From: Haliea salexigens DSM 19537
Lineage (GTDB): Bacteria > Pseudomonadota > Gammaproteobacteria > Pseudomonadales > Halieaceae
Direction of reading: 5' to 3'
DNA: 64,000 nt
Assembly: GCF_000423125.1 (NCBI RefSeq)
Contig: NZ_AUHJ01000008.1
Span: 1 to 64,000 of the forward strand
In this document: piece by piece, positions 1-64,000 of the stretch
Position numbering within the stretch: the first letter of the stretch is position 1
How the letters are laid out: each line of letters begins with the position of its first letter
Made by a program: the position numbers and the translations under genes
Notes under the pieces: model-generated
Told to the model about the DNA's origin: nothing
Database searches by the model: none
What the model saw: the letters and a program-made list of their open reading frames with translations, nothing else

Positions 1-136
1 CACGACGCAGATACTCGCTGACGGTGGGGCGGCCAATGCCACAGGCGGTGGCAATCTGCCGGTTGCTCAGGCCCTGGGCCCATTTGAGGCGCAGCACCTC
101 TTTGATTTTACGCATGGATAACCTCTTCGCTGGCAT
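1..136 (-). CDS. istA: IS21-family transposase IstA, N-terminal fragment at window edge
   Basis: The frame starts at an ATG whose complement is at 134-136 and runs off the left edge after 45 codons. It begins MPAKRLSMRKIKEVLRLKW and continues with a helix-turn-helix segment (LSNRQIATACGIGRPTVSEY). This is the usual DNA-binding N-terminus of IstA, the IS21-family transposase, which carries an HTH domain followed by a DDE integrase core that would lie outside the window. An RBS-like GGAGGGGAA lies just upstream. The terminal repeats expected at this end of an IS21 element are present at 227-321, which supports the call. Whether istA is intact cannot be judged from 45 codons. Confidence 0.85.
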   Translation of the reverse strand, partial: MPAKRLSMRKIKEVLRLKWAQGLSNRQIATACGIGRPTVSEYLRR

Positions 137-226
137 CTGTTCCCCTCCGTGTGGAAAGGCTCAGAGTACCGGTTAGTTATCCCGCGTCGGGGCGCTCCGT
201 TGGGTGACCTCAGACTGCCTGCCGGG

Positions 227-321
227 GTGGCAGGCTTCGTCTGGAATCAGTGGCAGCTTTGCTGTGGAATGGGTGGCAGGCTTCGCGTGGAATCAGTGGC
301 AGGCTTGGTCTGGAATACGCA
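227..321 (-). mobile_element. IS21-family terminal repeat array and element end
   Basis: Four near-identical 21-bp units of the form GTGGCAGGCTTNGTCTGGAAT start at 227, 250, 273 and 296, an exact 23-bp period. The array is followed by ACGCA, so read on the minus strand the element would begin TGCGTATTCC. IS21-family elements carry multiple subterminal transposase-binding repeats upstream of istA and begin with TG, so this is most simply the istA-side end of the element, with its boundary near 321. The other end lies outside the window, so the target duplication cannot be checked. Confidence 0.75.
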
Positions 322-322
322 C

Positions 323-1633
323 TCACTCCCCACCCTCAGCGCCTGCGTCAGGCACGGGGGATGGGCTGGACAGGGTGTTGTAGCGTCTGGCTTTCTCGCG
401 CGATTTAAGTTGGGCATAGCGCGTCAGGTCAGCGCCTGACCCCCAACCCGTAGCCCGGTGGTAACTCACCGCGTCCCGGATATATCGCTCGAGCCCCTCA
501 AAGAAATCGGAAATACCCTCTCGAGCCATGTAGGAGGTGATCCCACTCAACCCATGTTTAAACAGAAAGTGATCGTCAGGTACCCGCGCGCGACTAATGC
601 GTGAGAGGTTTTCGCTACGTGGAACGCCCCAATTTGCTTGCACCAGGTGATCCCACAGAGGATGGTTCGGCCAGCGGGTGCGGCTATCGTCAGACGCACT
701 GGGTACGGTTAAACGCAGCCAGTTGTTCGCGCCATAGCGCCACAGGGCCGCAAGGCTTGCGCCGAGGTGCTCTGTAGTTTCCACCCCAAGCTCTTTGAGG
801 ACATTCCGTTTAAACTGAAACTCAAGACGCCAGACCGTCGTCGTGCCGTGCCAGCCAGACGCTTGCCACAGTTCGTGAAGATAGTATTTTTTAGACTTCT
901 GGATCTCCTCGGTCTTGTCGTACAGTCGTGCTGATATATCTCCGCCCAAGCCAAAGGCATATCCCGTGAAGCGCCGGGTTGTATAATAATTGCTTGCCTG
1001 ATTGGCTCGAGTAACCCAGGCATCCAGAGCCAGTGAACCAATGTCTACCTCTGTTGTGAAATCAACGCAGATATCCACACGACTAACGTTTGGGGTGATC
1101 GAGGCTCCACCAAGCTGGCTTACCACACTCGACAGGGCACCTGTTGCCGCAGCCCAACCTGCGCGAGTGATCAGCTCGCTACTGAGTTGCACATAGGCGA
1201 GTGGGAGCCTATGTGCCTTTTCACCGCACACCTGGATATGAAACCAGTTATCCACCAAAACATAGGGGAACCGCCCCTTTCCACGATCCCGCACTTCGAA
1301 GCGATGATCGTCCACCACAAAAACAGCACTCGACGAAACGACCGGGTCAGCTGATTTAGCACGTTCCTTGAGCTCGTCGAAGTGCCTTGCCTGTGCATCT
1401 GACAAACTACCCGGATATGACAGATACAGGCTGTCTATACCCGTGCGGAGGATCTGCGTGGACGGGTTTCGTTGAATGCTGTTTGCAGGTGCTGTGTTAC
1501 TAGGCGGCGCACCTGCCTCGACGGCGGGGAGGTGTGGGTGCGGGGTTGTCTGCGACACTCCCGCCCCCACACACTCTCCCTCATCAGTGGATGGGCTCGA
1601 TACACCTATCGATACTGAGTCTTGTTTAGCCAT
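323..1633 (-). CDS. Putative replication initiation protein (Rep_trans-like)
   Basis: 436 aa, started at an ATG preceded by AAGGAG with good spacing. The first 60 residues are low-complexity (Ser, Thr, Pro, Ala) and probably disordered. The rest resembles Rep_trans-type rolling-circle initiators: an RVDICVDF motif near residues 185-192 (acidic metal-binding type) and, about 45 residues on, a Gly-rich strand leading into RLYDKTEE near 236-243. A motif of this Y-x-K-x-x-E type accompanies the nicking site in the family. Such proteins nick the origin of small plasmids, phages or satellites. The stop codon falls 2 bp from the IS21 end, so the C-terminus is either natural or trimmed by the insertion. 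No other plasmid gene is visible nearby. The family assignment rests on motif recognition only. Confidence 0.55.
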   Translation of the reverse strand: MAKQDSVSIGVSSPSTDEGECVGAGVSQTTPHPHLPAVEAGAPPSNTAPANSIQRNPSTQILRTGIDSLYLSYPGSLSDAQARHFDELKERAKSADPVVSSSAVFVVDDHRFEVRDRGKGRFPYVLVDNWFHIQVCGEKAHRLPLAYVQLSSELITRAGWAAATGALSSVVSQLGGASITPNVSRVDICVDFTTEVDIGSLALDAWVTRANQASNYYTTRRFTGYAFGLGGDISARLYDKTEEIQKSKKYYLHELWQASGWHGTTTVWRLEFQFKRNVLKELGVETTEHLGASLAALWRYGANNWLRLTVPSASDDSRTRWPNHPLWDHLVQANWGVPRSENLSRISRARVPDDHFLFKHGLSGITSYMAREGISDFFEGLERYIRDAVSYHRATGWGSGADLTRYAQLKSREKARRYNTLSSPSPVPDAGAEGGE

Positions 1634-1707
1634 GTTGATTCTCCTTGATCAGACATGGCCGTCATACTTATTCCTCAGGGGCGAATAGACGACGACAGAA
1701 TCTGCGA

Positions 1708-1717
1708 GTTTTATGTC
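1708..1717 (-). other. Cassette-end (attC R''-like) motif overlapping a stop codon
   Basis: On the minus strand this reads GACATAAAAC and includes the TAA stop of the 256-aa gene. It is a 9/10 match to the reverse complement of GTTATATGTC, the core-like motif that opens the same putative cassette at 2633-2642. In integron cassettes the motif at the end of the gene is complementary to the motif at its start. No partner core (GTTRRRY) follows before the rep gene, so the attC here would be truncated. Confidence 0.4.
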
Positions 1718-2481
1718 GCGCGATCAGATTGCCAACGCTGGATAAGGCGCTTGAGACTCCTGGAGGCATCCCCTTCGACATCATCGGGATAAAGCTTCAG
1801 TTCCTGACAAAATAGCTCATAGGCGCGCTTTTCTGTCAGGGAAGCGAGGCAATTCTCTTGTTCCAATACATAAAGACATACTCGCAATGGCGCGTAGGGT
1901 TTCATTTTCTTGGTGGGAGCCCCTTGCCGAAGCCGTTTGCTGACTTTCTGGAAGAATTCCTCATCACCCTGGTACTCCGCCAAAGCCATTCGATCAGCAA
2001 AAGGAGGGCAAGTCAGTATGGTTCGGTCGATAAGTATCGCGTCAAAAAAAGCTCCGTCATTGCCTTTTTCAACTTCCTTGGTCAACTCCTCCAAGGATTT
2101 ACTGTAGAAGCACATGGATCGAAGGTTACCCCTTAGGGCCATCGCAATACCCAGAATATATTTGGCATTTTCTGGATCGACTTCTGGCTCAAATCCCTTG
2201 AGTTGACTCAGGATCGCGACGTGAGGATCTGAAGTTTGAGCAACCTCAGCAAATTTGGATTCCAGACTAAGTAATTTGAGCTGCCAGGCCACCAGATCCA
2301 GGAAGGGAACCTTGTAGAAGGTAGCCCAGAAAAAGGGCGGGGTTAAGTGCTCAGCAAACCCACCTGGTAGCGAGGTCATGAACCCCCTTAGTTCAGCCAA
2401 GTCTGACTCAACCGATCGAAGTTGCTGCGTGAGCGCCAGTAGATCAGCGGCGGAGTAGCGACCAAACTCCTTACTAACCAT
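1711..2481 (-). CDS. Hypothetical protein of the cassette region
   Basis: 256 aa, not recognised. It is predicted soluble: no signal peptide and no membrane segment. The N-terminal 35 residues (SAADLLALTQQLRSVESDL) look helical, possibly a coiled coil, followed by a mixed region with hydrophobic aromatic patches (PPFFWATFYKVPFLDLVAW) and a charged, Lys/Arg-rich C-terminal part. It starts at an ATG followed by GTTAGTAAGGAG. It lies in what looks like the last of the minus-strand gene cassettes: a core-like motif sits about 155 bp upstream at 2636-2642 and a complementary motif overlaps its stop codon. Its GC content is lower than that of the chromosomal genes to the right, consistent with transfer. 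No function can be assigned. Confidence 0.6.
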   Translation of the reverse strand: MVSKEFGRYSAADLLALTQQLRSVESDLAELRGFMTSLPGGFAEHLTPPFFWATFYKVPFLDLVAWQLKLLSLESKFAEVAQTSDPHVAILSQLKGFEPEVDPENAKYILGIAMALRGNLRSMCFYSKSLEELTKEVEKGNDGAFFDAILIDRTILTCPPFADRMALAEYQGDEEFFQKVSKRLRQGAPTKKMKPYAPLRVCLYVLEQENCLASLTEKRAYELFCQELKLYPDDVEGDASRSLKRLIQRWQSDRAT

Positions 2482-2635
2482 ATTTGCGTCCGAATCCTGT
2501 GGTTTGTCACCGAAAGGCTACGGGTTGATGCGGCAAGACTCAATCGCAGTTTACGTGCTACACAACACCAGCCGCGGAGGGTTTACACGGTTATAATTCG
2601 GCTCCAGAGCGGGGAGCTATCGACCGAAACCAGAC

Positions 2636-2734
2636 ATATAACACCTGAGCTCAACTGCGTTCGAGGCGATGCCTGCTTTTGCGAAAGTAAAAGCGCGCAG
2701 CCCGTCAAACGTCGCGTGCAACGCCTTATTAGGC
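2636..2734 (-). other. attC-like recombination site (putative integron cassette)
   Basis: Minus strand, 99 bp. It starts GCCTAATAAGGCGTTGCACG, with the TAA stop of the 138-aa gene inside the first motif, and ends CGCAGTTGAGCTCAGGTGTTATAT. This fits the attC layout R''-L''...L'-R' with a GTTRRRY-like core (GTTATAT) at 2636-2642. Internal symmetry includes GCGTT (2720-2724) with AACGC (2657-2661) and a central hairpin GCTTTT/AAAAGC. A size of 57-141 bp and a stop codon at the site boundary are typical of gene cassettes. The core is degenerate, so the call depends on the repeated architecture of the region. Confidence 0.6.
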
Positions 2735-3145
2735 ACCTTCCGCACCAATCTGTGGGAGATCTCCAGGTGGGACTCCCACGTCGACGGTGTCAGTACGGAA
2801 TAGGATCGGAACCACTATAGAGTTTGCAAACATGGTCTTTCGCCGGCCCCAGTGAACAGTGTAGATCTTGCCTCCTGGAGAATTTGGCAAGTCATGAGTC
2901 CTCGGCGAGCCGCTTCCGGTGTATAGGAATATCCAGTCCCCGGTATTCACTATCCCATCACCGAACCAGAACAAGTTGTCTTGGACTGGCATAGCAAATC
3001 GTTGCGGCCCTGTAATCCCGACCATCAGTCCGTACCGCCCCATGTCCGTAGGCTGCAGCACATGTATTGGCACATGCTCAGAATTTGGGACCCCCCTGTT
3101 TGCCACCGGATAAAGCTTCAATTCGGCCAGGTCAGAGACAATCAC
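2729..3145 (-). CDS. Hypothetical protein of the cassette region
   Basis: 138 aa, not recognised. It has no signal peptide or membrane helix. Alternating Gly- and aromatic-rich stretches (GDWIFLYTGSG, KIYTVHWGRRK) suggest a compact beta-rich fold with a binding cleft, but this is inference from composition. Its start codon overlaps the end of the upstream membrane protein by 4 bp (ATGA), so the two are translationally coupled and probably work together. Its TAA stop forms part of the attC-like site at 2636-2734, which places it as the last gene of a two-gene cassette. Confidence 0.6.
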   Translation of the reverse strand: MIVSDLAELKLYPVANRGVPNSEHVPIHVLQPTDMGRYGLMVGITGPQRFAMPVQDNLFWFGDGIVNTGDWIFLYTGSGSPRTHDLPNSPGGKIYTVHWGRRKTMFANSIVVPILFRTDTVDVGVPPGDLPQIGAEGA

Positions 3146-3651
3146 CTGTCACCTCCCTTAGGCACTGAAAGCCAGCTCATTAGGACGAGAACAGCTCCTA
3201 TCACTCCAGTTGCCACCCCAACAAGCTCAGCGTTGTCCGCACGTGAAAGTTGAACACCGCCTCCCAGAAGTATAGTGCCCACAGCAATACCAACATTTTT
3301 CAGGTGCCGCGTCGATTGGAATGCGGAAATTCGCTCATTCAGGATCGCTGAGTTTATCCTCTCATTGGCAAGGTCGTCTCTTAGCGATTCTCTATCTGTT
3401 CGCAGTAATGCAAGTTCTTGCTTCGTCTGATCCAACTCAACTGCCATCTGGGATGTGATCCCAGCGACAAGGGTCGAGGCAACTTCTCCGCCAAAGGCGC
3501 GCGAACGCGATGCCGCGAGGCCGGTAATCGATTTAGCCATCGGAGCGGTGAGCGGTTGGGCTGCAACCAGTTCACTGCCACCATCGGAATTGACCTGAGT
3601 TCCATCGGAACCCGAGTCCTTTGGTTCTGGAATTTCAGTTTGGTCAGTCAC
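3142..3651 (-). CDS. Coiled-coil membrane protein with two C-terminal TM helices
   Basis: 169 aa from a GTG at 3651, chosen because GGAGAGG precedes it at proper spacing. The same frame is open back to an ATG at 3834, but that one lacks a convincing RBS. The N-terminal 40 residues are acidic and disordered. A Leu/Glu/Arg-rich segment (ELDQTKQELALLRTDRESL) forms a probable coiled coil, followed by two short hydrophobic helices (VGIAVGTILLGGGVQL and VGVATGVIGAVLVLMSWL) and a basic tail. It is likely an inner-membrane protein with a cytoplasmic coiled coil. The stop overlaps the start of the downstream 138-aa gene. Small two-TM proteins paired with a soluble partner are common in defence and toxin modules, but no motif here proves such a role. 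Confidence 0.5.
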   Translation of the reverse strand: MTDQTEIPEPKDSGSDGTQVNSDGGSELVAAQPLTAPMAKSITGLAASRSRAFGGEVASTLVAGITSQMAVELDQTKQELALLRTDRESLRDDLANERINSAILNERISAFQSTRHLKNVGIAVGTILLGGGVQLSRADNAELVGVATGVIGAVLVLMSWLSVPKGGDR

Positions 3652-4003
3652 ATACCTCTCCAAAGTGCCAAAGGCCTTGCGTAACGGCGGTGAAACGGTG
3701 CAACGGTTTTGCCGTCCGGCCACACTAGAACCGCATTCCCACTTCTTGTTAAGAGGCTCAACAAACCAAGCCAACAATGGAAATTTTTTAGGGCCGCCGC
3801 TGAAACGATCAATGGCGCAGTAAACCTGAACCATAACTGATGTAACTCAGCAAGTACCGCTGACAGCATTGGAAAATGTACGGCGTGTAAATTGTCGCCG
3901 ATCGCCATGGTGAAAAGCGACCAAATTGATCTAGATAGCGATCATGTATCCTTTGCAAGATTTCCCGATCTGTTGGTGGTCTAGGCACGATCCCCCCTTG
4001 GCC
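3652..4003. other. Leader region of the two-gene cassette, no convincing gene
   Basis: About 350 bp between the attC-like site at 4004-4090 and the preferred GTG start at 3651. Two minus-strand frames are open over part of it: one continuous with the membrane protein from 3834, the other an 86-codon frame starting at 3908. Neither has a good RBS or a recognisable product. It may hold the cassette's own promoter or a decayed small gene. Confidence 0.4.
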
Positions 4004-4090
4004 TCTTAACGCCTACATTCGGGCCGGCGAAGCGCGCAGCACTTTGGCGTCCAAGCAGCCACGGGCTGCGACAACATGTACTTATTATGC
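4004..4090 (-). other. attC-like recombination site (putative integron cassette)
   Basis: Minus strand, 87 bp. It starts GCATAATAAGTACATG immediately after the TGA stop of the 99-aa gene and ends AATGTAGGCGTTAAGA. The opening motif GCATAAT complements GTTATGC (4421-4427), the core at the start of this cassette, as cassette architecture requires. TACAT (4076-4080) pairs with ATGTA (4014-4018), and a GCAGCC/GGCTGC hairpin lies between. The terminal core GTTAAGA opens the next cassette. Confidence 0.6.
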
Positions 4091-4091
4091 G

Positions 4092-4391
4092 TCATTGGAG
4101 CATTTGCTCAATGAGCTTGATCAGGGTTGAAAAGCCCTCCGATGAGAGCCGCCCCGAGAACGCCTGATACAAGGCTTCGATAAAGGCTGGACCTTCCTTA
4201 ATTGGCGCTCCGAGGTCATCAAACCGCTCAGTGATCCAGTCAGCTATCTGAATCTGCTCGTACTCTGAAAGCTTGTTCGACAACTCAACTCTCTCTATCA
4301 CAGCAGCAGGTGTAACTAGCACTGTAGCGGGATAAGTCTTGGCAACTATCGACGCTGGTTGTGGCTGGATATTTCTCGGTTCCGTGCCCAT
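4092..4391 (-). CDS. Small hypothetical cassette protein
   Basis: 99 aa from the ATG at 4391, chosen because GGAGAGCGAT precedes it; an upstream in-frame ATG at 4448 would read through the cassette core. The protein is not recognised. The first 35 residues are Pro/Ala/Thr-rich (QPQPASIVAKTYPATVLVTP). The rest is probably alpha-helical and acidic (SEYEQIQIADWITERFDDL, then STLIKLIEQMLQ at the end). It has no signal peptide or membrane helix. It is alone in its putative cassette, with GTTATGC 30 bp upstream and an attC-like site directly after the stop. It follows the HEPN gene, so a role as its partner is possible but unsupported by sequence. Confidence 0.6.
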   Translation of the reverse strand: MGTEPRNIQPQPASIVAKTYPATVLVTPAAVIERVELSNKLSEYEQIQIADWITERFDDLGAPIKEGPAFIEALYQAFSGRLSSEGFSTLIKLIEQMLQ

Positions 4392-4420
4392 ATCGCTCTC
4401 CGGTGAATGGAATTGGAGGC

Positions 4421-4444
4421 GCATAACGCCTGAGTTAGAAGGCC
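4421..4444 (-). other. Cassette boundary: R''-like GGCCTTCTAAC followed by core GTTATGC
   Basis: On the minus strand the junction reads GGCCTTCTAAC, then TCAGGC, then GTTATGC. The first 11 bp are the perfect reverse complement of GTTAGAAGGCC at 5267-5277, the motif that opens the HEPN cassette. The following GTTATGC opens the next cassette. The usual attC stem region between the two motifs is almost absent (about 6 bp), so this site looks internally deleted and probably no longer recombines. Confidence 0.5.
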
Positions 4445-4449
4445 GCACG

Positions 4450-5259
4450 CTAGCCGCCCAATTTTGAAAAGCGGTGGCCTGGGACTTTCAAACGCTTTCT
4501 TGCACCCTTGTCTACAGCCAAAACCGAGAGCGTGGCCACCTTGGCAAATGCCTCAACATCTCCGATCCAAAGAGCTTTCAATTCACCACAATCGGTTTGC
4601 TTTGCACCAGTCCGCGAGATGTATCGCTGATTGATTACGCAGCGATTGTGAACCGAGATATTCCGGGCCTCTATTGCCTCAATGACTTTTTGACGCCCCT
4701 TATCGTCTACAAGCACGAGACTAAACCTATTTGAAAAGAATTCCTCAAGGCTACTGAATGACGAATAAGTTAGGCTTTCAACCTTACGCTCAGCAACTGT
4801 CTGCACAAGATCTTGAATGCTGTCATGCTTCAAGACCGTTTCCAAATCAATCTTGTCCGATGAACGCAATGTCTCCGGCCGAGAGACAAATATCTCTCTC
4901 AGCAGAGACGACAAGTAGTTCAGGTAGTTCTCGACGTGCCTGACTAAAACAACCTCCATAAAGAATTGACGATTCTCCCGTAGGTCGTCAATCGTGCTTC
5001 GGCGCTCCCTCCAATCTCGCTCCATCTGGGCCTGCTTCTCCAGATCATCTTCAACTGAAAGCAGGGCACTGTGGGCGCTCTCAGACACCTTTTCAATGTG
5101 GCCCGCCATTCCAATAACGAAATAAAGGAAACGATTGATTTGGCGGAATGAAGCTAAATACTCGTTGCAAGAGACCGTTCCGGTTGCTGGTAGACGAACG
5201 CCAAGATACGGTGAACGAGATGACGCTGCTTGCGGCTTGGGGTTTGATTTGGCATTCAT
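4450..5259 (-). CDS. HEPN-domain protein, probable ribonuclease/toxin
   Basis: 269 aa, ATG at 5259 with AAGG eight bases upstream. The body is strongly helical. Residues 70-110 are charged and coiled-coil-like, and the C-terminal half ends in AIEARNISVHNRCVINQRYI. R199 and H204 there form an R-x4-H motif with Asn after the Arg, the catalytic signature of HEPN RNases used in toxin-antitoxin, abortive-infection and CRISPR effectors. Short segments such as VRHVENYLNYLSSLLREIF resemble the MAE_28990/RiboL-PSP-type HEPN groups, though the exact subgroup is uncertain. It sits in the first putative cassette of the array, 12 bp behind a core-like motif. No antitoxin is recognised in the same cassette. 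RNase activity is inferred from the motif. Confidence 0.65.
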   Translation of the reverse strand: MNAKSNPKPQAASSRSPYLGVRLPATGTVSCNEYLASFRQINRFLYFVIGMAGHIEKVSESAHSALLSVEDDLEKQAQMERDWRERRSTIDDLRENRQFFMEVVLVRHVENYLNYLSSLLREIFVSRPETLRSSDKIDLETVLKHDSIQDLVQTVAERKVESLTYSSFSSLEEFFSNRFSLVLVDDKGRQKVIEAIEARNISVHNRCVINQRYISRTGAKQTDCGELKALWIGDVEAFAKVATLSVLAVDKGARKRLKVPGHRFSKLGG

Positions 5260-5266
5260 GTTGATC

Positions 5267-5277
5267 GGCCTTCTAAC
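5267..5277 (-). other. Cassette core motif GTTAGAAGGCC opening the HEPN cassette
   Basis: On the minus strand this reads GTTAGAAGGCC, fitting the GTTRRRY integron core (GTTAGAA deviates only in the last base). It is exactly repeated in inverted form 820 bp downstream at 4434-4444, behind the stop codon of the HEPN gene. Matching inverted 7-11 bp motifs at cassette start and end are diagnostic of gene cassettes. No attI-like element or intI gene is visible upstream. Confidence 0.5.
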
Positions 5278-5697
5278 AGCGGATTAACAAGACCGGACCG
5301 AATAACCTCATTCCGGTTCACTCGGCTACCGGAGCCGAAGAAAAGAATATTTTTATCATGAAATTAGTATGTTAGCTACTCGCACTTCAAATCCATCCGA
5401 AATAACCGGACGTCATTTAAAACTATGACTCACCCATTTTAGGAAACAGCGACTTTGGGAGATCAACTGCCCTTAGCGACAGCGCAAGTAGAATGGCGGC
5501 TTAGGTGCGGACTCAAACTAACAATTGTGCGGGCAGCTGCTAGATCATTAGATCTAGGGATTGAGCACAGACTGTGGCCACAATTGTGACCACACAAAAT
5601 CGCACCATCAAATATTCAGTACCATTACGTCACATTAGAATTGGGGGCAAACGTCGTAACTGGCTGATTAAATAGAGTATTTAGTTTGGCCAGCCAA
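5278..5697. other. AT-richer noncoding end of the island
   Basis: About 420 bp without a gene, clearly lower in GC than the chromosome to the right. It holds hairpin-forming segments near 5296-5340 (including CGGCT...AGCCG), the palindromes listed at 5521-5594, and an inverted repeat TTTGGC-CA-GCCAAA at 5685-5698 abutting the tRNA-Phe remnant. It probably contains the integrase arm-binding part of the attachment site and the promoter of the HEPN cassette. No promoter could be fixed with confidence. Confidence 0.5.
5521..5594. repeat. Cluster of palindromes and a direct repeat near the attachment site
   Basis: CTAGATC-ATTA-GATCTAG (5540-5557) is a perfect 7-bp inverted repeat. TGTGGCCACAA/TTGTGACCACA (5573-5594) is a 22-bp palindrome with one mismatch pair. 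ACAATTGTG occurs twice, at 5521-5529 and 5580-5588, exactly 59 bp apart. Their position 100-180 bp inside the island boundary fits binding sites for an integrase, excisionase or regulator, but no partner protein is visible. Confidence 0.5.
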
Positions 5698-5743
5698 ATT
5701 GAAAATCCCCGTGTCGGCAGTTCGATTCTGTCTCCGGGCACCA
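5698..5743 (+). other. tRNA-Phe 3' fragment: attachment site at island boundary
   Basis: These 46 bases run from the anticodon loop (ATTGAAAATCCCC, containing anticodon GAA) through a complete T-arm (GGCAG-TTCGATT-CTGTC) to the acceptor strand TCCGGGCA plus CCA. They match the 3' part of bacterial tRNA-Phe, such as the E. coli gene, apart from the T-stem. The sequence just upstream does not supply the D-arm or 5' acceptor strand, so this is not a functional tRNA gene. It is the partial copy left where an element integrates into the 3' half of a tRNA gene, and it marks the right end of the island. Confidence 0.85.
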
Positions 5744-6149
5744 TTTTACCCCCTTATGCTTATATCGTTACGGCAACCTCTCAGCCTCGCTCTTGGAGCG
5801 CTGAATCGAATCTAGACGAAAGTTCCCTGCGGTCTCTATGCTGCTCCTTGTTACCCAGTTCATACGAGTAGTCGCGAGCGGTAGGGTACGAAAACTGCGT
5901 CGGTTACCTGCCCCCTGCATACCATTCCCAAAACCGCGGACAAACTGTGAAATATCAGGCAATGTCTCGGCGTTCGCTGATGCCGCCAGACGCGATTATG
6001 AACCAGGTACGACGATCTGTCTGGCTGTCACGGGAAACGAACGATCCGGAAAATTGCTTTCTTTGGATTTGCTGATACTGCTCCGGAATGGGTTTGGCAT
6101 TCCCACGAAAACATGGATCGAAAGAAAATGGGGCCAGCGAGATTAACTG
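5744..6149. other. Chromosomal stretch next to the island, no convincing gene
   Basis: About 400 bp between the tRNA-Phe remnant and the sulfotransferase stop. A 102-codon plus-strand frame (5838-6146) ends in a stretch resembling real protein (LLSLDLLILLRNGFGIPTK) but has no RBS and matches nothing recognised. It could be decayed remnant DNA left by earlier insertions at the same tRNA site. No terminator or RNA gene is visible. Confidence 0.4.
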
Positions 6150-6797
6150 CTAACCCTTATAGCCGATCACAGCCGGGAAGCCATTGTCCATAATCGCCTT
6201 GATGATTCCCTGCACGGCCTCTGTATCGTTGATGTTCGGAAACGGTTCCTGCGGCACGGGCATTTCCAGGAACTCGCAGAGTGGCTCCCAGCCATCCGCC
6301 ACCTCGAAGACCAGCAACCGCTCGGGGTCGATGGTTGCCCGCACCTCGGCAACATGTTCGTTAAAGCGCCTGATTAGGTGCTTACGGTCGTGCATGCGAC
6401 CATCAAAGTAGTCATTGATTGTTGCTTTCGTGTACGCCCCTGCTTCGGTGTCCGGCAGGAACTCGATCCACTCTTTACCGAATATGGTGTTCTGGACCGA
6501 AATAAACCACTTCTCCGGATCGCGTACGGTAAGTACAACTCTGGCATCCGGGTAATGGTTGGCAAGGGCGGCGTAGCTGGTACACGCCGGGAAATCGACC
6601 GTCGCGGTAAAGCCCTCGAAAATCCTGTCCCAGTCCGGCGTGCCGGTCCCTACCTGTTCCCACAGCTTCCAGTGTTCAGGCCCTTTGGGAAAACATTCCA
6701 CCATGTGATAGCAGGGGTAGCCCAGGTGCTCCAGTGCCGCCTTCAGGGACATGGTACCCGTGCGGCCGAAACCCGCCCCGATCACTTCTAATGTCAT
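6150..6797 (-). CDS. Sulfotransferase family protein
   Basis: 215 aa, ATG preceded by GAGG at 7 bp. The N-terminus MTLEVIGAGFGRTGTMSLK contains the phosphosulfate-binding loop (GFGRTGTMSLKAAL) of PAPS-dependent sulfotransferases in the Sulfotransfer_4-like group. A second typical element is the strand and loop VVLTVRDPEKWFISV near residues 85-100, which binds the 3'-phosphate. Length is normal for this family; there is no signal peptide, so it is cytoplasmic. It would transfer sulfate from PAPS to a small molecule or lipid; the acceptor is unknown. It lies downstream of tpm and chaC in the same orientation, with a 40-bp gap, and may be co-transcribed with them. Confidence 0.85.
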   Translation of the reverse strand: MTLEVIGAGFGRTGTMSLKAALEHLGYPCYHMVECFPKGPEHWKLWEQVGTGTPDWDRIFEGFTATVDFPACTSYAALANHYPDARVVLTVRDPEKWFISVQNTIFGKEWIEFLPDTEAGAYTKATINDYFDGRMHDRKHLIRRFNEHVAEVRATIDPERLLVFEVADGWEPLCEFLEMPVPQEPFPNINDTEAVQGIIKAIMDNGFPAVIGYKG

Positions 6798-6839
6798 CTG
6801 AACTGCCTCGCGAATAGGTGGCTGGACATCGATTGTAGG

Positions 6840-7487
6840 CTATCCCACGACTGCCTGATTGAGCAACCACACGTTCTCTCGCGCCGCACATTGCCCCTTG
6901 AGTCCTCCGGTCACTGCGACACTGGCCAACTTCAACAGGTCGTAGTGGCCGGCGTAATGCCGCGCCACCTCCTCATCGGAAATCGAGAAAGGCGGCCCAT
7001 CCATGGCTCGCTGATCGTACTCAAAGCACAACAGCAACTGCGGTGCCGTCGCCGTGATCACACGCAGGTGTGCGGTGTAGCGTCGTCGCATTGAGAAAGG
7101 CAGCGCGACCAGGGCTGCACGGTCATAGATCGCCTGCACCTCACCCAGCAAGCCCTGCGTCAGGTCAAAGATGTCACCCACGAACACATCCACACCATTG
7201 CCGCGATAACACCGCAGCTCGTCCAGCTCGGAGATTTCGGGCACCAGACCCAATTCGGCAAAGAGCTCCTGAACCGCCTTTTCACTCAGCTCCGCACCCA
7301 CCACACGGTATCCCTGTGAGAGCAGCCAGCCAATATCGAGTGTCTTTCCGCACAGGGGCACAAAAACACGATCGCCGGCGACCAGCGACAGCGCACCCCA
7401 ATGGGCCACCAACAGCGGATTCGCCTCGGCGGCGTGAAAGCCAATTTCGTTGTGTTGCCAGCGTTCGTACCAGAATTCAGGCTCCAT
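6840..7487 (-). CDS. tpm: Thiopurine S-methyltransferase
   Basis: 215 aa from the ATG at 7487, preceded by AGGGG; a GTG two codons upstream is also possible. The opening EPEFWYERWQHNEIGFH is the typical bacterial Tpm start. Residues around 40-60 carry VFVPLCGKTLDIGWL, the SAM-binding motif of the family, followed by GAELSEKAVQELF. Bacterial Tpm enzymes use SAM to methylate thiols and oxyanions of selenium and tellurium, usually as detoxification. The gene overlaps the chaC stop codon, so the two are translationally coupled; both deal with thiol chemistry. Confidence 0.9.
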   Translation of the reverse strand: MEPEFWYERWQHNEIGFHAAEANPLLVAHWGALSLVAGDRVFVPLCGKTLDIGWLLSQGYRVVGAELSEKAVQELFAELGLVPEISELDELRCYRGNGVDVFVGDIFDLTQGLLGEVQAIYDRAALVALPFSMRRRYTAHLRVITATAPQLLLCFEYDQRAMDGPPFSISDEEVARHYAGHYDLLKLASVAVTGGLKGQCAARENVWLLNQAVVG

Positions 7488-7489
7488 AC

Positions 7490-8020
7490 TCACCCCTGTT
7501 TGCGCAGTAAGCGCTCCAGACCAAATACATGGGCATCCTCCGCCCCCAGATCCCGCAGCGCGTCAGCGAGATGCAAGAGGTAGTCGCGGTTGAGCCCACT
7601 CGGGCCAATCGCGTGGTTTATCTGCGCGGCAATGTCTGCCTCACTCGCGGGCCCCAGGTAGGCGGGGTTATCCGGCCCCGCGATATACACCAGCGCCTCT
7701 TCGCACGCGCCGTCCGCAAATTGCACATCCACCACGACCCTCAGGTAGCCATTTTTTTCCCGATTGTCGAGGTGTTCGAAAACGTCCGGGGTAATCTCAA
7801 ACGCCATGCCCCGGCAAAAAGCGTCGGCGCTTTCCACCAGGGTGACCACGCGGCCCGGTGCCGCGGGCGTTCCACGATGGTCGTGTGAACCCTGCCAGAA
7901 ACGGCGTTCCCATCCGCGAATGACAGCAGGGCGCCGTTGCAGAAACGGAAAGTCGACCTTGTAAATCAACGAGCCGTAACCGAACAGCCACAGGCGTTGA
8001 TGGCTGGCGAAGTAATTCAT
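7490..8020 (-). CDS. chaC: ChaC-type gamma-glutamylcyclotransferase
   Basis: 176 aa from the ATG at 8020, where the conserved part begins; the frame is open further upstream but over sequence shared with the divergent gene. The N-terminal LWLFGYGSLIYKVDFPF holds the YGSLI glycine motif of the gamma-glutamylcyclotransferase fold. The conserved acidic region follows further on (VFEHLDNREKNGYLR, with a Glu in the expected active-site area). ChaC proteins cleave cytosolic glutathione to 5-oxoproline and Cys-Gly. The gene is directly upstream of and overlaps tpm. An alternative start at 8065 (MQSFREADT) would add 15 residues and has GGAGG at long spacing. Confidence 0.88.
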   Translation of the reverse strand: MNYFASHQRLWLFGYGSLIYKVDFPFLQRRPAVIRGWERRFWQGSHDHRGTPAAPGRVVTLVESADAFCRGMAFEITPDVFEHLDNREKNGYLRVVVDVQFADGACEEALVYIAGPDNPAYLGPASEADIAAQINHAIGPSGLNRDYLLHLADALRDLGAEDAHVFGLERLLRKQG

Positions 8021-8185
8021 GGCCCGGTTGCGGGCTGTCGTGTCGGCCTCGCGGAATGATTGCATGCGGCGCGGCGGACCTCCCTGAAACGCTACGGTAT
8101 ACTGCCTACCGTGAAAGCACGTAGCGGTGCGTCTAGAACAGAAATTGGTAGCGCAGGCACTGAGCCCCAAGGATATAGCAATCGT

Positions 8186-8644
8186 ATGAAACCGCACCAC
8201 CACGTTACCCGCGAACCGTTCGCCGTACCCAGCGGCCGCCAAAGGCTGTTCGTCCGCTACCTGATCTCCATTCTCATCGACCTGGTGGTATTGAACCTGT
8301 GTGCAGAGTACTGGCAGCACGTACAGATATCGTCTTTCAGCATCACGCTGGCCGCCGCATTGCTGCTGCAGCTACTGTTGCAGGGCACGCTGGTGGTAGA
8401 ACACCGCATCGCCGGATGGTTTACAGGCCGCAGTGGCTTTGGCTGGCAATTCCTGCGCTTCTTCAGCGCGTGGGTGGTACTGTTCCTGTCAAAGTTCGTC
8501 ATGCTCTGGGCAATTGACATGGCCTTCGGCGACGCGCTTGTATTCAGCGGCCCTTTGCACGGCGTGGTGGCCTTCCTCGCCGTCATTGTCGCCATGGTGG
8601 CCGCAGAAGAGCTGCTTGATCAGTTGGTACGCCGGCTCGCTTGA
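8186..8644 (+). CDS. Conserved hypothetical inner-membrane protein
   Basis: 152 aa from the ATG at 8186. Four hydrophobic stretches are predicted as membrane helices: YLISILIDLVVLNLC, SITLAAALLLQLLLQGTLVV, FFSAWVVLFLSKFVMLWAI and GVVAFLAVIVAMVAAEELL. The N-terminus is basic and cytoplasmic. No catalytic motif or family is recognised. It is divergent from chaC, with the two 5' ends overlapping if longer starts are used, so the shared region 8020-8186 must contain both promoters. Downstream it is convergent with the LLM oxidoreductase, and CAGCGG-cttca-CCGCTG (8656-8672) could form a weak shared terminator hairpin. Confidence 0.7.
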   Translation: MKPHHHVTREPFAVPSGRQRLFVRYLISILIDLVVLNLCAEYWQHVQISSFSITLAAALLLQLLLQGTLVVEHRIAGWFTGRSGFGWQFLRFFSAWVVLFLSKFVMLWAIDMAFGDALVFSGPLHGVVAFLAVIVAMVAAEELLDQLVRRLA

Positions 8645-8708
8645 GCGAGCACCTGCAGCGGCTTCACCGCTGTATCGCTGCCGCCCCGAGGCAAGAGCGC
8701 TCGATACG

Positions 8709-9722
8709 CTAGGCGGGCATACCCCAGCGTGGCTTCACGCCGTTGCGCCGCAGATGCGGCAGCACTTGCTCTTCGAACAACCGCAGCATTTTCCAACCCT
8801 GCTCGGGATCAATGCCCCCGAAGAGAGGCGTCAGGTACAGCGAACTGTGGTCACCCAACTCGCGCGCCATGGTCACAACGTCCTCCGGGCGCAGCACCTT
8901 GTAGGCGCCACTTTCACGCACCGACTCAGCGGTCATGCGACCGGCGTAGGGGCCCTGGGGCGTGCCGTAGGCATCGGCCGTCCAGCGTGAATAGGAATCC
9001 AGCACATGCAGGATGTGCGGCGCGATCCATTGCCAGTCAACCTCCGGGTCTTCAGACACCCAGAGGAACGTGGGCCCCTGGCGTGGATAAGGACCCGGGT
9101 CCGGTTTACCCAGGCGCAGGCAGGCGTCGCGGTAGGGTTGCCAAACCTTGGGCGGAAACAGCGGCACGAGAAAACCATCGGCAATTTCGGCGGCTATGCG
9201 CGCCACCTTGGGCGCCATGCCACCGAGCAGGATCGGCACCGGTTTTTCCGGCACTGGCGACACCAGGCAGGGGCGCCCCTCGTAGTTGAAGGGCTCGCCG
9301 GTCCAGGCCTTTTTCAGTAGCCGCGCGGTGTTGCAGGTCACTTCGAAACGGTCTTCGACGCGCTGACCATACATGGCAAATTCGACCGGCCGGTAGCCAA
9401 ACCCCAGGCCGAGCTGCATACGCCCGGCGCTGGCCAGTTGGGCCACCGCCAGATCTTCCGCCAGCCGCACCGGGTCGTACAACGGGGCGAGCAATACCGC
9501 GGTACGCAATGCGACCTGCCGGGTGCGCCCCGCCATCGCCGCGGCCAGGACCAGCGGCGAGGGGTTATAGCCGTCGTCGGCGCAGTGATGCTCGCCAAAA
9601 CCCAGCACATCAAAACCCACCCGATCAGCCCACTCGGCCATATCCAGCGCTGCGGCATAGGCCGCTTCCCTGCCTACACCGAATGCCGGCGTGCGCATAT
9701 CGAAAATCATTACCAGTTCCAT
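8709..9722 (-). CDS. LLM-class flavin-dependent oxidoreductase
   Basis: 337 aa from the ATG at 9722 with CGGAG 8 bp upstream. The fold signatures of the bacterial luciferase-like family are clear: an N-terminal MELVMIFDMRTP strand, GFGEHHCADDGYNPSPLVLAA near residues 43-62, LYDPVRLAEDLAVAQLASAGRMQLGLGFGY near 82-112, and VPILLGGMAPKVARIAA near 170. These enzymes use reduced FMN or F420 to oxidise small substrates with or without oxygen; the substrate cannot be read from sequence. It is cytosolic. Given the steroid-degradation genes 1 kb away, a role in steroid or aliphatic catabolism is possible but unproven. Confidence 0.85.
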   Translation of the reverse strand: MELVMIFDMRTPAFGVGREAAYAAALDMAEWADRVGFDVLGFGEHHCADDGYNPSPLVLAAAMAGRTRQVALRTAVLLAPLYDPVRLAEDLAVAQLASAGRMQLGLGFGYRPVEFAMYGQRVEDRFEVTCNTARLLKKAWTGEPFNYEGRPCLVSPVPEKPVPILLGGMAPKVARIAAEIADGFLVPLFPPKVWQPYRDACLRLGKPDPGPYPRQGPTFLWVSEDPEVDWQWIAPHILHVLDSYSRWTADAYGTPQGPYAGRMTAESVRESGAYKVLRPEDVVTMARELGDHSSLYLTPLFGGIDPEQGWKMLRLFEEQVLPHLRRNGVKPRWGMPA

Positions 9723-9791
9723 GGCATTGCTCCGTGCTTCACCGTTCCGAGTGCGCACTTTAACAAGACGGGAGCGGCGCCCAAACGGGTT

Positions 9792-10298
9792 TCAGCGGTC
9801 GGAAACAATCGGGCGCATCAACTGGCTGTTGGGCCCGGGGATGATTCCCGGGTGTTGCAGCGGCGGGCGCAGGTCGGGTCGGCGTGGCGGGCGCGGCCGA
9901 TGCCCAGGACGCCATGGGATCACCGCGGAGGGCACATACACCGGCACATAGTGGATGGTCGACTCGGGCTGGGATTGCCGGGCGGGGGGACGGGCCGCAA
10001 CCTGTGCCCGCAGCCTTGCCACCTCACGTTCCAGCTCTCGTTCACGACGACTTTCCGCTAACCGGTCCGTGCTGTAGCGCATCGCTCTGAGCTGTTGTTC
10101 GGCCGCTGCGGGATCTCCCGCCTGTGGGGGGCGTATCCGCAGCACCTCGGTGCCGGCGGACTCCGCCGGTGGCGTATCTGAGAACTGCACCGTGCCGTTG
10201 GGCCCCTCGGAACGGTACACCGTGGTGTCGGCAGCCAGTGCCACATCAGCCAGAAAGATGAGCGCGATGGCGCGAGTAATAGTCAGTGGGTGAGGCAT
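9792..10298 (-). CDS. DUF4124-domain periplasmic protein with Pro/Arg-rich tail
   Basis: 168 aa from the ATG at 10298. A clear signal peptide (ITRAIALIFLADVALA) is cleaved before ADTTVYR. It is followed by the short DUF4124 domain (VYRSEGPNGTVQFSDTPP), a segment usually described as beta-sheet forming. A charged helical stretch (RLAESRRERELEREVARLR) is a probable coiled coil. The C-terminal 50 residues are rich in Pro and Arg (RPGHRPRPPRRPDLRPP) and likely disordered. The protein would act in the periplasm or at the cell wall; function unknown. A TTG start at 10370 would place the signal peptide internally and was rejected. Confidence 0.75.
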   Translation of the reverse strand: MPHPLTITRAIALIFLADVALAADTTVYRSEGPNGTVQFSDTPPAESAGTEVLRIRPPQAGDPAAAEQQLRAMRYSTDRLAESRRERELEREVARLRAQVAARPPARQSQPESTIHYVPVYVPSAVIPWRPGHRPRPPRRPDLRPPLQHPGIIPGPNSQLMRPIVSDR

Positions 10299-10475
10299 CT
10301 GCTCAGTATAGATCAGTTGGCAGATCAGGGCGCGCTGCTGACCTGCCCCGGTTCTCTTGACATGGATCAAGCTCCCCGCTTTTCACCCCCGGTTATACCG
10401 CAGATGAGGTATGAGCGACTTGCCCCGGGAGGAGGATAGTCGGTATCAAAGATGACCCGGACTCGGAGAATAACC

Positions 10476-11663
10476 ATGACCGCACAACAAATGAACGACA
10501 TCGACCGCCTCTACGCCAGCGCCCGCAAAATGGTGCCTGTCCTGCGTGAGCGCCAGACAGAAGCTGCCAGCCTGGGCCACCTGCCCGAAGCAACCGTGCG
10601 CGAAATGCAGGAAGCCGGGTTCTTCCGCATCATGCAGCCCGCCCGTTTCGGCGGCTACGAAATGGAGCCGGAAGTGTTTTTTCGTGTGCAGATGACGCTG
10701 GCTGAGGGCTGCATGTCCACGGCCTGGGTACTGGGCGTGGTGGCGATCCACAACTGGCAGCTGGCGCTGTTCGACCAGCGCGCCCAGCAGGACGTCTGGG
10801 GCGAAGATACCAGCGTACTGATCTCCTCGTCCTACATGCCGGTCGGCAAGGTGACCCGCGTCGACGGTGGCTACACGTTGAGCGGCCACTGGGGCTTTTC
10901 CTCTGGCTCCAAGCACTGCGGCTGGGCCTTCCTCGGCGCCATGATTCCCGCCGAGAAAGAGGGCGATGCACCCGACTACCGTACGTTCCTGGTACCGCGC
11001 AGCGACTACGACATTGTCGACAACTGGGATGTGAGCGGCCTGGAAGGTACCGGCAGCCACGATATCGTGGTGAAGGACGCCTTCGTACCCGAGTACCGCA
11101 CGCACCGCTCCATTCACGGCTTCGAGTGCAACAGCCCGGGCAACGCCGTGAACACGCATCCGATTTTCCGTCTGCCCTTCGGCCAGATTTTTGTGCGCGC
11201 CGTGTGCAGTTCCGCCATCGGAGCCCTGCGCGGTGTCACCGACAGCTACGTGAAAGTGAATCGCGAACGGGTCGGCCTGAACGATGGCAACAAGATCGCC
11301 ACCGATCCCGATGCGCAGATGGCCCTGGCCAATGCCATCGCCACGGTGGATGAATGCGAAACCATCATGTTCCGCAATTTCGACACGATGCTGGATGCCG
11401 CGCGCGAAGGGCGCTCGCTGCCCATGGAGGAACGTATCAAGATGCGTTTCGATGCCTCGCGCGTCGGCGCCAAATGCGCGGATGCCATCAACGCCATGTT
11501 CATCGCCTGCGGCGCGCAGGGTATCCATCGCGGCCACCCCTTGAATCGGGCGTGGCTGGATATCAACGCGGGGCGCACCCATGTGGCCAACAACCCGTTC
11601 AAGTTCGGCCGCAACCTCGGCGGGAACCTGATGGGCCAGCCCAACGCCGACTTCTTCCTCTGA
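10476..11663 (+). CDS. HsaA-like flavin-dependent monooxygenase (acyl-CoA dehydrogenase fold)
   Basis: 395 aa from the ATG at 10476, which has GGAG 8 bp upstream; an in-frame ATG at 10452 lacks one. The protein has the acyl-CoA dehydrogenase fold but resembles two-component oxygenases such as HsaA and the HPAH C2 component. Typical segments are VDGGYTLSGHWGFSSGSKHCGWAFLGA near residues 130-160 and a C-terminal GAQGIHRGHPLNRAWLDINAG. HsaA hydroxylates the secosteroid ring in steroid catabolism using FMNH2 from a separate reductase. It is followed 43 bp later by a KshA-like gene in the same direction, which supports a steroid substrate. No reductase partner is visible here. A conventional acyl-CoA dehydrogenase is less likely. 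Confidence 0.75.
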   Translation: MTAQQMNDIDRLYASARKMVPVLRERQTEAASLGHLPEATVREMQEAGFFRIMQPARFGGYEMEPEVFFRVQMTLAEGCMSTAWVLGVVAIHNWQLALFDQRAQQDVWGEDTSVLISSSYMPVGKVTRVDGGYTLSGHWGFSSGSKHCGWAFLGAMIPAEKEGDAPDYRTFLVPRSDYDIVDNWDVSGLEGTGSHDIVVKDAFVPEYRTHRSIHGFECNSPGNAVNTHPIFRLPFGQIFVRAVCSSAIGALRGVTDSYVKVNRERVGLNDGNKIATDPDAQMALANAIATVDECETIMFRNFDTMLDAAREGRSLPMEERIKMRFDASRVGAKCADAINAMFIACGAQGIHRGHPLNRAWLDINAGRTHVANNPFKFGRNLGGNLMGQPNADFFL

Positions 11664-11706
11664 TATCAGAAACCATAACGGGCAGCACACTGCAGCGGAG
11701 ATACCC

Positions 11707-12798
11707 ATGACTGTTCAACAGAAAATCGAACCCTATGTAATCAAGGCCGAACCCCGCCCCGAGCGCTACGCACGCGGCTGGTATGTCATTGGCAACGCGG
11801 CCAGTGTCACCACCGCGCCACGCATGCTGGAAGTGTTCGGCACGAAACTGGTCGCCTACCGCGGCGAAGAGGACGGTGCCGTGCACATACTCGACGCCTA
11901 CTGCCCGCACATGGGCGGCGACCTGAGTGGCGGCAAGGTGTGTGGCAACTCCGTGGTGTGCCCCTTCCATCTGTGGAGCTGGGGCGCTGACGGGGTCTGT
12001 GACGACATCCCCTACGCGAAGAAAATTCCGGAAAAAGCGGTCATCAAATCCTGGCCGGTGCTGGAACGCAACGGTCTGGTACTCGTGTGGCAGGATCCCG
12101 AAAACAACGCCCCCATCCCCGGCCAGGAACCCGCCGAAATGGCAGACTGGTATTCCGGTGACTGGACTGACTGGGAAATGCGCGCCATTCCCATTGAAAC
12201 CCTGGGCCGGGAACTGGTCGACAACATGGCGGACATGGCGCACTTCGGCCCCATTCACTACTCCGCCGTGAAATCATTCCGCAACACCATGGAAGGGCAC
12301 AAATTTGTGCAGTATATGGTCGGCGGCCACCAGCTCCTCACCGAGGGCGATGGCGGGCTGATCACCAGCGTGGCCACCTATGAAGGCCCCGCCTACATGA
12401 CCACCACAATGACCGGCAGCATGGACGGTCACCCGATGACGGTGCACCTGCTGGTCAGCCATGTACCCGTTGATATGGAGAACTTCATCATCAACTTCGG
12501 TGTGATGATGCGCAAGGACCCGAGCATGAGCCCCGAGGAAAACCAGAAGATGCTGGATGAGTACACGGAAAAGAATATCGAGTCGTTCCACCAGGACGTG
12601 GCGATCTGGAACAACAAATGCATCATCGACAACCCGCTGATGTGTGACGGCGATGGTCCCATCAACCTGGTGCGCAAGTGGTACAGCCAGTTCATGACGA
12701 ATGTGGCGGACATTCGGCCCGATCAGGTCAAGGCGCGTGAACACGTCACCATGGAAGGGCCCACGGTCGAAGAGGTGCTGGCCGCTCAGCAACAGTAA
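11707..12798 (+). CDS. kshA: KshA-like 3-ketosteroid 9-alpha-hydroxylase, Rieske oxygenase
   Basis: 363 aa, ATG with GGAG upstream. The Rieske [2Fe-2S] domain has C66-x-H68 (YCPHMGGDLSGG) and C85-x2-H88 (VCPFHLWSW). The mononuclear iron ligands are D176-x2-H179-x4-H184 (VDNMADMAHFGPIHY), exactly the spacing of terminal oxygenases. The sequence around ARGWYVIG and HMGGDLSGGKV, together with GADGVCDDIPYAKKIP, matches KshA. KshA, with the reductase KshB, hydroxylates 3-ketosteroids at C9 and opens ring B with KstD. No KshB or KstD lies in the window. A rho-independent terminator follows directly. The substrate could be a related terpenoid. Confidence 0.75.
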   Translation: MTVQQKIEPYVIKAEPRPERYARGWYVIGNAASVTTAPRMLEVFGTKLVAYRGEEDGAVHILDAYCPHMGGDLSGGKVCGNSVVCPFHLWSWGADGVCDDIPYAKKIPEKAVIKSWPVLERNGLVLVWQDPENNAPIPGQEPAEMADWYSGDWTDWEMRAIPIETLGRELVDNMADMAHFGPIHYSAVKSFRNTMEGHKFVQYMVGGHQLLTEGDGGLITSVATYEGPAYMTTTMTGSMDGHPMTVHLLVSHVPVDMENFIINFGVMMRKDPSMSPEENQKMLDEYTEKNIESFHQDVAIWNNKCIIDNPLMCDGDGPINLVRKWYSQFMTNVADIRPDQVKAREHVTMEGPTVEEVLAAQQQ

Positions 12799-12813
12799 CC
12801 TGCTTTTTTTTGC

Positions 12814-12846
12814 GCCGGAGTGCCTTGCGCGCTCCGGCTTTTTTTT
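12814..12846 (+). terminator. Rho-independent terminator after the kshA-like gene
   Basis: A perfect 7-bp stem GCCGGAG (12814-12820) and CTCCGGC (12832-12838), with an 11-base loop, is followed by eight T residues (12839-12846). A run of eight T also precedes the stem on the 5' side, so it could partly work in the opposite direction. It closes the HsaA-like/KshA-like transcription unit. Confidence 0.85.
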
Positions 12847-12882
12847 CGGTAAACTGACGGAAACTTCCGAGGTGCACTGCGC

Positions 12883-13311
12883 TTGTTCGCTCTCGTCGCC
12901 GTCAACATGCTCATCGTCATGCTCACCGTGGCGATTCACTACGAATTCCTGCACTGGATGACACGCCTGCTGCCGCGCCTGAATATGGTGCACCGGGCGC
13001 GTATTGTTGTCGGGGTTGCCGGCGCCATGGTGGCACACTCCATCGAAGTCTGGGTGTTTGGCATCGCCTTTCATCTGATGATCAACACCCCTGGCTGGGG
13101 CGCCCTGCACGGAGAATATTTTGACGGTTCCCTGTTGGACTGCATTTATTTCTCCTTCACCGTGTTCACCACGCTCGGCTTTGGCGACATCTTTCCGGAG
13201 GGCAACCTGCGCTACCTGATCGGCATTGAATCACTGACTGGTCTGGTGCTGATTACCTGGACCGCCTCTTTCCTCTACTACGAAATGCAGCGCAGCTGGA
13301 GCAGCACCTGA
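12883..13311 (+). CDS. Two-TM potassium/ion channel
   Basis: 142 aa from a TTG at 12883; no better start lies inside the frame. Three hydrophobic segments (FALVAVNMLIVMLTVAIHY, IVVGVAGAMVAHSIEVWVFGIAF and IGIESLTGLVLITWTASFL) flank a pore loop, YFSFTVFTTLGFGDIFP, whose TLGFGD is a K+ channel selectivity filter with Phe in place of Tyr. This is an Ion_trans_2-type channel in the inner membrane. The stop overlaps the start of the downstream acetyltransferase gene (TGATG), so the two are coupled. There is no regulatory nucleotide-binding domain, unlike the channel at 16292. Confidence 0.8.
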   Translation: MFALVAVNMLIVMLTVAIHYEFLHWMTRLLPRLNMVHRARIVVGVAGAMVAHSIEVWVFGIAFHLMINTPGWGALHGEYFDGSLLDCIYFSFTVFTTLGFGDIFPEGNLRYLIGIESLTGLVLITWTASFLYYEMQRSWSST

Positions 13312-13799
13312 TGAGCACGCTCACGATTCGCCAGGCGCGTCCGGACGATTGCCCACGTATCCTGCAGTTCATTCGCGACCTGGCACTCTACGAGCGGGCA
13401 CTGGATGAAGTGCAGGCCACCGTGCCACAGCTGGAAGCGCTGCTGTTCGGCGATAACCCGCGGGTCTACGGTGTTATCTGCGAGGAGGATGGCGAGGCCC
13501 TGGGATTTGCCCTGTACTTCTTCAACTTTTCCTCCTGGCTGGGGCGCCTCGGGCTGTACCTCGAAGATCTCTACGTCAACCCGGCACACCGCGGCAAGGG
13601 CGCGGGCAAGGCACTGTTGCGCCACCTGGCACAAGTCGCGGTTGCCGAAGGCTGCGGTCGCTTCGAATGGAACGTGCTGGACTGGAATGAGCCCGCCATC
13701 CGCTTTTACGAATCTTTCGGCGCACGACCCCAGAGCGAGTGGACAGGCTACCGCTTGACCGGGGAGGCACTGCAGGCTTTCGCGGCGGGCAAGGGCTGA
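13311..13799 (+). CDS. GNAT family N-acetyltransferase
   Basis: 162 aa. It has the GNAT fold: an N-terminal TIRQARPDDCPRILQFIRDL, the central strand LYLEDLYVNPAHRGKGAGKALL with the acetyl-CoA pyrophosphate-binding motif RGKGAG near residues 90-96, and the C-terminal NEPAIRFYESFGA. The pattern LEDLYV...RGKG is shared with diamine (spermidine/spermine) acetyltransferase-type enzymes. It would acetylate an amine in the cytosol; the exact substrate is unknown. Its start overlaps the stop of the preceding ion channel gene. Confidence 0.85.
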   Translation: MSTLTIRQARPDDCPRILQFIRDLALYERALDEVQATVPQLEALLFGDNPRVYGVICEEDGEALGFALYFFNFSSWLGRLGLYLEDLYVNPAHRGKGAGKALLRHLAQVAVAEGCGRFEWNVLDWNEPAIRFYESFGARPQSEWTGYRLTGEALQAFAAGKG

Positions 13800-13916
13800 A
13801 CCGACGCCGCGCCGCGGCAACCAACCGCCACAGCAAAGACCCCCGCGGTGGCGACACCGCGATGAAGTGACAGTACGCTGCGACGAACCGGGGTGAAGCC
13901 AGGCCGTTGGCCAGCG

Positions 13917-13922
13917 TATACT
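13917..13922 (+). promoter_or_regulatory. -10 element directly before the LytS-like kinase start
   Basis: TATACT lies only 6 bp before the ATG at 13929. A start site at the usual distance would fall on or next to the ATG, suggesting a leaderless mRNA. The -35 position (TGAAGC, 13894-13899, 17-bp spacer) is weak. No RBS precedes the ATG. Confidence 0.4.
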
Positions 13923-13928
13923 CTAGCC

Positions 13929-15014
13929 ATGCGCACCTCGGACCTTCTACAGAACAAGACAATTCTCTTCTGGGCGCTCCAGGCGGCGGGCTGGAGCGGC
14001 TGGGGCGTGTCCTACTACCTCGGCATCATGGTGTGGAGCAAACCGCCTGAAGGGTATGAGTTCTACCTGCCACTGGTGAGCGTCATCGGCATCGGTTTCA
14101 CTCTGCTGCTGCGCAGCCTGTACCGGCGTACCTGGCACATGGCCCTGCCCTGGCGCGGCGTTGCTCTACTGGGTGGCTCCTACCTCGCCGCGCTGGCCTG
14201 GATGGGCCTGCGCGCCACCCTGTTTCAGCAGATGTTCCCGGATGAGCAACTGGGCAAGCCGGATATGGCCTGGTACAACTATTTCTCGGGCACGGTATCG
14301 GCGTTCTGGGTGATGCTGGTGTGGAGTGTGCTGTATTTCGGCATCAAGTATTACCTGCTGGTGCAGGCGGACAAGGAACGCCTGCTCACGGCTATGTCGA
14401 TGGCACAGCAGGCGCAGCTGAAAATGCTGCGCTACCAGCTCAATCCGCACTTCCTGTTCAACACGCTGAACGCCATCTCCACGCTGATCCTGGAACAGGA
14501 AACCCAGCTGGCCAACACCATGGTTGGCCGCCTGAGCCGTTTTCTACGCTACTCACTGGAAAACGACCCGATGGAAAAGGTCACGGTGGCGGAAGAGTTT
14601 GAAGCCCTGCGCCTGTACCTCGATATCGAGAAGGTGCGTTTTGGCGAGCGTCTGCAGTTGCACTTCGACCTGCCTCCCCAGGTGCGCGAGGCGCTGATGC
14701 CATCCCTGCTGCTGCAACCGCTGGTGGAGAACTCCATCAAGTATGCAATCGCAACCGCCGTCAAAGGCGGCAGCATCGGCGTCAGCGCTGCGCTGGACAA
14801 TGGCGAGCTGGTGCTCGCCGTGGCGGATGATGGCCCGGGGCTGGACATGCGCGTGGGGCGCAATGCCAAGGGCGGCGGTGTGGGGCTGGGCAATATCCGC
14901 GACCGGCTGAGCGCACTGTACGGTGAGGGCCAGAGCTTCCGGCTAGGCGCTACCGAGCCGCATGGCCTCACCACCACCATACGCATACCACTGGAATACA
15001 AGGAGGCGCGCTGA
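13929..15014 (+). CDS. LytS/FimS-type sensor histidine kinase
   Basis: 361 aa from the ATG at 13929; a GTG at 13893 is possible but less likely. The N-terminal 150 residues hold about four membrane helices. The His_kinase domain follows with LRYQLNPHFLFNTLNAIS near residue 170 (phosphoacceptor His) and a HATPase_c domain with LQPLVENSIKYAI, VADDGPGLD and GGVGLGNIRDRL. This is the LytS/YehU/AlgZ class, which partners with LytTR regulators. The regulator gene follows immediately, overlapping by the shared TGATG. The signal is unknown; the helices suggest a membrane or cell-envelope cue. Confidence 0.9.
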   Translation: MRTSDLLQNKTILFWALQAAGWSGWGVSYYLGIMVWSKPPEGYEFYLPLVSVIGIGFTLLLRSLYRRTWHMALPWRGVALLGGSYLAALAWMGLRATLFQQMFPDEQLGKPDMAWYNYFSGTVSAFWVMLVWSVLYFGIKYYLLVQADKERLLTAMSMAQQAQLKMLRYQLNPHFLFNTLNAISTLILEQETQLANTMVGRLSRFLRYSLENDPMEKVTVAEEFEALRLYLDIEKVRFGERLQLHFDLPPQVREALMPSLLLQPLVENSIKYAIATAVKGGSIGVSAALDNGELVLAVADDGPGLDMRVGRNAKGGGVGLGNIRDRLSALYGEGQSFRLGATEPHGLTTTIRIPLEYKEAR

Positions 15015-15817
15015 TGCAAGCCCTGTCCACCGTGATTGTCGATGATGAGGACCTCGCCCGACGGGGGCTCGCGCTGCGCCTGCGCACCATTCCGGGCATC
15101 GACATCGTTGCGGAATGCAGCAACGGCCAGCAGGCACTGCAGGCAATTGCCGAGCACGAGCCGGATCTGCTGTTTCTGGATATCCAGATGCCGGGCATGG
15201 ACGGCTTTCAGGTACTGTCGGAACTGCAGGCAGACACCCTGCCCATGGTGGTTTTTGTCACCGCATACGACACCTACGCCGTGGATGCCTTCAAGGTCCA
15301 CGCCGTGGACTACATCCTGAAACCCATTGACGAAGAGCGCCTGCAAGAGGCGGTGGAGCGAGCCCGGCAGTTCAACCAGCAGCAGGCCTCGACCCGCGAC
15401 AAAGCCCGGCTGATGAACCTGGTCATGGGCATGACCGGCGCCAATGCGCAAACCGTAGAGGCCATGGCGGAGTCCGGACGCCAGGGCTGGCCGGAGAAAC
15501 TCACGGTGCGTGACGGCAATGCCATCCACTTCATCAAAACCGTCGACATCGCGTGGATTGACGCCGCGGGCGATTATATGTGCATCCACGCGGGCGGCAA
15601 AACGCACATCATGCGGGTCACCATGAAGGAGCTGGAAGCCATGCTCGACCCCGCACGCTTCCTGCGCGTACACCGCAGCACCATTGTCAACGCTACGGGC
15701 ATTACCGGTGCCGAGAGCCTGGACAGCGGCGAGTACCTGCTGCACCTGGATACCGGCGCGCGCATCAAGGTCAGCCGGGGCTATCGCGACCGGGTGCGTG
15801 CGCTGCTGGAAACCTGA
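15014..15817 (+). CDS. LytTR-family response regulator (AlgR-like)
   Basis: 267 aa. Residues 1-120 are a receiver domain with acidic VDDEDLARRG, phosphoacceptor Asp near residue 56 in LLFLDIQMPGMDGF, and conserved Thr and Lys in FVTAYDTYAV and YILKPID. A linker of about 50 residues leads to a C-terminal LytTR DNA-binding domain, recognisable from IAWIDAAGDYMCIHAGGKTH, RVHRSTIVN and KVSRGYRDRV. It is translationally coupled to the LytS-like kinase gene. AlgR/LytTR regulators often control surface structures such as exopolysaccharide and pili. Confidence 0.92.
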   Translation: MQALSTVIVDDEDLARRGLALRLRTIPGIDIVAECSNGQQALQAIAEHEPDLLFLDIQMPGMDGFQVLSELQADTLPMVVFVTAYDTYAVDAFKVHAVDYILKPIDEERLQEAVERARQFNQQQASTRDKARLMNLVMGMTGANAQTVEAMAESGRQGWPEKLTVRDGNAIHFIKTVDIAWIDAAGDYMCIHAGGKTHIMRVTMKELEAMLDPARFLRVHRSTIVNATGITGAESLDSGEYLLHLDTGARIKVSRGYRDRVRALLET

Positions 15818-15898
15818 ACACACGCTCGCGTACAGGGCTGGCAACTGCTGCGGAGTCGCGCATAATGGCGGCAGGCCAAGGCAGGGGATGCAACAGCT

Positions 15899-16285
15899 AT
15901 GAACATGAGCAAAGTGGTATTCGGTTTTTTCGTATTGCTGGCGGTAACACTGAATTTCGGTTTCTTCATCGGCGACATCGACAATCCACAACACCACGAT
16001 GTGTACGAACTGTTTGCGGCACTGGTAGTCAGCCTCATAGCCACCGTACTCAAGTTCGGTGAACGCTCGCAGATGGGGGCCATACTGCTTGCCTCCAGCC
16101 TGGTGGTGAACCTGCACCTGCTGGCTGCCGCCGTCGTGTGGGCAATTGCCGTGCATGTGATGGAGGTAGGGCTGACACCGCGTGTCATGGCGTCGATCGT
16201 GTCACTCTCCGGCGGCGCACTGCTCGCCAACCTGGTATCACTGGTGCTGCTCACCCTGGATACGGCCGGGCTCAGCCGGAAATAA
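15899..16285 (+). CDS. DUF6394 membrane protein
   Basis: 128 aa, start MNMSKVVFGFFVLLAV. Four membrane helices are predicted (VVFGFFVLLAVTLNFGFFIG, LFAALVVSLIATVLKFG, AILLASSLVVNLHLLAAAVVW and SLSGGALLANLVSLVLLTL). A DNPQHHDVYELFAAL loop lies between helices 1 and 2. The family is known mainly from its position directly upstream of RCK-containing K+ channels, as here (6 bp before the next gene), so it may be a channel accessory subunit. That role is inferred from conserved neighbourhood, not from a motif. Confidence 0.75.
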   Translation: MNMSKVVFGFFVLLAVTLNFGFFIGDIDNPQHHDVYELFAALVVSLIATVLKFGERSQMGAILLASSLVVNLHLLAAAVVWAIAVHVMEVGLTPRVMASIVSLSGGALLANLVSLVLLTLDTAGLSRK

Positions 16286-16291
16286 CCCGCC

Positions 16292-18007
16292 ATGAGCCGG
16301 CACGTACACAAGTCTCTGGTCTTCCTGTTCCTGCGGCGCATGCGCATGCCGCTGGTGATCCTTATCACCGCCTATGCCATTGCCACCGTCGGCTTCACCC
16401 TGATCCCAGGCGTGGACGACCAGGGCAACCCCTGGCGCATGAGTTTTTTCCAGGCCTTCTACGTGGTCAGTTACACCGGCAGCACCATCGGCTTCGGCGA
16501 AGTACCCTACCCGTTCTCCCCGGGCCAGCGCCTGTGGACCATGGTCAGCATTTACCTCACGGTCATTGCCTGGCTGTTCTCCATCGGCTCCATTGTTTCC
16601 CTGCTGCAGGACCCGGCATACACCCGTGCTCTGCGCCGCGCGCGCCTCGCCTGGAAGGTGCGCAACCTCAACCAGCCCTTCTACCTGGTGTGTGGTTACG
16701 GCGACACCGGTCGCATGTTGACCAGTGCACTGACCAACCGCGGCTACCAGGTGGTAGTGATCGAACAAAACCAGGAAAAGGTAGAAGCGCTGGAAGTGGT
16801 GGAGTTCTTGGCGCCGGTCACCGCGTTCTGCATGAATGCGAATCTGCCCGACAACCTCATCGAGGCGGGGTTGCGCAGCCGCTGGTGTACGGGGGTTATC
16901 GCGGTCACCGGCGAGGGGCATATCAACCTGAAGGTGGCCATCAGCGCCACGCTGCTCAATCACAAGGTGGCCGTGTACGCCAGCGCCGACACGCGCAACG
17001 ATGCCGACAACATGCGCTCCTTCGACACCGACTACGTGGTCAATCCGGTGGAGGAATACGTGCGGCGACTGGAACTCGCCATCGACAAGCCCGACCTGTT
17101 TCGCCTGTACCACTGGCTCAATTCCGGCCCCGGGGCACGCCTCACCCGGGCCACGCCGATCCCGCGCGGCAAGTGGGTCGTGTGCGGTTACAGCCGTGTG
17201 GGTCGTGCGGTGTACCAGTTACTGCGCGAGCGGGGCATGGAGGTGGCGGTGATACACCCCGACCCGGAGCAGGCCGGTTGCCCCTACGACACAGTCGCCG
17301 GCCGTGGCACCCAGGCGGAAGAGTTGAGCGCCGCTGGCGTTGAAGAGGCGGTGGGTATCGTCGCCGCCACCAGTGATGACGCCGACAACCTGTCTATTCT
17401 GATCACGGCACGGGCCCTGAACCCGGAGCTGTTTCACGTGGTGCTGGAAAACGGCTTGTCCAGCCACGCGCTGTTTCGGGCGGCGGAGCCCGACTTTCTG
17501 GGCCAGCCCAGTATGGTGGTGGCCGGCACCATTCTCAGCCGCATCAGCTCGGGGCTGGTGGAGCCCTTTATCCAGCAGCTGTTACAGCTGAACAACGACA
17601 CCGGCCGCGACGCCCTCGCGCGTTTTCTGCGCCACCAGAACGACCACCCGCCGGAGTTCTCCTCAGGCCGTATCAGCAATCGTCGCTCTCCCGCCCTGGC
17701 CCGCGCTTTGACTGCAGGCCAGCGCATTACCGTCGGTAACCTGCTGGCAGACCCCAGTAACTGGCGCGAACGCCTGCACCTGGAAGTGGTGATGATTCGC
17801 AAGCAGAAAGAGGACCTGCTGTTTCCCGCCGATGATGTGCCGCTGGAGATGGGTGACCGCCTGTTGCTGGCGGGCCGCGACGGTGAAGCCCAGCGCCTGC
17901 AGGCAGTGCTGGAAAACGATCAACGCCTGGAATACCTGCTCACCGGCCGGGATCGCCAGCACGGCGTGTTCTGGCGCTGGCTGGAGCAGCGCAGCAACAG
18001 GGGATAA
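16292..18007 (+). CDS. Potassium channel with two TrkA-N (RCK) domains
   Basis: 571 aa. Two N-terminal membrane helices enclose the pore loop YVVSYTGSTIGFGEVPYPF; TIGFGE is the selectivity filter. Residues about 125-245 form a first Rossmann NAD-binding domain (YLVCGYGDTGRMLTSAL), and residues about 290-400 a second (WVVCGYSRVGRAVYQLL). A C-terminal TrkA_C-like domain follows (EVVMIRKQKEDLLFPADD, MGDRLLLAGRDGE). It is a ligand-gated K+ channel of the inner membrane. It begins 6 bp after the DUF6394 gene, forming an operon, and is convergent with the SelD fusion with no intergenic space at all. Confidence 0.9.
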   Translation: MSRHVHKSLVFLFLRRMRMPLVILITAYAIATVGFTLIPGVDDQGNPWRMSFFQAFYVVSYTGSTIGFGEVPYPFSPGQRLWTMVSIYLTVIAWLFSIGSIVSLLQDPAYTRALRRARLAWKVRNLNQPFYLVCGYGDTGRMLTSALTNRGYQVVVIEQNQEKVEALEVVEFLAPVTAFCMNANLPDNLIEAGLRSRWCTGVIAVTGEGHINLKVAISATLLNHKVAVYASADTRNDADNMRSFDTDYVVNPVEEYVRRLELAIDKPDLFRLYHWLNSGPGARLTRATPIPRGKWVVCGYSRVGRAVYQLLRERGMEVAVIHPDPEQAGCPYDTVAGRGTQAEELSAAGVEEAVGIVAATSDDADNLSILITARALNPELFHVVLENGLSSHALFRAAEPDFLGQPSMVVAGTILSRISSGLVEPFIQQLLQLNNDTGRDALARFLRHQNDHPPEFSSGRISNRRSPALARALTAGQRITVGNLLADPSNWRERLHLEVVMIRKQKEDLLFPADDVPLEMGDRLLLAGRDGEAQRLQAVLENDQRLEYLLTGRDRQHGVFWRWLEQRSNRG

Positions 18008-20212
18008 TCAGCGGCAGCGGATGGGTTCAGCGCCGGCACTGAGGGCAACGATCTCACCGATCTCGACGGCGTCCGCGTAGCCCGCCTCATGCAGCGCTGC
18101 CAGCAGGTCCGCAGCCGCCGCTTCCGCCACGCCCAGTAACAGCCCACCGCTGGTCTGCGGATCGAACAGCAGGTCGTAACGCGGATCGGTCGCCGCGCCC
18201 GCGCCGCTGTTGCGGGCGTTGGCTTCATGCATGGTGCTGCGACGTCCCGCCGCCAACTGCGCCAGTGCCCCCGGGAGCACAGGCAGGGCCGCCAGCTCCA
18301 GCACGGCGCCCTGCTCCGGGCGCAACATTTCCTGTAGATGCCCCCAGAGGCCAAAGCCGGTGACATCGGTTGCCGCACTGGCGCCCTGCGCCAGCGCCAC
18401 ACGCGCTGCCGCGTAGCTGCTCTGCAGCATGCTGTCGATAGCGCCGTGCAGGTGGCGGCCATCGGCCTGCAATTGCATGTGGGCGGCGAACAAGATGCCG
18501 GTGCCCAGCGGCTTGGTCAGTATCAGCCGGTCGCCCTCATGCAGGGTCCGCTTGCGCAGGAACTGGCCCGCGCCGCCCATGGGCTCGCCGCTCACCGCAA
18601 ACCCCAGCGCCAGTTCCGGGCCCTGCAGGCTATGACCTCCCACCAGCTGGCAGCCGACCGCCGCAAATTCATGCAGCGCACCGGCCAGCAGCTGCACCAG
18701 GTCGCGCTGTTGCACAGACGGGCCGCTGAACGGCAGGGTCAGCGCCGCCAACGCCGTAGTGGGCTGAGCGCCACTCGCGTACAGATCGGACAGGGCGTGA
18801 TTGGCGGCGATGCGTCCCATCAGCCACGGGTCCGACACCAGGCCGCGCAGAATATCCAGGCTCTGCAACTGAATGCCTCCGGCCGGCGCTGTCACCACGG
18901 CCGCGTCCTCGGCACCGTCCGTCGTGGGGCAATGTTGCGGATACCGCTGGCGCAGCTCGCCGAGTGCCGCCGCCAGCCGGTCGCCACCCACCTTCGCGCC
19001 GCAGCCACCGCAAGGTGCCTGCGTGGCGGCGGCAAGTGCTTCGGGCAGGGTATCCGCTGCCGCGTTGGGCATGCCTTCAGGCAGGGCGGCGAACTGCGCC
19101 ATGAAACGACGATCAATGCGGTCTTTCCAGCGCCAGGCCCAGGCACCGCTGGCGACAAACGGGCCCCGCTCCGCGACCGCTCGACGCTCCCCCAGCGACA
19201 ACAGGGAGAGAAAACGTTGCTGTGGCCTGTGCGCGCGCAAAGGGCGCTGTAGCAGCAGGTTGCGCAGGTTGGCTGCGAGTACGGGCGCCTGACGCACGGC
19301 GTACACACCGGCCTTGGGCCGCGGGTGTTGCAACTGGGTGGCGATATCACCGGCGGCGAACACCACGGGGTCGTCCACTGACTGCAGGGTGTCGTGCACG
19401 GCCAGGAAGCCGCCCTGCACGGTGCGCAGGCCGCTGGCACCCACCCAGGGCGCAGCCGCCGCGCCGGTACACCAGAACAGCGCATCGAACGCGGTGCTAC
19501 CGCCATTTTCTACCGTCAGCTGGCCCGCGCTCACCGCACTCACGCGGCTGGCACAGTGCACCGCGATACCCGCACGGGAGAGCGCTTGCTTCGCCGTGGC
19601 CCTGGCGCGGTGGTGGTAGCCGGGCAGGATATCTGCCGCGGCGCAAAACAGGCTGAAGGCCGGTGCGCGATCCCGCAGGCGGTGTGCCATGGCCAGCGCC
19701 AGCTCAACGCTGCCGGCGCCGCCCCCCACCAGGGCAATATGCCTGGACGGCAGGCACTCCCCTCGCAACAGTGTGGCTTCCAGAGCCTGCCAGCGCGCCC
19801 AGAATTCCGCCACCGGCTTGACCGGCGTAGCGTGCTCGCGCGCGCCCGGCACACTGTCCAGGTCGGGTTGGGAGCCGATGTCCAGGCTCAGCACATCGTA
19901 GGTGAGGGCGGGACGACCGGGCAGGCCCACTTGGCGTGCGCGGGTATCCAGCACGTCGACTTCGGCCTCGATGAAGCGCGCGCCAGCCCATTGGCAGAGC
20001 CGGGCGAGGTCGATGTGGGTTTCCGCAAACCGGTAGTGGCCGGCGAGCAGTCCGGGAAGCATGCCCGAATAGGGCGTATGGCTTGAGGGCGACACCAGAG
20101 TGACGCGCAGCCCGCCGATGGGCCGCATGGCCAGCATGCGCAGCGCCAGTGCATGGGCGTGTCCACCGCCTATCAGCACCAGGTCACGCTGCACGCTGCT
20201 GCCTGTCAGCAA
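18008..20212 (-). CDS. selD: SelD selenide, water dikinase fused to an FAD-dependent oxidoreductase
   Basis: 734 aa with two domains. Residues 1-370 form a pyridine-nucleotide-disulfide oxidoreductase resembling type II NADH dehydrogenase: RDLVLIGGGHAHALALRML binds FAD, IALVGGGAGSVELALAMAH binds NAD(P)H and VVFAAGDIATQLQ is the C-terminal FAD motif. Residues about 390-734 are SelD: APCGGCGAKVGGDRL near 400-412 keeps the catalytic Cys and Lys but has Ala for the second Cys of the E. coli motif, and DGAEDAAVV and TKPLGTGILFAA are also typical. SelD makes selenophosphate. The fused flavoprotein may supply reduced selenium. It overlaps mnmH upstream, giving the route selenophosphate to tRNA selenouridine. 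Confidence 0.9.
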   Translation of the reverse strand: MLTGSSVQRDLVLIGGGHAHALALRMLAMRPIGGLRVTLVSPSSHTPYSGMLPGLLAGHYRFAETHIDLARLCQWAGARFIEAEVDVLDTRARQVGLPGRPALTYDVLSLDIGSQPDLDSVPGAREHATPVKPVAEFWARWQALEATLLRGECLPSRHIALVGGGAGSVELALAMAHRLRDRAPAFSLFCAAADILPGYHHRARATAKQALSRAGIAVHCASRVSAVSAGQLTVENGGSTAFDALFWCTGAAAAPWVGASGLRTVQGGFLAVHDTLQSVDDPVVFAAGDIATQLQHPRPKAGVYAVRQAPVLAANLRNLLLQRPLRAHRPQQRFLSLLSLGERRAVAERGPFVASGAWAWRWKDRIDRRFMAQFAALPEGMPNAAADTLPEALAAATQAPCGGCGAKVGGDRLAAALGELRQRYPQHCPTTDGAEDAAVVTAPAGGIQLQSLDILRGLVSDPWLMGRIAANHALSDLYASGAQPTTALAALTLPFSGPSVQQRDLVQLLAGALHEFAAVGCQLVGGHSLQGPELALGFAVSGEPMGGAGQFLRKRTLHEGDRLILTKPLGTGILFAAHMQLQADGRHLHGAIDSMLQSSYAAARVALAQGASAATDVTGFGLWGHLQEMLRPEQGAVLELAALPVLPGALAQLAAGRRSTMHEANARNSGAGAATDPRYDLLFDPQTSGGLLLGVAEAAAADLLAALHEAGYADAVEIGEIVALSAGAEPIRCR

Positions 20213-21309
20213 GACAGCTGGCTCCGGGCGTAGTCGACGACCTGCTGGCGGTTGCCGCGGAACAGTTCCGTGCCCTCGCGCTGTGCCAGCTGGTAGCTGT
20301 ACATCGGGTCGTAATAGGCTTCCAGCAACTCGCGAATCCAGCCCCGATGCACCTCGGGGTCACCCCTGCTGTGCTGCAGATCAAACGCCTGCTCCATGGT
20401 TGCACGCAGGGCCTGGTGGCGCGCGCCACCCAAACGCTTGCGAATACCGTCCAACCCCTCGAGCAGTCGCGCCCGGTGCAGGGCGGGGCCGTCGACAACC
20501 CCGTGGCGGAGCGCGTAGCGAGCGCCCAGGTCGTTGATGTAGTCATCGAGGATCACCGCCACGCGCTCCTCCAACGGCTCGTCCACTACCAACAGCGGCG
20601 CCTGCTGCATGTGTTGACGCAAGTTCTCGGGCAGCGCCAGGCGCCCGATAAGGCGGCCCTCATCTTCCAGCACAACCGAACCGGAGCGGCGCGCGAGCTG
20701 CTGCAGAAAAGCAATGCTTACGGCGTTTTCAAAGTCGATCTGGCTCGGTTGGGGCTCCGGCAGGTGGCCAAAACTCGAGCCGCGGTGGCGCGCCAGGCCC
20801 TCCAGGTCCAGCGCACCCTGCAGCGCATGAATCACGCGGGTTTTGCCGGTGCCGGTGCGGCCGCTGACTAGTACCAGGCGCGCCTGCTGCAGCGAGCGGG
20901 CCAGTTCCTCCAGCAGGAAACGGCGCAGCGCCTTGTAGCCACCTTCGATACGGGGGTAAACAATGCCCTCGTCGGCCAACCACTGCTGTACCGTCTGCGA
21001 ACGCAGGCCGCCGCGCCAGCAGTACAGGTAGCCCTGAGGGTGACGCCGGGCGAAGGCGCACCAGGCGGCAACCCGGCGCTCGCGCTCGTCGCCTGCCACC
21101 AGCTGGTGTCCCAGCGCAATCGCCGCGTCCTGCCCACGCTGTTTGTAGCAGGTGCCTACCTGGGCGCGCTCTTCATCGGTCATCAGCGGCAGGCTGGTGG
21201 CGCCGGGAAATGCACCGTGCGCGTATTCGGCCGGCGAACGCAGGTCCATGAAGACAGCGTCATCCAGGAACAGGCGGCGGTAGTCGGCGCTTACCGGCAG
21301 ATCAGCCAC
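20206..21309 (-). CDS. mnmH: tRNA 2-selenouridine synthase
   Basis: 367 aa, also known as SelU/YbbB. The N-terminal rhodanese domain (residues 1-130) contains AVFMDLRSPAEYAHGAFPGA and the catalytic C97 in LYCWRGGLRS. A P-loop follows at residues 150-157 (SGRTGTGKT) in the C-terminal domain, with QIDFENAVSIAFL and VLEDEGRLIGRLALP as further family marks. The enzyme replaces sulfur by selenium at the wobble uridine of some tRNAs via a geranylated intermediate. Its end overlaps the selD start by 7 bp. No selA, selB or tRNA-Sec is visible in the window, so selenium use here may be limited to tRNA. Confidence 0.95.
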   Translation of the reverse strand: MADLPVSADYRRLFLDDAVFMDLRSPAEYAHGAFPGATSLPLMTDEERAQVGTCYKQRGQDAAIALGHQLVAGDERERRVAAWCAFARRHPQGYLYCWRGGLRSQTVQQWLADEGIVYPRIEGGYKALRRFLLEELARSLQQARLVLVSGRTGTGKTRVIHALQGALDLEGLARHRGSSFGHLPEPQPSQIDFENAVSIAFLQQLARRSGSVVLEDEGRLIGRLALPENLRQHMQQAPLLVVDEPLEERVAVILDDYINDLGARYALRHGVVDGPALHRARLLEGLDGIRKRLGGARHQALRATMEQAFDLQHSRGDPEVHRGWIRELLEAYYDPMYSYQLAQREGTELFRGNRQQVVDYARSQLSC

Positions 21310-21317
21310 GTGCAGCG

Positions 21318-22223
21318 TTACTCCATTTCTCCACCGAACAGGTCGATGACCCGCTCCTGCAGACGGGTTACCAGGTCCGACATCAGTGCAAAATCTGCAT
21401 CCAGGCGCGCGGCGTGGTCCGCTTCCGGCAGGTCCTCGTTTTCCTTCAGCAACTCATCCGAAAACTTCAGGCGCCGCAGACAGAGGTCCTCGGCCAGTAC
21501 CAGCGACACCCGCTCCTCCCAGCTGAGCGCGAGTCGCGCCACCTGTTTGCCGGCGTTGAGGTGAGTCTCCACCTCTTCACCCAGCAAATCAACGCCACGG
21601 CAGCGCACCACGCCACCCTCATCGCCGGGCTCGCGCAGTTCGCACTCTTCGCCCAACGCGAAATCCTGTGGCAGGCTCTGGTGCGCCAGCCACGCCGTCA
21701 TACTGGCGGTTGGCGCATTGTTAACCTGTGGCAATACCACCGGGAAGCTGCCGATGCACTCGCGCAGCAGGTTGAGGAACTCCTCGGCGCGGGCCGCGCT
21801 GGTGGCATCGACAAAAACCCAGTTGGCGCGCGTGTCGATGTAGGCATAGAAAAAGGCCGAGCGTGTGAAAGCGCGCGGCAGGAAATCCAGTACGATTTCG
21901 TCCTGCAGGGTCAAGCGCTCCTTGCGATAGACCTTGCGACCCTGGGCTTCCTCGATCTCCGCCACTTTCTCCGCAAGCTGCTCGCGCACCACAGTCGAAG
22001 GCAGCAACCGTTCCTCCCGGCGCATTCGCAACAGGAAGCGACCATCAACAGGGTGCACGAGTGCGCTGGTCGTCCCGCCCAGCGCCGGCACCCACCCCAG
22101 GGATACCGGCTGGGTGGCGCTGCAGTGCTGAAATTCGCGCTGCGCCAGCTGTTGCTCAATCTGCTCTGCTGTTACCTGAATAGGGGTGGTGAGGCGATAG
22201 GCCCGCACGTTTTTGAACCACAT
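21318..22223 (-). CDS. rdgC: Recombination-associated protein RdgC
   Basis: 301 aa from the ATG at 22223 with GGAG 6 bp upstream; the open frame extends further but without family similarity. It begins MWFKNVRAYRLTTPI, the standard RdgC start, and continues with SLGWVPALGG and FLLRMRREERLLPSTVVREQL. RdgC is a ring-shaped, non-specific DNA-binding protein that limits RecA access to DNA and acts on the nucleoid. Length is typical for the family. It is separated from mnmH by 8 bp and probably shares a transcript with the selenium genes, though there is no known functional link. Confidence 0.95.
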   Translation of the reverse strand: MWFKNVRAYRLTTPIQVTAEQIEQQLAQREFQHCSATQPVSLGWVPALGGTTSALVHPVDGRFLLRMRREERLLPSTVVREQLAEKVAEIEEAQGRKVYRKERLTLQDEIVLDFLPRAFTRSAFFYAYIDTRANWVFVDATSAARAEEFLNLLRECIGSFPVVLPQVNNAPTASMTAWLAHQSLPQDFALGEECELREPGDEGGVVRCRGVDLLGEEVETHLNAGKQVARLALSWEERVSLVLAEDLCLRRLKFSDELLKENEDLPEADHAARLDADFALMSDLVTRLQERVIDLFGGEME

Positions 22224-22443
22224 AAAATACTCCAATAGCCGCCAGTGCCCGGGCCAGGGACCCCAGCACAGGCCTAAAAAGACAGGGATTGTACCCGATG
22301 CCGGGCTGCCCGGCATGGGCGAGGGCGCTTTCGGGATGGCTTTCAGGAAGCTCCACCGCCTGCTATCGGAGCAAGCGGCGAGCGGGCGGCTGAAGGAAGC
22401 TAACTTGAGGGATAGCGGGGGGTCGAAATCCCCTTGGGCCTTG

Positions 22444-23118
22444 CTAGCGCTTTAACCGTCTCATTCCGGAAAGGGCGAGCAGGCCGCCAAGCAACAACAG
22501 GGCGAAGAACGGTAGTGCCGGGACCGCGACTGGGCCTGACGCTGCTTGAGCGGAGCCGAATATCCTGAAGTGTGGAACCACACCGTTCGATTCTCCAAGA
22601 TTTGTTGGCGCGGCGAAATTTGTTGGATTACCATTTTCCGGAAAGGCAGTCAGACCATTCTCGCTCAATTGCGTCAGGCCCCAGGGAAAGTCAGCCTGGC
22701 CTTCAACCATAGCGGCAATTTCGTATCGCTGTCCAGCGAGCAAAGTGAAATTGAACGCCGGGCTCTGCACCCACTGTGCTCCCGCCCCCACTGCAACCGG
22801 TGCACTGTAAAAAAGCACAGCATCGGGGCCGTTACTCGCAATCAGAAAGCGGACATTGGTAGGCGCGACGGGGTTGATGAACGCTTCAAGCTGCTCGACT
22901 GAGGTATCGTTGTCAACTTCCAGCTTCAGGCTGATGGCCCCATCCGTGCGGCTATCTGTCGTGTTGTCGGTAACAACCGAAGTGTCTATCAGTGGCGCTT
23001 GCGCCATCGCCGACATCGCCCCGAAACCCGCCAAGGCCACCATCAATACTGCGATCAAACTCTTGTTTTTCGTCGATATTCTTCCCCGGTAGTTTTTCTT
23101 GGCATATCCCCTAAACAC
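22444..23118 (-). CDS. Exported protein with exosortase-type C-terminal sorting signal
   Basis: 224 aa from a GTG at 23118 (weak RBS; no better start gives a charged signal N-region). An N-terminal signal peptide (KSLIAVLMVALAGFGAMSAMAQA) precedes a mature domain of about 160 residues, probably beta-rich. The C-terminus VPALPFFALLLLGG...RRLKR has the three parts of PEP-CTERM/IPTL-CTERM-like signals: a short Pro motif, one membrane helix and an Arg/Lys cluster. Such proteins are cut by exosortases and released to the surface or matrix. The exosortase is not in the window. The core domain is not recognised. Confidence 0.7.
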   Translation of the reverse strand: MFRGYAKKNYRGRISTKNKSLIAVLMVALAGFGAMSAMAQAPLIDTSVVTDNTTDSRTDGAISLKLEVDNDTSVEQLEAFINPVAPTNVRFLIASNGPDAVLFYSAPVAVGAGAQWVQSPAFNFTLLAGQRYEIAAMVEGQADFPWGLTQLSENGLTAFPENGNPTNFAAPTNLGESNGVVPHFRIFGSAQAASGPVAVPALPFFALLLLGGLLALSGMRRLKR

Positions 23119-23186
23119 CCGAGATGCTAAAGTGGCCAGTTAAATTGCGCAACGTCGGCCCCATCCCGGATTCGGAGGACTAAGCC

Positions 23187-23627
23187 ATGCAATACCTGCA
23201 CACCATGGTCCGCGCCAGCGACCTGGACGCTTCGCTGGACTTTTACTGCAACAAGCTGGGGCTGGTGGAAGTGAACCGCTACGACAGCGAGGGCGGACGC
23301 TTCACGCTGGTCTATCTGGCCGCCCCGGGCGATGTCGAGCGCGCCAGCACGGCAAGTAGCCCGCTGCTGGAAATCACCTGGAACTGGGACCCGGAAAGCT
23401 ACAGCGGTGGTCGTAATTTTGGCCACCTCGCGTACCGGGTAGAGGATATCTATGCCACCTGCCAGCGCCTGCTGGACGCCGGCGTCACCATCAACCGCCC
23501 GCCGCGTGATGGGCATATGGCCTTTATCCGCTCCCCGGATGGCATTTCGATCGAGTTGTTACAGGCTGGAGACAGCCTGCCCGCCGCCGAGCCCTGGGCC
23601 TCCATGCCCAATACCGGGAGCTGGTAG
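23187..23627 (+). CDS. gloA: Lactoylglutathione lyase (glyoxalase I)
   Basis: 146 aa, with CGGAGGA upstream. A vicinal-oxygen-chelate fold protein beginning MQYLHTMVRASDLDASLDFY. The four metal ligands of bacterial GloA are all present in order: His5, Glu in PLLEITWNW, His in RNFGHLAYRV and Glu in GISIELLQ. It converts the methylglyoxal-glutathione adduct to S-lactoylglutathione in the cytosol, using Ni2+ or Zn2+. Length is slightly above the E. coli enzyme because of a C-terminal extension. Its promoter region is shared with the divergent sorted protein gene. Confidence 0.9.
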   Translation: MQYLHTMVRASDLDASLDFYCNKLGLVEVNRYDSEGGRFTLVYLAAPGDVERASTASSPLLEITWNWDPESYSGGRNFGHLAYRVEDIYATCQRLLDAGVTINRPPRDGHMAFIRSPDGISIELLQAGDSLPAAEPWASMPNTGSW

Positions 23628-23643
23628 ACCCGCGTATACAGGC

Positions 23644-24345
23644 TTAGTTGCGCAGAAACGCGAGTATCCAGCGCCCGACGCGCTCCGGTTCGGCGTCTTC
23701 TGCCAGCGAAGCCATGCCGCGGGTGTAGGCCTCTTCACCAATGCGCTCACGGCGAAATTGCATCACTTCCTGCGCATAACCCGGCACGAACTCGGGGTGC
23801 CCCTGAAAGGTAAGTATGTGCTCACCCACCTGGCAGACGGCATTTTCACAGAACTCGCTGCCGGCCAGCACGTCGGCGCCCAGAGCAGGGCTCACCACCT
23901 GATCCTGATGGCTGACCAGAATGGCAAACGCGGCAGCCCCCTGGTCGTGCCAGGCAGGTAGCTGCTGGAACCGGTGCTGGTGGATACCCACACCCCAACC
24001 CTTGGGTGATTTTTCCGTTTTACCGCCCAGCGCCTGCGCCACCAACTGGTGACCAAAACAGATACCCACCAGCTTTTTCCGCCGGGTGTGCAGCTCACGC
24101 ACAAAGTCCATCAGGCGGGCAATCCAGGGGTCGGCATCGTACACGCTGCTCTTGCTGCCGGTAATCAGGTAGCCGTCCACCTCGTCGATAGTTTCCGGGT
24201 AAACGCCTTCCTGCACGTCATAAACGCGAAACTCGATGGCCGGATCGAGCCGACCCAGCAAGGCGATGAACATATCGGGGTATTCCCCGAAATCCGGCAC
24301 CCACTCTGGCCGTACCGCGTCGGTCTTCAATATTCCCAGTTTCAC
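23644..24345 (-). CDS. Class I glutamine amidotransferase-like protein
   Basis: 233 aa from the GTG at 24345 (VKLGILKTD is the usual family start); an ATG at 24384 is an alternative. The triad elements of class I amidotransferases are present: Cys in LVGICFGHQLVAQAL near residue 95 and His/Glu in FQGHPEFVPGY. GMP synthase-like stand-alone amidotransferases of this type are often annotated as possible gamma-glutamyl hydrolases or glutamine amidotransferases; the acceptor substrate is unknown. It is cytosolic. It converges with gloA, with only 16 bp between the stops. Confidence 0.85.
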   Translation of the reverse strand: MKLGILKTDAVRPEWVPDFGEYPDMFIALLGRLDPAIEFRVYDVQEGVYPETIDEVDGYLITGSKSSVYDADPWIARLMDFVRELHTRRKKLVGICFGHQLVAQALGGKTEKSPKGWGVGIHQHRFQQLPAWHDQGAAAFAILVSHQDQVVSPALGADVLAGSEFCENAVCQVGEHILTFQGHPEFVPGYAQEVMQFRRERIGEEAYTRGMASLAEDAEPERVGRWILAFLRN

Positions 24346-24460
24346 CCTGCGCTTCCCGTATTGCCCAACGGCTGAAGCGAGCATGGTAGGAGAGCCCCCG
24401 CCCACTGTAAATTACTAATGCTCAGCCGCCCTGCGGAATTCTTGAGCGGCGGGGCCGACA

Positions 24461-24500
24461 AATTCATAAAACCGTCACACCGCTGTCATGCGGTTGCCAT
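24461..24500 (+). promoter_or_regulatory. PHO-box-like array upstream of the PAP2 phosphatase gene
   Basis: Heptamers occur with an exact 11-bp period: AATTCAT (24461-24467), CCGTCAC (24472-24478), CTGTCAT (24483-24489) and TTGCCAT (24494-24500). The PhoB box consists of CTGTCAT-like heptamers separated by 4 bp; one copy here is identical and the neighbours match 5/7, 5/7 and 4/7. The array ends 22 bp before the ATG of the phosphatase gene, a fitting position for control of the two-gene operon by PhoB. Confidence 0.6.
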
Positions 24501-24522
24501 GCGGCGGCGCAACACTGGGACC

Positions 24523-25053
24523 ATGAAGCTGCTCAATGCCATGCACAGGCTCGACCTTCACCTGCTCACCCGAATCTTTTCCCAGGGTGAGCGGCGCACG
24601 GTGCGCCCTCTCGCACGTGCGCTCTCTCGCTCCGGAGACGGCTACCTGCAAGTGCTGGTGCCGATGCTGCTGTGGCTGCTGAGCGCTCCCTACGCCGAGG
24701 ATTTCGCCACGGCACTGGCTGTGGCCCTTGCGGCGGAACGCACTCTCTACTGGACCCTGAAAAACAGCCTGCGCCGGCCGCGGCCGCAGGTTGCCGTTCC
24801 GGGTTTCCGCAGCCTGATCACGGCGTCCGACCAGTTCAGCTTTCCCTCCGGGCATACTTCAGCCGCCTTCCTGCTCGCGACCATGCTTACCCTGTTCTAT
24901 GGCGGCCCCTTCGCGGTGGTGTTCGCCTGGGCCTGCGGCGTGGCGATGTCACGGGTTCTGCTCGGCGTGCATTTTCCCGGTGATACCCTCGCGGGCGCGA
25001 TCATGGGCGCGGGGTCGGCACTGCTCACTGCACAATTTCTGGGGCTGGCCTGA
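24523..25053 (+). CDS. PAP2-family phosphatase (membrane)
   Basis: 176 aa from the ATG at 24523. The three catalytic motifs of the PAP2 superfamily are intact: K-x6-RP in LKNSLRRPRP near residue 80, FPSGHTSAA near 108, and SRVLLGVHFPGD near 145. Several hydrophobic helices (VPMLLWLL, TSAAFLLATMLTLF, GAGSALLTAQFL) place it in the inner membrane. It probably dephosphorylates a lipid or isoprenoid phosphate such as phosphatidate or undecaprenyl pyrophosphate. The stop overlaps the glycosyltransferase start (TGATG). With the upstream PHO-box-like array, a phosphate-limitation role is likely. Confidence 0.85.
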   Translation: MKLLNAMHRLDLHLLTRIFSQGERRTVRPLARALSRSGDGYLQVLVPMLLWLLSAPYAEDFATALAVALAAERTLYWTLKNSLRRPRPQVAVPGFRSLITASDQFSFPSGHTSAAFLLATMLTLFYGGPFAVVFAWACGVAMSRVLLGVHFPGDTLAGAIMGAGSALLTAQFLGLA

Positions 25054-26126
25054 TGCGTATACTTTACGGCGTGCAAGCCACCGGTAACGGCCATATCAGC
25101 CGGGCACGGGCAATGGCCGAAGCGTTTCGCGGGCTGGATGTTGACGTGGTCTGGCTCTTTTCCGGGCGCGCGCCGGAGCAGCTCTTCGACATGGCACCGT
25201 TCGGCAATTACCTGCACCGGCGCGGCCTGACGTTCGCCACCGAAGACGGCAGAGTGCGCTACCGGCGCACGGTAAGCCAGAACAACCTCCTGCAGTTCCG
25301 GCGCGATGTACGCGCGCTGCCCGTGCAGGGTTTCGACCTGGTGGTCACCGACTTCGAACCCATTGTTGCGCGTGCCGGGCGCAGAGCGGGCATTCCCACC
25401 ATCGGCATTGGCCATCAGTACGCCTTTGGCGGGGCCACACCCACCCCGACAGGGCACTGGCTGGCGCGACAGATCATGCAGTACTTCGCGCCGGTGGACA
25501 GGGGCATTGGCCTGCACTGGCACCCGTATGCCAGCAACGTGCTGCCACCCATCCTCGACCTGCCCGCACTCGACACCCGACCACAGGAGCATGTCGTCGT
25601 CTATCTGCCCTTCGAGGACGCACAGCGCGTCATTGATGTGCTGCAACAGCTGCCACAGCAGCGTTTCGAGCTATTCGGACCAGGCTTGCCGGAGGCCACA
25701 TTCGGTAACGTAAACCAGCACCCGGCGCGGGTTGCCACCTTCAAGCAGGCGCTGGCGAGTTGCGCGGGCGTTATCTGCAACAGCGGCTTCGAACTGGTGA
25801 GCGAGTGTCTGCATTGGCGCAAGCCGGTGCTCACACGGCCCCTGCAAGGACAACTGGAGCAGTTGGCCAACGCCATGGCCCTGCGCCAACTCGGTTACGC
25901 CAGCGTGGCAGAGGAGCTGACCCCCGCTGCATTGCGCACCTGGCTGGCCCGACCCACACCACCGCCCACACTGCATTTCCCGGATGTCGCGGCGGTGCTG
26001 GCCCGCTGGCTGGCGGACGGCGCGCGCGGTGAAACAGGCTCGCTGCAGCGCCAGTTGTGGGGGCGCACATTGCAGCCACGGGAAAACTCGCGCCCCATAC
26101 TTGGGAATCAGCCGGCCATGGGTTAG
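25053..26126 (+). CDS. MJ1255/VC2487-family glycosyltransferase
   Basis: 357 aa. It starts MRILYGVQATGNGHISRA, the typical beginning of this GT-B family, where GNGHISR is the N-domain loop. The C-domain holds LASCAGVICNSGFELVSECLHWRKPVL, the nucleotide-sugar binding region seen in UGT- and MurG-like enzymes. The family is distributed with PAP2 phosphatases in marine gammaproteobacteria and is suspected in glycolipid synthesis. It forms a two-gene operon with the PAP2 gene behind a PHO-box-like site. A plausible joint job is replacing phospholipids by glycolipids when phosphate is scarce: phosphatidate to diacylglycerol, then glycosylation. This is inference. Confidence 0.8.
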   Translation: MRILYGVQATGNGHISRARAMAEAFRGLDVDVVWLFSGRAPEQLFDMAPFGNYLHRRGLTFATEDGRVRYRRTVSQNNLLQFRRDVRALPVQGFDLVVTDFEPIVARAGRRAGIPTIGIGHQYAFGGATPTPTGHWLARQIMQYFAPVDRGIGLHWHPYASNVLPPILDLPALDTRPQEHVVVYLPFEDAQRVIDVLQQLPQQRFELFGPGLPEATFGNVNQHPARVATFKQALASCAGVICNSGFELVSECLHWRKPVLTRPLQGQLEQLANAMALRQLGYASVAEELTPAALRTWLARPTPPPTLHFPDVAAVLARWLADGARGETGSLQRQLWGRTLQPRENSRPILGNQPAMG

Positions 26127-26145
26127 CCTGACGCCTCTTCAGGCT
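26125..26145 (+). terminator. Hairpin after the PAP2-glycosyltransferase operon
   Basis: AGCCTGA and TCAGGCT form a perfect 7-bp stem with a 7-base loop starting at the glycosyltransferase stop codon. There is no T run, so if it acts as a terminator it is weak. It also lies just before the RBS of the cytochrome gene. Confidence 0.35.
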
Positions 26146-26159
26146 GAGGTATTCACACC

Positions 26160-28406
26160 GTGCTGCGCACACTCTTTATCTTCTGGCTGGCACTTGCCGC
26201 GCAGGTTCAGGCCTCCAGTGACTTTGTCGGCGGCGAAAGCTGCACCAGCTGCCATGCGCAGCAGCACGCGCTGTGGCAGGGTTCACACCACGACCTGGCG
26301 ATGACCACGCCAACGCAGGACACGGTGCTGGGCGACTTCGACCAGGCCACCTTTACCCACCGCGACATTACCACCACATTCTTCCGCGAGGGTGACCAGT
26401 GGATGATCCGCACGGCGGGTGAAGACGGCAAGCTGGCCGATTTTCCGGTGCGCTACACCTTCGGCATCTATCCGCTGCAGCAATACCTGCTGCCGCTCTC
26501 CCGTGGGCGGTTACAGGCCTTTGAAATTGCCTGGGATACGCGCCCGGCGGCAGAGGGCGGGCAGCGCTGGTTTCACCTGAATCCGGAGGAGATAACCGAC
26601 CACACCGACCCGCTGCACTGGACCGGACCCTACATGAACTGGAACACGCGCTGCGCCGAGTGCCATAGCACCGAGGTGGAAAAGCGCTACGACGCAGCCA
26701 CACGCAGCTTCGATACCCGCTTCAGCGCGGTAGACGTGAGCTGTGAGGCCTGCCACGGCCCCGGAGAAGCGCACTTGAAGCTGGTAGAGAACGGCCGCGT
26801 AGAGGAAGTCGCGGGCGCCGGTTTCCCGCTCGCGCTGGGCCAGCGGGGCGACTGGGCCTTCAGAGACGGAGCCGCCATCGCCAGCCGGCTGGAACCGCTG
26901 GAGGGAAACACCCAAATCGACAGCTGTGGCCGCTGCCATTCACGGCGCGGCACCCTGGGGGAATACCACTACGGCAAGCCGCTGCTGGATACCCATCGAC
27001 TGGCGCTGCCGGAAAGCCCGCTCTACTACCACGACGGGCAGATACGCGACGAAGTCTTTGTATACGGCTCCTGGGTGCAGAGCAAAATGCATCAGGCCGG
27101 GGTGGTCTGCAGCAACTGCCACGAGCCTCACAGCCTGCAGTTGCGGGCCCCCGGCAACGGGGTGTGCGCGCAGTGTCACCAGGCCGCGGTCTACGACCAG
27201 CCGGAGCACCACCATCACCCGCAGGCCTCCAGCGGTGCGGCATGCGCCAACTGCCACATGCCGGAAACCACCTACATGGTGGTGGACCCGCGTCGCGACC
27301 ACAGCATGCGCATTCCCCGGCCCGATCTGAGCGTGACCATGGGCGTGCCCAATGCCTGCAACCAGTGTCATACCGACAAAGACGCCAACTGGGCGCTGGC
27401 CGCAGTGCGGGACTGGGGCGTGAACTTCACCGACTCCGGCTCCCACCCCGCACGCGCCCTGCAGCGATTGCATGAAGGCCAGGTGCAAGCCGTGCCTGAC
27501 GTGCAGCAGCTGGCGGCGGACGGCAGCGCAACCCCCATCATGCGCGCAACGGCCTTGACCGCCCTGGGACAGGCGGGCGTTGCGCCTGCGCCCGAAACAC
27601 AGGCACTGCTGCAATCCACCGAGCCCTTGCTGCGCCTGGGCGCGGTACGCCGCCTCGCCAATCAGCCGCTGCAACAGCGCTATGGTCTGCTACAGCCGCT
27701 GGTGAACGATAGCGTCACCAGTGTCCGCATGGCAGTCGCTGAAAGCCTCGCACAGGTGCCACTGGCACAGCTGACAGAGCCCGATGCCGAGGCGTTGCGC
27801 CAGCTGTTTGCGGAGTACACCGCGATCCAGGCGGAGCACGCCGACATGCCCGGCGTCCAACTGCAGCTGGGCATGTTCCTGCTCAATCGCGGCGACCTGC
27901 CAGCTGCTGAAAAAGCCTACCGCGAGGCGCTGCACCTGAATCCACAGCTGCTGCCGGCACGCCTGAACCTCGCCGACCTGCTGCGGCTGCTGCAGCGCGA
28001 GGACGAGGCGCGCAGTGAGTTACAGGCCGCCCTCGCAATTGCACCGGATAACGCCGCCGCACTGCACGCCCTGGGGCTACTGGAAACCCGCGCGGGCAAG
28101 CGGGAAGAGGCTATGGATTACCTGCGGCGGGCGGCTGAACTGGAAGAGCAGGGCACGCGCCACCGCTATGTGTATGCCATCGCCCTGCACGACAGCGGCG
28201 AGATAACACAGGCCATTGCCACGCTGGAGGCGGTGCAACGCCAGGCGCCGGGCAACGCGGATATCCTGTTGGCGCTGGTCAACTATACCGCCAACAGCGG
28301 GGACCTTGAGCGGGCCCGCCACTGGGCAGAGCTGCTGCTGGCCAGCGACCCGGACAACCCCAGTTACCGCGCGCTGCTGAACCGCCTGAGCGGCAACAGC
28401 AGGTAG
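26160..28406 (+). CDS. Octaheme c-type cytochrome fused to HEAT-like and TPR repeats
   Basis: 748 aa from a GTG; signal peptide RTLFIFWLALAAQVQA. Eight CxxCH heme motifs lie at about residues 28, 165, 195, 256, 317, 336, 362 and 400 (CTSCH, CAECH, CEACH, CGRCH, CSNCH, CAQCH, CANCH, CNQCH), within the region of the cytochrome c554/c552-like family. Residues about 450-550 look HEAT-like, and residues about 560-748 form TPR repeats (AEKAYREALHLNPQLLPARL, repeated Ala/Leu pattern). It is a periplasmic electron carrier or redox enzyme, with the repeats as a scaffold for a partner. The substrate is unknown; no nitrite-reductase CxxCK motif was seen. Confidence 0.85.
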   Translation: MLRTLFIFWLALAAQVQASSDFVGGESCTSCHAQQHALWQGSHHDLAMTTPTQDTVLGDFDQATFTHRDITTTFFREGDQWMIRTAGEDGKLADFPVRYTFGIYPLQQYLLPLSRGRLQAFEIAWDTRPAAEGGQRWFHLNPEEITDHTDPLHWTGPYMNWNTRCAECHSTEVEKRYDAATRSFDTRFSAVDVSCEACHGPGEAHLKLVENGRVEEVAGAGFPLALGQRGDWAFRDGAAIASRLEPLEGNTQIDSCGRCHSRRGTLGEYHYGKPLLDTHRLALPESPLYYHDGQIRDEVFVYGSWVQSKMHQAGVVCSNCHEPHSLQLRAPGNGVCAQCHQAAVYDQPEHHHHPQASSGAACANCHMPETTYMVVDPRRDHSMRIPRPDLSVTMGVPNACNQCHTDKDANWALAAVRDWGVNFTDSGSHPARALQRLHEGQVQAVPDVQQLAADGSATPIMRATALTALGQAGVAPAPETQALLQSTEPLLRLGAVRRLANQPLQQRYGLLQPLVNDSVTSVRMAVAESLAQVPLAQLTEPDAEALRQLFAEYTAIQAEHADMPGVQLQLGMFLLNRGDLPAAEKAYREALHLNPQLLPARLNLADLLRLLQREDEARSELQAALAIAPDNAAALHALGLLETRAGKREEAMDYLRRAAELEEQGTRHRYVYAIALHDSGEITQAIATLEAVQRQAPGNADILLALVNYTANSGDLERARHWAELLLASDPDNPSYRALLNRLSGNSR

Positions 28407-28424
28407 ACGGTTGTAGCGGCGACA

Positions 28425-29015
28425 TCAGCCGCCGGCGGGGGCAAACACCAGGTTGAACGTCACCGGCACCGCGGTGCTGATGGCGTTCAGCCCCGCGACT
28501 GACTGCAACGCCTGCACGCCCTCAGCGAGGCCGAAGGTCTCGGCATTGACCACCACCGGGCGTGCGCTGATCACCCGCAACAAGCCGCCCTCGGAGCCGG
28601 TAACCAGAACCGGCACCGACAAACTGGCCTCTTTGTCGTGCAGCGTCAGCATGACCTCGATATCGGTGGATACCACACCCCCGTCGGTCACGATGTCCAG
28701 CACGTCCGGAGACACGTTCGCGCTGATGTTCGCTGCGGGGAACTGCGCCGTCTTGAACAGCAGCTCGCGCATGCGTTCGTTGCGGATGGGGATCATCGTT
28801 TCCACACTGTCGAGGTCAATGCCCAGCTGTACCTGTCCCTCGGCACTGACGAACCCGACCAGCGAGGTAAACTGATGGCTCTCGGCAATCGCGTCATTTT
28901 TGATCGACAGGAAATCCAGGCTGGATCGGCTGTTGTCCAACTCCCATTGGGCCTGCACCAACGTGCTGCCCAAGAGCATGGCCGCGGCGAACAGCCCTCT
29001 GCCTACTATTTTCAT
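28425..29015 (-). CDS. YceI-family periplasmic protein
   Basis: 196 aa from the ATG at 29015 with GGAGG 7 bp upstream. The signal peptide is KIVGRGLFAAAMLLGSTLVQA. The mature part starts with the typical YceI pattern WELDNSRSSLDFLSIKNDAIAESHQF, continues with DLDSVETMIPIRNERMRELLF and ends with a beta-strand motif. YceI proteins form a lipocalin-like beta-barrel that binds isoprenoid-type lipids in the periplasm. The precise ligand is unknown. It is convergent with the octaheme cytochrome gene. Confidence 0.88.
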   Translation of the reverse strand: MKIVGRGLFAAAMLLGSTLVQAQWELDNSRSSLDFLSIKNDAIAESHQFTSLVGFVSAEGQVQLGIDLDSVETMIPIRNERMRELLFKTAQFPAANISANVSPDVLDIVTDGGVVSTDIEVMLTLHDKEASLSVPVLVTGSEGGLLRVISARPVVVNAETFGLAEGVQALQSVAGLNAISTAVPVTFNLVFAPAGG

Positions 29016-29213
29016 TGTCTTGCCTCCATCCTGTCTGTGAACTGGGTCCAACTATAACGGCTTTGAGCACAAAGTCCGCTGTCAGTTCACATTGCCGTGC
29101 TCAGTCAGGCGAGGACTTCAGAGTATCTTTCGTGAGGCTGGCATCGCCGGCGCTGCATCTGGCCCGGGTCGCAGCGCGGGTGAGGCGCGGCGGCGAACGG
29201 TAAAAACCGGGCA

Positions 29214-31136
<1,923 letters not shown>

Positions 31137-31192
31137 TTAGTCGAGCCTGCTGCATTGTACCCCAGCGGCAGGGCAGCACGCCCGTTTCCGGC

Positions 31193-32041
31193 CTAATCCT
31201 GCAGATAACCGCCGGAATTCAGGTCTACGGTAAACGGGACATCCCACACGCGGGAGACGCCTGTTTCTATGTGACCATCGGCGTGCAACGCCAGCCAGCG
31301 GTAGCCCGGTGGCAGGGTGTCGGCCCGGAAGTTGTCGCTGCCCGGAGCAAACTGCACGCAGGTTGACGGCGAACCGAGCAGACGCAACCCCTGCCATTCG
31401 CGATCCACCTCTTGATGCACATGCCCCCAGAGCACACCGCGCACCGAGGGAAACTCCGCCAACACCGCAAACAGCGCATCCGCATCGGCGACGTGCTGCT
31501 CATCGAGCCACTGGCAGCCAATCGGCAGTGGATGATGATGCAGGCACACGAGACTGTGCAGGTTCTCACGCGCGGCCAACGCCAGCGCCTGGCGCAACAG
31601 CGCCAGCTGCTCTTCACCGAGGTAACCGCCAACTTCGCCCGGCACCTGGGAATCGAGCATTACCAGCTGCCAGCCGCCAAAACGGATGTCGTTGCTGAGC
31701 AATGTACCACTGATGTCCACCTCGACCATGCAGGCACGATCGTCATGGTTGCCCGGCAGCCAGAATTGCGGCGCATCGAAGCGATCAAAATAACCGCGCA
31801 GTCGCTGATAGGCGTCGAGATAGCCGTGATTGGACATATCGCCGGTGCCCAACACCGCATCGACTTGCGGTTGCTCACGCAGCGCCAGGTCGATCACGGC
31901 CTGCAGGGAATGGTCGGTGTCCATGCCCAGCAGCTTCTCTCCCGCCTCCTGACACAGGTGGGTATCGGTCAACTGCAGCAGGCGCACCACACTACTGGAT
32001 ACGGGCACTACCTGGCGTTTGAGTTCAGCCATTGCCATCAA
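31193..32041 (-). CDS. cpdA: 3',5'-cyclic-AMP phosphodiesterase CpdA
   Basis: 282 aa. The calcineurin-like metallophosphoesterase motifs appear in order: QLTDTHLC, VLGTGDMSNHG, LPGNHDDRA, LVCLHHHPLPIG and VLWGHVHQEVDREW. These supply the Asp, His and Asn ligands of the dinuclear metal centre. CpdA hydrolyses cAMP in the cytosol and limits CRP activity. Its start region overlaps the stop codon of yqiB by 4 bp, so it is co-transcribed with it and lies upstream of parE in the same direction. Confidence 0.93.
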   Translation of the reverse strand: MMAMAELKRQVVPVSSSVVRLLQLTDTHLCQEAGEKLLGMDTDHSLQAVIDLALREQPQVDAVLGTGDMSNHGYLDAYQRLRGYFDRFDAPQFWLPGNHDDRACMVEVDISGTLLSNDIRFGGWQLVMLDSQVPGEVGGYLGEEQLALLRQALALAARENLHSLVCLHHHPLPIGCQWLDEQHVADADALFAVLAEFPSVRGVLWGHVHQEVDREWQGLRLLGSPSTCVQFAPGSDNFRADTLPPGYRWLALHADGHIETGVSRVWDVPFTVDLNSGGYLQD

Positions 32042-32502
32042 CGCCCGGCATTCTGGCCCGGCGTCGTAGTCGGCAACTGGCCGAGACCATTGGCCTGGCA
32101 GTGCGCCAGCCAGTCACCGAGGAACTGATTCTGTTGCAGCTTCTCGTCCTGCTGGAACATGTGCGCATTGGGGTAACTGTAGCGCGCCTGGATGCGGCTC
32201 TGGGACTGAAAGGCTCCCACTTCGAGCATCCCCGCATCGTGGTAGGCGCGCACATCGATGACCAGCCGGCGTAGCCAGCGGTCCTCGCCGTGCACCTGGT
32301 GCAGGCGAAAAAACGTGGTGTATCGACTGCGCTCCAGCACCTCCAGACGCACCCGCGCCTCGCCGAGCGCAAACTCGCGAACATTGGCCTGCTCATAATC
32401 CGGGAACAGGCGCAGCAGGCGCGCGTAGTTGGCCTCACACAGCGCGTGCAGGTGCTTCAGGTCCGTTTTGAAAGGGCGCTTGCGAGCCCGCTGCACTGCC
32501 AT
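32038..32502 (-). CDS. yqiB: DUF1249 protein YqiB
   Basis: 154 aa. It starts with a basic segment (RARKRPFKTDLKHLHALCE) and continues with NYARLLRLFPDYEQ, the standard YqiB opening. The core has many conserved aromatic and charged residues (SRYTTFFRLHQVHGEDRWL) and MLEVGAFQSQSRIQARYSYPN. It is cytosolic; function unknown, but its place upstream of cpdA is conserved in gammaproteobacteria. In E. coli nudF precedes it; here tolC is directly divergent and nudF is absent. Confidence 0.9.
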   Translation of the reverse strand: MAVQRARKRPFKTDLKHLHALCEANYARLLRLFPDYEQANVREFALGEARVRLEVLERSRYTTFFRLHQVHGEDRWLRRLVIDVRAYHDAGMLEVGAFQSQSRIQARYSYPNAHMFQQDEKLQQNQFLGDWLAHCQANGLGQLPTTTPGQNAGR

Positions 32503-32705
32503 CGACCTTGTCCTGTACCGATAATAGCCCGCCGCAGGCGCAGAAGGTGGCGGCGCAGGCCCTTTGAAAACGCCGAGTGTAGCACTTGTCTCCGGGAAAA
32601 CCGCGAGTATATTACCGCTTTTGCGACCCGGTTAACGCATGCGGTGAGCCGCTCAGGCTGCTACACTCGCACTCGCTAAAGCACAGGCAGGACAGAGGAT
32701 TCAGG

Positions 32706-34127
32706 ATGAGAAAGACAGGAGCCGCATTGCTGGCGCTCGCACTCTGCGCGGGTGTCACTCCCGCCGGGGCGGAGTCCCTGCGCGACATCTACGAGCTGGC
32801 ACTGGCCAACGATGCGCAATTGAAAGCCGAAGAGGCACAGTACAAAGCCAATCTGGAAACAGAGAACCTGGGCCTGTCTGCACTGTTGCCGCAAGTAAAC
32901 GCTAACTATAATTATACGGATGTTGATCGCAGCTCCACCGACGAGAGCTTTTCTGTCGACGGCGGCATCGGCGGTGGCCTGGAAACCGTACAGACCATTA
33001 CCGACATCGACACCACCCGCGACGGCTACGAAGTGAGCCTCAACCAGGCCCTGTTCGACCTGCCGGCCTGGTTCACCTTCCAGTCGGGCAAGGAATTCAC
33101 CAAGCAGGCCGAGGCGACCTTCGCCGCCAACCAGCAAAACCTGATTGTGCGCGTGGCAGAAGCCTACCTGCTGGTGCTGCGTGCGCAGGACAACCTGGCG
33201 GCATCGCGCGCTGCGGAAAAAGCCTTCGAGCGCCAGCTGGAGCAAACCCAGCAGCGGTTTGAGGTGGGGCTGATCGCCATCACGGATGTGTACGAAGCAC
33301 AGGCCGCCCGCGACCTCGCCCAGGTCAACCGCATCGTCGATGAAAACAACGTATCCGTTGCACTCGAGCGCCTGTCGGTGCTCACCGGCCGCGCGCACAG
33401 TGAACTCGACGTGCTCAAGGACGACTTCGCCGTCAACCCGCCGGTGCCTGCCGATCGCGCGGCCTGGGTGGAGTTTGCCCTGGAAAACAACTTCAGCCTG
33501 CAAGCCTCGCGCTACGCCGAGGAGGCCGCCCGTCAACTGGCCAAGGCCAACAAGATGGAGCACGCGCCACGGTTGAGCGGCAGCTACACCTATTCCGACT
33601 ATGAAACCGAGGGCGACCTGACCCGCGCGCCCGCCACGGGCTTTGAAACCTCCCCCGACAGTGAGCTGGACGAGAACATCTGGCAGATTCGTCTGGACGT
33701 GCCGCTCTACAGCGGCGGTGCGGTGAGCGCCAGCCGGCGCCAGGCGGCACAGGAGTTCAACGTGGCGCGAGAAAACCGCATCAACCTGGCGCGCACCACG
33801 GTCACTGACGCCCGTTCACTGCACATGACCGTCATCAGCGATGTCTCCCGCGTGGCGGCGCGCGCCCAAGCCATTGTGTCGTCGAAGAGCGCCCTGGACG
33901 CCACCCAGGCCGGCTACGAAGTGGGCACCCGCAACGTGGTCGACGTCCTCAACGCACAGAACACCCTGTTTGCCGCCGAGCGCGACTACGCCAACAGCCG
34001 CTACGACTACATTCTCAACAGCATGCGGCTCAAGGCCCAGGCTGGCCTGCTGAGCCCGGAGGACGTCTACCGCCTTGACGAGTCGCTGGAGTCACCACCG
34101 CCGCCCACCGCCAGCACCACACCCTGA
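32706..34127 (+). CDS. tolC: TolC family outer-membrane channel
   Basis: 473 aa from the ATG at 32706, preceded by CAGAGGATTCAGG. The signal peptide GAALLALALCAGVTPAGA is cleaved before ESLRDIYELALAND, the classical start of mature TolC. Two OEP repeats follow (LGLSALLPQVNANYNYTD, then FEVGLIAITDVYEAQAARDLAQ; second copy LKAQAGLLSPEDV after GTRNVVDVLNAQNTLFAA). It forms the trimeric outer-membrane exit duct of type I secretion and drug efflux. Its position divergent from yqiB-cpdA-parE is the conserved tolC locus, which favours TolC itself over a CusC- or NodT-type protein. A second OEP gene lies at 57954. Confidence 0.93.
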   Translation: MRKTGAALLALALCAGVTPAGAESLRDIYELALANDAQLKAEEAQYKANLETENLGLSALLPQVNANYNYTDVDRSSTDESFSVDGGIGGGLETVQTITDIDTTRDGYEVSLNQALFDLPAWFTFQSGKEFTKQAEATFAANQQNLIVRVAEAYLLVLRAQDNLAASRAAEKAFERQLEQTQQRFEVGLIAITDVYEAQAARDLAQVNRIVDENNVSVALERLSVLTGRAHSELDVLKDDFAVNPPVPADRAAWVEFALENNFSLQASRYAEEAARQLAKANKMEHAPRLSGSYTYSDYETEGDLTRAPATGFETSPDSELDENIWQIRLDVPLYSGGAVSASRRQAAQEFNVARENRINLARTTVTDARSLHMTVISDVSRVAARAQAIVSSKSALDATQAGYEVGTRNVVDVLNAQNTLFAAERDYANSRYDYILNSMRLKAQAGLLSPEDVYRLDESLESPPPPTASTTP

Positions 34128-34133
34128 GCGCCA

Positions 34134-34155
34134 GGAGCAGCGGTACCGCTGCTCC
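34134..34155. repeat. 22-bp perfect palindrome between tolC and a methyltransferase gene
   Basis: GGAGCAGCGGT and ACCGCTGCTCC are perfect reverse complements with no loop, 7 bp after the tolC stop and 10 bp before the next ATG. It could be a terminator stem, but no T run follows on either strand. It could also be an operator or a mobile-repeat copy. Confidence 0.5.
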
Positions 34156-34165
34156 GCACCCCGAC

Positions 34166-34783
34166 ATGAAAGCTCAACTACCTCCTGACATCGACGCCAT
34201 CAAGGGTTTCCTGCACCCGGACGAAGCCCAGGCGCTGTACCGCTGGGCGCAGTCCAGCAGCTTGGCAGGCCCGATTCTGGAAATAGGCAGCTATTGCGGC
34301 AAGTCCACGCTGTACCTGGGTTTGGCGGCGCACGAAAACGGCAGCACCGTGTTTGCGCTGGACCACCACCGAGGCTCCGAAGAGCACCAGCAGGGCGAGA
34401 TGTTCCACGACCCGGCACTTTATGATGCGGAAATGGCGCAGGTAGACACGTTCCGGGCGTTTCGCCACAACATCGAGCGCGCCGGTCTCAACGACACCGT
34501 GGTACCCGTGGTGGCGGGTTCCGCCGCGGCCGCCCGCCACTGGCAAACCCCACTGGCCATGGTCTTCATTGATGGCGGCCACAGCCTGGACGCGGCACTC
34601 ACCGACTACCGTTGCTGGGCCGGGCACATCAAGCCAGGTGGCATCCTGGCTATTCACGATGTCTACGCGGATGCGGCAAAAGGTGGGCAGGCGCCGCGCG
34701 CCGTCTACCGGCTGGCACTGCAATCGGGTTTATTCGCGTTGCTTGAGCAGGTTGAAAGCCTGGCTGTGCTGCGCCGGCTCTGA
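34166..34783 (+). CDS. Class I SAM-dependent methyltransferase
   Basis: 205 aa. Rossmann-type SAM-binding segment GPILEIGSYCGKSTLYLGLAA (motif I) near residues 33-54, acidic loop ALDHHRGSEEH near 67, then MVFIDGGHSLDAALTDYRCW near 132. This pattern is the Methyltransf_24 group found with polysaccharide genes. Cytosolic; the methyl acceptor is unknown. It follows tolC in the same direction and is convergent with the barrel-type protein at 34790. It is the first gene of the apparent surface-polysaccharide region. Confidence 0.85.
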   Translation: MKAQLPPDIDAIKGFLHPDEAQALYRWAQSSSLAGPILEIGSYCGKSTLYLGLAAHENGSTVFALDHHRGSEEHQQGEMFHDPALYDAEMAQVDTFRAFRHNIERAGLNDTVVPVVAGSAAAARHWQTPLAMVFIDGGHSLDAALTDYRCWAGHIKPGGILAIHDVYADAAKGGQAPRAVYRLALQSGLFALLEQVESLAVLRRL

Positions 34784-34789
34784 GCCGGC

Positions 34790-35866
34790 TTACTGATCCC
34801 GGCGCGCGCGCGCCGTCATGTCGGCATCATCTGGCAGCATCTGCACACGGGTGAACAGCTGCGCCGCCGGCGTGTGGCCGGTGAGCGCATCGGCCGCCAG
34901 CAGCACCGCCGCCGCGGTCCAGGTCGGTTGCTCATCCGGCCAGAGCAGGTCTTCAACGAACTGATAGCCCGTCCAGTAGGCGCCATCGTCAGAGCGCCAC
35001 TGGTGCAACCAGCTGTAAAGCTCTACCGCCCGCGCGTGGTCGCCGGCGGCGAGCAACGCCATTACCAGCTCACAGGACTCGGCGACCGTCACCCAGGGCT
35101 CATCGGAGACACAGCGGCAGCCCAGACCGGTATGCACGAATTCCTCCCAGCGGGCCGCCAGTCGCGCGCGCGCGGGCGCGCCGGAGATGGCGCCGGACAG
35201 CACCGGGTAGAACCAGTCCATGGAAAAACGTGCCTTGCTCTCCCAGCTGCGGTCGAAGCGCTCCGGACGCTGGCGCAGTGCGACGCCAAGCCGGGCTCGC
35301 GCCGCTACCCATTCCGGCCGCGGCTCCCCCAGCGCAACGGCCATGTTAACGGCGCACTCCAGGCTCTTGTAGATTGAGCTGCAGCCCGTCACCAGAGCAT
35401 CGCGCAGCGGCTCACCGGCGGTGTTGACCGCCCAGTCGATGTCGCCGTGGGGGCTCTGCAACGCCAGTACGAAGTCCATTGCACCCTGCACCGTGGGCCA
35501 CATTTCCGCCAGAAAGGCGCGGTCGCCGCTGATCAGGAAGTGATGCCAGACACCGGTCGCTACATAGGCCACAAAATTGGTTTCACGCCGATGGTTGTTG
35601 TCTACAACATCGCCGCGGTAGGCAGCCCACCAGCTCCCGTCGGGCAATTGGCGCGCCGCCAGCCAGCGATAGGCATGCACAGCGGCCGCGTATTCACCGC
35701 CAATGGAGAGGCCCATCGCGGCTTCCACATGGTCCCAGGGATCGGTATAGCCGCCGTCGAACCAGGGAATTTCACCGCTGGGGCGCTGGCACTTGAGCAG
35801 GTAGTCGACCGTGGGCCGGAGGAATTCCTGTGGAAACAGCCCACGGCTGAGGTACAGGCCACTCAC
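34790..35866 (-). CDS. (alpha/alpha)-barrel protein, phenyltransferase/glycoside hydrolase-like
   Basis: 358 aa. A repeated helical pattern with Trp-, Gly- and Asp-rich turns (CQRPSGEIPWFDGGYTDPWD, RQLPDGSWWAAYRGDVVDNN, MDFVLALQSPHGDIDWAV) is typical of prenyltransferase or six-hairpin glycosidase-like toroids. No signal peptide. The proteins are usually annotated as phenyltransferase domain-containing, without known activity. It overlaps the start of the downstream-facing methyltransferase gene at 35863 (4 bp) and belongs to an operon with it and the GT4 gene. It probably acts on the polysaccharide or glycoconjugate made here. Confidence 0.65.
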   Translation of the reverse strand: MSGLYLSRGLFPQEFLRPTVDYLLKCQRPSGEIPWFDGGYTDPWDHVEAAMGLSIGGEYAAAVHAYRWLAARQLPDGSWWAAYRGDVVDNNHRRETNFVAYVATGVWHHFLISGDRAFLAEMWPTVQGAMDFVLALQSPHGDIDWAVNTAGEPLRDALVTGCSSIYKSLECAVNMAVALGEPRPEWVAARARLGVALRQRPERFDRSWESKARFSMDWFYPVLSGAISGAPARARLAARWEEFVHTGLGCRCVSDEPWVTVAESCELVMALLAAGDHARAVELYSWLHQWRSDDGAYWTGYQFVEDLLWPDEQPTWTAAAVLLAADALTGHTPAAQLFTRVQMLPDDADMTARARRDQ

Positions 35867-36579
35867 GAACGAGCCTCCGCGCGAAAATAGAACACCTCAC
35901 TTTTGCCCAGTACCGGGTTCAACCAGCGTTCCAGCGTGCGGGTGAAGCGGGGCGCTTGCAGCAGGTCCCACACCAGCAGACGGTGGTATTGCCGCACCAG
36001 CCAATGCTGCTCACCCTCGCGCCAGAACAGGCAGCGCAGCCACCAGTAGGGCGCGTGCAGGGCATGGGCACCATGGCGGTGAAAACCGATAAACCCACCT
36101 CGCTCGATTTCAGCCCACAGGGCATGGCGGCGGAAGATACGCAGGTGCCCGCCCGGGGTCTGGTGATAACGCTTGCTCAACAGCCAGCACAGGCGCTCCG
36201 GCCAACGGCGCGGCACACTGACACAGAGCAGCCCACCCGGCTTCAGCACCCGGCGGATCTCCACCAGTGCGGCGCGATAGTCAGGAATGTGCTCCAGCAC
36301 CTCAGAGCAGATGACTTTATCGAAACTGGCATCGGCGAAAGGCAGGCAGAGGGCGGATGCCTGAGTCAGGTGCAGTTGCTTGTCCTGCGCCCCGGGCTCG
36401 ATAAAGTCGGCGGCGCGGGACTGCGCCGTGCACAGGTCACCATGCGACAGGTCTACACCCACGGCCTGCACGGGCGCCTCGGCATAGGCGGCGATTACGT
36501 GCCGTCCCCCGCCGCAGCCCAGGTCCAGTACGCGGTCGCCGGGCTGCAGGGGGAAAAAGCCAAAATCAACGGTCTGCAT
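35863..36579 (-). CDS. Class I SAM-dependent methyltransferase
   Basis: 238 aa. SAM-binding motif I VLDLGCGGGRHVIAAYAEA near residues 18-36, motif II GVDLSHGDLCTAQSRAA, and motifs IV and VI in FDKVICSEVLEHIPDYRAAL and VLKPGGLLCVSVPRR: a complete UbiE/Methyltransf_11-type fold. The C-terminal 80 residues are basic and aromatic (HRHGAHALHAPYWWLRCLF), possibly for membrane or lipid-linked substrate contact. It begins inside the last codons of the GT4 gene and ends in the start of the barrel-protein gene, so all three are tightly coupled. Confidence 0.88.
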   Translation of the reverse strand: MQTVDFGFFPLQPGDRVLDLGCGGGRHVIAAYAEAPVQAVGVDLSHGDLCTAQSRAADFIEPGAQDKQLHLTQASALCLPFADASFDKVICSEVLEHIPDYRAALVEIRRVLKPGGLLCVSVPRRWPERLCWLLSKRYHQTPGGHLRIFRRHALWAEIERGGFIGFHRHGAHALHAPYWWLRCLFWREGEQHWLVRQYHRLLVWDLLQAPRFTRTLERWLNPVLGKSEVFYFRAEARS

Positions 36580-37867
36580 CGGCGATCACTTTGCGGTAAT
36601 AGGCTTCCATGTCGCGGGCACAGACGTCCCAACTGAATTGCTCAAGAATGCGCTGGCGTCCCGCGGTGCCCAGGCTGGCGCGACGCTGTGGGTCCTGCAG
36701 CAGGCTGTCGATGGCCTCGGCCAGCGCCTCGGCGTCACGCACCGGCACCAGCACACCGGCATCGCCCACCACTTCCGGCAGCGCGCCGCCGTTGGTGGAG
36801 ATCACCGGCACGCCGCAGGCCATGGCCTCGCCGGCGGGCAGACCAAAGCCCTCGTAAATGGAGGGCACCACCGCGATGGCGGCCTCGGCGTAATAGCGCA
36901 CCATGTCGGCCGTGGTGATGCCGTTGACGCAGCGGATATGTGCGCTGATCCCAAGGCGTTCGATCAGGCGCTCCGTGCGCCCACCGGGTTCCGGCTTGCT
37001 GACCAGCAGCAATTCCAGCTCCGGATAGCGCGGCAGCAGGCGCGCCAAAGCGAGGAGCAGGTAACGCAGGCCCTTGAGGGGGGCGTCGGCGGAGGACGTG
37101 GCCATCAGGCGCAGCGGTTGCCGCGCGACCTCCGGCAGCGGTCGAAACTCCTCCGTGTCGATGCCGTTGTGCACCAAGGCGATACCAGCAGGCTGCAAAC
37201 CGAAGTCGCGGGCGATGTCCTGCCGCGAGCAGTCCGATACTGTCACCACGTGGTGCAGTTGGGTAATCACCTTCTGCTGCATGCGCAGGAAGGAGTGCCA
37301 GCGCCGAATGAGCAAACGCTGATGCCAGCGTCGCGCGGCGGCCAGGGCAATACGCAGGTCGCTGGTGATCGGGTGGTGGACCGTGGTCACCAGCGGCAGC
37401 CCCATGGCCTGCAAATGCAACATGCCGTAGCTCAGGCTCTGGTTGTCGTGAATCAGGTCGTACTCGCCGCCGTGCTCGCGCAGGTACTTCACCACGCGGC
37501 GGCCAAACGTGTAGGGTTCGGCGAAGCCGCCGGTCAGCTTGCTCAGCCATTCAATGATGTTGCTCATGGAGCGCAGGTGCCGCGGGCGCAGGGAATACAA
37601 ACCGTTTTCGAACAGGTCCAGGCTGGGCAGCTGAATCAGGCGCACGCGCGGGTCGAGCTCGGGGTAAGGCGGGCCGGAGATCACATCCACCGTATGCCCT
37701 GCATCGACCAGCGCCTTGCTCAGATACTTGATGTATACCCCCTGGCCACCGGCGTGGGGCTTGCTGCGATAGCCCAGCAAGGCAATCCGCAGTGGCCGCA
37801 GGGCGAGCGCCTCAGGCGGTGGCGAACAGGCGGGATCGGCGGGCGCAGCTGCCGGGGAATCACTCAC
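36566..37867 (-). CDS. GT4-family glycosyltransferase
   Basis: 433 aa from the GTG at 37867; the open frame continues to 38794 but only over sequence antisense to rmlA, so the longer version is rejected. GT-B fold: an N-terminal IALLGYRSKPHAGGQGVYIKYL with the glycine loop, and a C-domain with ADAPLKGLRYLLLALARLL and YEGFGLPAGEAMACGVPVIST, the E-x7-E motif of GT4 retaining enzymes. A central basic stretch (RRWHQRLLIRRWHSFLRMQQK) may contact the membrane. It probably adds a sugar, perhaps rhamnose, to a lipid-linked glycan. First gene of an overlapping three-gene operon with the methyltransferase and barrel protein. Confidence 0.88.
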   Translation of the reverse strand: MSDSPAAAPADPACSPPPEALALRPLRIALLGYRSKPHAGGQGVYIKYLSKALVDAGHTVDVISGPPYPELDPRVRLIQLPSLDLFENGLYSLRPRHLRSMSNIIEWLSKLTGGFAEPYTFGRRVVKYLREHGGEYDLIHDNQSLSYGMLHLQAMGLPLVTTVHHPITSDLRIALAAARRWHQRLLIRRWHSFLRMQQKVITQLHHVVTVSDCSRQDIARDFGLQPAGIALVHNGIDTEEFRPLPEVARQPLRLMATSSADAPLKGLRYLLLALARLLPRYPELELLLVSKPEPGGRTERLIERLGISAHIRCVNGITTADMVRYYAEAAIAVVPSIYEGFGLPAGEAMACGVPVISTNGGALPEVVGDAGVLVPVRDAEALAEAIDSLLQDPQRRASLGTAGRQRILEQFSWDVCARDMEAYYRKVIADADR

Positions 37868-38064
37868 TACTGTCTCTAGCTGCCTGATGACGGCGCCTCT
37901 GTCCTGTACCGTTGGAAAGGGGCAGGCACCAGGCCCGCCGTTATCACCGCGGAGACTGCGGCAACGGATGGATTCTAGCAGTGTCGCACGGGGGGAGGCC
38001 AGTCCCGAGCTTCGCGAACGGCACTGATCGCCGCGGCTTGTCGTCAATTGAACGCGTTTTCCCG

Positions 38065-38070
38065 TATAAT
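38065..38070 (+). promoter_or_regulatory. -10 box upstream of rmlA
   Basis: Perfect TATAAT, 28 bp before the rmlA ATG. No good -35 at 16-18 bp; CGTCAA (38042-38047) would have a 17-bp spacer. Transcription would start near 38077. It likely drives rmlA-rmlC and possibly the following SDR gene. Confidence 0.5.
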
Positions 38071-38098
38071 CGCCGCTTTTAAACAGACCGGAACGGGT

Positions 38099-39004
38099 AT
38101 GGCCGCTTCGCAGTACAAAGGGATAATCCTCGCCGGTGGATCGGGCACCCGCTTGCACCCGCTTACCAGTACCGTCAGTAAACAATTGATGCCGGTGTAC
38201 GATAAACCGATGATCTATTACCCGCTGGCCACGCTGATGCTGGCGGGCATCAAGGATATTCTGGTCATCACCACGCCGCGCGACCAGGCGGCCTTCAGCG
38301 ACCTGCTGGCTGACGGCAGCCAGTGGGGCATCAATATCCAATACACGGTGCAACCCAGCCCCGACGGCCTGGCCCAGGCATTCCTGCTGGGCGCAGAGTT
38401 TATCGGCAATAGCCCCTGTGCGCTGGTGCTGGGCGACAACATTTTCTACGGCGGCGGTTTCACCCAGAGCCTGCGCAATGCCGCCCAGAGCCAGTCGGGG
38501 GCCTCGGTATTCGCCTATTACGTGCAGGACCCGGAGCGCTACGGGGTAGTGAGCTTCAATGCCCAGGGTGTCGCGGTGGACATCGAGGAGAAGCCGGTAC
38601 GGCCACGCTCCCACTATGCTGTGACCGGCCTCTACTTCTACGACAACGCGGTGGTGGATATTGCCCGGGGGATTCAACCTTCGGCCCGTGGCGAGCTGGA
38701 AATCACCGACGTCAACAAGGCCTACCTGGCGCGGGGCGACCTGCGGGTAGAAGTGATGAGCCGGGGCACCGCCTGGCTGGACACCGGCACGCACAACTCG
38801 CTGCTGGATGCGGCCAACTTCATCCGCGTGGTGGAAGAGCGCCAGGGCCTGAAAATAGCCTGCCCCGAGGAGGTCGCCTACCGCATGGGCTACATTGATG
38901 CCGAAAAGCTGTTAAAGCTTGCGGCACCGCTGGAGAAAAGCGGCTACGGGCTCTACCTGAAGCAACTGCTGGACCACGACGGGGTACTGGGCAATGATTT
39001 TTGA
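38099..39004 (+). CDS. rmlA: Glucose-1-phosphate thymidylyltransferase
   Basis: 301 aa from the ATG at 38099, which follows GGAACGGGT; the longer frame from 38048 would run over the -10 box. N-terminal [21 protein letters not shown] is the nucleotidyltransferase signature, followed by [20 protein letters not shown] and [12 protein letters not shown] near residue 110. Substrate contacts [20 protein letters not shown] are conserved. It makes dTDP-glucose, the first step of dTDP-L-rhamnose synthesis. Its end overlaps the rmlC start by 11 bp. Confidence 0.95.
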
Positions 39005-39542
39005 ATCCACACCGCTGGCCGGCCTGGTTGTACTGGAACCCCGTGTGTTCGGCGATGAGCGGGGGTTTTTCCTCGAGAGCTGGAACGCGACGACCTTCCG
39101 CGACGCCGGCCTCGACGTCAACTTTGTGCAGGACAATCACAGCCGCTCAGCACAGGGTATCCTGCGCGGGCTGCACTACCAGACCGAACAGCCACAGGGC
39201 AAACTGGTGCGGGTCACAGCCGGCGCGGTGTTTGATGTGGCGGTGGACCTGCGGCGCGGTTCACCGACGCTGGGCCAGTGGTACGGTCTGGAACTGAGTG
39301 CCGCCAACCACCGCATGCTGTGGGTGCCCCCGGGTTTTGCCCACGGCTTTTACGTGCTGTCCGAGTTTGCCGATTTCCAGTATAAATGCAGTGACTACTA
39401 CCACCCCGCCAGCGAGGTCTCGCTGGCCTGGGACGACCCCACCCTCGGCATCGAGTGGCCCGTTCCTGCGGGCGACTCGCCGAAGCTGTCAGCCAAGGAT
39501 GCCGCCGGCCAGGCCTGGGGCAGCATTCCACTGTTCGACTAG
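38994..39542 (+). CDS. rmlC: dTDP-4-dehydrorhamnose 3,5-epimerase
   Basis: 182 aa cupin protein. [18 protein letters not shown] and [45 protein letters not shown] contain the catalytic His and Asp of RmlC, with the conserved [15 protein letters not shown]. It epimerises C3 and C5 of dTDP-4-keto-6-deoxyglucose and is the third step of the rhamnose pathway. It is translationally coupled to rmlA. Confidence 0.95.
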
Positions 39543-39577
39543 CGAAAGGCCGGTACGCACAATAACGGAGAGCTTAT

Positions 39578-40354
39578 ATGCCACAGGATTATTTTAAGCT
39601 ACAGGGTCAAACCGCACTGGTCACTGGCGCCTCCAGCGGCCTCGGCGCCCATTTCGCCCGCGTGTTGAGTGCCGCTGGCGCGCGCGTGGTCCTTGCCGCA
39701 CGGCGCAGCGACAAGCTCGCGGAACAGGTGGCGGCACTGCAGGCCGCCGGTGGTGACGCGGGCGCCATTACCCTGGATGTCACCAGCCCGGACAGCGTCG
39801 CCAGCGCCTTCGCCCAATTCGAGCAGGAGTGGGGGCAGCTGGATATCCTGATCAATAACGCCGGCGTCGCGGGTGACCCGATCAAGTTCCTTGAAACCGG
39901 CGAGCAGGACTGGTATCGCATCATTGAAACCAACCTGAACGGCGCCTGGCGTGTTGCGCAGGCCGGAGCCCAGCACATGGTCCGCGGCGCAGCAGGTGGC
40001 AGTATCGTCAATATCGGGTCGATCTATGGCCTGCATACCGGTGCGCTTAAAGCCGCGTATAACGTCTCCAAAACCGGTGTCGTGCAGCTCACCAAATCCA
40101 TGGCCATCGAGCTGTGCCGAAAGAACATCAGGGTCAACGCCCTGTGCCCTGGCTGGTTCCTCACCGATATCAACAGTGATTATTTCCAGACCGAGAGTGG
40201 CGAGCGCTACATCAAGACCATTCCCGCGCAACGCCTGGGCACCGTGGATGACCTCAGCGTGCCGCTGCTACTACTCTCAAGCCGCAGCGCGGGGGGCTAC
40301 ATGAATGGGACGGTGCTCACCGTAGATGGCGGCCTGGCTGAAAGCCCGGTTTGA
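39578..40354 (+). CDS. SDR-family oxidoreductase
   Basis: 258 aa. Classical short-chain dehydrogenase: cofactor loop TALVTGASSGLGAHFARVL near residues 12-30 (TGxxxGxG), NNAGVAGD near 92, catalytic Ser and Y-x3-K in IVNIGSIYGLHTG and YNVSKTGVVQL, and a C-terminal GRL-type NGTVLTVDGGLAE. It resembles 3-oxoacyl-ACP reductase/gluconate dehydrogenase-like SDRs; the substrate is unknown. It sits between rmlC and rmlB, facing rmlB with only 4 bp between the stops. It is probably not part of the rhamnose pathway itself. Confidence 0.88.
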   Translation: MPQDYFKLQGQTALVTGASSGLGAHFARVLSAAGARVVLAARRSDKLAEQVAALQAAGGDAGAITLDVTSPDSVASAFAQFEQEWGQLDILINNAGVAGDPIKFLETGEQDWYRIIETNLNGAWRVAQAGAQHMVRGAAGGSIVNIGSIYGLHTGALKAAYNVSKTGVVQLTKSMAIELCRKNIRVNALCPGWFLTDINSDYFQTESGERYIKTIPAQRLGTVDDLSVPLLLLSSRSAGGYMNGTVLTVDGGLAESPV

Positions 40355-40358
40355 AAAC

Positions 40359-41426
40359 TCAACCCACCAGCAGCGGGCGCCACCAGGCCTCATTGCCGAG
40401 AAACCAGTCAATGGTCCGCCCTATACCCGTCTCGAAGGTCTCCTGCGGCGCATAGCCCAGCTCAGCGGTGATACGGCTGGCATCAATTGCATAGCGCCAG
40501 TCGTGGCCTGCGCGGTCTTCTACAAAGTGGATGAGGGAGCGAGCCGCCACGCCGCCCGCACCCGGTGCGTCGGGGAAGCGCGCCGCGAGTGCGGGGTCCG
40601 CCACAAAGCGCTGATCGAGCTGATCGCAGAGCAACTCCACGATAGCCAGGTTGTGCCACTCGTTGTTGCCGCCGATATTGTAGCTGTCACCCACCGCACC
40701 GGACGCGAGCACCAGGTCGATGCCACGGCAGTGGTCTTCCACGTAGAGCCAGTCGCGAATATTGCTGCCGTCCCCGTAGACGGGTAGCGGGCGACCGCGC
40801 AACACGTTGGTCAGGCACAGCGGAATCAGCTTTTCGGGGAAATGCCAGGGGCCGTAATTGTTCGAGCAGTTGCTGGTGGTTACCTGCAGCCCATAGGTGT
40901 GGTGATAGGCGCGCACCAGGTGATCGGAGGCCGCCTTGCTCGCTGAATAGGGCGAGTTTGGCTGGTACTGCTGCGCCTCGTGGAAGCCGGGGTCACCCGT
41001 GTTCAGTGAACCGTAGACTTCATCAGTGGATACATGATGGAAGCGGTGCTCGCGGGCCCCGGGGCCGTCCAGCCACACTGAGCGCGCGGCTTTCAGCAGG
41101 CTGTGGGTGCCAATGATATTGGTTTCGATAAACGCATCCGGCCCGCTGATGGAGCGATCCACGTGGCTCTCGGCGGCAAAATGCACCAGCGTATCCACCC
41201 GGTGTTTGCACAGCAGCTCCGCCACCAATGGCTCATCGCAGATATTGCCGTGCACAAAGTGGAACCCTGCCTGCCCTTCCAGCGCGGCAAGATTGGCGCG
41301 GTTGCCGGCATAGGTCAGTGCGTCCAGCGCTACCAGCGCGTCGTCGGGATACTGGCGACGCCAGTAGTGCAGGAAATTGGCGCCAATAAAACCGGCACCG
41401 CCGGTCACCAGCAGCGATCTAGGCAT
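40359..41426 (-). CDS. rmlB: dTDP-glucose 4,6-dehydratase
   Basis: 355 aa extended SDR. SLLVTGGAGFIGANFLHYW binds NAD; HVDRSISGPDAFIETNIIGTHSLL and FHHVSTDEVYGSL are the family marks, with the active-site Asp-Glu after Thr. PYSASKAASDHLVRAYHHTYGL gives Y-x3-K. It makes dTDP-4-keto-6-deoxyglucose, the second step. The start overlaps the rmlD end by 8 bp on the same strand, so rmlD and rmlB form one transcript. Confidence 0.95.
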   Translation of the reverse strand: MPRSLLVTGGAGFIGANFLHYWRRQYPDDALVALDALTYAGNRANLAALEGQAGFHFVHGNICDEPLVAELLCKHRVDTLVHFAAESHVDRSISGPDAFIETNIIGTHSLLKAARSVWLDGPGAREHRFHHVSTDEVYGSLNTGDPGFHEAQQYQPNSPYSASKAASDHLVRAYHHTYGLQVTTSNCSNNYGPWHFPEKLIPLCLTNVLRGRPLPVYGDGSNIRDWLYVEDHCRGIDLVLASGAVGDSYNIGGNNEWHNLAIVELLCDQLDQRFVADPALAARFPDAPGAGGVAARSLIHFVEDRAGHDWRYAIDASRITAELGYAPQETFETGIGRTIDWFLGNEAWWRPLLVG

Positions 41427-42300
41427 CGCTGGACTCCTTCAATGTCTGCAGCATGCTGCGCAGCTGCACCCGCCAGTGGGGGGGCACACGTTGCAGCGCC
41501 TCCCAGGTGGATTGCTTGTCCAGTACGCTGCAGGCCGGGCGCCGCGCCGGCGTCGGGTAGGCGCTGGCGGGAATGGGTTGCACGACCGGCAGTTGCCGCA
41601 ACAGGCCCAGAGCAGTCGCTTCCTCGGCAATGGCAACCGCGAAGTCATACCAGCTGCAGACGCCGGCATCGCTCCAGTGATACACACCCTGCAGCAGCGG
41701 CTGATCAACAGCACTCCACAAGGCTGTCGCGAGTCCGCGCGCCCAGGTGGGTGTTCCCACCTGGTCGCAAACCACCGACAGGGTGTCACGCTCACGCATC
41801 AGGCGCAGCATGGTCTTGACGAAATTGCTGCCAAAGCTCGAGTAGACCCAGCCCGTGCGCACAATCATTGCGCGCGGGTGCGCGCGCTGGACAGCCCGCT
41901 CGCCCGCCAGCTTGCTGCGTCCGTAGGCGCCCTGTGGCCCCGTCGGAGCATCCGGCAGGTAGGGGTGACCGGAGTCACCGGCAAACACAAAATCGGTGGA
42001 GACATGGATCAGCGCCGTTCCCGTGCTGGCACAGGCCGCCGCGAGGTGCCCCGGCCCCTCCGCATTGATCGCCAGGGCCAGTGCCTCTTCTTCCTCGGCG
42101 CGGTCCACTGCGGTGTAGGCGGCGGCATTGAGCACCACATCCGGGCGCAGTTCGCCAAACACCCGGCGCACCGCCTCGGGGTCGGTGATGTCCAGCCCGC
42201 GGCGGTCCAGCGCCACAACACGCACGCCAGCAGGGGCGGTTGCCTGCAGCTCGCAACCGAGCTGGCCCGCGGCACCGGTAATCAGGGCCGTGGCTGTCAC
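41419..42300 (-). CDS. rmlD: dTDP-4-dehydrorhamnose reductase
   Basis: 293 aa extended SDR. TALITGAAGQLGCELQATAPA forms the cofactor loop; PDVVLNAAAYTAVDRAEEEEALALAINAEG and STDFVFAGDSGHPYLPDAPTGPQGAYGRSKLAGERAV (YGRSK as Y-x3-K) are diagnostic. It reduces the keto-sugar to dTDP-L-rhamnose. It ends in the start of rmlB and starts at the stop of the upstream alpha/beta hydrolase gene, all on the minus strand. Confidence 0.94.
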   Translation of the reverse strand: MTATALITGAAGQLGCELQATAPAGVRVVALDRRGLDITDPEAVRRVFGELRPDVVLNAAAYTAVDRAEEEEALALAINAEGPGHLAAACASTGTALIHVSTDFVFAGDSGHPYLPDAPTGPQGAYGRSKLAGERAVQRAHPRAMIVRTGWVYSSFGSNFVKTMLRLMRERDTLSVVCDQVGTPTWARGLATALWSAVDQPLLQGVYHWSDAGVCSWYDFAVAIAEEATALGLLRQLPVVQPIPASAYPTPARRPACSVLDKQSTWEALQRVPPHWRVQLRSMLQTLKESSDA

Positions 42301-43142
42301 GACCGCGCTTGCATCCAGGCGGCGAGCTCAGCAAAAACCTGCTCGCGCTCTGGCTCGTTGAAAATTTCATGATAGAGCCCGGGGTAAAGACGCAGCGTGA
42401 CATCGTCAGACCCGACCCGGGTACTCATGGCGCTGGAGCCGGATGGGGCTGTCATCACATCCGCTTCACCGTGCATGAGCAGCAGCGGCAGTGTGATCTC
42501 GGACGCCCGGCTATTGACCACGGCCATGGTGGCAAACAGCTCACGCACCAGGCGCGCGCTGACCTTTCCATGGTGCACCAGCGGGTCTGCCTCGTAGGCC
42601 GCGACCACCTGCGGGTCGCGGCTGACCTGGCTGGCATCGAGTTTGAGCATACCGAGCGTGGGCCAGAGCCGGGCCAGCAACCGGTTCAGCCATAACAGGG
42701 GGCGCGCAGGCGGCTCGGATACCGCCAGCGCCGGCCCGGAAAGCGCTGCGCCGGCGAAACGCGATTGCGCGTCCAGCAGCAGCCGCGCGGCAATCAACCC
42801 ACCCAGGCTGTGCCCGAGCAGAAAACACGGCACTCCGGTGTACCAGTCGTCAATCTGGCTGCGCAGGCTCAACAGTGGCTGCAGATAATCGGCAAAGGTA
42901 TCGACATGGGCCCGACGGCCCGCAGAACGCCCGTGGCCCACGTGGTCGGGGGCGACCACGGCATACCCACAGCGGGTAAAATAGCCGGCGAAGTGCTGGT
43001 AACGGCCGCTGTGCTCCCCAAGGCCGTGAGCCAGCAGGATCACCCCGCGTGCAGGCCCACTGGCGGGCCAGTGGCGATAAAAGGTGCCATTGTCCAGCTG
43101 GCTTTCAGTCACCGACGGTGGCTGAGGGGTGTGCTCTGGCAT
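42297..43142 (-). CDS. Alpha/beta hydrolase, monoacylglycerol lipase-like
   Basis: 281 aa. The oxyanion region RGVILLAHGLGEHSGRYQHFAGYF, the nucleophile elbow CFLLGHSLGGLIAARLLL (G-x-S-x-G), the catalytic Asp in LLLMHGEADVMTAP and the His in YPGLYHEIFNEPER form a complete triad. The arrangement resembles serine lipases of the YqiA/MGLL type. No signal peptide. It overlaps rmlD, so co-transcription is likely. The substrate is unknown. Confidence 0.85.
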   Translation of the reverse strand: MPEHTPQPPSVTESQLDNGTFYRHWPASGPARGVILLAHGLGEHSGRYQHFAGYFTRCGYAVVAPDHVGHGRSAGRRAHVDTFADYLQPLLSLRSQIDDWYTGVPCFLLGHSLGGLIAARLLLDAQSRFAGAALSGPALAVSEPPARPLLWLNRLLARLWPTLGMLKLDASQVSRDPQVVAAYEADPLVHHGKVSARLVRELFATMAVVNSRASEITLPLLLMHGEADVMTAPSGSSAMSTRVGSDDVTLRLYPGLYHEIFNEPEREQVFAELAAWMQARS

Positions 43143-43158
43143 AGGGAGAACCGGTCGC

Positions 43159-44097
43159 CTAGGCGACCGGCGTCAGCCACTCGGGGTGTTGCGGGCGGTT
43201 GCCGCGCACCGAATCGAAGTACATGGCTTGCAGCTTCTCGGTGACAGGCCCGCGGGCACCGCTGCCAATTTGCCGGCCGTCGAGCATGCGGATAGGTACG
43301 ACCTCGGCGGCAGTGCCAGTGAAAAAGGCTTCGTCGGCGATGTAGACCTCGTCGCGGGTGATGCGCCGCTCGCGAATCTGGTAGCCGAGCTCCGCCGCCA
43401 GGGCGAATACCGTATTGCGCGTGATGCCGTCCAGACAGGAGGTCAGGTCCGGGGTGAAGATCTGGTTGTCGCGTACAACAAACACGTTCTCCCCACTGCC
43501 TTCCGCCACATAGCCCTCGTTGTCCAGCATCAACGCTTCTTCGGCGCCGCTGTCCAGCGCCTCGCGCAGGGCCAGCATCGAGTTGATGTAGTTGCCGTTG
43601 GCCTTGGCCTTGCACATGGTGATGTTGACATGGTGGCGCGTATAGGACGAGGTGCGTACCTTGATACCGCGGTCGCGGGCTTCCGGGTCCATGTAGGAAG
43701 GCCACTCCCAGGCGGCGATCATGACATGGGTACGCAGCTTGTCGGCGCGCAGCCCCATACCCTCGGAGCCGAGGAAGCACATGGGGCGCAGGTAACCTTC
43801 GGTCAGCTTGTTCTCACGCACCACGGTGCGCTGGGCCTCGTTCAGCGTGGCCTTGTCGTAGGGCATCTCCATGCCGAGGATGTGGGCCGACCGGAACAGG
43901 CGGTTGGTGTGCTCTTCCAGGCGGAAGATGCAGGTGCCGCGATCGGGCGTGTTGTAGGCGCGCACGCCCTCGAATACACCCAGGCCGTAGTGAAAGGTGT
44001 GGGTGAGGACATGGACTTTCGCCTCACGCCATGGCACCAGTTCGCCATCCATCCAGATGACCCCATCGCGGTCTGCAAAATTGGGTGCTGCACTCAT
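43159..44097 (-). CDS. ilvE: Branched-chain amino acid aminotransferase
   Basis: 312 aa from the ATG at 44097; the open frame goes further upstream but over the end of glnE. IlvE hallmarks: DRDGVIWMDGELVPWREAKVHVLTHTFHYGLGVFEG, PLP-binding Lys in CKAKANGNYINSMLA, EALMLDNEGYVAEGSGENVF and the C-terminal GTAAEVVPIRMLDGRQIG. It transfers the amino group to the keto acids of Leu, Ile and Val. It begins 2 bp after the glnE stop, so both are on one transcript, an arrangement shared with several gammaproteobacteria. ilvD is elsewhere in the window. Confidence 0.95.
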   Translation of the reverse strand: MSAAPNFADRDGVIWMDGELVPWREAKVHVLTHTFHYGLGVFEGVRAYNTPDRGTCIFRLEEHTNRLFRSAHILGMEMPYDKATLNEAQRTVVRENKLTEGYLRPMCFLGSEGMGLRADKLRTHVMIAAWEWPSYMDPEARDRGIKVRTSSYTRHHVNITMCKAKANGNYINSMLALREALDSGAEEALMLDNEGYVAEGSGENVFVVRDNQIFTPDLTSCLDGITRNTVFALAAELGYQIRERRITRDEVYIADEAFFTGTAAEVVPIRMLDGRQIGSGARGPVTEKLQAMYFDSVRGNRPQHPEWLTPVA

Positions 44098-44099
44098 GT

Positions 44100-47000
44100 T
44101 CAGTCCTGCTGCTCGGTTAATCCTGACGGCGCCGGAAACAGGCGCTGCCACACGGCTTCCACGCTGGCCCGCTGTTCTCGATACCGCTCGCCATCCACCC
44201 GGCCGGGCAACTGCTGCAAGGCCAGCTGGTGAGCGGCAGACCGGAAAGCCAGGTACGCCGCCACCAGCGTGCTGCTCTCGTGCTCGCTGAGCAGGCCGGC
44301 ATTTGCCAGGGTTTCCAGAATGCGGATGTTGTCCGACCAGCGCACCAATTCAGGCACACGACGGGACCACGCCAGAACCGCATATTGCACCATAAATTCA
44401 ATATCAACGATACCTCCGACGCCCTGTTTCAGGTCGAAATCCTCGCCGTCCGGCAGCTGCGCGGGCAAAAGCTCACGGCGCATGCGCGCCCGCATGGCCA
44501 CCACCTCCTCTGCCAGCGCATCGGCGTCCCGTTCGCGCTCCAGAATTGACCGGCGCACCGCGTCCACCGCGTCGGCAACCACAGGGTCACCGGCTACGTG
44601 CCGGGCGCGCACCAGGGCCTGATGCTCCCAGGTCCAGGCGCTCTCCTCCTGATAGCTGCGAAACCCTTTGAGGGAAGTCGCCAGCAGGCCGGAGGCGCCT
44701 GAGGGCCGCAGCCGCATGTCCACGTCGTACAGCTGCCCCAGGGTCATGCGGGTTTCGAGGATATGGATGACGCGCTGCCCGAGCCGGGTATAGAAACGGA
44801 TGTTGTCGATGCTGCGCTCGCCGTCGGTGACGCCCTGGGCGTCCGCGTCAAAAATGAAGACCAGGTCGAGGTCCGAGCTGTAGCTGAGTTCAATGCCGCC
44901 CAGCTTGCCGTAACCAAAAACCGCAAAGCCCGTGCCGCTGCTCTCCCGCGACGGCGCACCGAAGCGCGCGGTGAGGTCGCTCCAAGCCACGGACAGTACA
45001 TGCTCCAGAATCACGTCGGCAATCCAGGTCAGCTTGTCGCTCACCTGCATCAGTGGCAGGCGTCCTACCACTTCACTGGCCGCCACCCGCAGCACGTGCG
45101 CCGCCTTGAAATAGCGCAGCGCATCCATCTGGCCTTCCAGGTCATCCGGCGCCAGCCGCGCAACCTGTTGCCGCAATGCATCGGCCAGGCGCGACTTGTC
45201 CGGCGCCGTATAGAGGCTGGCCCGGTCCAGCAGCTCGTCCAGCAGTACCGGGTGGCGCTGCAGCTGCTCGGCAATCCAGGGGCTGGCATCGCAGAGCAGC
45301 ACGAGGTCGGCCAGCGCAGGTGGATTCTCCAGCAACAGCGCCAGATACGCGCTGCGGCGCAATACGGCGGTGACAAAAGGCAGAATACGCTGCAGCGCGC
45401 GATCGGGGTCGCTCGCCTCCGCACACGCCAGCAGCAGGCGCGGCATGAATTGCTGCAGGCGCTCGCGCCCCTCGGCCTGCAGAGTGGCCACGCGACTGCT
45501 GTCGCGCAGCGCCTGCAACCGCTCGAGGCTGTCACTTGCCTCACGATAGCCCAGCTCAGCGAGCGCCGCTGCGGTTAAATCGTCTCCCCAGGGCGGCAGC
45601 TCATCGGCTGTCGCGGCTTCTTCATCGCTTTCAGGCTCGGCGATCAGGTCGCGAAAATGCTCGGCGACGCGACTGCGGTGCGCCGCCAGCGCCGCCAGAT
45701 ACGCGGGCCAGTCCGCACAGCCCATCACCGTCGCCATGGCCTGCTGCTGCAGTGCATCCGTCGGCAGCGCCTGGGTTTGCTGGTCCAGGTAGCCCTGAAT
45801 GGCATGCTCGCTGTCGCGCAGGAACAGGTAGGCGGTGCGCAGCTCGAACACCGCTTCGGGCGGCAGGCAGCCCAGTGTGCACAGCTCCTCCAGGATCAGA
45901 AGCAGCTCGCGTTGCTGCAGCGCCAGGTCGCGGCCACCGCGAATGAGCTGGAAGCACTGAGCGATAAACTCGACCTCGCGGATGCCACCGTGGCCCAGCT
46001 TGACGTCATCCTGCAGCCCGCGGCGGCGCACCTCGCTGTTGATCATCTGCTTCATGCCGCGGAGACTTTCGATGACGCCGAAATCCACATAACGGCGAAA
46101 CACAAAGGGGCGCAACATCTCCATCAACTCGGCGCCGCGCTGTGGGTCCCCGGTGATGGGACGCGCCTTGATCAGTGCGTAGCGCTCCCAGTCGCGGCCC
46201 TGCTCCTGATAGTACTCTTCGAGGGCGGCAAAGTTCACCGCCAGCGAACCGCTTTCGCCGTAGGGACGCAGGCGCATGTCCACGCGGAACACGAAACCGT
46301 CGGCGGTGACCTGATCCAGGGCACTGATCAGGCCCTGGCCCAACTTGGTGAAGAACTCGGCATTGCTGATGCTGCGCCGCTCACCATCGGTGTCTCCCGC
46401 TTCCGGAAACGCGAAGATGAGATCGATATCCGATGACACATTGAGCTCCCGTGCCCCCAGTTTGCCCATGGCAATCACGATCAGCTGCTGTGCCTCGCCG
46501 CTGCGGGCGCTGCGCGGGGTGCCGAAGCGCGCCTGCAGCTGGGCCATGAGCTGTTCCTGCGCCAGTGCAATGCAGCATTCAGCCAGCGTCGAGGTATCGC
46601 GCACGGTTTCCAGCGTGTCGGCGCTGCGGCAGAAATCGCGCCACACAATGCGCAGCATATGCCGCTGCCGGAAACGACGCAGCACCGTATTCAGTTCCGC
46701 ACCGGGTTCGGCGAGCCAGGTGCGCAGCTCGGCAGCCATGTCTCCCGGCTGCAGTGCGCGTTGCAGCAGACCCGAGGACAGCAGCTCCGTGAGCACAGCG
46801 GGCTGGCGGCGCACGGTCTCGGCCACAAACGGGCTGCAGGCCAGCACACGGGCAAGGGAGCCGGCGAGCTCTGCCCCGGCCGGCGCAAGTGCTGCCTCAA
46901 GCGCACGCACGGCGCCGCTATCGGGGTGATCCTGAATACGCTGCCATGCGGTTGCCGCAGCGGTCGCCAGGCTCGAGGTTAAGGCGTGGGTGTCGATCAT
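44100..47000 (-). CDS. glnE: Glutamine-synthetase adenylyltransferase (bifunctional)
   Basis: 966 aa, normal GlnE length. Two nucleotidyltransferase domains: the first (IVIAMGKLGARELNVSSDIDLIFAF) contains the adenylyl-removing Asp motif, the second (FAVFGYGKLGGIELSYSSDLDLVFIF) the adenylyl-transfer motif. GHGGIREVEFIAQCFQLI and KQGVGGIVDIEFMVQYAVL are further family blocks. It adds or removes AMP on glutamine synthetase in response to PII. GGAAG precedes the ATG. Upstream is the GspE-like gene (24-bp gap); downstream, ilvE begins after 2 bp. Confidence 0.97.
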   Translation of the reverse strand: MIDTHALTSSLATAAATAWQRIQDHPDSGAVRALEAALAPAGAELAGSLARVLACSPFVAETVRRQPAVLTELLSSGLLQRALQPGDMAAELRTWLAEPGAELNTVLRRFRQRHMLRIVWRDFCRSADTLETVRDTSTLAECCIALAQEQLMAQLQARFGTPRSARSGEAQQLIVIAMGKLGARELNVSSDIDLIFAFPEAGDTDGERRSISNAEFFTKLGQGLISALDQVTADGFVFRVDMRLRPYGESGSLAVNFAALEEYYQEQGRDWERYALIKARPITGDPQRGAELMEMLRPFVFRRYVDFGVIESLRGMKQMINSEVRRRGLQDDVKLGHGGIREVEFIAQCFQLIRGGRDLALQQRELLLILEELCTLGCLPPEAVFELRTAYLFLRDSEHAIQGYLDQQTQALPTDALQQQAMATVMGCADWPAYLAALAAHRSRVAEHFRDLIAEPESDEEAATADELPPWGDDLTAAALAELGYREASDSLERLQALRDSSRVATLQAEGRERLQQFMPRLLLACAEASDPDRALQRILPFVTAVLRRSAYLALLLENPPALADLVLLCDASPWIAEQLQRHPVLLDELLDRASLYTAPDKSRLADALRQQVARLAPDDLEGQMDALRYFKAAHVLRVAASEVVGRLPLMQVSDKLTWIADVILEHVLSVAWSDLTARFGAPSRESSGTGFAVFGYGKLGGIELSYSSDLDLVFIFDADAQGVTDGERSIDNIRFYTRLGQRVIHILETRMTLGQLYDVDMRLRPSGASGLLATSLKGFRSYQEESAWTWEHQALVRARHVAGDPVVADAVDAVRRSILERERDADALAEEVVAMRARMRRELLPAQLPDGEDFDLKQGVGGIVDIEFMVQYAVLAWSRRVPELVRWSDNIRILETLANAGLLSEHESSTLVAAYLAFRSAAHQLALQQLPGRVDGERYREQRASVEAVWQRLFPAPSGLTEQQD

Positions 47001-47023
47001 CGGCAGAGACTTCCGTTGGCGAA

Positions 47024-48805
47024 TCAGGCGTCGAAGAGGGGGGCGACGCGCATCACTTCTTCTATGGTGGTGTGGCCCGAAGCCACCCGCGCGGCGCCGG
47101 CCAGCCGCAGCGTGCGCATACCCTCGGACATGGCCACCTCACGCACTTTGCGAGACTCCATATCGGGCACGATGCAGGCCGCCACTTCGGGACTGTTGAC
47201 CAGCAACTCGTAAATGCCCTGGCGCCCGCTATAACCGGTCTCCCGGCAGGCACGACAGCCCACGGGGCGCGCCACCTGCGCAGGTGCCGGCAGCGGAAAG
47301 GGGTGCACCAGTTGCTGCCAGGCCTCCTCGTCCACCGGCTCCAGTACCTTGCACTCGGTACAGAGCACCCGAACCAGCCGCTGGGACATGATGCCGCGCA
47401 GGGTGGCCTTGATCAGATAGGCGGGCAGGCCCAGCTCCAGCAGGCGCGCTACCGAGCCGGGGGAATCATTGGTGTGCAGCGTCGACAGCACCAGGTGGCC
47501 GGTCAGCGCAGCCTGCACGGCCATATGCGCGGTTTCCAGGTCACGTATCTCCCCCACCATGATGATGTCCGGGTCCTGCCGCATCAACGCGCGCACACCC
47601 GTGGAAAAATCCAGCTTGATGCTGTGATTGACCTGCATCTGGTTGAAGCTGTCCTCAACCATCTCGATGGGGTCCTCGATGGTGCACACGTTCACGTCCG
47701 AGGTGGCCAGGCGGCGCAGGGTGGAATAGAGCGTGGTGGTCTTGCCCGAGCCAGTGGGTCCGGTCACCAGTACAATGCCGTTGCCGTGCGAGGTCATCAG
47801 CTGCCAGCGGTGCAGGTCCTCGTCTTCCAGCCCCAGCTGGGCAAAACTCTTCTGCAACAGTTCCGGATCGAAAATACGCATCACCAGCTTTTCGCCGAAT
47901 GCCGTGGGCAGGGTCGACAGGCGCAGCTCCACTTCGCCCCCGGTCTGGGGCGAGCGCGTTTTCAGGCGCCCGTCCTGGGGCCGGCGTTTTTCCGCTACGT
48001 CCATGCGCCCGAGTATCTTGATACGGCTGGTCACGGCGGCGCACACCTGCTGCGGCAGTTCGTACACATTGTGCAACACGCCGTCGATGCGGAAACGCAC
48101 GTGGCCCACTTCCCGGCGGGGTTCGACGTGAATATCCGAGGCGCGCTGTTCAAAGGCGTATTGCAACAGCCAGTCGACAATCGTCACCACGTGCTGGTCG
48201 TTGGCGTCGAGCTCATGCATGGCGCCCAGTTCCAGCATCTGCTCGAGGTTGGTCACCCCGGGTGCCGCACTGTGGCTTACGCCGCTGTGACGGGCGCCCC
48301 GTACCGAACGCGCCATGCTGTAGAACTCGGCGGTGTGGCGAGTGATGTCGCGCGGGTCCGCCAGCACACGTCGGATCGGTTTGCGCAGCACATGCTCGAG
48401 ATTGCGCTCCCAGCCGCGAATCCACGGCTCCGCGCTGGCTATTACCACATCGTCCGTGTTCACTTCCACCGCCAGAATACGGTGCCGGCGCGCAAACTCG
48501 CGCGACATCACCTCGGCCACGGCGCTGACGTTGATCTTCAGGGGGTCAATAGCGTACACCGCCTGCCCGGTGCGCGCACTCAACCAGCCGAGCAGGGCTT
48601 CCATATCCAGCGCTTTGCCGCTGTGCGCGGCGTCCGCCAACTTTTGCTCAGCCAGGTAGACCAGCGGATGGATGCTGCCCACGTTGACCTTGAGCAGGCG
48701 ATCGCGATCCGCTGCTGACACACGGCCCGCAGTGTGCAGCTCCTCGGCCAGAACATGCAGCTCGAGGGATCTCTCTGCGAATTCAGGGCCGAACTGGGTA
48801 GTCAT
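47024..48805 (-). CDS. GspE/PilB-type secretion or pilus assembly ATPase
   Basis: 593 aa from the ATG at 48805 preceded by GAGAGG. N-terminal MshEN-like domains (residues 60-140) are followed by the ATPase core: Asp box IEDPIEMVED, Walker A GPTGSGKTTTLY near residue 350, Walker B PDIIMVGEIRDLETAHMAVQ and the His box LSTLHTNDSPGSV. A zinc-binding tetracysteine CTEC...CRACRETGYSG near the end marks extension ATPases. It powers type II secretion or type IV pilus extension. The rest of the machinery is not in the window, so the specific system (PilB, GspE or MSHA) is open. Confidence 0.9.
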   Translation of the reverse strand: MTTQFGPEFAERSLELHVLAEELHTAGRVSAADRDRLLKVNVGSIHPLVYLAEQKLADAAHSGKALDMEALLGWLSARTGQAVYAIDPLKINVSAVAEVMSREFARRHRILAVEVNTDDVVIASAEPWIRGWERNLEHVLRKPIRRVLADPRDITRHTAEFYSMARSVRGARHSGVSHSAAPGVTNLEQMLELGAMHELDANDQHVVTIVDWLLQYAFEQRASDIHVEPRREVGHVRFRIDGVLHNVYELPQQVCAAVTSRIKILGRMDVAEKRRPQDGRLKTRSPQTGGEVELRLSTLPTAFGEKLVMRIFDPELLQKSFAQLGLEDEDLHRWQLMTSHGNGIVLVTGPTGSGKTTTLYSTLRRLATSDVNVCTIEDPIEMVEDSFNQMQVNHSIKLDFSTGVRALMRQDPDIIMVGEIRDLETAHMAVQAALTGHLVLSTLHTNDSPGSVARLLELGLPAYLIKATLRGIMSQRLVRVLCTECKVLEPVDEEAWQQLVHPFPLPAPAQVARPVGCRACRETGYSGRQGIYELLVNSPEVAACIVPDMESRKVREVAMSEGMRTLRLAGAARVASGHTTIEEVMRVAPLFDA

Positions 48806-48883
48806 GGCGCTGCGCCTCTCTGCTGGCGGGATACAACATGCGCGCATGCTAGCACAGGCGACTGCCGCTGCGCGCCGCACGGT

Positions 48884-48912
48884 GTGACAGGAGCAGCACC
48901 CTCACCTATACT
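48884..48912 (+). promoter_or_regulatory. Sigma70-type promoter upstream of the DUF47-pit operon
   Basis: GTGACA (48884-48889) and TATACT (48907-48912) are separated by 17 bp, close to the consensus. The DUF47 gene starts 28 bp further on with AGGAGAG as RBS. It would also be in place to start the phosphate transporter mRNA. Confidence 0.65.
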
Positions 48913-48940
48913 TCGCGCCTTGCCCACAGGAGAGCACCCA

Positions 48941-49621
48941 ATGCCCAGCTCGAACCCGCTAAGCAGCCTCTTTGGCCGGTCGCCCATCGGGCCCATTCAG
49001 GAGCATATGCAGGTGGCCAACGACGCCGCACAGCTGCTCCCCGCGTTTCTGGAAGCTGCCCAGGACGATGACTGGAAGCTGGCAGAAGAGATCTTCAAGC
49101 GTATCGGCGAAGCCGAGGAGGCCGCCGACAAACTCAAGCGGTCCGTACGCCGGCACCTGCCCAACAGCCTGTTCCTGCCGGTGCCCCGCACCGACCTGCT
49201 GGAGCTGGTGACCATTCAGGACCACGTGGCAAATACGGCAAAAGACATCGCCGGCCTCATGCTGGGCCGGGAAATGCGCTTTCCCGAGAAGCTGGAAAAA
49301 CACCTGCTGGAATTCGCGCGCGCCTGCACCGCCACCTGCGAGCAGGCGCTGGTTGCCATTCGCGAACTCGATGAGTTGCTGGAAGTGGGCTTTACCGGTC
49401 GCGAAGTGGTGCGCGTCGAAGGCCTGATCAAGGAACTGGATAAACTGGAAGGGCGCACCGACAAGCAGTCCAAGGCGCTGCGGGCGCGGCTCTTCAAGCT
49501 GGAAAGAAAACTCTACGCGGTAGACGTGATGTTCTATTACAAGGTGATTGAACTGCTTGCCGGGCTGGCGGACTCCGCCGAACGGGTAGGTCACCGACTG
49601 CAGATACTGATGGCGAAATAG
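48941..49621 (+). CDS. DUF47/TIGR00153 PhoU-like protein
   Basis: 226 aa, ATG with AGGAGAG upstream. The protein is all-helical, starting with LSSLFGRSPIGPIQEHMQVAND, then ERLKRSV-type helical repeats, and a C-terminal YKVIELLAGLADSAERVGHRLQIL. DUF47 proteins share the PhoU fold with acidic metal-binding clusters and are usually encoded directly before low-affinity Pit transporters, as here (9-bp gap). They are thought to regulate phosphate uptake at the membrane face. A promoter is visible at 48884-48912. Confidence 0.9.
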   Translation: MPSSNPLSSLFGRSPIGPIQEHMQVANDAAQLLPAFLEAAQDDDWKLAEEIFKRIGEAEEAADKLKRSVRRHLPNSLFLPVPRTDLLELVTIQDHVANTAKDIAGLMLGREMRFPEKLEKHLLEFARACTATCEQALVAIRELDELLEVGFTGREVVRVEGLIKELDKLEGRTDKQSKALRARLFKLERKLYAVDVMFYYKVIELLAGLADSAERVGHRLQILMAK

Positions 49622-49630
49622 GACACAGGC

Positions 49631-50908
49631 ATGGAAATCATCGCGGAACATGGCACGCTGCTGCTGATACTGGCCTGTATGTTCGGGTTCTTCATGGCCT
49701 GGGGCGTCGGTGCCAACGACGTCGCCAATGCCATGGGCACCTCGGTGGGCTCGAAAGCGCTGACCATCAAGCAGGCCATTCTGGTGGCCATGGTGTTCGA
49801 GTTCCTCGGCGCCTATCTGGCTGGGGGCGAAGTGACCGCCACCATTCGCCAGGGCATTATCGATACCGATTCGATGGCCGACAGGCCGGAGTTGATGGTC
49901 TACGGCATGCTATCGGCGCTGCTTGCGGCCGGCACCTGGCTGATGATCGCCAGTATCAAGGGCTGGCCCGTGTCGACGACCCACTCGATTGTCGGTGCCA
50001 TTGTCGGCTTTGCCGCCGTGGGTATCGGCGTGGACGCCGTACACTGGGAAAAGGTCGGCACCATCGCCGCCAGCTGGCTGGTGTCGCCGCTGCTCGCCGG
50101 CACCATCTCATTCGCCCTGTTCATGAGCGTGAAGATTCTCATCCTGGATACCGAAGACCCCTTCCAGCGCGCCAAGCGCTTCATTCCCGTTTACATGTGG
50201 ATGGTGGGCTTCATGATTTCCATGGTGACCCTGCTCAAGGGCCTGAAGCACATCGGCGTGGAAATGGATCTGGGGCTGGGCTCCAAGTTTGCCAACGCGG
50301 TGCCCCTGTCGTTCCTGATTGGCCTGGTGGTTGCCGCGCTGGGTGGCTTCCTCGTCAACCGCATCAAGCCGGTGCCCAACACCCAGCATCGCTTTGCCAA
50401 CGTGGAGCGTGTGTTCGGTATCCTGATGATATTCACCGCCTGTGCCATGGCCTTCGCCCACGGCTCCAACGACGTGGCGAACGCGGTAGGGCCGCTGGCA
50501 GCCGTTGCCAATACGGTCATGTCGGGCGGCATGATCACCTCCCAGGCACCCTTGCCCTGGTGGATTCTGCTGGTCGGTGCCATGGGGATCGTAGTGGGGC
50601 TTGCAACCTATGGCTGGAAGGTGATCATGACCGTCGGGCGTAAAATTACCGAACTCACCCCCAGCCGCGGCTTTGCCGCAGAGCTGGGCGCGGCATCCAC
50701 GGTGGTGCTGGCCTCCGGCACCGGCCTGCCCATCTCCACCACGCACACACTGGTCGGGGCCATCCTGGGCGTTGGTTTCGCCCGCGGAATTGCGGCACTG
50801 AACCTGCGCACCATCGGCACCATTTTCATGTCCTGGATCATCACCCTGCCTGCAGGCGCGGCGCTCTCAATCATCTTCTTCTTCACCTTCAAGGGCATCT
50901 TCGGCTGA
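49631..50908 (+). CDS. Inorganic phosphate transporter, PiT family
   Basis: 425 aa. About ten membrane helices; both halves carry the PiT signature, first as WGVGANDVANAMGTSVGSKAL near residue 25 and again as FAHGSNDVANAVGPLAAV near residue 275, plus SISTTHSIVG-like GWPVSTTHSIVG and GLPISTTHTLVG. It imports phosphate as a metal-phosphate complex with protons or sodium. The preceding DUF47 gene is 9 bp upstream. A strong hairpin follows at 50919-50945. Confidence 0.95.
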   Translation: MEIIAEHGTLLLILACMFGFFMAWGVGANDVANAMGTSVGSKALTIKQAILVAMVFEFLGAYLAGGEVTATIRQGIIDTDSMADRPELMVYGMLSALLAAGTWLMIASIKGWPVSTTHSIVGAIVGFAAVGIGVDAVHWEKVGTIAASWLVSPLLAGTISFALFMSVKILILDTEDPFQRAKRFIPVYMWMVGFMISMVTLLKGLKHIGVEMDLGLGSKFANAVPLSFLIGLVVAALGGFLVNRIKPVPNTQHRFANVERVFGILMIFTACAMAFAHGSNDVANAVGPLAAVANTVMSGGMITSQAPLPWWILLVGAMGIVVGLATYGWKVIMTVGRKITELTPSRGFAAELGAASTVVLASGTGLPISTTHTLVGAILGVGFARGIAALNLRTIGTIFMSWIITLPAGAALSIIFFFTFKGIFG

Positions 50909-50918
50909 GCCACCTCCC

Positions 50919-50945
50919 CGGGCACTGATTGACTCGATCAGTGCC
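50919..50945 (+). terminator. Perfect 10-bp hairpin after the phosphate transporter
   Basis: GGGCACTGAT (50919-50928) and ATCAGTGCCC (50936-50945) pair perfectly around a 7-base loop, 11 bp after the stop codon. A C run rather than T run follows, so if it terminates it does so inefficiently or needs Rho; mRNA 3' end protection is an alternative. Confidence 0.5.
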
Positions 50946-50995
50946 CCCCGCTACCGTCAGCCGACCCCCCACGGGCAACCGCAGGCAGTCGCTCC

Positions 50996-52147
50996 ATGTC
51001 ACACCACGACAAGCACATCATCAGCCAGCTTCGCGCCCTTGTCGGCACGCCGTCTGTCAGTTCCACAGACTCCTCCTGGGACCAGGGCAACCGGGCGGTT
51101 ATCGAGCTGTTGGCCGGCTGGCTGTCGGCGCTCGGCTTTCGCACCGAAATCATGGATGTGTCGCCCGATGGGCAGAAGGCCAACCTGATTGCCACGCTGG
51201 GCAGCGGTCCGGGCGGTCTGGTGCTGGCGGGGCATACCGATACGGTGCCGTTTGACGAGGGGCGCTGGCGGTCAGACCCGCTGCAGCTTACCGAGCGCGA
51301 CCAGCGCCTGTATGGCCTGGGCAGCACGGACATGAAAGGCTTTTTCCCCATTGCCATCGCCGCGGCACGCGCATTCGTGGACAAGCCCCTGCAGCAACCG
51401 CTTATCATTCTCGCCACCGCCGATGAAGAAAGCTCCATGGACGGTGCGCGGGCACTCGCCGCTGCGGGGCGCCCCCGGGCCCGCGCCGCCATCATCGGCG
51501 AGCCGACCTCATTGAACCCGGTGCGTCTGCACAAGGGCATTATGATGGAGGCCATTGAGGTCACCGGACTCGCCGGGCACTCATCCAACCCGGCACTGGG
51601 CGTCAACGCACTGGATGTGATGCACGAGCTGATGAGCGAGATGATGCAATTTCGCCACCAGCTGGCGACCGAGCACGCCAATAGCGCCTTCGAGGTGGCA
51701 TTTCCCACACTCAACCTGGGCTGCATACACGGTGGCGACAGCCCCAACCGGATTTGCGGCCGCTGCGAGCTGCACTTTGATCTGCGCCTCACACCCTCGG
51801 CCGCCGCGGCGGGTGTGCGCGAGCAGTTGCAGCAGCGCCTGCAGACACTGGCCCATGCGCGCGGTGCCAGAATTGCACTGCGCTCACTGGTAGAGCCGGT
51901 GCCACCCTTCGAACAGCCAGCAAACAGCGAGCTGGTGCGCCTGGCGGAAAAGCTCACCGGGCACAGCGCACTGGCCGTTGGCTTTGCCACCGAGGCTCCG
52001 TTCCTGCAAGCCATCGGTATGGAAACTATCGTTATGGGGCCCGGCTCCATTGACCGCGCGCACCAGCCGGACGAATACCTGGAGCTGAGCCAGATCCAGC
52101 CCTGCGTCGACCTGCTGCAATCCTGCATCGCCCACTACTGCCTGTGA
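50996..52147 (+). CDS. argE: Acetylornithine deacetylase
   Basis: 383 aa M20-family metallopeptidase. LVLAGHTDTVPFDEGRW supplies the first metal His and Asp; LYGLGSTDMKGFFPIA the bridging Asp; TADEESSMDGARAL the catalytic and binding Glu; IGEPTSLNPVRLHKGIM and the C-terminal TEAPFLQAIGMETIVMGPG complete the site. These variants, in particular STDMKGF and GEPTSLNPV, are those of ArgE rather than DapE. It removes acetate from N-acetylornithine in arginine synthesis. argA follows 58-105 bp later in the same direction, so the two share the pathway and possibly a transcript. Confidence 0.92.
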   Translation: MSHHDKHIISQLRALVGTPSVSSTDSSWDQGNRAVIELLAGWLSALGFRTEIMDVSPDGQKANLIATLGSGPGGLVLAGHTDTVPFDEGRWRSDPLQLTERDQRLYGLGSTDMKGFFPIAIAAARAFVDKPLQQPLIILATADEESSMDGARALAAAGRPRARAAIIGEPTSLNPVRLHKGIMMEAIEVTGLAGHSSNPALGVNALDVMHELMSEMMQFRHQLATEHANSAFEVAFPTLNLGCIHGGDSPNRICGRCELHFDLRLTPSAAAAGVREQLQQRLQTLAHARGARIALRSLVEPVPPFEQPANSELVRLAEKLTGHSALAVGFATEAPFLQAIGMETIVMGPGSIDRAHQPDEYLELSQIQPCVDLLQSCIAHYCL

Positions 52148-52252
52148 CGAGAGCGGGCAGGCCGCACAGGCCGTGAAAATTTGCATTAGTCGGCGCGGCC
52201 CGCATTGGGTACTCTTGGCACACCATCGTCACTGCCAAACGGAACCGACCAC

Positions 52253-53557
52253 GTGACTACCCCCGGCCGCAGCCATATCCGCTGGTTCAGGAATACGGCG
52301 CCCTACATCAACACGCACCGGAACCGGACGTTTGTCCTGATGCTGGGGGGCGACGCTGCCCAGGATCCCAACTTCCCCACCATTTTGCATGACCTGGCCC
52401 TGCTGCACAGCCTGGGCGTGCGGCTGGTGCTGGTACACGGTAACCGCCCGCAGATCGACAACAGGCTGGCGGCGGCAGGCATCGAAAGCCGTTTCCACGA
52501 CGACATGCGCATCACCGACAGTGCCACCATGCACCACGTGACCGATGCCGCTGCATCGCTGCGCGCGCAGATCGAGGCACTGCTTTCCATGGGGCTGCCC
52601 AACTCACCGATGCAGGGCGCGCGCATGCGCGTGTGCTCCGGCAACTTCGTGACCGCCCGGCCCCTGGGGGTTGTGGACGGGGTGGACTTCCAGCACACCG
52701 GTCGCGTGCGGCGCATCGACAGCGCCGGTATCCAGCAGCAACTGGCCGCCGGCTCCGTGGTGCTGCTGTCGCCGCTGGGCTATTCACCCACCGGGGAGAT
52801 CTTCAATCTCATGCTTGAGGATATCGCCGTGCACTGCGCCGCCGGTATCGGCGCCGACAAACTGGTGTTGTTCGGCAATAGCGCGGGTATCGCCGGCGAC
52901 GACGGCGCCCTGCTGCGCCAGCTCACCGTCGCCAACATCAGTGCCGTTCAAGGGCAGGATGCCGAGCAGACGAAACTTCTGGCCACCGCGCGCCGCGCAT
53001 GCATGGCGGGCGTAGCGCGCTGCCATATCATCAGCTACCGGGACGACTGTGCACTGCTCGAGGAACTGTTCACTCACGATGGCAACGGTACCCTGGTCGC
53101 GAAAGACGACTACGAGCAGACCCGCAGTGCCAGCATCGATGATGTGGGCGGCATACTGGAGCTGATCGAGCCACTGGAGCGCGAAGGCGTGTTGCTGAAG
53201 CGCTCACGGGAACTGCTGGAAAATGAAATTCGCCAGTTCCGCATTATCGAACGGGACGGACGCATTATCGCTTGCGCGGCACTCTACCCCTTTCCCGAGG
53301 AGAACTGCGGTGAGGTGGCGTGTATTGTCTCCCACCCCGACTACCGGGGCGGGCAGCGGGGGCAGCGCCTGTTGCAGGAAATCGAGCGTGAGGCACGGGT
53401 GCAGGGCCTGGACCGGGTGTTTGTACTGACCACGCAAACCGCGCACTGGTTCCTGGAACAGGGTTTCGAGGAGCGCTCGCGCGATGCGCTGCCGGCGCAG
53501 AAGCAGGCGCTATACAACCTGCAGCGCAACTCCAAGGTGTTTTTCAAGTCACTCTAG
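52253..53557 (+). CDS. argA: N-acetylglutamate synthase
   Basis: 434 aa from the GTG at 52253 with GGAA eight bp upstream; a frame to 52205 is open but unlikely. The N-terminal amino-acid kinase-like domain has SHIRWFRNTAPYINTHRNRTFVLMLGG and RLVLVHGNRPQID, the arginine-sensing part. The C-terminal GNAT domain has FRIIERDGRIIACAALYPF and HPDYRGGQRGQRLLQEIE with the acetyl-CoA loop. It makes N-acetylglutamate, the first arginine step, and is feedback-inhibited by arginine. It is convergent with the metal efflux operon, overlapping the DUF3240 stop by 9 bp. Confidence 0.94.
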   Translation: MTTPGRSHIRWFRNTAPYINTHRNRTFVLMLGGDAAQDPNFPTILHDLALLHSLGVRLVLVHGNRPQIDNRLAAAGIESRFHDDMRITDSATMHHVTDAAASLRAQIEALLSMGLPNSPMQGARMRVCSGNFVTARPLGVVDGVDFQHTGRVRRIDSAGIQQQLAAGSVVLLSPLGYSPTGEIFNLMLEDIAVHCAAGIGADKLVLFGNSAGIAGDDGALLRQLTVANISAVQGQDAEQTKLLATARRACMAGVARCHIISYRDDCALLEELFTHDGNGTLVAKDDYEQTRSASIDDVGGILELIEPLEREGVLLKRSRELLENEIRQFRIIERDGRIIACAALYPFPEENCGEVACIVSHPDYRGGQRGQRLLQEIEREARVQGLDRVFVLTTQTAHWFLEQGFEERSRDALPAQKQALYNLQRNSKVFFKSL

Positions 53558-53875
53558 CGGCGGCGTTAGCGGGTCACCCCCGATATGCCCGGACTCCAGC
53601 ACCGGCTGTACCCAGTAGCGGAGCCGATCACGCCCGGCAACCGGCGCCAAAGCCGCCAAGAGGGTGGGGCGAAGGGCCGGGTCATGCAGCACCTCGAAAC
53701 GGCTGATACGCCGCGACCCTTCCACCTGTTCCGCCAGGCTAAGGCGACTGTGCTCACGACTGAACCCACTCACCGCGGCGACCGTGAAACCAGCAACCGC
53801 GGGTAAGGACATCAACGCATCGACCATATCGTCATGTACCTCGCGCGGCACCAGAAGAACCAGCAATTCAGTCAT
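53549..53875 (-). CDS. DUF3240 protein of the metal efflux operon
   Basis: 108 aa. It starts MTELLVLLVPREVHDDMVDALM and fits the DUF3240 family of about 100 residues, a PII/ACT-like small ferredoxin-like fold often encoded directly after CzcA/CusA-type pumps. Its first codons overlap the end of the RND gene by 8 bp. It may sense metal or modulate the pump; no metal-binding Cys or His cluster stands out (three His residues near 15, 41 and 64). Function unproven. Confidence 0.75.
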   Translation of the reverse strand: MTELLVLLVPREVHDDMVDALMSLPAVAGFTVAAVSGFSREHSRLSLAEQVEGSRRISRFEVLHDPALRPTLLAALAPVAGRDRLRYWVQPVLESGHIGGDPLTPPLE

Positions 53876-56800
53876 GGCGGCGTTTCTCCCGATATTGATA
53901 CAGGACGGGTAACAGGAACAGCGTGGTCACCGTGGATGTGAGCAGCCCACCGACAACCACAATGGCCAATGGACGCTGCACTTCGGCACCCGGGCCGCTG
54001 GCGAACACCAGCGGTAGCAGGCCAAAAATAGCCGTGGTGGCCGTCATCAACACGGGACGCAGACGCTGACTGGCGCCGGCGCAGATGCGCGCTGGCAGCC
54101 TGCCCGGCAAATGCCTCTGTTGCTGGAAATGACTGACCATCACCACACCGTTCAAAACGGCCACGCCCAATAACGCAATGAGCCCCACCGAAGCCGGTAC
54201 AGACAGATACTCACCACTGAGAAACAGTGAAATCACCCCGCCCATCAGGGCGAACGGTATATTGCCGAGAATGATGCCGGCCAACGCCATGGAGCCAAAC
54301 GTGGCAAACAGGATAAGCAGTATCAGAACCAGCGCGACCGGCACCACCAGCAACAGGTTGCGGGTGGCACGCTGCTGATTCTCGAACTCGCCGCCATATT
54401 CCAGCCGATAGCCCGCGGGCAGCGATACCTCAGCGGCCAGCACCTCCCGGAGCTCCTCCACAAAACCCACGACATCGCGCCCTTCCACGTTGACCGTCAC
54501 CACGCCGAAGCGACTGCCGCGCTCCCGTTCGATCAACAGCGGGCCCTCGGCATAATTGAGACTGGCCACGTCGCCCAGTGTTGCGAGGCTGCCATCGGGC
54601 AGAGCAACACTGCGCGCGGCGAGGTCAGCCACCGTTGCCGGTACGGCGACGGTCTGTGAGCCGGCCGCCAGCGTTACCGGAATACGCCGCTTGCCCTGAC
54701 GCACTTCAGAAATCACAGTCCCCTCGATCTGGCTGCGCAGGTACTCAGACAGGCCCTCCACCGTGAGACCGTGGGCCGCCGCCAGCTCGGGCTTTACCTC
54801 GAGATTCAGGAACTTGCCGCCCTCTGTCACAGAGGCCTGAACATCCACCGCGCCCTCCACTTTGGGTATCGTCCGCGCGATGCCCTGCATCAGGTTGGCA
54901 ATCTGCATCAGGTCTTCACCGTAGACCTTGACCGTAACATCTCCCGTGCTTCCCGTAAGCATCTCCGAAACCCGCATCTGGATCGGCTGCGTGAAACCCA
55001 CATTCATGCCGGGGAAGCCCTCCAGCACCTTGCGCACCTCCCCCTCCAGCTGGGACTTGCTGGCAAAACGCCACTCGTCCGGTGGCAACAGCTCCATGAA
55101 AACATCCGTCTCGTTGAGCCCCATCGGGTCCAGCCCCAACTCGTCGGAACCGGTACGCGTAACAATCTGGCGAATCTCGGGCACGCCGGCCAGGAGCGCG
55201 GCGCCCACCTGGCGATCAAGCTCGACCGAGGCGGGCAGGGAAATGCTGGGGGATTTTTCCAACTGCACGATCAAGTCACCTTCATCAAGCACCGGCATGA
55301 ACGTCTTGCCCATCAACAACAGGAAGACCGCACTCACCGCCAGCAATGCCCCGATGCCGAGTAGCATGCCCCGGGGCCGCAGCAGAACACGCTCCAGAGC
55401 GGACTCGTAGGCCCCTTGCAGACGCAGCATGAACCGCGGCATGCCAGCGCTTTGCCTGCCCAGCATGAGTGAGGCGGCAACGGGAATCAGCGTCAGGGAA
55501 AGCGCCAGCGCGGCCAGCATGGCGTAGACGATGGTCAGCGCCACCGGCGTGAACAGCTTTCCCTCAAGACCACTGAGTGTGAGCAGCGGCGAAAATACGA
55601 TGATCACGATCAATGTGCCGGATACCACAGGCAGTGCCACTTCCTGCGCCGCGCGGTACACCACGTGCAGGCGCGGCAGGCCCGTATCCTGATTCAGCCG
55701 GCTCAGCGTGTTCTCCACCACCACCACGGAAGAGTCCACCAGCATGCCAATAGCGATCACCAAACCGCCAAGGCTCATCAGATTGGCGGTCAGGCCGGTG
55801 CCGGACATCAACAGGAACGTGGCCAACGCCGCCAGCGGCAGCGACATGGAAACCACCAGCGCCGCGCGCAGATTGCCCAGGAATACGGTCAGCACAGCCA
55901 CCACGAGTAGAATAGCCTGAAACAGGGCGCTGGAAATGGTACCGATGGCCGTGCTGATCAGCCGTGCGCGGTCGTAAAACACGTTGATTTCAGTGCCAGC
56001 GGGCAGGGTTTGCGCCAACTCATCGAGGCGCGCCTTGACCCCCTCCACAACCGCGCCTGTGTTGCTGTCGCGCAGCGCAATCACCAGGCCCTGCACGGCT
56101 TCCTCGCCGTTGCGCGTGACCGCGCCATAGCGTGCCAGATGGCCGATTGCCACATCGGCAACATCGCCCAGGCGATACACCCCACCGGGGCCGGAGCGCA
56201 CGACGATATCCTCTAGCGCTTCCAGAGAGTGCACCTGCCCTTCAACCCGCACCACCAGCACATCGTTGCCCAGCAGCATACGGCCTACCCCCGCGTTGAG
56301 ATTCTGCGCAACAATGGCCGCCTCAAGTTCCGCAATGCCCAGGCCGAGCTCGGAGAGCACCACCGCATGCGGCGTGACCTGATAGGTTGTTGCGTAGCCG
56401 CCGAGCACATTCACATCGGCCACCCCGGCAACCGTGCGCAGCGCGGGACGTATCTCCCACTCGAGCAGCTGGCGCTTGTCCTGCAGCGACAGGTCGGGGT
56501 TCTCGATAGTGAACATGAACATCTCGCTGAGCGGCGTGCTCATCGGCGCAAGGCCGCCCTCAACTGCGAAGGGCAGCTCGTCGAGAATGCCCGCCAGCCG
56601 TTCGTTCACCTGCTGACGCGCCCAGTAGATATCCGTACCGTCAACAAAATCCAGGGTGATATCGGTGATGGCGTATTTGGTCGTGGAGCGCAGCATCGCC
56701 TGTCGCGGAATACCCAGCAACTCCGTTTCCAGGGGATAGGTCACGCGCTGTTCGATTTCTTCCGCCGTCATTCCCGGCACTTTGAGAATGACCTTGACCT

Positions 56801-56948
56801 GTGTGGGCGCGATGTCGGGGTAGGCATCAATCGGCAGATTGAGCCAGGCACGCAGGCCGAGCCCCGCCAGCATCAGTGCCATCACACACACGAACAGGCG
56901 CTGGGTGAGGGAAAAGCGGACCAGCTGTTTCAGCATGTCACTCGCCAC
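53868..56948 (-). CDS. Heavy-metal efflux RND transporter (CusA/CzcA family)
   Basis: 1026 aa, typical HME-RND length. N-terminal FSLTQRLFVCVMALMLAGLGL helix, porter motif DAYPDIAPTQVKVILKVPGMTAEEIEQRVTYPLE, LRSTTKYAITDITLDFVDGTDIYWARQQVNERL, and a membrane relay GGLVIAIGMLVDSSVVVVEN with the essential Asp. The second half holds FMPVLDEGDLIVQLEKSPSISL, a block of this family. It pumps divalent or monovalent metal ions out with protons. The metal (Cu/Ag or Zn/Co/Cd) cannot be decided from these motifs. Upstream are the adaptor (11-bp overlap) and outer-membrane genes, downstream DUF3240. Confidence 0.93.
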   Translation of the reverse strand: MASDMLKQLVRFSLTQRLFVCVMALMLAGLGLRAWLNLPIDAYPDIAPTQVKVILKVPGMTAEEIEQRVTYPLETELLGIPRQAMLRSTTKYAITDITLDFVDGTDIYWARQQVNERLAGILDELPFAVEGGLAPMSTPLSEMFMFTIENPDLSLQDKRQLLEWEIRPALRTVAGVADVNVLGGYATTYQVTPHAVVLSELGLGIAELEAAIVAQNLNAGVGRMLLGNDVLVVRVEGQVHSLEALEDIVVRSGPGGVYRLGDVADVAIGHLARYGAVTRNGEEAVQGLVIALRDSNTGAVVEGVKARLDELAQTLPAGTEINVFYDRARLISTAIGTISSALFQAILLVVAVLTVFLGNLRAALVVSMSLPLAALATFLLMSGTGLTANLMSLGGLVIAIGMLVDSSVVVVENTLSRLNQDTGLPRLHVVYRAAQEVALPVVSGTLIVIIVFSPLLTLSGLEGKLFTPVALTIVYAMLAALALSLTLIPVAASLMLGRQSAGMPRFMLRLQGAYESALERVLLRPRGMLLGIGALLAVSAVFLLLMGKTFMPVLDEGDLIVQLEKSPSISLPASVELDRQVGAALLAGVPEIRQIVTRTGSDELGLDPMGLNETDVFMELLPPDEWRFASKSQLEGEVRKVLEGFPGMNVGFTQPIQMRVSEMLTGSTGDVTVKVYGEDLMQIANLMQGIARTIPKVEGAVDVQASVTEGGKFLNLEVKPELAAAHGLTVEGLSEYLRSQIEGTVISEVRQGKRRIPVTLAAGSQTVAVPATVADLAARSVALPDGSLATLGDVASLNYAEGPLLIERERGSRFGVVTVNVEGRDVVGFVEELREVLAAEVSLPAGYRLEYGGEFENQQRATRNLLLVVPVALVLILLILFATFGSMALAGIILGNIPFALMGGVISLFLSGEYLSVPASVGLIALLGVAVLNGVVMVSHFQQQRHLPGRLPARICAGASQRLRPVLMTATTAIFGLLPLVFASGPGAEVQRPLAIVVVGGLLTSTVTTLFLLPVLYQYREKRRHD

Positions 56949-57957
56949 CCAATCCCATGAGCACGCCCTGCACCGCGGATACTGAGCGGCTCAGCACGGC
57001 ACGGCCCGCCAGTGCGGTGTCAGACGTTACCGCGTAATCATCGCCAACCGGCTGCAACAGCGAGACTGGCGCCAGCTGCAACACACCCTCGCCACGCAGC
57101 AGTACGTGTGCCTGTTCCTGCCAGGTGAATACCGCCGAGCGTGGCAGCAAATACGCGTCCTGACGGTAGAGCGGCGTTGCGCTGACTATACGGTTCAGCT
57201 GCACCCCGCAGGATGCGTGTATCGCCTCACTCCAGGCGACCAGGGAAAAGCCACGCGCAACACCTTCCAGCTCGTCTATATCCAGACGACAACCAGCAAG
57301 TTGTACACCGCTCAAGCGATCGGCATTCTGCATGGGCACCAGCAGCTGCAGGCGCAGGTCATCCGGCGCCACAAACCCGGCCACATCATCTCCCGCAAGC
57401 AATGCCGTTTGCCGATGGTCGTATTCTATAAAACCGCTGATAGGCGTGTGCAAGGTGATGGACTCCACGTCGTCTTGCGGAGGGTCCACCAACTCCATGA
57501 AGTGGCGCATGTGCTCGTATTCCAGCTGCAGCGCCAGATAGGTGTCAACGATGGCAACCCACTGCTCCTCCGCCAGCGCCTGTTGCTCATAGGAAGCCCG
57601 GTTACGCTCATAGCGCGCCTCGGCACTGCGGTAGCGCCGGTCCATGGCCTCGAACTCGAGCAGGAAGTGGTGAATCTCCGGCCCTTCCAGCACGACGAAG
57701 GGCTGCCCGGCCACAACCTGCTCGCCATTGCGTACCAGATAGCGCGCTCGTCGCACGTCCCGCGGCAGCTGAATACTGTACTGGCTGCCCGTGCGATGCA
57801 TCACCTGCGCCCGTATAGCAGGCCCCGGCACTTCTGTGACGCCGGTCACGGGCGTATAGGCGAGCTGCAGTTCCCCCAAGGCCGACAGCGGCACATCGCT
57901 GCTGTAGGCCGCCAGCGGCAACCACAAGACGAGCAGCATCCAAACCGGTCTGATCAT
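56938..57957 (-). CDS. Periplasmic adaptor of the RND metal efflux system
   Basis: 339 aa. Signal peptide [19 protein letters not shown]. The barrel-sandwich domain (YLVRNGEQVVAGQPFVVLEGPEI) is split by an alpha-hairpin (RYRSAEARYERNRASYEQQALAEEQWV), followed by TLHTPISGFIEYDHRQTALLAGDDVAGFV and a beta-barrel domain. It is a membrane fusion protein of the HlyD/CusB type, shorter than CusB and without the N-terminal Met metal-transfer motif. It bridges the RND pump and the outer-membrane channel. Its start overlaps the TolC-like gene stop by 4 bp. Confidence 0.85.
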   Translation of the reverse strand: MIRPVWMLLVLWLPLAAYSSDVPLSALGELQLAYTPVTGVTEVPGPAIRAQVMHRTGSQYSIQLPRDVRRARYLVRNGEQVVAGQPFVVLEGPEIHHFLLEFEAMDRRYRSAEARYERNRASYEQQALAEEQWVAIVDTYLALQLEYEHMRHFMELVDPPQDDVESITLHTPISGFIEYDHRQTALLAGDDVAGFVAPDDLRLQLLVPMQNADRLSGVQLAGCRLDIDELEGVARGFSLVAWSEAIHASCGVQLNRIVSATPLYRQDAYLLPRSAVFTWQEQAHVLLRGEGVLQLAPVSLLQPVGDDYAVTSDTALAGRAVLSRSVSAVQGVLMGLGGE

Positions 57958-59141
57958 AAAGCTAATCCCGCTGTTTGCCGCAGTCGTGCGGCATTATGCT
58001 GTATTTCGGCGTCTATCAGGGCCGCTTCGCTGCGTCGCTCAAGCACCTCCAGCAGACGCCGGATAACCAGCTCCACTTCCATTTCGCTGCTGGAGCGCAA
58101 CGTCAGCAGCTGCGCCTCGATACGCTGGCCGATACGCGCAGACTGCAGCAGCAGTTCACGGCGTTCGCGCAGCCGCTGAGCCTCGGCTGAGAGCGTTATC
58201 CACTGCGTGCGAATGCCGGTGCGCAGGCTGTCCCGCTGCAGGCTGAAATCGCGACTGAGCGATGCGCGCTGAACTTCACTGGCTCGGTTGCTGACCTCGA
58301 TAAAGGTCAACGGCAGGTCGACAGCCACACCGTATTGATTCTCTGTGGGCCCCGGCCCATTCAGGCTGCGCGCTGTCAGCGCCAGGTTCCAATCCGCCGC
58401 CGCCGGGTCCGTTAACGCGATGAGTGCCTGCTGCTGATCGCGGCCCAGTTCCAGCAAGGCCAGCTGCGGGTGCTGAGAGTAGTCGGGCTCGGCGGGCAGG
58501 GATGCGGTTTCCGCTATCTGCTTGGGTACCGCCGGCAAACCCGTGAGGGCTGAAAAGCCGGCCTGAGCGGCACGTCTCCTGGCCACGCCGTCGGCCACCC
58601 TCAGTTCGGCATCGAGCCTTTCCTGCGTGAGCAACAACGCGGCGTAGCCCGGTATGGCGCCGGCGTCCGCCTGCAACGCGGCGCGCTGCTCCAGCTCCAG
58701 TATCAGCGCCGCGCGCGCACGCGATTGCTCCAACTGCAGCGTCGCCAACCGATGTTCCCACACCGCATCGCGAATCAACCCGGAAAAAAACCATGCTCGA
58801 TAACGCTGCTGCACCTGTTGCAGGCTCTGCTGCAACGCCCCGAGATCCGCGTCGACATCGCGGCGCCGGGATGATTTGAACGGCAGGTTCAATGCGATTT
58901 CGGTTTCATCCGTGCCCAGTCGCTGGTCACTTTGCAAGCGGCTGGCAGACAGCGACGGCAGCGCCGCCAACACTCCATCATCACCCACGTCCGCGTCCGC
59001 CACCTCGGCGCCATACCCGTGATAGCTCAGCGTCGTGCGCAGCACCTCGTTCAATTCGAGGTCGCTGGCGAGCTGTGCCTGGGCAGGTACTGCACACCCC
59101 AGGCCACAGCAAACGAGGATAACCGTTACACCCTGACGCAT
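57954..59141 (-). CDS. TolC/CusC-type outer-membrane channel of the metal efflux system
   Basis: 395 aa from the ATG at 59141, preceded by GAGG (9 bp). Signal peptide [19 protein letters not shown]. Two OEP repeats: [20 protein letters not shown]-like first half and a second with ARALSLQR-type helices ([24 protein letters not shown]). The family length is 420-450 aa, so this one is slightly short. It forms the exit duct of the RND pump. First gene of the tight operon 59141 to 53549: outer-membrane channel, adaptor, pump, DUF3240. It is divergent from ilvD, with a common promoter region of about 230 bp. Confidence 0.85.
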
Positions 59142-59371
59142 GCCTCCCCGCCTCACAAATCGACCCTTCTTGTGCTCCATTCAAACACCTCTGCGGGGAA
59201 ACATCCTTGCGGCATATCATGATCTCCGCTGCCCCGGTACCCACCATGTTTACGAAAACGCCCCGCGAACGCAATGCACACTGTCCCCGACAAGGCGATT
59301 TTTGTTATTCTGGCGCGCTTGCCAGCGCTGCTTCGGCGGCACACCTGTTGACTGAATCCACCGAGGCCCCC

Positions 59372-61216
59372 ATGCCCGATTACCGCTCGAAAACCTCCAC
59401 CCACGGCCGCAACATGGCGGGTGCCCGCGCACTGTGGCGCGCCACCGGCATGCAGGACGGTGACTTCGGCAAGCCCATCATTGCCGTGGTGAACTCCTTC
59501 ACCCAGTTCGTGCCCGGCCATGTGCACCTGAAAGACCTGGGGCAACTGGTAGCCCGGGAAATTGAAGCGGCGGGCGGCGTAGCCAAGGAATTCAACACCA
59601 TTGCGGTGGATGACGGTATTGCCATGGGCCACGACGGCATGCTCTACAGCCTGCCCAGCCGCGACATCATCTCCGATTCCGTGGAATATATGGTCAACGC
59701 GCACTGCGCGGATGCCATGGTGTGCATTTCCAATTGCGACAAAATCACTCCCGGCATGCTGAACGCGGCCATGCGGCTCAATATTCCCGTGGTGTTCGTG
59801 TCCGGCGGCCCCATGGAGGCGGGCAAGACCAAGCTCTCGGAACACAAGCTGGACCTCGTTGACGCCATGGTGATCGCCGCTGACAGCGATGCCAGCGATG
59901 AGCAAGTGGCCGAATACGAGCGCTCCGCCTGCCCCACCTGTGGCTCCTGCTCCGGCATGTTCACGGCAAACTCCATGAATTGCCTGACCGAAGCGCTGGG
60001 GCTCAGCCTGCCAGGCAACGGCTCTACGCTGGCCACACACGCCGACCGCGAGCAGCTGTTCCTGCGTGCGGGCCGCCTGGTCGTTGAGCTGTGCCGGCGC
60101 TACTACCAGGAGGACGATGCGAGCGTACTGCCGCGCAACGTCGCCAGTTTCAAGGCCTTTGAAAACGCCATGAGCCTGGATATCGCCATGGGCGGCTCGA
60201 CCAATACCATTCTGCACTTGCTGGCCGCCGCCGAAGAAGCCGAACTGGATTTTACCCTGCAGGATATCGACCGCCTGTCGCGCCGCGTACCGCAACTGTG
60301 CAAAGTGGCGCCGAACACGCCCCTCTACCACATGGAAGACGTCCACCGCGCCGGTGGCATCATGGCCATTCTGGGTGAGCTGGATCGCGCCGGCCTGCTG
60401 CATCGCGACTGCCCCACCGTGCACAGCCCCACCCTCGGTGCCGCGCTGGACAGCTGGGATATCGTGCGCACCAGCGATGCAGCAGTGCAAACGTTCTACA
60501 AGGCCGGTCCTGCAGGTATCCCCACCCAGGTCGCGTTCAGCCAGGACACACGCTGGCCCAGCCTCGACCTCGATCGCGAGGGCGGCTGCATTCGTAATAT
60601 CGAGCACGCCTTCTCGCTTGAGGGTGGCCTCGCCGTGCTGTTCGGCAACATCGCCGAGAGTGGTTGCGTGGTGAAGACCTCCGGCGTGGATGACAGCATT
60701 CTCGTCTTTTCCGGCCCCGCCTACCTCTGTGAAAGCCAGGAAGGGGCCGTCGAGGACATTCTCGGCGGCAAGGTGCAGGCCGGCGATGTGGTCATCATCC
60801 GCTACGAAGGCCCCCGCGGCGGGCCCGGTATGCAGGAAATGCTCTACCCCACCAGCTACCTGAAATCGAAGGGGCTGGGCAAGGCCTGTGCACTGCTCAC
60901 GGACGGGCGCTTCTCGGGCGGCACCTCTGGCCTGTCCATTGGCCACGTGTCGCCGGAAGCAGCCTCTGGTGGCGCCATCGCCCTGGTCGAGCACGGTGAT
61001 ATCATCGATATCAACATCCCCGAGCGCAGCATCAACGTGCGGCTGAGCGATCAGGCGCTCGCCGCCCGGCGTACCGCCATGGACGCCCGGGGCAAGGACG
61101 GCTGGAAACCCGCAGAGAGCCGGCCACGCAAGGTCAGCGCGGCGCTGAAAGTGTATGCCAGCATGGTGACCAGCGCCGACCGCGGTGCCGTGCGCGACCT
61201 GTCGCTGCTCGACTGA
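59372..61216 (+). CDS. ilvD: Dihydroxy-acid dehydratase
   Basis: 614 aa from the ATG at 59372 with GAGG 6 bp upstream. [27 protein letters not shown] is the classical start. Fe-S ligands appear as Cys in [12 protein letters not shown] and [19 protein letters not shown] (C-x2-C-x2-C pattern), with [14 protein letters not shown] and the C-terminal [26 protein letters not shown]. It dehydrates dihydroxy acids in the synthesis of Val, Leu and Ile. ilvE lies 15 kb away on the other strand. It is preceded by AT-rich TTTTTGTTATTCT, a possible -10 region near 59306-59311. Confidence 0.97.
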
Positions 61217-61218
61217 CA

Positions 61219-61367
61219 CGCTTCCGTCCAGAGGTCATCTCGGTGGAAGAGTACGGCCCCAACCTGGCGGCACTGGCCAACAGCTGGTATGCCAGCACCT
61301 GCAGGCGCATGACTACCAGCTGTTCGCCCGCGCCGGCTATACGTCTATTTACGTACGCGAGGGTTGA
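61219..61367 (+). pseudogene. Remnant of a protein gene with a frameshift (possibly FkbM-type)
   Basis: Directly after ilvD, one frame reads RPEVISVEEYGPNLAALANSWYA (61226 onward) and after a +1 shift near 61295 another reads LQAHDYQLFARAGYTSIYVREG and then stops at 61367. The last segment looks like the C-terminal strand pattern of FkbM-family methyltransferases (DYQLFARAGYTSIYVR). No start codon or upstream domain remains. It is probably the 3' remnant of a deleted gene; the family call is weak. Confidence 0.35.
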
Positions 61368-61382
61368 GCCACCGCGCCAGCA

Positions 61383-62135
61383 TCAATCGCGCGGCTCACG
61401 GGAAAACACCTTCTGGCCGGAGAACATCGCCGATATCAGGCCACTGCGCTCACGCAACTCGGTGATAACCACCGCAGCGATGTGCAGCGGGATGGCAATC
61501 AACAGGCCCCAGAAGCCCAGCTCGTGCAACTCGATAAAGGGCTTGCGGAAATTTCGCATGGCCGCATAGGCATCGGCGTCCAGCAGTGCGCTTTGCGCCG
61601 GCTTCAGGCCCGCGAGTTGTTCGCCGCTGGCACCCGCAGGCGCCACCCACTCCAGGAACAAATGGCCGAAGGGCGGGAAATACAGGTCGGTGCCCGCCAG
61701 CACCAGCCCGGTGACACATTGGTTAATCAGCAACAGCAGCATCGCGGCGACCATAAGGCGCCCGACCGGGTTGTGCCCGCGGTAGGCTGGTGGGTCGCCG
61801 GCGCGCACACCGCGCAGGTAATCCAACAGCGCCCGCCCGTAGCCGCGTCCACCCGGGAGCACAGCCGACCATCGCGCATGGCGGTTGCCGACAAAACCCC
61901 AGGCAATGCGCCACAGCAGGTTGATGGCAAACACATAACCGATCCAGACGTGCACGGTTTTCAATGCCACCTTGCCCTCGCCACTGACGCCCAGCGCACC
62001 GGCGTTGAAGATGACCACGCCAACGGCGAGCAGGCCGACGATGCAGAGCACGTTGATCCAGTGGAACCAGCGGGTGGTGGCATCCCAGACCGGGTACGCC
62101 CTGACTACATCCAGCTTTGCTTGGTCGCTCATCAT
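61383..62135 (-). CDS. Cytochrome b561-like/Ni-Fe hydrogenase-type cytochrome b
   Basis: 250 aa. Membrane helices: FHWINVLCIVGLLAVGVVIF, TVHVWIGYVFAINLLWRIAW, RLMVAAMLLLLINQCVTGLVL and a last one LGFWGLLIAIPLHIAAVVITEL. Conserved His residues in the first, second and last helices (TTRWFHWIN, LKTVHVWIGY, IPLHIAAV) fit heme b ligation. It belongs to the cytochrome b561 (prokaryotic)/HyaC group. It would pass electrons between quinone and a periplasmic carrier. Partner unknown; the octaheme cytochrome is far away. Cytoplasmic N-terminus, ATG preceded by GGGGGGTA. Confidence 0.8.
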   Translation of the reverse strand: MMSDQAKLDVVRAYPVWDATTRWFHWINVLCIVGLLAVGVVIFNAGALGVSGEGKVALKTVHVWIGYVFAINLLWRIAWGFVGNRHARWSAVLPGGRGYGRALLDYLRGVRAGDPPAYRGHNPVGRLMVAAMLLLLINQCVTGLVLAGTDLYFPPFGHLFLEWVAPAGASGEQLAGLKPAQSALLDADAYAAMRNFRKPFIELHELGFWGLLIAIPLHIAAVVITELRERSGLISAMFSGQKVFSREPRD

Positions 62136-62217
62136 TACCCCCCGAAAAGGTCCGAAAGGCCTTTATTGTGCACTTCCAATCTGAAGCTTTCCTTAACGCG
62201 GGCGGGTTTTCGACCCA

Positions 62218-64000
62218 TTAATCCGGCACCATGCGCGTTTCCGTGCGCGCATGCGCCCTCACCTGCGCCGGACTGAACCACCAGGGCCTGCGCTCACCGT
62301 CCGCCCAGAGGTGGGCCTGATCGTTCTGGTGGCGCTGGAAATGCCGCTCGACCACACCACCGGCCAGTATCGCCTCGACCTTGTCCGGGTCGGCAAAATC
62401 CACCACCAGCTTCATTGACGCGAAAAAGATCGCGGCAAAGGGCTCTTCGAACGCGTAAATACCGCGGTTGAGCGTTTCGCCGCTGCCGCTGCGCTCTAGC
62501 TCAAAGCCGCCTGCCACGCCACTGCCGAAGCCGCGGGGGCGCAGCGGGCTGACAAAGGCCAGGGTGTGTGCGGTACCCCAGCGCCAGGCGGCGGGATCGC
62601 TGCCCTGCAGCTCTTCGAGCAGGGCTCGGGCCCGTGGCGCTGCCGCGCGAATGACATCGTCCAGCGTTTCGCGCCGCGCGGGCGTGCCTTTGTCATCAAA
62701 CCAGTCCGCGTCGGGCGCTGCCAGCAGGGCCTCGAAACGCTGCTGCCAGAAATACCAGGTGCCGAGCATGTCCGCCGCCAGGTCTTTTCCCAGCTCATCG
62801 GTGAACGTGCCCAGCGCAATTTCCCGATACAGCGCCTGGTAAATCAGTGGTGCCGGGCTGTCGACACGGTCGACACCGTCCCAACTGGACAGCAATGTGT
62901 GCAGATCCGCCTGCGCCGGCTCGTTGGCCAGCGCAGCGAGGATATGTGGCAACAGGGTATCGCTCTGCAGGTTGCGGTCATCCGCCATCAGCGCCCAGTG
63001 GTCCGCCACCGTCATCTGGCTCGCCTGGTTGAGCACCTGGCCCATACGGCGATAGCGGTAGTCCGGCGACACATAGTTGGTGTAGTACCAGGGGAAATCG
63101 GCTGGCCGGGTATCGTGGTTGGCCGTGCCAACCCAGCCGTCTGCGGGGTTGAATGCACCGGGCATACGCGCCTTGGGAATCCAGCCAACCCAGTCGTCGC
63201 TGCCATCGGCGGGTACCGCACGCGGCAGGCTGCCATCGCCGCCGGCGCGCAGGGGCAATGCCCCCGATGCCCTGTGCCCGATGTTGCCCTGGTCATCGGC
63301 GAACACGAAATTGAACATCATCAGGTCGATATCCTGCACGCGGGTATCAAACGCCTGCGCATCCGGCGCATCGAGCAGGCCCTCGATACCCAGCTGTGGC
63401 GCGTGCTTTTCCCAGGCCGTGGTACGCAGCACCAGCACCCTGTCACCCTCTGAGCCCAGGCCCTGATGGTCGCTGATCACCGGGCCGCGCGTGGTGTAGC
63501 GCACGACCAGGGGGTGTTCGCGCATGCCACCCGGGGCATCGCCATCCTTGACCGAAATCAGCTGCTCACTGCGCCGGAGCGGCAGGCTCCGGCCTCCCTC
63601 CAGGTAGTGCTCCGGGTTCTCGGGGTCCAGCGTTTCGACATACACGTCCTGCACATCACCGTAGGCATTGGTGATGCCGAAGGCGACATGTTCGGTGCGC
63701 CCCAGCAGAAGGCCGGGCAAGCCGGGCAGGGTGGCACCCACAGCCTGGATACCCGGTGCAAACAGGCCCACCGGGTGGAACATGCCCGGCAGGATACGGT
63801 TATCCAGATGCGGATCGTTGGCCAGCATAGCGTGGCCCGACGCGCTGCGTGCAGCACTGATCGCCCAGTTATTCGAGCCGATGCCACCGTTGCGGGGCGG
63901 CTCCGGCGCAAACAGCAACCGGACGCTGCCAAGGCCGTGCGCGGCACCGGTTGCCGGGGGCCCGGCAGCGATATCGCCGTCGGGGCTGCCCTGCTCGCCG
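62218..64000 (-). CDS. Penicillin acylase family protein, 5' end outside the window
   Basis: The frame is open to the right edge without a start. The N-terminal nucleophile motif GGIGSNNWAISAARS near 63880 marks the autoprocessing site of Ntn hydrolases: Ser of the beta chain follows Gly. Downstream are DPHLDNRILPGMFHPVGLFAPGI, ITNAYGDVQDVYVETLDP, and a C-terminal YAFEEPFAAIFFASMKLVVDF. The alpha chain and signal peptide lie outside the window. Family members cleave amides, including acyl-homoserine lactones; the substrate is undetermined. It is followed by the cytochrome b gene after 82 bp. Confidence 0.85.
   Translation of the reverse strand, partial: GEQGSPDGDIAAGPPATGAAHGLGSVRLLFAPEPPRNGGIGSNNWAISAARSASGHAMLANDPHLDNRILPGMFHPVGLFAPGIQAVGATLPGLPGLLLGRTEHVAFGITNAYGDVQDVYVETLDPENPEHYLEGGRSLPLRRSEQLISVKDGDAPGGMREHPLVVRYTTRGPVISDHQGLGSEGDRVLVLRTTAWEKHAPQLGIEGLLDAPDAQAFDTRVQDIDLMMFNFVFADDQGNIGHRASGALPLRAGGDGSLPRAVPADGSDDWVGWIPKARMPGAFNPADGWVGTANHDTRPADFPWYYTNYVSPDYRYRRMGQVLNQASQMTVADHWALMADDRNLQSDTLLPHILAALANEPAQADLHTLLSSWDGVDRVDSPAPLIYQALYREIALGTFTDELGKDLAADMLGTWYFWQQRFEALLAAPDADWFDDKGTPARRETLDDVIRAAAPRARALLEELQGSDPAAWRWGTAHTLAFVSPLRPRGFGSGVAGGFELERSGSGETLNRGIYAFEEPFAAIFFASMKLVVDFADPDKVEAILAGGVVERHFQRHQNDQAHLWADGERRPWWFSPAQVRAHARTETRMVPD

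Follow-up and report, generated by a model that had tools for sequence, protein, structure and literature searches.

An attI-headed gene cassette array without an adjoining integrase gene on a tRNA-Phe integrative element in Halieaceae

Introduction

How does an array of gene cassettes come to lie in a chromosome with no integron-integrase gene beside it? The question is raised by a 64,000-nucleotide stretch of Haliea salexigens DSM 19537 (the window), near one end of which a run of minus-strand genes had been read as integron-like cassettes without an integrase. Clusters of attC sites lacking an integron-integrase are known as CALINs (IntegronFinder 2.0, PMC9024848), and integrase-less arrays are as a rule put down to decay or chance insertion. 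They are not normally checked for an attI because IntegronFinder detects this site in class 1 only (PMC9024848). CALINs far from intI have been reported in Shewanella (PMC9229058), and Xanthomonas carries CALINs at conserved loci across species without a settled explanation (PMC12444791).

Results

The genes in question form a genuine integron-type cassette array, which extends from 5277 to 2636 on the minus strand and holds four cassettes, now two fused double cassettes. All four GTTRRRY-like motifs behind the original prediction are present, beginning at 5277, 4427, 4010 and 2642 on that strand. A covariance model made from 33 attC sites of relatives (window left out) and applied to the 64 kb at E-values up to 10 found two sites, 4004-4090 and 3667-3754, both in the array; a negative set of 30 viral contigs with related phage integrases (294 kb) gave zero attC at E up to 0.1, and Rfam had zero matches in the window. 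Such a model had been suggested as a check on the prediction, and its matches above background support the cassettes. Scans with a strict attC pattern and for palindromes failed because R' belongs to the following cassette, and were dropped for the covariance model.

An attI of ~52 bp, overlooked in the original prediction, heads the array (~5329-5274, minus strand), its crossover being the GTT that starts at 5277. The same sequence separates an intact intI from the first cassette in G018, G132 and G019, the last being the metagenome-assembled genome Halieaceae bacterium UBA5044. A simple scan for a cassette promoter (Pc) upstream of the array gave no sigma-70-like match in 5200-5800. Cassette 1 encodes a HEPN-like protein of 269 amino acids (4450-5259, minus strand) with a weak PADLOC match to RTasHEPN (E=2.4e-4) and the motif RNISVH, which would fit the R-x4-6-H pattern of the HEPN RNase family; single-sequence structure predictions of this protein (pLDDT 37, too poor to judge the fold) and of the Rep protein described below were both too poor for use. 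Relatives of the HEPN-like protein amount to one weak plasmid match and three weak matches in 369 genomes, with none found in viral contigs. The predicted 11/11 inverted match between the ends of this cassette is exact (GTTAGAAGGCC at 5277-5267 and GGCCTTCTAAC at 4444-4434), and the HEPN ORF is the only one of the window's 134 ORFs of at least 100 amino acids to have such a match at its own ends. The attC of this cassette is only a 24-bp remnant (4444-4421, minus strand), with R'' and R' kept and the middle gone, and cassettes 1 and 2 are fused.

Cassette 2 carries a gene for 99 amino acids (4092-4391, minus strand; ORF without a family match) and an intact attC of 87 bp (4004-4090, minus strand; 41.5 bits, E=9.7e-9). 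This is one of two attC-sized sites that had been predicted; the other, the 99-bp site at 2636-2734 (minus strand), was missed by the model and recovered by similarity, being identical at 72/99 positions to an attC at L104 10788-10886 as against 48/99 at the next best place in the window. Between the two, what had been taken for a single third cassette is in fact two, which accounts for the one complementarity that had failed in the original prediction. Cassette 3a has an ORF of 59 amino acids from the ORF list (3809-3988, minus strand) and ends in a decayed attC at 3754-3667 (minus strand; 32.4 bits, E=2.4e-6; R'' TCTTAAC, R' CTTTGGC), the R'' of which is the exact complement of the cassette start GTTAAGA. 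Cassette 3b holds two overlapping genes on the minus strand, both without a family match, the one encoding 169 amino acids with a hydrophobic C-terminal region (3142-3651; GTG start, GGAGAGG ribosome site) and the other 138 amino acids (2729-3145), and ends in the 99-bp site, the last attC of the array.

A fourth predicted cassette (2636-1708) has to be given up: its gene, here called p256 (2481-1711, minus strand), belongs to the backbone of an integrative element, being 93% identical in UBA5044 and 25-35% identical in four other elements, where it also lies beside Rep. GACATAA there contains the stop codon of this gene, so that the 9/10 match to GTTATATGTC is probably due to chance. Taken with its flanks, the array is the cargo of a small tRNA-Phe integrative element (p256, Rep, Xis, Int). 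One end of the element is a 50-bp direct repeat of the 3' half of tRNA-Phe, from the anticodon loop to CCA (5698-5747, plus strand), which is 98% identical to the copy in the intact tRNA-Phe of UBA5044 (L100 15314-15363). The left part of the element from this repeat to the attI (5274-5744, minus strand) is 87.1% identical to UBA5044 over 473 bp and has no intI. On the other side of the array a block from 2642 to 322, 96.4% identical to UBA5044, comprises p256 and a Rep-like protein of 436 amino acids (323-1633, minus strand) whose relatives in 11 further gammaproteobacterial genomes mostly have Xis, Int and a tRNA as neighbours; a distant match to the Rep of a 1.7-kb plasmid was found for it, and no significant match in Pfam or NCBIfam. 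Homology with UBA5044 stops at 322, where an IS21-like insertion (1-321, minus strand; assigned to IS21 by reading) interrupts the element, and the Int end is lost beyond this insertion and the contig start.

The complete orthologous element of UBA5044 (L100) consists of the 50-bp tRNA-Phe repeat, attI, three cassettes, p256, Rep, an excisionase-like HTH protein, Int and the intact tRNA-Phe, Int being a phage-type tyrosine integrase (PF00589, L100 14189-15220) beside the tRNA. Both direct repeats are found in UBA5044 and one in the window, where the other end of the element lies beyond the contig start, and an empty site is available in G022, where the same flanking genes run into an uninterrupted tRNA-Phe. 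In other Gammaproteobacteria related elements, with Rep mostly 36-45% identical, adjoin tRNA-Phe, -Arg or -Met. The one related-element cargo that was read in detail (L148) has no cassettes, and a related element in another family (G318, L146) has, immediately upstream of p256 and Rep, two attC together with an attI-like site. Element carriage and intI carriage were not significantly associated (7/11 versus 138/357, one-sided p=0.09), and in six other element-carrying genomes with seven intI the adjoining host attI is not copied in the elements according to BLAST.

Copies of the attI were sought in 140 genomes of the family with a 32-position pattern allowing three mismatches (at least 29/32), which gave 21 matches in nine genomes; the reversed pattern gave 0 matches in the same 140 genomes, and the Halieaceae pattern was absent from viral contigs. 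Three copies adjoin an intact intI and three an intI remnant, and for the rest no intI was present in the fetched stretch. Judged by their flanks, most copies fall into four orthologous places: A, the integrase locus, in seven genomes; B, in five species and never with intI; C, in two species without intI; and D, in the window and UBA5044, likewise without intI. Between places only the ~52 bp are common, with an identity of 0.56-0.79 from -50 to the crossover and of 0.28-0.36 farther upstream. About one position in five distinguishes the D-type core from the A-type core. At locus A intI is decaying, as N- or C-terminal remnants in contig C12 of the window genome, G017 and G022 indicate. The flanks of locus B are found in three more species, in which similarity ends before the attI.

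What follows the attI changes exactly at the crossover. In 15/15 orthologous pairs, drawn from four loci and not all independent, homology extends over at least 450 bp upstream of the attI and breaks off between +3 and +10 of the GTT, with different cassettes thereafter; some contigs end less than 30 bp from the crossover, and only the longer ones are informative downstream. At D the window and UBA5044 cease to be homologous at the attI crossover and match again from the crossover of the last attC; both flanks of the array are shared, but 0 cassettes. Given the few relatives of the HEPN gene, it was the cassettes of the orthologous UBA5044 dock that served for matching across arrays. The first of these has a counterpart in array C13 of the window genome, a cassette 98.1% identical over 420 bp and with a GTT at either boundary, compared with 83% identity for the chromosomal flank of the two genomes, so dock D would have been loaded recently despite having no integrase gene of its own. 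At A in the window genome, one block of cassettes is 92% identical to a block at B in UBA5044. Cassettes common to different arrays in this way argue that the docks draw on one cassette pool.

The original prediction of no intI holds for the contig that carries the window (C8), on which there is no integron-integrase match, as there is none in the complete UBA5044 element; it does not extend to the genome. The N-terminal 81 residues of a genus-type intI are left on C12, and a full-length IntI of another lineage is encoded near the end of C28, beside a different attI, while UBA5044 has an intact IntI at A. The missing intI is not a contig-end effect, because upstream of the attI the contig continues unbroken for 58 kb and the complete UBA5044 element lacks the gene as well. 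The window's array looks partly frozen, since two of the four attC are broken and only a truncated genus-type intI is left.

Discussion

Reading the locus as integrase-less cassettes of the CALIN kind was right but incomplete, as it left out the array's own attI, its position as cargo of an element and the intI elsewhere in the genome, and divided the cassettes wrongly. The attI, the attC sites, the element, the lack of an adjoining intI and the replacement of cassettes exactly at the crossover can all be read from the genomes compared here. We infer from them a functional dock on which an IntI acts in trans, and consider the array at D to be probably an integrase-less attI dock on a tRNA-Phe element, loaded in this way. 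An IntI encoded elsewhere in the cell would supply the recombinase and would insert circular cassettes at the G/TT of the dock attI, as it does at its own. The genus keeps several such docks at fixed chromosomal positions. For the lineage, loading of D in trans appears well supported; for the present-day strain it is uncertain, since the genus-type intI has been lost and the IntI on C28 lies beside a different attI. Uncertain loading in this strain today fits its decayed attC sites.

The decaying intI of locus A, the two decayed attC of the window and the common view of CALINs as degraded integrons (PMC9024848) would also suit a history in which every integrase-less locus once had its own intI, later deleted, with nothing supplied in trans. 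A former intI is possible at some of the docks, yet this explanation seems to us unlikely overall: a trace of intI is absent at B in five species and at C and D in two each, orthologues differ in their cassettes at all four loci, and the nearly identical cassette in the UBA5044 dock and C13 implies recent loading.

Cassettes might also have entered random off-target sites (attG), a kind of insertion established for IntI1 in E. coli (Loot 2024, as cited in PMC12444791); any upstream similarity would then reflect no more than the sequences that IntI prefers. An attG would be unrelated to attI, whereas unrelated loci here have the ~52 bp in common, match the pattern at 29/32 positions or better with none in the reversed control, and recur at the same places across species, which makes attG insertion very improbable for these docks. 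It is similarly hard to credit that the phage-type Int of the element, rather than IntI, moves the cassettes. This protein, encoded within the element, is a tyrosine recombinase and weakly resembles the integron-integrase model (32 bits, cut-off 265 bits); however, it matches phage integrases (PF00589) and, as is usual for integrases of islands, sits at a tRNA. Most related elements with the same Int lack attC, all 30 viral contigs with related integrases lack them too, and such an Int is absent from docks B and C. Finally, GTTRRRY motifs are common and simple pattern scans give many false matches, so that an ordinary genomic island of unrelated genes with chance motifs might be suspected. The covariance E-values, the complementary cassette ends, the attI and the exact exchange at the crossover refute this and leave it a negligible probability.

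Loading in trans from a distant IntI thus being the reading that we prefer, the array can be set beside known systems. It resembles a CALIN in having several attC-flanked cassettes in one orientation and no adjoining intI, and differs in being headed by an attI; it has the attI of a complete integron at the array head, but not the intI next to it. The closest precedent is the Shewanella prophage M16-3, for which an integrase-less array with its own attI has been reported (PMC9892861). There, too, the integrase-less array lies on a mobile element and starts with a copy of the lineage attI; this is, however, a single case with its intI in the same prophage, whereas the Halieaceae docks occupy fixed chromosomal places in several species with documented cassette exchange, one of them on a tRNA-Phe Rep-Xis-Int element. 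The Xanthomonas CALINs are likewise integrase-less arrays at the same places across species, but no attI is reported for them in PMC12444791. Fused cassettes with truncated attC, and delta-attI cassettes, were described by Partridge (2009), as summarized in PMC12901181. The HEPN attC is comparable to the former in that R'' is kept, the middle is lost and two cassettes are joined, with the difference that it lies in an environmental integrase-less array; delta-attI cassettes might be a way of spreading attI copies. A search of the open-access literature for 'orphan attI' found nothing, and since the subscription literature lay outside it, priority is not certain.

What is new here is the integrase-less attI dock, the constancy of its places while the cassettes change, and its presence on an integrative element. 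A lineage attI at fixed sites, with exchange exactly at the crossover, could account for the recurrence of CALINs at the same loci in different species, which is unexplained in Xanthomonas, and would give small integrative elements and prophages a route to collect cassettes without carrying an integrase. More tentatively, and with less than even confidence, we suggest that such docks may be widespread and maintained on chromosomes, small integrative elements and prophages, using IntI in trans, and that many CALINs may be active satellite platforms, not decayed integrons. A simple test would be to search CALINs for attI too, beyond intI and attC.

Judged by its sequence features, the same layout is present in Shewanella and two other families. 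A second attI type, with no intI within ~1.5 kb and followed by attC, is found at two places in G182, in G175 and in the G318 element. The published attI of prophage M16-3 is present there twice, once beside intI, and the same Shewanella attI occurs on three further viral contigs, each time followed by attC and with no intI in the fetched stretch (for L256 the upstream stretch examined was 987 bp only). What these Shewanella loci share is an attI module of ~90-340 bp, their flanks being for the most part unrelated, and in nine of ten pairs the homology extends no further than +3 to +5 of the crossover.

The full-length integron integrase of H. salexigens DSM 19537 is encoded on another contig (G000:C28:18346-20332; stretches L001 and L009) and shares 63% identity with an integron integrase carried by a Vibrio alginolyticus IncC plasmid. 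Its attI is a different one, and the locus carries a GNAT cassette whose attC is truncated at the edge of the contig. At dock B of the same genome, a chromosomal attI copy with cassettes downstream and no adjoining integrase gene, cassette 2 (L021 8485-9691; G000:C1:308484-309690) looks, on reading of the sequence, like a small mercury-resistance-like operon housed in a single cassette, with apparent genes for a MerR-like regulator, a membrane protein and a small protein rich in cysteine. The attI core at this locus (L021 10203-10255) is of the A-type, whereas its four orthologues (L096, L097, L101 and L103) have another type, as if dock-to-dock recombination had converted the attI in H. salexigens. 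In the array on contig C13 (L127 7285-8665), an IS3-like transposase is inserted within an attC site, one half of which flanks it on each side.

An attI without an integrase is also present on a predicted prophage in a Shewanella viral contig (L257 8471-10586). Between it and the first attC lie a gene for a DNA methyltransferase and, in the opposite orientation, one that may encode the partner restriction enzyme. A tRNA-Phe element related to the one carrying the window's array (L148 10770-14455) has two larger genes in place of cassettes, one of which resembles DUF2235 proteins on reading, and defence genes may occupy the cargo position in this family of elements.

Follow-up and report, generated by a model that had tools for sequence, protein, structure and literature searches.

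The tRNA-Phe remnant near the left end of the analysed DNA (a stretch of 64,000 nucleotides from Haliea salexigens DSM 19537, hereafter the window) is almost certainly the distal scar (attR) left by a small integrative element which carries its own tyrosine integrase and entered the 3' half of a tRNA-Phe gene. The window represents contig C8 of its genome (G000), starting at base 1 of C8, and the opposite end of the island (attL) is formed by the intact tRNA-Phe gene of contig C13, with the integrase (int) and excisionase-like (xis) genes beside it, followed by rep, p256 and a cargo slot adjacent to attR. The resulting order is tRNA-Phe - int - xis - [IS21] - rep - p256 - cargo - attR, and the length is 6,809 bp without the IS, with the target duplication counted once and both 47-bp cores included. 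Thus, a 47-base scar in raw sequence could be traced to a complete island despite a broken assembly. The insertion itself is of a well-known kind, an ordinary case of tRNA-targeted integration, while the family of small islands to which the element belongs may be undescribed. The features located in the window are shown in Table 1.

Table 1. Features of the island and its right flank in the window.
Feature	Position	Strand	Basis or remark
IS21, istA-side end; interrupts the island between xis and rep	1..321	-	match, E=2e-6
IS21 target-site duplication CTCACTC	322..328	+	counterpart at C13:345-351
rep, 436-aa Rep_trans-type rolling-circle initiator by predicted fold	323..1633	-	model and homologues
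p256, core gene conserved beside rep	1711..2481	-	homologue comparison
Cargo, 138-aa protein	2729..3145	-	ORF; no family match; its start and the stop of the 230-aa gene overlap
Cargo, 230-aa protein	3142..3834	-	ORF; weak coiled-coil-type Pfam match below cut-off
Cargo, 118-aa protein	4092..4448	-	ORF; no family match
Cargo, 269-aa protein with R-x4-H motif (RNISVH)	4450..5259	-	ORF; weak PADLOC match to RTasHEPN, E=2.4e-4
Conserved attP-arm segment	5274..5697	.	87% identity with L054 across 473 bp, att core included
Putative integrase arm-type tandem repeat GTCACA-N6-GCCACA	5573..5590	-	motif kept across islands
IHF-consensus-like site AATCAGCCAGTTA of the attR arm	5657..5669	-	exact match to WATCARNNNNTTR
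attR, displaced tRNA-Phe 3' half, 47-bp direct repeat	5698..5744	+	matches C13:1737-1691(-)
Right-flank host gene, sulfotransferase	6150..6797	-	adjoins tRNA-Phe in island-free G001

The tRNA-Phe fragment and the intact gene

A preliminary description of this DNA had recognised 46 bases, positions 5698-5743, as tRNA-Phe sequence running from the anticodon loop to CCA and devoid of the 5' half. This was borne out by our comparison, in which the longest exact match between the fragment and the intact gene extended one base further (to 5744), giving a block of 47 bp. A 121-bp query around the fragment matched two places in its own genome, the fragment itself and C13:1688-1737(-) (98% over 50 bp, E=3.6e-18); the intact tRNA-Phe(GAA) located there, at C13:1692-1767(-), is the sole intact tRNA-Phe found in G000. 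ARAGORN detected no complete tRNA in the window, and the sequence upstream of the fragment did not match the 5' half of tRNA-Phe. An identity of 47 bp is beyond chance. According to the standard model of such insertions, the host end is displaced and remains as the fragment, and the working tRNA acquires its 3' half from the island (PMC4383910). Most likely the same applies here, with the fragment being the displaced host 3' end and the intact gene having been rebuilt with an island-derived 3' half. The two copies do not differ, so the crossover is placed only to within the 47 bp. The claim that the remnant dates the boundary exactly was accordingly correct only in part, since the repeat locates the boundary within 47 bp and gives no date.

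A lone decayed tRNA, or a duplication inside the window, was ruled out by the ARAGORN result, the 47-bp identity and the empty site of a related genome (G005, see below).

The left end and the IS21 junction

Beside the intact tRNA, in locus L011 of contig C13, we identified a gene for a 343-aa tyrosine recombinase (positions 563-1594; PF00589, E=1.3e-30; PHROG integrase, E=1e-69), preceded by a gene for a 109-aa excisionase-like HTH_17 protein (357-686; PF12728, E=4e-14; TIGR01764 over its cut-off). C13 terminates within IS21, in the C-terminus of istB (E=2.4e-24), and the window starts with the istA-side end of such an element (Table 1). G000 contains three istA-side and three istB-side IS21 ends. 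The flanks external to the IS, ...CCCCTCACTC in C13 and CTCACTCCCC... in C8, share a 7-bp target duplication, CTCACTC, which is unique to this pairing; a different duplication, GCTTGTG, marks a second pair (C17/C39). In locus L054 (Halieaceae bacterium UBA5044) the corresponding IS-free sequence, ...GCATGCCCCCTCACTCCCCACCC..., equals both flanks merged exactly at the 7 bp. The uniqueness of the duplication to this pair, together with the uninterrupted sequence of L054, indicates that C13 and C8 are neighbours, and we infer across the IS21 that both island ends lie on one replicon at the distance expected of an island. A later insertion of IS21 between xis and rep broke the assembly. The third pair of IS21 ends (C40, C4) has no common target duplication, possibly because a partner is missing or because IS copies have undergone a rearrangement with each other.

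These results agree with the preliminary description, according to which a tyrosine integrase had inserted an island at tRNA-Phe, with the beginning of the island to the left of the window. Extension to the left, across the one IS21 by which C13 adjoins the window, led to the intact tRNA-Phe followed by the integrase gene, at a plausible distance (6.8 kb plus IS21) and with the fragment at the far end. A large island was rejected, attL being only about 6.8 kb and one IS away.

As the genome has three copies of IS21, the join between the contigs is deduced, and the C13 end and the window end might belong to two different tRNA-Phe islands brought together by a coincidental match of IS21 ends. 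We consider this very improbable, given that the 7-bp duplication belongs to this pair alone, that xis and rep are adjacent in L054 with exactly merged sequence, and that only one intact tRNA-Phe was found in G000.

Related islands, empty sites and the attachment arm

In the island at L054, the series tRNA-Phe, int, xis, rep and p256 is arranged as in the window island; this island is 5,859 bp long, and its terminal copy of the same 47 bp is at positions 5317-5363. The cores of the two islands are 96.4% (over 2,321 bp) and 98.6% (over 1,484 bp) identical, whereas the chromosome on both sides shows 74-76% identity, and the simplest reading of this difference is a recent transfer of the core between species. 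In contrast, the cargo slots (window 2643-5273 and L054 5790-7470) are wholly dissimilar. Near-identical cores that occupy one site in related species and bear differing cargo provide a defined place in which to search for new anti-phage genes.

Comparison with related genomes, as proposed in the preliminary description, revealed uninterrupted sites in two of them. G005 (locus L152), of the same genus, carries the L054 site free of the island: it matches the right flank of L054 (94%) through the 47-bp core and the match ends there, the complete tRNA-Phe is present once, and the empty site is therefore base for base for the L054 copy. In G001 (locus L150; same genus, other species) tRNA-Phe is followed, after 126 bp, by the sulfotransferase gene of the window's right flank. 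For the window island the empty site is thus defined by the gene order of G001 (a gap of 126 bp versus 406 bp) and not base for base. Neither of the findings named in the preliminary description as contradicting an island, a lack of tRNA-Phe within reach on that side or a fragment in place in island-free strains, was therefore obtained.

The integrase scan yielded 297 relatives, of which the best 80 were kept; within these best 80 of 297, a 37-64-bp repeat ending in a tRNA 3' half bounds islands in 26 loci. Twelve of the 13 islands sharing rep are located at tRNA-Phe. The attachment arms were compared in 26 islands (that of the window and 25 others), some of them close relatives, and the following counts are therefore not fully independent. 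An IHF-like sequence WATCARNNNNTTR with at most one mismatch, starting 25-44 bp inside attR, was found in 24/26 islands (4.5% per shuffled arm), and a tandem repeat G.[CT]ACA-N5/6-G.[CT]ACA, starting 103-110 bp inside, in 18/26 (0 shuffled arms). In several islands the tandem repeat is present on the int side too, in the window island at position 1538 of L011. The attP arm of lambda-type elements comprises a core, an IHF site and tandem arm sites, and we infer, from motif positions, that the attR arm has the same layout. A separate observation concerns locus L055, where positions 474-1534, near attR, contain ORFs of 174 and 152 aa resembling pieces of a second tyrosine recombinase (one of them matched the integrase query with E=4.5e-6).

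In the proposed mechanism, recombination between attP and the tRNA gene would be carried out by Int within the 47-bp identity, with the help of the putative IHF site about 30 bp and the arm repeats about 107 bp inside the end; Xis and Int would then excise a circle, which Rep would copy by rolling-circle replication. A phage or conjugative element would serve as the vehicle by which the element spreads, and the cargo slot would be swapped between islands. An alternative origin, in which an unrelated rearrangement would have left behind tRNA-Phe sequence in a decayed or partly duplicated state and no island would be attached to it, is scarcely credible: such remnants do occur and nothing specific favours one here, but this fragment starts at the anticodon loop and is undecayed across 47 bp, an integrase and an excisionase are present, as is a matching left end, and these are joined through the target duplication, 26 related islands end likewise, and such an origin is contradicted by the island at L054 and the empty site of G005.

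All the features of the Islander definition of tRNA-gene islands (PMC4383910) are present, i.e. an intact tRNA end, an exact 47-bp 3' fragment, an integrase inside, ends which the IS21 junction places on one replicon, and uninterrupted relatives. The likeness extends to the tyrosine integrase, the regenerated tRNA end, the displaced 3' fragment and the exact direct repeat, and there is no essential difference, the window island being small and split by IS21.

Several observations were made on the surroundings of the island. The 406 bp between the fragment and the stop of the sulfotransferase gene (window 5744-6149; about 50% GC) are unrelated in sequence to the 126-bp gap of G001 and may be what an older insertion at this tRNA left behind. 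In G007 (locus L151, C1:266500-273500) tRNA-Phe is separated from the sulfotransferase gene by 4.3 kb in which a second att repeat was not found; the intervening genes partly match host genes at window 8186-9000, which indicates a rearranged flank and not the same island. Upstream of tRNA-Phe, about 6 kb of genes (L011 1827-7977) are absent from G005 and G001, and the tRNA-Phe locus is therefore variable on both sides. Outside the island, window 10452-12798 comprises a gene for an HsaA-like monooxygenase (NF045629, E=7.8e-123, 410 bits versus a cut-off of 450) and, after it, one giving a weak match to 4-beta-methylsterol monooxygenase (E=6e-10); it is possible that both are steroid or sterol degradation genes.

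Replication gene, cargo and transfer

The 436-aa Rep had no Pfam match. Rep_trans (PF02486) was not detected in the window protein and matched weakly in 3 of its 14 homologues (best E=0.0036). An AlphaFold model built from the single sequence was useless (pLDDT 33), while that based on a 14-row alignment was usable (pLDDT 78.6). Foldseek analysis of the Rep model identified 4cij (E=3.2e-10, probability 1.00, TM 0.55 on target) as well as 4cwc/4cwe, all rolling-circle initiators; the predicted structure of the protein thus resembles Rep_trans rolling-circle initiators. Tyr238, within the motif RLYDKTxE, is invariant in the 14 homologues and is a candidate catalytic tyrosine. A class-wide sample of 369 genomes contained 14 with Rep homologues, counting G000 itself and two weak cases, and remote relatives of the protein reside on plasmids of 1.7 kb from Mesotoga (E=8e-11) and Synechococcus. 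No rep homologue was present among 50,697 phage records, and none was confirmed in the scanned viral contigs. The p256 gene, in which no known domain was found, accompanies rep in 12/13 islands.

The 13 database islands have the integrase and Rep in common and differ in cargo, some of which is anti-phage. Among the cargo of the other islands are an AbiLi-like AAA protein accompanied by RloB, two C5 methyltransferases together with an HNH protein, a KAP NTPase and many unknowns. Judging by its motif, the 269-aa cargo protein of the window island is a possible HEPN RNase. It has few relatives: one remote plasmid match, and weak matches in 1 of 273 other genomes.

No capsid or conjugation genes were found in the island, which is therefore probably a hitch-hiker. 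A filamentous prophage (Inoviridae) was rejected, with no Zot-type ATPase or coat proteins in Pfam, PHROGs or NCBIfam searches and no match of rep in the phage records. Two modes of transfer, as a phage satellite (PMC10803314) or as a mobilizable element (PMC5704250), both fit the element.

In the first, to which we assign slightly less than an even chance, the island would be a minimal phage satellite similar to the PICMIs of Vibrionaceae (PMC10803314), excised on infection, amplified as rolling-circle concatemers and packaged in helper capsids. Like the PICMIs, it is very small, has an integrase (PF00589), an HTH_17/AlpA-type gene (PF12728, which is among the AlpA models applied to PICMIs) and a replication gene, contains a large non-coding share and lacks capsid genes; cargo of the defence type occurs in several of the related islands, as in PICMIs, which carry anti-phage cargo (PMC10803314). 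However, neither a packaging site nor a helper was identified in our analysis, and no rep homologue occurs in the phage records or scanned viral contigs. PICMIs encode a DUF3987/DUF5906 primase and reside at fis, whereas the window island has no such primase, carries a Rep_trans-type Rep, is located at tRNA-Phe and has no known helper; it is hence not a PICMI by definition.

The second mode, which appears rather unlikely, is that of an integrative mobilizable element (IME) whose Rep would double as a MobT-like relaxase with a co-resident conjugation system. The predicted Rep_trans fold is consistent with this, as is the resemblance to the IMEs of Firmicutes with Rep_Trans/MobT, which likewise combine a tyrosine integrase with a Rep_Trans-type protein and whose excised circle presumably replicates (PMC5704250). 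On the other hand, no oriT or coupling protein was identified in the island, the two nearest small plasmids that encode a related Rep measure 1.7 kb, and the passages of PMC5704250 covered here report no Rep_Trans IME from Proteobacteria. The IMEs described there also come from another phylum, with streptococcal examples at the 3' ends of protein genes.

The Pseudomonas tmRNA islands I23/I44/I55, moved by jumbo phages (PMC12595487), resemble the window island in having a tyrosine integrase, alpA, direct repeats, defence cargo and no autonomous transfer genes, but they target tmRNA and range from under 20 to over 70 kb.

We tentatively suggest, while regarding it as a little less probable than its opposite, that the island is one member of a coherent and as yet undescribed family of mini-islands of about 4.5-8 kb in Gammaproteobacteria. 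Their common equipment would be a lambda-type integrase with fixed attP arm geometry, an HTH_17 Xis, a rolling-circle Rep akin to the Reps of 1.7-kb cryptic plasmids, a conserved 256-aa partner and a single slot for exchangeable cargo, which often holds anti-phage genes; such islands would be integrating rolling-circle plasmids that ride other elements. The literature, which was covered in part and is weak evidence in this respect, yielded no description of an int-xis-Rep_trans family in Gammaproteobacteria. A small island family of this kind would merit a survey of its own. The mini-plasmids of Mesotoga (1,724 bp) and Synechococcus (1,750 bp), which carry the remote relatives of the 436-aa Rep, differ from the islands in being free and lacking an integrase, and their Rep proteins show only 25-32% identity to that of the island.
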